Shown here one piece after another: positions 1 to 12,138 of a stretch of DNA of 12,138 nt; the first letter of the stretch is position 1; the number at the start of each line of letters is the position of its first letter. Where the stretch lies: contig NZ_JPSQ01000003.1 in NCBI RefSeq assembly GCF_001189415.1, forward strand, positions 1-12,138. The letters run 5' to 3'. The notes beneath the pieces were generated by a model, which saw nothing but the letters and a program-made list of their open reading frames with translations, had not been told where the DNA came from and ran no database searches. The DNA comes from Candidatus Phytoplasma phoenicium (lineage in GTDB: Bacteria; Bacillota_I; Bacilli_A; Acholeplasmatales; Acholeplasmataceae). The translations under genes and the position numbers were made by a program.

Positions 1-114
1 TCGTTGCATAACAACCAAATCAAATATACTATTAAAAATATTTCTTTAAAAAAAAAATATACTTTAAAACCAGAAGAAATAATTAATTTTTGCAAAAAGG
101 AATTAACTAAATGA
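1..114 (+). CDS. hisS: C-terminal end of a gene, probably histidyl-tRNA synthetase (partial)
   Basis: An open frame enters from the left edge and ends at a TGA stop, giving 37 residues that finish in FCKKELTK. The stop overlaps the aspS start as ATGA, a typical sign of translational coupling. The tail (short polar beta-strand-like stretch, then a KPEEIINF helix) resembles the anticodon-binding C-terminus of HisRS, where a strand of the type 'vtlknl..' precedes a final helix. hisS directly upstream of aspS is also the common Firmicutes order. The identity rests mainly on gene order, because 37 residues are too few to be sure. That this is a real gene end is more certain than its name. Confidence 0.55.
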   Translation, partial: SLHNNQIKYTIKNISLKKKYTLKPEEIINFCKKELTK

Positions 115-1862
115 ATAACAAATATATTTTGGCCAATAATGAGCTAACTTTATTAAATCAAGGACAAATAGTACTTTTAAAAGGTTGGATAGCAAGAAAA
201 AGAAATTTAGGAAATAAAATTTTTTTAGTTTTGAGAGATCTCTCAGGGATTATCCAACTTGTAGTTGATAATCAACATCCACAATATGCGGAAATTGTAG
301 GAGTTAAAATCGAAAGCGTTGTGGAAATTAAAGGATTAGTTGTTGAAAGAATTAATAAAAATTATAATTTAAAAACAGGAGAAATAGAGATTTTAATTGA
401 TCGATGGAAAGTTTTATCTCAAGCACATCCTTTACCATTAAATATTTTAGAAAAAAATGAGGTGTTTGAAGAACAACGTTTAAAATATCGTTATTTAGAT
501 TTAAGAAGAAATGAAGCTAAATATTATTTATTACAACGACACAAAATCACTCAAATTATTAGACAAACCCTTTTAAAAAATTATTTTTTAGAATTAGAAA
601 CTCCTATTCTTTCGAAATCAACTCCTGAAGGCGCAAGAGATTATTTAGTTCCTTCACGTATTCATCCTCATCATTTTTATGCTTTGCCTCAATCACCACA
701 ACTTTTTAAACAATTATATATGATTGCAGGATTTGAAAGATATTTTCAAATAGCGCGTTGTTTTCGTGATGAAGATTTAAGATCAGATCGCCAACCAGAA
801 TTTACACAAGTAGATATTGAAGCTTCTTTTTTGAGCCAAGAAGAAATTATGGGTTTAATAGAAGAAATTATAGTTAATTTGTTTCAAATGTGTTGGCAAA
901 AATCTTTGACTATTCCATTACCTCGTATGACTTATCATCATGCTTTAAATACTTATGGAACGGATAAACCTGATTTACGTTTTCAATTACATATCGAAGA
1001 TTTTACATCTTATTTTGCAACCACTAATCTAATAAATAAATCGGGCCAAAGAATCGTTAAAGGAATTAAATTAACCGCAAGTCAAACCAATATAATTATT
1101 GTTTCAAATAAGACAATAAATGAATATAAAAAATTAATTAAAACACAAAATCATTTAGATTTACAATTTTTAATGAAAGAAAATCATAAGTTAAAAGGTT
1201 ATTTGAACAAATTTATTACCAATGATACTTTTTTAGCAGAAGGTGAAAGTTGTTTTTTAATTTCTGATATAGTACAAGATAATCATGATTTAGAATATTT
1301 ATTAAAAACTTTAGGTTTTTTAAGAAATAAATTAGGACAAATTTGTCATTTAATTGAACCTTCGCAAGAATCTTTGTTATGGATTGTAGATTTCCCTTTG
1401 TTAGAATGGAATAAACAAGAAAGTCGTTATTCTTCAATGCATCATCCTTTTACAGCTGCTGAGAATTTATATTTAATTAACGAACAACCTCATAATGTAA
1501 AAGCTAAAGCTTATGATTTAATTTGGAATGGTTTTGAAGTGGGCGGTGGTTCTTTAAGAAATTATAATCCAGAAGAACAAGAAATTATTTTTAAGACATT
1601 AGGTTTTAAACCAGAAGAAATTAAAAAACGTTTTGGTTTTTTTATCGAAGCATTGAGTTATGGTACACCTCCTCATGGCGGCATCGCTTTAGGTTTAGAT
1701 CGTTTAGTTATGTTATTGACTAAAACTAATAATATCAAAGATGTTATTGCTTTCCCTAAAACACAAAGTGCACAAGATTTAATATTTGGTACACCAAATA
1801 TAGTGGAACCAGAACAAATGGAAATTTTAAAACTGCATTTTGATAAAATTTCTAAAAAATAA
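111..1862 (+). CDS. aspS: Aspartyl-tRNA synthetase
   Basis: This cytosolic class II synthetase charges tRNA-Asp with aspartate using ATP. Its 583 residues are close to the ~590 of bacterial AspRS. In order, one sees an N-terminal OB-fold anticodon-binding domain (about residues 1-105), the flipping-loop motif STPEGARDYLVPSR (170-183), the QSPQLFKQ aspartate pocket (194-201), motif 2 with FRDEDLRSDRQPEFTQ (about 219-233), a bacterial GAD-type insertion (about 280-400), MHHPFT, motif 3 GIALGLDRLVML near 524-535, and the family C-terminus DVIAFPKTQSAQDL. All diagnostic residues are present, so it should be functional. The ATG is supported by AAAAAGG at 94-100 and by the ATGA overlap with the gene before it. 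tilS follows with almost no gap, so the two are probably co-transcribed. Without genome context one cannot tell whether it also charges tRNA-Asn (non-discriminating form). Confidence 0.96.
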   Translation: MNNKYILANNELTLLNQGQIVLLKGWIARKRNLGNKIFLVLRDLSGIIQLVVDNQHPQYAEIVGVKIESVVEIKGLVVERINKNYNLKTGEIEILIDRWKVLSQAHPLPLNILEKNEVFEEQRLKYRYLDLRRNEAKYYLLQRHKITQIIRQTLLKNYFLELETPILSKSTPEGARDYLVPSRIHPHHFYALPQSPQLFKQLYMIAGFERYFQIARCFRDEDLRSDRQPEFTQVDIEASFLSQEEIMGLIEEIIVNLFQMCWQKSLTIPLPRMTYHHALNTYGTDKPDLRFQLHIEDFTSYFATTNLINKSGQRIVKGIKLTASQTNIIIVSNKTINEYKKLIKTQNHLDLQFLMKENHKLKGYLNKFITNDTFLAEGESCFLISDIVQDNHDLEYLLKTLGFLRNKLGQICHLIEPSQESLLWIVDFPLLEWNKQESRYSSMHHPFTAAENLYLINEQPHNVKAKAYDLIWNGFEVGGGSLRNYNPEEQEIIFKTLGFKPEEIKKRFGFFIEALSYGTPPHGGIALGLDRLVMLLTKTNNIKDVIAFPKTQSAQDLIFGTPNIVEPEQMEILKLHFDKISKK

Positions 1863-1869
1863 AATTTTT

Positions 1870-1875
1870 GGAAAG
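1870..1875 (+). promoter_or_regulatory. Ribosome binding site choosing the tilS start
   Basis: GGAAAG lies 9 bases before a GTG at 1885. The longer frame begins at a TTG (1840) inside aspS that has no Shine-Dalgarno site. This favours GTG 1885 as the tilS start. Confidence 0.5.
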
Positions 1876-1884
1876 AATAATTTT

Positions 1885-3150
1885 GTGAAAATTCATTTGG
1901 CTATAAAATTAGAACATAAAAATATTTATATTATCTCTGTGAGTGGCGGCGTTGATTCTATGGTTTTATTAGATTTTTTATATCATCGCCAATTTTGTTT
2001 AATAGTAGTTTATTTTGATCACTGCCAAAGAAAAGATTCTTTTAAAGATAAACTTTTAATTGAACAATATTGTAAAACTAAAAACATACCGTTACATTCT
2101 TTTCAATTAACTACACTTGAAACCAATAATTTTCAAAATAATGCCAGATTAGCTAGACAAACTATTTTAAAACAAGTAGCTTCGCAATACAAAACACATT
2201 ATATAATAACTGCTCATCATTTAGATGATTTAGCAGAAACTATTTTCATGAAAATATTAAGAGGCAGTTCTTTATTGGGTTATAGCGGCATGAAGAGTTC
2301 GTATGTTTTGCAAAATTTTATTTGGTTAAAACCTTTTTTATATCTTTCCAAACAAACTATTAAAAATTATGCTCAACAAAATAATATCCCTTTTTTAGAA
2401 GATAGCACTAATAACTTGGATTTTTATACTAGAAATAAAATTCGGCATCATATCATACCCAAATTGAAAACTATGGGAAATTTTTTGAAAAAGATAAAAC
2501 ATTTTCATTTGCAAATACAAGAATCTAGTGATTTAATTACGAAACTTACTAATGTTTTTTTGAAACAACAAAAATCTAATTATTTTGAATTAAAAGCTTT
2601 TTTACAGTTGCATGTGACAATTCAAAAAAATATTCTTTTATGTTTATTAGAAGCTAAACAAATTATCGCCAATTTTGAACTTATTTCCAACATTATTGAA
2701 GGTTTATGTAATTATAAAAAACCTAATAATAAATGGTATTTAAATAAAAAATGGTATTTAATTAAAGAATATGATAAGTTTTTTTTTCAAATGCATTCAC
2801 AACTTGATGCTATGCTTTTAAAAAAGAAAGCAAAACCTTTATTATATAGTTGTATTAATATACAATTATTATCTTTTTGCACTATCAAACAAATTATATT
2901 TTATGATGAAGGCATGTTGCTCCCTCCTTTTTATCTTCGACAAAGACAACCTGGGGATATATTACATTTTTCTTTTGGGTCACAAAAATTAAAAAAATTT
3001 TTAATCAATAATAAAATAACTACTTTGCAAAGGAATTTGTTATGGTTAGTAGTAGATCAAAATAACACCATTATTTTTATTCCTCGGTTATATTTTAATA
3101 AAACTTTGGGACAACAAAAATATTTATATTTAGGGTTAAAAGAAATATAA
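1885..3150 (+). CDS. tilS: tRNA(Ile)-lysidine synthase
   Basis: TilS adds lysine to C34 of the CAU-anticodon tRNA-Ile, so that it reads AUA and is charged with isoleucine. AUA is frequent in AT-rich genomes, so the gene should be essential. From GTG 1885 the protein has 421 residues. It shows the PP-loop ATP-pyrophosphatase motif SGGVDS (20-25), then AHHLDDLAET and ILRGSSLLGYSGM, then LEDSTNN with YTRNKIRHHIIP, and a C-terminal TilS domain with LRQRQPGD, KLKKFLINNKI and FIPRLYF. All family motifs are present in the usual order, so it looks intact. The frame also extends upstream to a TTG at 1840 that overlaps aspS, but the Shine-Dalgarno site and the family N-terminus favour the GTG. A small internal duplication gives KWYLNKKWYL near 2733-2760. 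It follows aspS by 22 bases, suggesting one operon. Confidence 0.95.
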   Translation: MKIHLAIKLEHKNIYIISVSGGVDSMVLLDFLYHRQFCLIVVYFDHCQRKDSFKDKLLIEQYCKTKNIPLHSFQLTTLETNNFQNNARLARQTILKQVASQYKTHYIITAHHLDDLAETIFMKILRGSSLLGYSGMKSSYVLQNFIWLKPFLYLSKQTIKNYAQQNNIPFLEDSTNNLDFYTRNKIRHHIIPKLKTMGNFLKKIKHFHLQIQESSDLITKLTNVFLKQQKSNYFELKAFLQLHVTIQKNILLCLLEAKQIIANFELISNIIEGLCNYKKPNNKWYLNKKWYLIKEYDKFFFQMHSQLDAMLLKKKAKPLLYSCINIQLLSFCTIKQIIFYDEGMLLPPFYLRQRQPGDILHFSFGSQKLKKFLINNKITTLQRNLLWLVVDQNNTIIFIPRLYFNKTLGQQKYLYLGLKEI

Positions 3151-3311
3151 TAAAATTATAAATAATTATATAAAAAAATATATAATAAAAAGTATAAAAA
3201 ATTTTTTTAGTTAATTGCCGAAATTATTGTATTGGATGGGTGTTTTATTTCATCAAAATTTTTGCTTTTTAATGAAAATAAAAGAGAATGAGTAAAAAAT
3301 TAAAATAATTT
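3151..3311 (+). other. Intergenic AT-rich spacer, no gene seen
   Basis: This is the gap between tilS and the next gene, with no convincing coding frame. It begins with an almost pure A/T stretch that includes a run of A followed by T near 3197-3209, which could act as a weak terminator but is not a stable hairpin. A possible weak promoter is TTGCTT near 3263 with GAGAAT about 16 bases later. Neither element is strong enough to call on its own. Confidence 0.35.
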
Positions 3312-3316
3312 GGGAG
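3312..3316 (+). promoter_or_regulatory. Ribosome binding site for the membrane protein gene
   Basis: GGGAG lies 8 bases before ATG 3325, whereas the upstream TTG at 3310 overlaps this site and lacks its own. It decides the start of the following gene. Confidence 0.55.
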
Positions 3317-3324
3317 TTTGGAAA

Positions 3325-4095
3325 ATGTGGTGGTCTATTATGGATAAGTTTTTGCCTTTCATAGGACATGTAAAAAATTTTTTGATTTTTTTTTCTGGGT
3401 TCTTTTGTGGTTTTTTTATTTGTTTTTTAATTTATATTTTTTGTTTATTAAAAAACTTTAACAAAAAATTTTATAGTTTAAAAACAGAAAACAATGAAAA
3501 AAAATATTCTCAAGTTAATGATTTAATTTTAAAAACACAAAATCAGTTTACAAAAGATATTCAACAAAAAAAAAATGAATTTTTCGATTCTTTGTTACGT
3601 AACTCCCAATCTTTAGCTTTACAGATTGCTTGTGATTTTTATCCTAATTCGCCATTTCCTTATTTAGAATTAACTATTGATGAAAGTTTAGCTTTAATAA
3701 AATATATTCATGAACGTATAGAAAAATTATTCGATCAAAAAATAATTTTTATTTTTAAAAAAATGACACTTAGAAGAATTATAATTTTAAAACAAAAATT
3801 AATAGATCAAAAATATATAGAAAAAACAAAAAAAACGCATAAATTATTAAATATTTGTTTGAATACTGTTAATTGCTTTAATCCTTTGCATTGGACAAAA
3901 AAATTATTTTTAAATAAGATTTATAAAACTATTTTTAATAAAATAGGTTGCGCTATTATTTTAATTGTTGGCGAAGAATTATATAAAGTTTATAGTAAGC
4001 AACTTTTTAAAGGCGAACAAGATACAACACAAGAGTTACAGAATTTTTTGGATGAATTAAGAACAGAACTAGATGCCCAAACAAAAGTAAAATAA
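3325..4095 (+). CDS. Uncharacterised single-pass membrane protein with coiled cytoplasmic part
   Basis: I do not recognise this gene. It encodes 256 residues from ATG 3325. The N-terminus has a long, very hydrophobic, Phe-rich segment (about residues 12-40, with FSGFFCGFFICF), which is a clear membrane anchor. A Lys/Asn/Gln-rich stretch follows that is probably helical, and then a region with FYPNSPFPYLELTIDESLAL (about 100-119). Near the end, NCFNPLHWTKKLF and a mildly hydrophobic IGCAIILIVGEELYKVYSKQLF could be a second amphipathic or membrane-near helix. The tail is acidic (QELQNFLDELRTELDAQ). The hydrophobic segment followed by positive residues predicts the bulk of the protein in the cytosol. 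It lies 42 bases upstream of rbgA, so a shared transcript is likely. A role in ribosome assembly or membrane biology is only suggested by location. Confidence 0.75.
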   Translation: MWWSIMDKFLPFIGHVKNFLIFFSGFFCGFFICFLIYIFCLLKNFNKKFYSLKTENNEKKYSQVNDLILKTQNQFTKDIQQKKNEFFDSLLRNSQSLALQIACDFYPNSPFPYLELTIDESLALIKYIHERIEKLFDQKIIFIFKKMTLRRIIILKQKLIDQKYIEKTKKTHKLLNICLNTVNCFNPLHWTKKLFLNKIYKTIFNKIGCAIILIVGEELYKVYSKQLFKGEQDTTQELQNFLDELRTELDAQTKVK

Positions 4096-4124
4096 AGTAA
4101 TAATGTCAATAACAAAAGTTTAAA

Positions 4125-4131
4125 AGAGGAG
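4125..4131 (+). promoter_or_regulatory. Ribosome binding site for rbgA
   Basis: AGAGGAG lies 6 bases before ATG 4138. The in-frame TTG at 4135 would be only 3 bases away, so the ATG is the better start. Confidence 0.6.
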
Positions 4132-4137
4132 ATATTG

Positions 4138-4968
4138 ATGACTAAAATTCATTGGTTTCCTGGTCATATGAAAAAAAGTTTACGTGAGATACAAACAAAA
4201 TTAAAATTAGTGAATTGCTTATTAGTAATCTTAGATGCTCGTATACCTTTTTCTAGTATTAATTGGGAATTGTTAAAAAGTTTAAACAATAAACCTTTTT
4301 TAATTTTATTAAATAAATCTTCTTTAGCAGATGAAAAACAAAATAAATTTTTTATAGAATTTTTACAACGAAAACAATTTCCTTATTTATTTATTGATGT
4401 TAAATATAAAAAAAATATACATTGTCTATTGCCACGTGTTAAACAAATTTTATGTCATTATATGCCTAATTACCCAAAAATTTTAAAGTTAATGGTAGTT
4501 GGTATTCCGAATGTAGGTAAATCAACTTTAATTAATGTTTTATCCCAAAGAAAAGCCATGATTACAGCTAATACTCCTGGTATAACTAAACAATTACAAT
4601 GGATTAATTTATCTGATAATATCAGATTAATGGATACTCCTGGCATTTTATATCCTAAAATTACTAATCCTTTAGTAGGTTATTCTTTAGCTTTATGTAG
4701 TTGTATTAAAGAAACTCTTTTTTCTACAACAGAACTTTTAGAATATGTTTTATCTTTTTTTCAAAAATATTATCCACAAAATTTAGAAAAATTATTTGCT
4801 TTAACTAAAAAAGAAACACAACAAAAAAATTTATTTCAGGTCATTAACCAAAAAAATAAGAATCTTTTAACACCTAATAAAATGTTTTTTATTATTTTAA
4901 ATAAAATTAAAAAAGAAAAAATTACAAAAGTAAATTTTGATATTAATTTAATTTCTTTATTATTGTGA
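4138..4968 (+). CDS. rbgA: Ribosome biogenesis GTPase RbgA (YlqF family), circularly permuted
   Basis: RbgA is a cytosolic GTPase that acts late in 50S subunit assembly. The 276 residues match the family length (282 in Bacillus subtilis). The N-terminus has the hallmark IHWFPGHMKKS (4-14) and DARIP (33-37). The G motifs are permuted as expected: G4 position first (59-62), then G1 GIPNVGKST (122-130), G2 TPGIT (146-150) and G3 DTPG (166-169). A helical RNA-binding C-terminal domain follows. The G4 motif reads NKSS instead of NKxD, so the aspartate that normally reads the guanine base is a serine. The rest of the protein looks well kept. The gene ends in TGA, which helps fix the genetic code. 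An A/T-only inverted repeat just after the stop (4972-4993) may end the transcript. Confidence 0.93.
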   Translation: MTKIHWFPGHMKKSLREIQTKLKLVNCLLVILDARIPFSSINWELLKSLNNKPFLILLNKSSLADEKQNKFFIEFLQRKQFPYLFIDVKYKKNIHCLLPRVKQILCHYMPNYPKILKLMVVGIPNVGKSTLINVLSQRKAMITANTPGITKQLQWINLSDNIRLMDTPGILYPKITNPLVGYSLALCSCIKETLFSTTELLEYVLSFFQKYYPQNLEKLFALTKKETQQKNLFQVINQKNKNLLTPNKMFFIILNKIKKEKITKVNFDINLISLLL

Positions 4969-4971
4969 GAG

Positions 4972-4993
4972 AAATATTTTTAAAAAAATATTT
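4972..4993 (+). terminator. Possible weak hairpin after rbgA
   Basis: The arms AAATATTTTT and AAAAATATTT form a perfect inverted repeat immediately after the rbgA stop, followed by TTTT only as part of the arm. The stem is pure A/T and the loop is tiny, so stability is doubtful. Its position between an intact gene and the decayed topA fits a transcript end. Confidence 0.25.
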
Positions 4994-5013
4994 TATGAGG
5001 TTGTTTAGTTAAT

Positions 5014-6922
5014 ATGAAATAAAAAGTTATTATTTTAAGAGTCTCCATCGAAAGCTAAAATTATTAATAGTTATTTTAATAATGAAATTTTATTTTTATG
5101 TTCTAAAGGTCATATTAGATATTTATCTTTTAAAGTAAAAGATTGTTTAGGAGTTAATATTAAAAAAGATTTTCAACCTGATTATCGCATTATCCCTCAA
5201 AAAAAATTAGTTGAACAATTAATTAAAAAAAAGAAACGTAAATAAGTTTTTTTTAACCACTGATTTAGTTCGTGAAGGAGGAAGCTATTTCTTGGGTATT
5301 TAGCTCAAGTATTAAAATTAGATAAAAATGATAAAAATCGTATCGTTTTTAATGAAATTACTAAAAATGTTGTCAAAGAAGTTTTTCAAAAACCATGTCT
5401 GATCAAATAGTCTTTAGTATTTTTTCAAGAAACTCGTAGAATATTATAGAGATTGCATCATTGGTTTTAAATTATCAGGTTTAGTGCAAAGAATTAAATC
5501 TAAATCCGCAGGTCAAGTTAAAAATTATCAGTAGCTTTAAAATTAATTGTAAATTTGGAAGAAAAAAGACAAAAATTCATACCCGAAGTATCCCCCCATT
5601 TGATTAGAGTTATTTTTAAACACTTTTAAATAAATTTAGTCGTTAAACTTAAAAATCATAAAATTAAAGAAATGGAAGCACAGGAAATTTTTTCTAAAAT
5701 CAAAAAAAGATCCTTTATGTTGGATCGAAATCAAAACTAATATAGTTACGAGTGAATCGCCTAAACCTTTTATCACATAAACTTTACAACAAAAATCTTT
5801 CAAACATTTGTCGATAAATTCCAAACAAACTATGATAAATACTCAAAAATTTTATGAAGGGATCGAAATAGAAGGAAAATTATCAGGATTAATTACTTAT
5901 ATGAGAACAAATTCATACCGATTCTTACTTTTATTTATGCAAACAACTCAAGAATTTATCAAAAATAAATATGTTCAAAAATATGTTAAGTTGTATTACA
6001 AACATAAAAACAATAATAGTCAAAATTCACATTAAACCATTCACCCTACTGATATTACACAAGCGCCTGATAAGTTAAAACAATACTTAAATAAATATGA
6101 ATGTTCTTTATATAATATCATTTATCAACTTACCATAGCGAGTATGATGTTCTAAAGCGATGATTCAAAAAACTCAATATTTTTTACTGTTCAATAATAT
6201 ATTTTGTTGCAGAAGATAATCAAATAAATTTTGATGGTTATTATAAAAGTTTCGATAATCATTTTAAAAATATATTTTGGCCTTCTTTGGAATTAAACAA
6301 ATTATATATCCCACAGAAAATTAAAAGTCTAAAAAAAGAGATTACACCAATCACCACATCTCGCTTTACGGAAGCTTCTTTAATTAAGGAATTAAAACGT
6401 TTAAAAATTGCCTGTCCGTCTACTTATAGTAAAATTATCGAAACTTTAAAAAAATGTTTTTATGTTGAAATCAAAGATAAAGAATTTGTTTGTACAGAAA
6501 GAGGGATATCTATTGTCAAACTTTTAGATAAATTTTTTCCTTCTATTATTAACACTCATTATACAGTTCAAATTGAACAACAATTAGATGATATTTATAA
6601 TGGAAAAATTGATAGAATAACATTGTTAAAGGATTTTTATAATCAATTTGAACAATTTTTATTAGTTGCTAAACAAAATATTAAAAAAACTCCACCTGTC
6701 ATGGTGAAATACAAATGTTCTCTTTGCAATGATTTTTTAATAATAATACGCAAAGGTAGTTATTGTTATTTTTTATGTTGTAGTAAATGTCAACAATGTA
6801 AAAATATTGTTTCTTTAAAAGAAAAAACAAACAACCCAAAAAAGTTGATGAAAAAAAATAATTATCACAAAAATTTTATTTTTATATTAAATTTTTATGC
6901 GCTTATTAAACCAAATTTATAG
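5014..6922 (+). pseudogene. topA: Decayed DNA topoisomerase I
   Basis: TopA is the type IA enzyme that relaxes negative supercoils. Pieces in all three forward frames line up in order with the family. After MK and an immediate TAA come KVIIL, then in another frame ESPSKAK, KGHIRYLS and the LGVNIKKDFQPDYRII region (5039-5245). Next is TTDLVREGG, matching TOPRIM TDPDREGE but with key acids replaced (near 5253-5280), then LAQVLKLDKND (5300 on), ETRRIL with a stop, KSKSAGQV, and PKPFIT with LQQKSF. YEGIEIEGK and the catalytic-tyrosine motif GLITYMRTNSYR follow near 5855-5920, then HPTDITQAPDKLKQYL near 6040. The last part (6164-6922) is an uninterrupted frame with RFTEASLIKELKRL, CPSTYSKII and a C4 zinc ribbon (CSLC...CSKCQQC). 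There are at least eight frameshifts or stops plus catalytic losses, so it cannot make an active enzyme. There are no gene-like alternatives on the other strand. Confidence 0.92.
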
Positions 6923-7005
6923 AAAAAATCGATTTTATATATTTTTGATATTTTTTGAAACGGAAATTTAAAATTTTTAAAAAGGCGAAGGTATTGTAAT
7001 TAATT

Positions 7006-7992
7006 ATGTTTGATTTCTTGAAAAAAATATTTCAACAAAAACAACAACCTAAAAAAATTTTAGGCATCCATGATATTGAAATGAATTTACTTCAATGGGT
7101 TAATAAGATTAAAAAAAAAAATGTTATTGATATAGATTTACTACAAGAATTAGAAATTTTATTTATTAAATTAGATATGGGGTTACAAACTGCTAAAGAT
7201 TTAATCTCGCATTTGAAAAAAAAAATGAATCAAAAACCAATACACAACGATTCTTCTATATTGTGTTGGATCAAAAAAGAAATTTTAAGTTTTTATAAAA
7301 AAAATGATTATAAAACTCAAGAAAAATCTTTTTCTGACCCAAAAAAGAATCAATCTCCTCAAATACATTTATTTGTGGGAGTAAATGGCGTGGGGAAAAC
7401 AACTACTATTGGTAAAATTGCTTTTAAATTAAAAAAAGAAGGTAAAAAAGTACTTTTAGTAGCGGGTGATACTTTTCGCATAGGAGCTGTAGAACAATTA
7501 AAATCATGGAGCGAAAAAACAAAAAATGAAGTTTTTTTTCATAAAAATGTAACAACTAAAATTTCTCCTTCAAAAATATTATTTGATGCTTTAAATTATG
7601 CGCAAAATCAAAAATTTGATGTTATTTTATTTGATACTTCAGGAAGATTACAAAACAATATAAATTTGATGAAAGAATTAGAGAAAATTAAAAAAATTAT
7701 TAATAAATATTTCTCCAACATGATTAATAAAAATTTTTTAATTTTAGATTCTATGATGGGTCAAAATAGTTTACAACAAGTAGAAAATTTTAACCAATCT
7801 TTGACTTTAAATAATGTTATTTTAACAAAATTTGATAATATTTCAAAAGCAGGTTTAATTTTATCTATTAAACACCTTTATAATTTAGAGACTAAATATA
7901 TTGGCGTGGGGGAAAAGGCAGAAGATTTGATGACTTTTGATATTAATCATTATATAGAAGGATTCTTTACTGAAAAGCAAAACAATTTATAA
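7006..7992 (+). CDS. ftsY: Signal recognition particle receptor FtsY
   Basis: FtsY is the membrane-associated SRP receptor GTPase. It docks the Ffh-ribosome complex at the translocon. The 328 residues form a short N-terminal region (MFDFLKKIF, amphipathic, with no long acidic A domain), a helical N domain (about 20-105) and a G domain. G motifs are G1 GVNGVGKTTT (125-134), G2 DTFRIGAVEQL (155-165), G3 DTSGR (210-214), DSMMGQN (248-254, usually DATTGQN), G4 TKFD (274-277) and the closing GVGEKAEDL (300-308). Several normally fixed residues differ: G3 has Ser for Ala, and the stretch after G4 reads NISKAG instead of GTAKGG. The fold is still clear and the frame is undamaged. Start ATG 7006 has only a distant GAAGG (6987-6991), but the family N-terminus begins here. 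ffh follows 54 bases later, so both partners of the targeting cycle are probably in one operon. Confidence 0.95.
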   Translation: MFDFLKKIFQQKQQPKKILGIHDIEMNLLQWVNKIKKKNVIDIDLLQELEILFIKLDMGLQTAKDLISHLKKKMNQKPIHNDSSILCWIKKEILSFYKKNDYKTQEKSFSDPKKNQSPQIHLFVGVNGVGKTTTIGKIAFKLKKEGKKVLLVAGDTFRIGAVEQLKSWSEKTKNEVFFHKNVTTKISPSKILFDALNYAQNQKFDVILFDTSGRLQNNINLMKELEKIKKIINKYFSNMINKNFLILDSMMGQNSLQQVENFNQSLTLNNVILTKFDNISKAGLILSIKHLYNLETKYIGVGEKAEDLMTFDINHYIEGFFTEKQNNL

Positions 7993-8034
7993 GAAAGTCT
8001 CGACAGAACACGAATAAAATTATATGTGAAAGGC

Positions 8035-8040
8035 GAAGAG
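8035..8040 (+). promoter_or_regulatory. Ribosome binding site choosing the ffh start
   Basis: GAAGAG lies 6 bases before ATG 8047. The longer frame starts at a GTG (8026) that would translate this site itself and has no Shine-Dalgarno sequence upstream, so ATG 8047 is preferred. Confidence 0.65.
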
Positions 8041-8046
8041 TATATA

Positions 8047-9402
8047 ATGAGTTTTTTAAAAGATGGTTTTAAAAAGATTATGGATAAAATTAAAGGGAAA
8101 AAATATATTAAACAACAAGACATTGAAACTATTATGGAGGATATACGTTTATCTTTTATTGAAGCTGATGTTAATTATGAAGTCATTGCCAAATTTAATC
8201 ATTTGATTCAACAAAAAACTTTAAATCAACGAGTGGTCCATAAATTAGATGCACAAGAACAAGTGATTAAAATAATTAAAGATACTTTAGTAGAAATTTT
8301 AGGTATTAAAAATATACCACTTCAATTAAATAATTCATTTGATACCATCATGTTAATAGGATTACAAGGAAGTGGAAAAACTACTAATGCAGGTAAATTA
8401 TCTTTTTTAATTAATCGTAAATATCAAAAAAAAGTTTTACTCATTGCAGCTGATATTTATCGATTTGGTGCTATCGAACAATTAATAAATATAGGAAAAC
8501 AAATTAATATTGAAGTTTTTTTTCAAAACAATGAAAATGTTTTGAATATTGTACGTAATGGTTTACAACATGCTATGTATAATGGATTTGAAACAGTGAT
8601 TATAGATACAGCTGGTCGTTTATCTATTGAATCTGAAATGATAGAAGAAATTCAACAAATTAAAAAAATTGCTAATCCTTCTGAAATATTGATTGTTGTT
8701 GATGCTCTTTTAGGACAACAATCAGTCAATATTGTCCAAAGTTTTCATCAACAATTAAATGCTACAGGAGTGATTTTAACCAAAATGGATGCAGATATCA
8801 AAGGAGGAGTAGCTTTATCAATTAAATATATGACTCAACTGCCTATCAAATTTATTTCTTCTTCAGAAAAACATAATGATGATAATTTTGAAATTTTTTA
8901 TCCTGAACGTATAGTGTCTAGATTATTAAATATGGGCGATTTATTAACCTTAATTGAAAATGTAGAAGATAAAATTAATACTGAACAAGATAAAAACACA
9001 TTACATAGTTTATTGAAAAATGATTATAATTATTACGATTTAGAAAAACAATTAAAACTTTTAAAAAAAATGGGTTCTATGAAAAAAATATTACAATTTA
9101 TTCCAGGATTAGGTTCCAAAATGAAAAATATGCCTATCATAGAAGAAGATATTTTAAAACGTTTTCAATCAATTATTAATAGTATGACTAAAGAGGAAAA
9201 ACAACAACCTCAATTAATTGCAAATAATAATAGAAGACGCAATCGTATTTCTCAAGGTTCAGGTCATAAATTAAACGATATCTATTCTTTAATCCAATTT
9301 ATTCAAAAACAAAAACAAATAGCTAAACAAATAGGAAATTTCAAAGATGATGAAAATGATGTTTTTAATCCAGAAAATTTATTAAATAAATTTATTAATT
9401 AA
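8047..9402 (+). CDS. ffh: Signal recognition particle protein Ffh (SRP54)
   Basis: Ffh binds the SRP RNA and signal sequences emerging from the ribosome, and pairs with FtsY. From ATG 8047 it has 451 residues, the usual size. The N domain (1-95) includes the family stretch IRLSFIEADVNYEV. The G domain has G1 GLQGSGKTT (105-113), G2 DIYRFGAIEQL (136-146), G3 DTAGRL (187-192), VDALLGQQ (218-225) and G4 TKMD (245-248), followed by the intact KGGVALSI. The M domain (about 296-432) starts with MGDLLTLIE and carries the RNA-binding RRRNRISQGSG (396-406). One oddity is that the closing motif usually written GTGEK reads SSSEK (271-275), followed by a loosened HNDDNFEIF before the conserved YPERIVSRLLNMGD. 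The protein is otherwise complete. It is the downstream partner of ftsY. Confidence 0.96.
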   Translation: MSFLKDGFKKIMDKIKGKKYIKQQDIETIMEDIRLSFIEADVNYEVIAKFNHLIQQKTLNQRVVHKLDAQEQVIKIIKDTLVEILGIKNIPLQLNNSFDTIMLIGLQGSGKTTNAGKLSFLINRKYQKKVLLIAADIYRFGAIEQLINIGKQINIEVFFQNNENVLNIVRNGLQHAMYNGFETVIIDTAGRLSIESEMIEEIQQIKKIANPSEILIVVDALLGQQSVNIVQSFHQQLNATGVILTKMDADIKGGVALSIKYMTQLPIKFISSSEKHNDDNFEIFYPERIVSRLLNMGDLLTLIENVEDKINTEQDKNTLHSLLKNDYNYYDLEKQLKLLKKMGSMKKILQFIPGLGSKMKNMPIIEEDILKRFQSIINSMTKEEKQQPQLIANNNRRRNRISQGSGHKLNDIYSLIQFIQKQKQIAKQIGNFKDDENDVFNPENLLNKFIN

Positions 9403-9507
9403 AATGGTTCATTTCTGAAAAAATAGAAATAAGTAGTTACATAATAGTTATAAATTATCAAATTTTTTGCATTATCAAAGTTGTTTTTCTTATTAACCAT
9501 TTTAATT
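9397..9507 (+). repeat. 13-base inverted repeat flanking the start of the post-ffh spacer
   Basis: AATTAAAATGGTT at 9397-9409, which includes the ffh stop codon, is the exact reverse complement of AACCATTTTAATT at 9495-9507. The 85-base interior holds a smaller hairpin, ATTTCT/AGAAAT (9411-9430). The outer arms could close a long stem-loop at the transcript end, or be chance in AT-rich DNA. The GG/CC core makes chance somewhat less likely. Confidence 0.35.
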
Positions 9508-9698
9508 TTATATATGAATTATTTTTAATCATAAATAATTTTCGGAGATTTTATGATGGCGAAAATATAAGGAAAATGTATTGAAATGATGATAAATTAA
9601 AATCATAATGATATGAAAATATCTCAAAATAATTTTAAAAATAAAAAAAATCAATCTTTTAAGAGGAGGTATATTATTAAAGTTCAATTTAAAATCTA
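9403..9698 (+). other. Spacer between ffh and the polA-AAA fusion
   Basis: No real gene is visible. It contains the inverted repeat described separately, a minute frame (MMAKI, ATG 9553) preceded by GGAG at 9544, and a strong ribosome-binding sequence near 9663 without a proper start behind it. These look like remnants of earlier coding sequence. No tRNA or SRP RNA pattern could be made out by eye. Confidence 0.4.
9663..9669 (+). promoter_or_regulatory. Orphan strong Shine-Dalgarno sequence
   Basis: GAGGAGG matches the 16S anti-Shine-Dalgarno very well, but no ATG, GTG or TTG lies within the normal distance. The next ATG (9699) is about 29 bases away. Only an ATT at 9677 is suitably placed, and that frame stops after a few codons. 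It may be the site of a lost gene start or a leader. Confidence 0.4.
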
Positions 9699-9725
9699 AT
9701 GAAAGAGAGAGTTGTCGTAAGAAGT

Positions 9726-11123
9726 ATGGAACGTTTAGTTTTGGTAGATGGTAATTCTTTGGTTTTTCGAGCTTATTATGCTACCGCTTATAAAAAAACA
9801 ATTTTAATGCAAAACTATCAGGGTGAAAATATTAATGCATTGATTGTTTTTATCAATATGTTTAAAAAAATCTTAACTTCTTATACAAAAGATTATATTT
9901 GTGTAGTTTTTGATTCTCCTCAAAAAACGAAAAAACATCAAATTTATGAACAGTATAAACAAAAACGTCTAGTGACAACTTTATCATTAACAGAACAAAT
10001 TGATTTGATTAAGCAATATGATCAACGAATTGATGCACTTAATTTACTTATTCAACAAAAAGAAGAAGAAATCAACACCAAAGAAAATTTATCAGAAGAA
10101 CAAATAAAAAAGTTAAAAGAAGAAATTTTACATTTCAAAAATAAACTTAATTTAGAATTTCAAATTGTCTCTACACAAAAAACACAATTATTAGAAATAA
10201 GGAAACAATTACAACAATCCGATTTAAAATTATTAGATTTAAAAAAAGAAATTCAAGCATCACATAATTTAACTGAAAAGCAAAAACAACTATATATTAC
10301 GGAAATAGCAGAAAAACAAACTCAAATTAAAATGTTGAGTGAACAATTATATTCACAAGAAAAAAAAGTTGAATTAGCGATAGGATATACACAAGCCTAT
10401 ACAGAATTTTTTAAATCAACTATTGAGACACAAAATTTAATAGTAGATAAATTGAATAAAAATCTTGATATTTGGATGAAAATACAAAATAAACAAAAAC
10501 AACAATTAACAACAGAAGATTCTCGATTGGCTCAACAATTTATGAAGAATACAAAAGATTTTCCGGGTTTTAAAAATGTTATTGGGATGAAACCAATTAT
10601 TTCACAATTAAAAGAAGTTTTAGATTATTTGCTGCATAAAGATTTATATAAATCTATGGGTTTAAAAAAAACACAAAAAGGTATTTTGTTATATGGCCCT
10701 CCAGGAACAGGAAAAACTTTTTTAGCTCAGGTTTTTGCTAAAGAATCTGGATTACCTTTTTTTGCTATTGTCCCCTCTAATAGTATGAAAGAAATAGAAG
10801 ATGAATTTAAAAAAGCTAGACGAAATAGTCCTTCTGTTGTTTTTGTTGATGAAGCTGAAGAAGTTCTTAAATCTAGAACATCAGAAAAATTAGAAGAAGG
10901 AGATGCTAAAAAAACTAATTTATTTTTAACTGAAATAGATGGTGTTAAAACTGATCCAGACAATCCTATTTGTTTTATTGCCGCTACTAATCATTTTAAT
11001 AAAATTGATGATGCTATTAAATCTCGTTTAGAAGCTAAATACATTGGTTATTTATATACTGAAGAACTATTAAGAAATCATAAATCATATAATGCTAACA
11101 AGAATAAATATGCTAATAATTGA
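9726..11123 (+). CDS. Chimeric protein: N-terminus of DNA polymerase I fused to coiled coil and AAA+ ATPase
   Basis: Residues 1-82 (from ATG 9726) are the start of the PolA 5'-3' exonuclease domain: RLVLVDGNSLVFRAYYA, then CVVFDSPQKTKKHQIYEQYKQKR. The polymerase match stops there (about 9968), before most metal-binding acids of the nuclease, so no nuclease activity is expected. From VTTLSLTEQ onward the protein is a long Gln/Lys/Glu heptad-like coiled coil (about 86-270). An AAA+ module follows, with FPGFKNVIGM, Walker A GPPGTGKT (324-331), Walker B VVFVDEAE (371-378), sensor-1 ATN and the Arg-finger SRLEAK. The AAA+ part resembles ATPases of phytoplasma potential mobile units, which normally have their own membrane-anchored N-terminus. 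Here that is replaced. It ends at a double TGA, soon after the Arg finger and probably before the lid domain is complete, and the frame reopens beyond. An alternative start is ATG 9699, but the polA family N-terminus favours 9726. It could be a true fusion, a pseudogene or an assembly join. Confidence 0.85.
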   Translation: MERLVLVDGNSLVFRAYYATAYKKTILMQNYQGENINALIVFINMFKKILTSYTKDYICVVFDSPQKTKKHQIYEQYKQKRLVTTLSLTEQIDLIKQYDQRIDALNLLIQQKEEEINTKENLSEEQIKKLKEEILHFKNKLNLEFQIVSTQKTQLLEIRKQLQQSDLKLLDLKKEIQASHNLTEKQKQLYITEIAEKQTQIKMLSEQLYSQEKKVELAIGYTQAYTEFFKSTIETQNLIVDKLNKNLDIWMKIQNKQKQQLTTEDSRLAQQFMKNTKDFPGFKNVIGMKPIISQLKEVLDYLLHKDLYKSMGLKKTQKGILLYGPPGTGKTFLAQVFAKESGLPFFAIVPSNSMKEIEDEFKKARRNSPSVVFVDEAEEVLKSRTSEKLEEGDAKKTNLFLTEIDGVKTDPDNPICFIAATNHFNKIDDAIKSRLEAKYIGYLYTEELLRNHKSYNANKNKYANN

Positions 11124-11126
11124 TGA

Positions 11127-12138
11127 CAATATTTTGAAAAAAAAATTATTGATATATTTGTTTCTAAACATGTTGATAATCATTTGAATTATTTTTCCGA
11201 AGATATTTTCACATCTTTACAACAATTAATAAAAAATTTTATGGATAATTTCCAAGAAAAACAATTTTATTATCATTTTTTATTACAAAAAAAATATTTT
11301 TTATTAGAAGATTTTATTTTGCAGCAAAAAATTAATCGACATCTTATTATTCTAAAATATTATGATCAAAAAATGACTTTGATAAATAATCAACTACATA
11401 AAATAAAATTAAAATATAATCACAACAATTCTCAAATATTTTTGGAGTTAGAAGATAAAATTAAAAAGTATGAAAAATTTTATACTTATTTAAAAAAAGA
11501 ATTGTTTGAATTGCAAAAAAAACATATTAAACAAAAACAACCATATAATCAAAAAATAAAAAAATTAAAAAGACAACAGAACAACATGTTACAATATCAT
11601 AATAAGTTACAAATTAAAATATCACATGTTTATTCTAATATTAGAAATTATCAAAACAAATCAAATCATTACTTAAATAAATTTTATTTATGGTTTTGGA
11701 AAAAAAAATTATTATCTTATTGGTCTGCTATGTGTAATAATTTTATATTAAATGTTAAACAAATAGAATTACAGAATTATCGTGTTTTTAATCAAGTAGA
11801 AAAAATATACAATGATAATACCGTGCATCAACAAAAATTCTTACAACAACAGACGCAAAAAATAATTACATGGAACTTCGATAATTTTTTATCAATTATT
11901 GAACAAATGCATATATTTGATATCAAAAATATCATAACTTTTTATAAAGAAACTGAAAATCAATTACATATGGAAATAAAGGATATTAGACAAAAAATCA
12001 ATCATAAAGTTCAATACACTAATTACAAAAATAATTTAATTGAAGCTAATTTAAATGATGCTTTTGAATCATTAAAAACAGAATTAAAACATAAAATCAA
12101 TTATAAAAAAATACAAAAAACACAACAAATTAATCAAC
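11127..12138 (+). CDS. Open frame after tandem TGA stops, K/N/Q-rich coiled protein (partial, runs off the window)
   Basis: Directly after the two TGA codons the same reading frame stays open for 337 codons to the right edge. That is far longer than chance allows at this base composition, so it is or recently was coding. The first in-frame ATG is 11241, with a TTG at 11184, and neither has a clear ribosome-binding site. The encoded sequence is helical and polar, with coiled-coil stretches (around 11385-11630), a WFWKKKLLSYW segment near 11691-11732 and no recognised enzyme motif. No signal peptide or membrane segment is evident. The opening residues QYFEKKIIDIFVSK look like the continuation of a helical lid of the preceding AAA+ protein. 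The simplest reading is a detached C-terminal part of the upstream gene, cut by nonsense mutations. A separate gene with a weak start is also possible. Confidence 0.6.

Follow-up and report, generated by a model that had tools for sequence, protein, structure and literature searches.

The window analyzed here, 12,138 nucleotides of 'Candidatus Phytoplasma phoenicium' DNA, is an entire contig (C23) of an assembly of 344,581 bases in 77 contigs with an estimated completeness of 75.9%. The contig carries, in this order, aspS, tilS, a gene with no family assignment, ylqF, topA in a decayed state, ftsY, ffh and an open reading frame (ORF) in which parts of different genes are fused (Table 1). The ffh gene was matched by NCBIfam TIGR00959 with an E value of 8.4e-138 and 459.8 bits, which is below the cut-off of 473.2. 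No convincing relative of the 323-nt gap downstream of ffh (9403-9725) was found among 23 loci. An Rfam scan of the window gave no match at gathering score, and a Pfam and NCBIfam scan of the window left the ORFs at 3310 and 11184 without a family. The named relatives are phytoplasmas.

Table 1. Positions of ffh, the fused ORF and its constituent pieces in the window
Feature	Positions	Strand	Remarks
ffh	8026..9402	+	Open; TIGR00959
Fused ORF	9699..11123 including stop	+	474 codons; likely exonuclease start ATG 9726
Piece 1, N-terminal 5'-3' exonuclease	9726..10019	+	Clear to 9968, ambiguous 9969-10019; from P0013 identity and exonuclease HMM
Piece 2, giant-type coiled coil and AAA front half with Walker A	9969..10766	+	Start ambiguous 9969-10019; P-loop from 10695
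Piece 3, AAA rear half of the small (~440 aa) type	10767..11054	+	86/96 identical to P0002
Junction zone 3	11055..11192	+	Two in-frame stops TGA TGA (11121-11126); overlapping small-AAA and piece-4 matches
Piece 4, central part of a coiled-coil protein of ~1,000 aa	11130..12138	+	Same frame, open to contig end

An earlier note on this DNA had described an in-frame fusion of an exonuclease to an AAA+ ATPase, and such a fusion is indeed present as a single open frame containing both Pfam domains. The domain 5_3_exonuc_N (PF02739) was found in ORF residues 12-109 (E 5.5e-24) and AAA (PF00004) in residues 329-447 (E 8.9e-26). Both lie far over their cut-offs, and the call of two domains is thus not a chance result. 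The exonuclease domain is incomplete, with only model positions 1-93 of 164 represented. The feature had been taken to end at 10600, which is too early as the ORF reaches 11123 and a fragment of a further gene continues to the contig end. Based on the comparisons below, the ORF is very probably a three-part mosaic of an exonuclease, a giant coiled-coil AAA protein and a small AAA protein, with the fragment of the fourth gene lying beyond the stops.

A search of 5.8 billion proteins gave 3188 matches, and among the 120 of these that were listed, some with incomplete Pfam annotation, PF02739 and PF00004 occurred together in the window's own protein only; the same 120 contained no homologue of the whole fusion. 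A literature search found no publication title on this fusion, from which we do not claim that it is unpublished.

Descent of the pieces and placement of the junctions

The alignment to P0013, a protein of 286 aa with both exonuclease domains (PF02739 and PF01367), begins at ORF residue 10, corresponding to base 9726. Residues 10-90 are identical to P0013 at 77 of 81 positions, while residues 91-107 agree at 9 of 17; over the same columns P0013 and P0091 agree at 12 of 17. The alignment of a profile built from 14 phytoplasma exonucleases ends at residue 107, and confident alignment of a giant-type profile (16 sequences) sets in at about residue 97. Since the identity to P0013 drops and the two profiles overlap there, junction 1 was placed at 9969-10019. 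The stretch found in this region (QIxLIKxY) is compatible with both parents. An abrupt switch near base 9968 had been proposed previously, and the break was found directly adjoining that position with the frame kept.

An EADD block was found past the position of the junction in all 17 aligned relatives and is missing from the fused ORF. We take these residues, the acidic active-site block of the exonuclease, to bind metal. PF01367 was not matched in the fused ORF by Pfam, and the family A polymerase domain (PF00476) is absent both from the ORF and from the incomplete assembly.

The exonuclease domain was found in 23 of the 24 other genomes of the genus that were searched, with no match in G020. 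Twelve of the 24 genomes have an exonuclease ORF of 277-306 aa, eight have one of PolA length (686-852 aa), and in three it is a short open frame (126, 127, and 36 aa). Of the 23 loci that carry the exonuclease, 22 have it 3' of ffh and in the same orientation, one of them with a gap of ~1.5 kb; for the exception, L082, no ffh was seen on its 5.3-kb contig. Because the exonuclease follows ffh in the relatives, piece 1 sits at the usual place.

The earlier note had assigned the N-terminus to polA. The exonuclease assignment holds, but the nearest donor is a standalone, ffh-linked 5'-3' exonuclease. A full Pol I parent was rejected since P0013 and P0091, to which the piece is closest, are standalone exonucleases, even though eight of the 24 genomes have an ORF of PolA length. 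Two of the PolA-length proteins (L076 5697-7940 and L083 9555-12095) were found by Pfam to have the exonuclease domains and a 3'-5'-exonuclease-like domain. For DNA_pol_A they scored 29.0 and 20.3 bits, below the cut-off of 34.3, which suggests a decaying polymerase domain. In support of the earlier note, the incomplete assembly yielded no other domain of an exonuclease or of Pol A.

In the related phytoplasma genomes G022 and G011 (L094 1-233, reverse strand; L095 9098-9226) the exonuclease is cut at about residue 111 by a common insertion. The two insertions are identical at 121 of 129 positions, have a G+C content of 0.45 compared to 0.20 in the flank, and extend to the contig edge. They resembled the start of a group II intron, although no Rfam family was matched at cut-off.

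The best relative found for piece 2 is P0144, with 77 of 102 identical residues over ORF residues 255-356 and a weaker match in the coiled coil. Over residues 285-356 P0144 is identical at 60 of 72 positions, whereas to the right only 32 of 96 are identical. The 16 giant-type and 15 small-type sequences compared were chosen for alignment and are a subset of those found. All 16 giant-type sequences fit residues 285-356 (38-60 of 72) better than residues 357-452 (30-38 of 96), while the opposite was found for all 15 small-type sequences (22-33 of 72 and 55-86 of 96, respectively). The switch from giant to small type thus falls at residues 356/357, about bases 10764-10775, and joins two paralogous AAA domains in register. 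The giant profile alone runs straight across the switch (residues 76-484, 285.5 bits), and the evidence for it therefore comes from comparing giant with small type. The ORF, like the small type, lacks the 8-residue YVGE block of the giants. A coiled coil and an AAA+ domain joined to the exonuclease had been recognized before, but these do not derive from a single AAA+ gene; junction 2 had escaped the earlier note.

Walker A (GPPGTGKT, from 10695) and Walker B (VVFVDEAEE) are both present, and the motifs GPPGTGKT, DEAEE, and ATN are retained in the fused ORF; the AAA+ roles we give them are assumed. The C-terminal lid of the AAA domain is missing, with the clear match to both types fading after about residue 452. 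Of 28 other genomes of the genus, at least 21 have a giant ORF of 934-2965 aa. The longest among these, L085 12920-19501 in G017 (2965 aa), contains by eye long, near-identical tandem coiled-coil repeats, because of which the length of the giant ORF may differ among strains. When the coiled-coil stretch was used as the sole query, in a search covering proteins up to ~830 aa, only the window itself was matched.

At the 3' end a small-AAA query was alignable past both stops up to 11192, while the profile of piece 4 extends back to 11064. Due to this overlap of the alignments junction 3 could be placed only within its zone. Bases 11130-12134 match residues 479-812 of L118, a coiled-coil protein of which 943 aa are available. 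Proteins of the L118 type have no Pfam family and were found in 18 of 28 other genomes of the genus.

The source draft, the parent genes and topA

The assembly is almost certainly the draft of 'Ca. Phytoplasma phoenicium' strain SA213. The published draft has 78 contigs and 354 kbp with a mean coverage of 38-fold (PMC4518686), and its size is given as 345,965 bp in PMC11349051. Primer inmpF1, which is reported to be specific to the almond witches'-broom group 16SrIX-B, has one exact match in the assembly (C55:8510-8535), while the reversed primer used as control has none. Against this assignment, P0144 is named 'Ca. P. phoenicium' and is just 60/72 identical over residues 285-356; if the genome is that of SA213, P0144 must come from another strain or be misnamed.

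According to the published descriptions the SA213 draft was made from 150-base single reads, pre-selected by mapping to GenBank Acholeplasmataceae and assembled in CLC with standard parameters. In PMC11349051 it is described as contaminated and highly incomplete, and non-phytoplasma scaffolds were taken out. The earlier note had set the fusion in a reduced genome, which is misleading for a draft in this state.

Two further loci of the draft deserve mention. The argS gene on contig C8 (L146 5157-5186) lacks its N-terminal part, the match to PF00750 starting at 91 of 349. It borders directly on the 5' end of znuA, which lies on the opposite strand, and is a second cut core gene in the draft. An ORF of 207 aa on contig C14 (L154 3936-4556) contains two SpoVG stretches.

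When the parent proteins were used as queries against the incomplete assembly, the exonuclease matched this locus only, up to query residue 105, and the 943-aa protein L118 likewise matched this locus only. The giant query matched here with residues 712-1079, and more weakly at an FtsH gene (C36) and at a 742-aa AAA protein (C67). The small AAA query matched here with E 1.9e-72 and at three other places with 7.7e-24 or weaker. The complementary parts of the parent genes were found nowhere else in the incomplete assembly. As the assembly lacks roughly a quarter of the genome, if not more, and as the draft is a short-read, incomplete assembly from read subsets chosen by mapping, the missing parents are weak evidence of loss.

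A 3' part of the exonuclease was looked for upstream of ackA on C16, an idea taken from G004 where the exonuclease lies beside a gene identified by eye as ackA, and no match was found. In G019, G017, and G004 the exonuclease gene and the giant gene are no more than ~10 kb apart, and they are in tandem only in G019. A single deletion between such neighbors was rejected since it leaves the rear half of small type unexplained.

The topA stretch of the window (5000-6922) is a pseudogene with 10 in-frame stops (5451-6194) and frame changes, and no second match to topoisomerase I was found elsewhere in the incomplete assembly. The corresponding stretch is open in 13 of 14 relatives (607-670 aa, one of them cut by the stretch taken), the fourteenth having 564 aa. 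A review from 2011 (PMC3322544) states that TopA is contained in all phytoplasmas.

Origin of the joins

Four descents, three junction zones, a common frame and an open ORF missing the EADD block and the lid have to be accounted for. Probably the ORF is not a new working gene but either a dead relic or a product of misassembly. We favor a young, non-functional mosaic that arose by recombination within the genome, and consider this somewhat probable; that the contig end misjoins reads from four genes that are intact in the organism is the next reading in order, a serious possibility of lower probability. In the genomic mosaic, recombination and deletion would have joined pieces of four separate phytoplasma genes, all in the sense direction and sharing a frame. 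The joins would exist in the cell and may have formed by short-homology recombination between coiled-coil and between paralogous AAA sequences. The product would be inactive as an exonuclease and probably as an ATPase too.

In five of five giant/small pairs from the same genome, the exact in-register DNA in common at the switch was 4, 4, 5, 5, and 6 nt, and at most 8-12 nt were common near it. Since only 4-6 nt are common, a word-based assembler is not expected to make the join at junction 2, which speaks against a misjoin. So do the reported 38-fold mean coverage and the finding that no second copy over any junction zone was obtained when 9400-12138 was compared to its own genome (40 of 132 candidates scored). 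Elsewhere the readable parts of the draft look sound. In a control that took 50 of the 56 ORFs with 200 aa or more on 12 readable contigs, C36 and C67 not among them, no ORF fused unrelated Pfam families; two ORFs had no Pfam match, and a switch between two AAA types would go unseen in such a control. Words of ~12 nt that code for KQK (repeats D5 and D6) connect the end of piece 1 with piece 2, and piece 2 with piece 4, each time in the same frame. They are a possible site of short-homology joins and would suit recombination in the cell, being too short as an assembler's word, but such words often arise by chance in DNA this AT-rich. That two non-homologous joins agree in both strand and frame has by arithmetic a chance of ~1/36, and joins guided by similarity, or selection, are therefore favored. 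The decayed topA demonstrates real gene decay on this contig and thus tips the balance towards a genomic origin. On the other hand, a mosaic requires that four genes conserved across the genus were recently cut at one spot while their pieces remained free of stops outside zone 3, and that a domain present in 23 of 24 other genomes of the genus was interrupted. Three joins in ~1.2 kb by a contig end is also how a poor contig end looks. These points favor a misjoin, as do the making and later assessment of the draft and the argS gene on C8, which likewise is without its 5' part.

A working fusion protein, in which the start and N-terminal fold of the exonuclease form the leading part of a small hybrid AAA+ ATPase, is very unlikely. 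The 474 codons are open across three pieces, the AAA+ motifs are kept, and the exonuclease piece has retained its high identity to P0013. However, nothing remains of the EADD block and the region after it, of the AAA lid, or of the C-terminal part of either AAA parent. Two TGA codons close the frame, and a homologue of the whole fusion was not among the 120 of 3188 matches listed. We also give very little credence to an emerging gene, in which homologous exchange within the AAA fold would have produced a giant/small ATPase core and a later deletion would have supplied the start and N-terminal fold of a replication nuclease; this would amount to natural domain shuffling in a decaying genome with a product that is still translated.

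The earlier note had favored a mobile element (potential mobile unit, PMU) landing in polA, for which we see hardly any likelihood. AAA+ genes are repeated in phytoplasmas (e.g., 23 matches in G019), which is compatible with such an insertion. However, neither a transposase nor a PMU core gene was recognized among the window ORFs by Pfam and NCBIfam, judged by the core genes that PMC8923039 lists; the contig ends 1 kb past the ORF, and a PMU may lie further on. No clear element ends were found in 9000-12138, where a repeat scan gave only short AT-rich pairs. The joined piece is up to 10766 of the giant type and not of the multicopy small type. A specificity of the AAA+ part to mobile units, as implied by its name in the earlier note, was not borne out. 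The donor of the coiled coil and AAA front half is a giant gene, and within the AAA domain two AAA types are combined.

If the joins are real, the only 5'-3' exonuclease detected in 'Ca. P. phoenicium' was lost recently, in addition to the decay of topA, which would bear on the minimum replication machinery for phytoplasma life. If they are an assembly error, it is best to exclude this contig end from comparisons of gene content, where it would appear as a false novel fusion and a false loss of core genes. In either case the locus is a warning on fusions known from one draft and does not represent a new system.

Comparison with the parent proteins

The ORF and piece 4 beyond its stops resemble, each in part, four known types of phytoplasma protein. 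With the standalone exonucleases (P0013, and P0091 from Vigna little leaf phytoplasma) it shares residues 10-90 and the place after ffh, but the match ends by residue 107, without the EADD block and the PF01367 part. The giant coiled-coil AAA ATPase (P0144, C6B37_00890, 997 aa) has the coiled coil and AAA front half in common with the ORF, which lacks the long N-terminus, the YVGE block, the AAA rear half and the C-terminal region of that type. The small AAA proteins of ~440 aa (P0002, unnamed; P0004 and P0005, named 'ATP-binding protein', from Ca. P. pruni) share the AAA rear half; compared to P0002 the ORF is without the N-terminal hydrophobic segment (by eye), agrees on the left side at only 27 of 72 positions, and has lost the lid and the C-terminal part. 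Piece 4 corresponds to the middle of the conserved coiled-coil protein of ~1,000 aa represented by L118, without its 5' half and truncated at the contig end.
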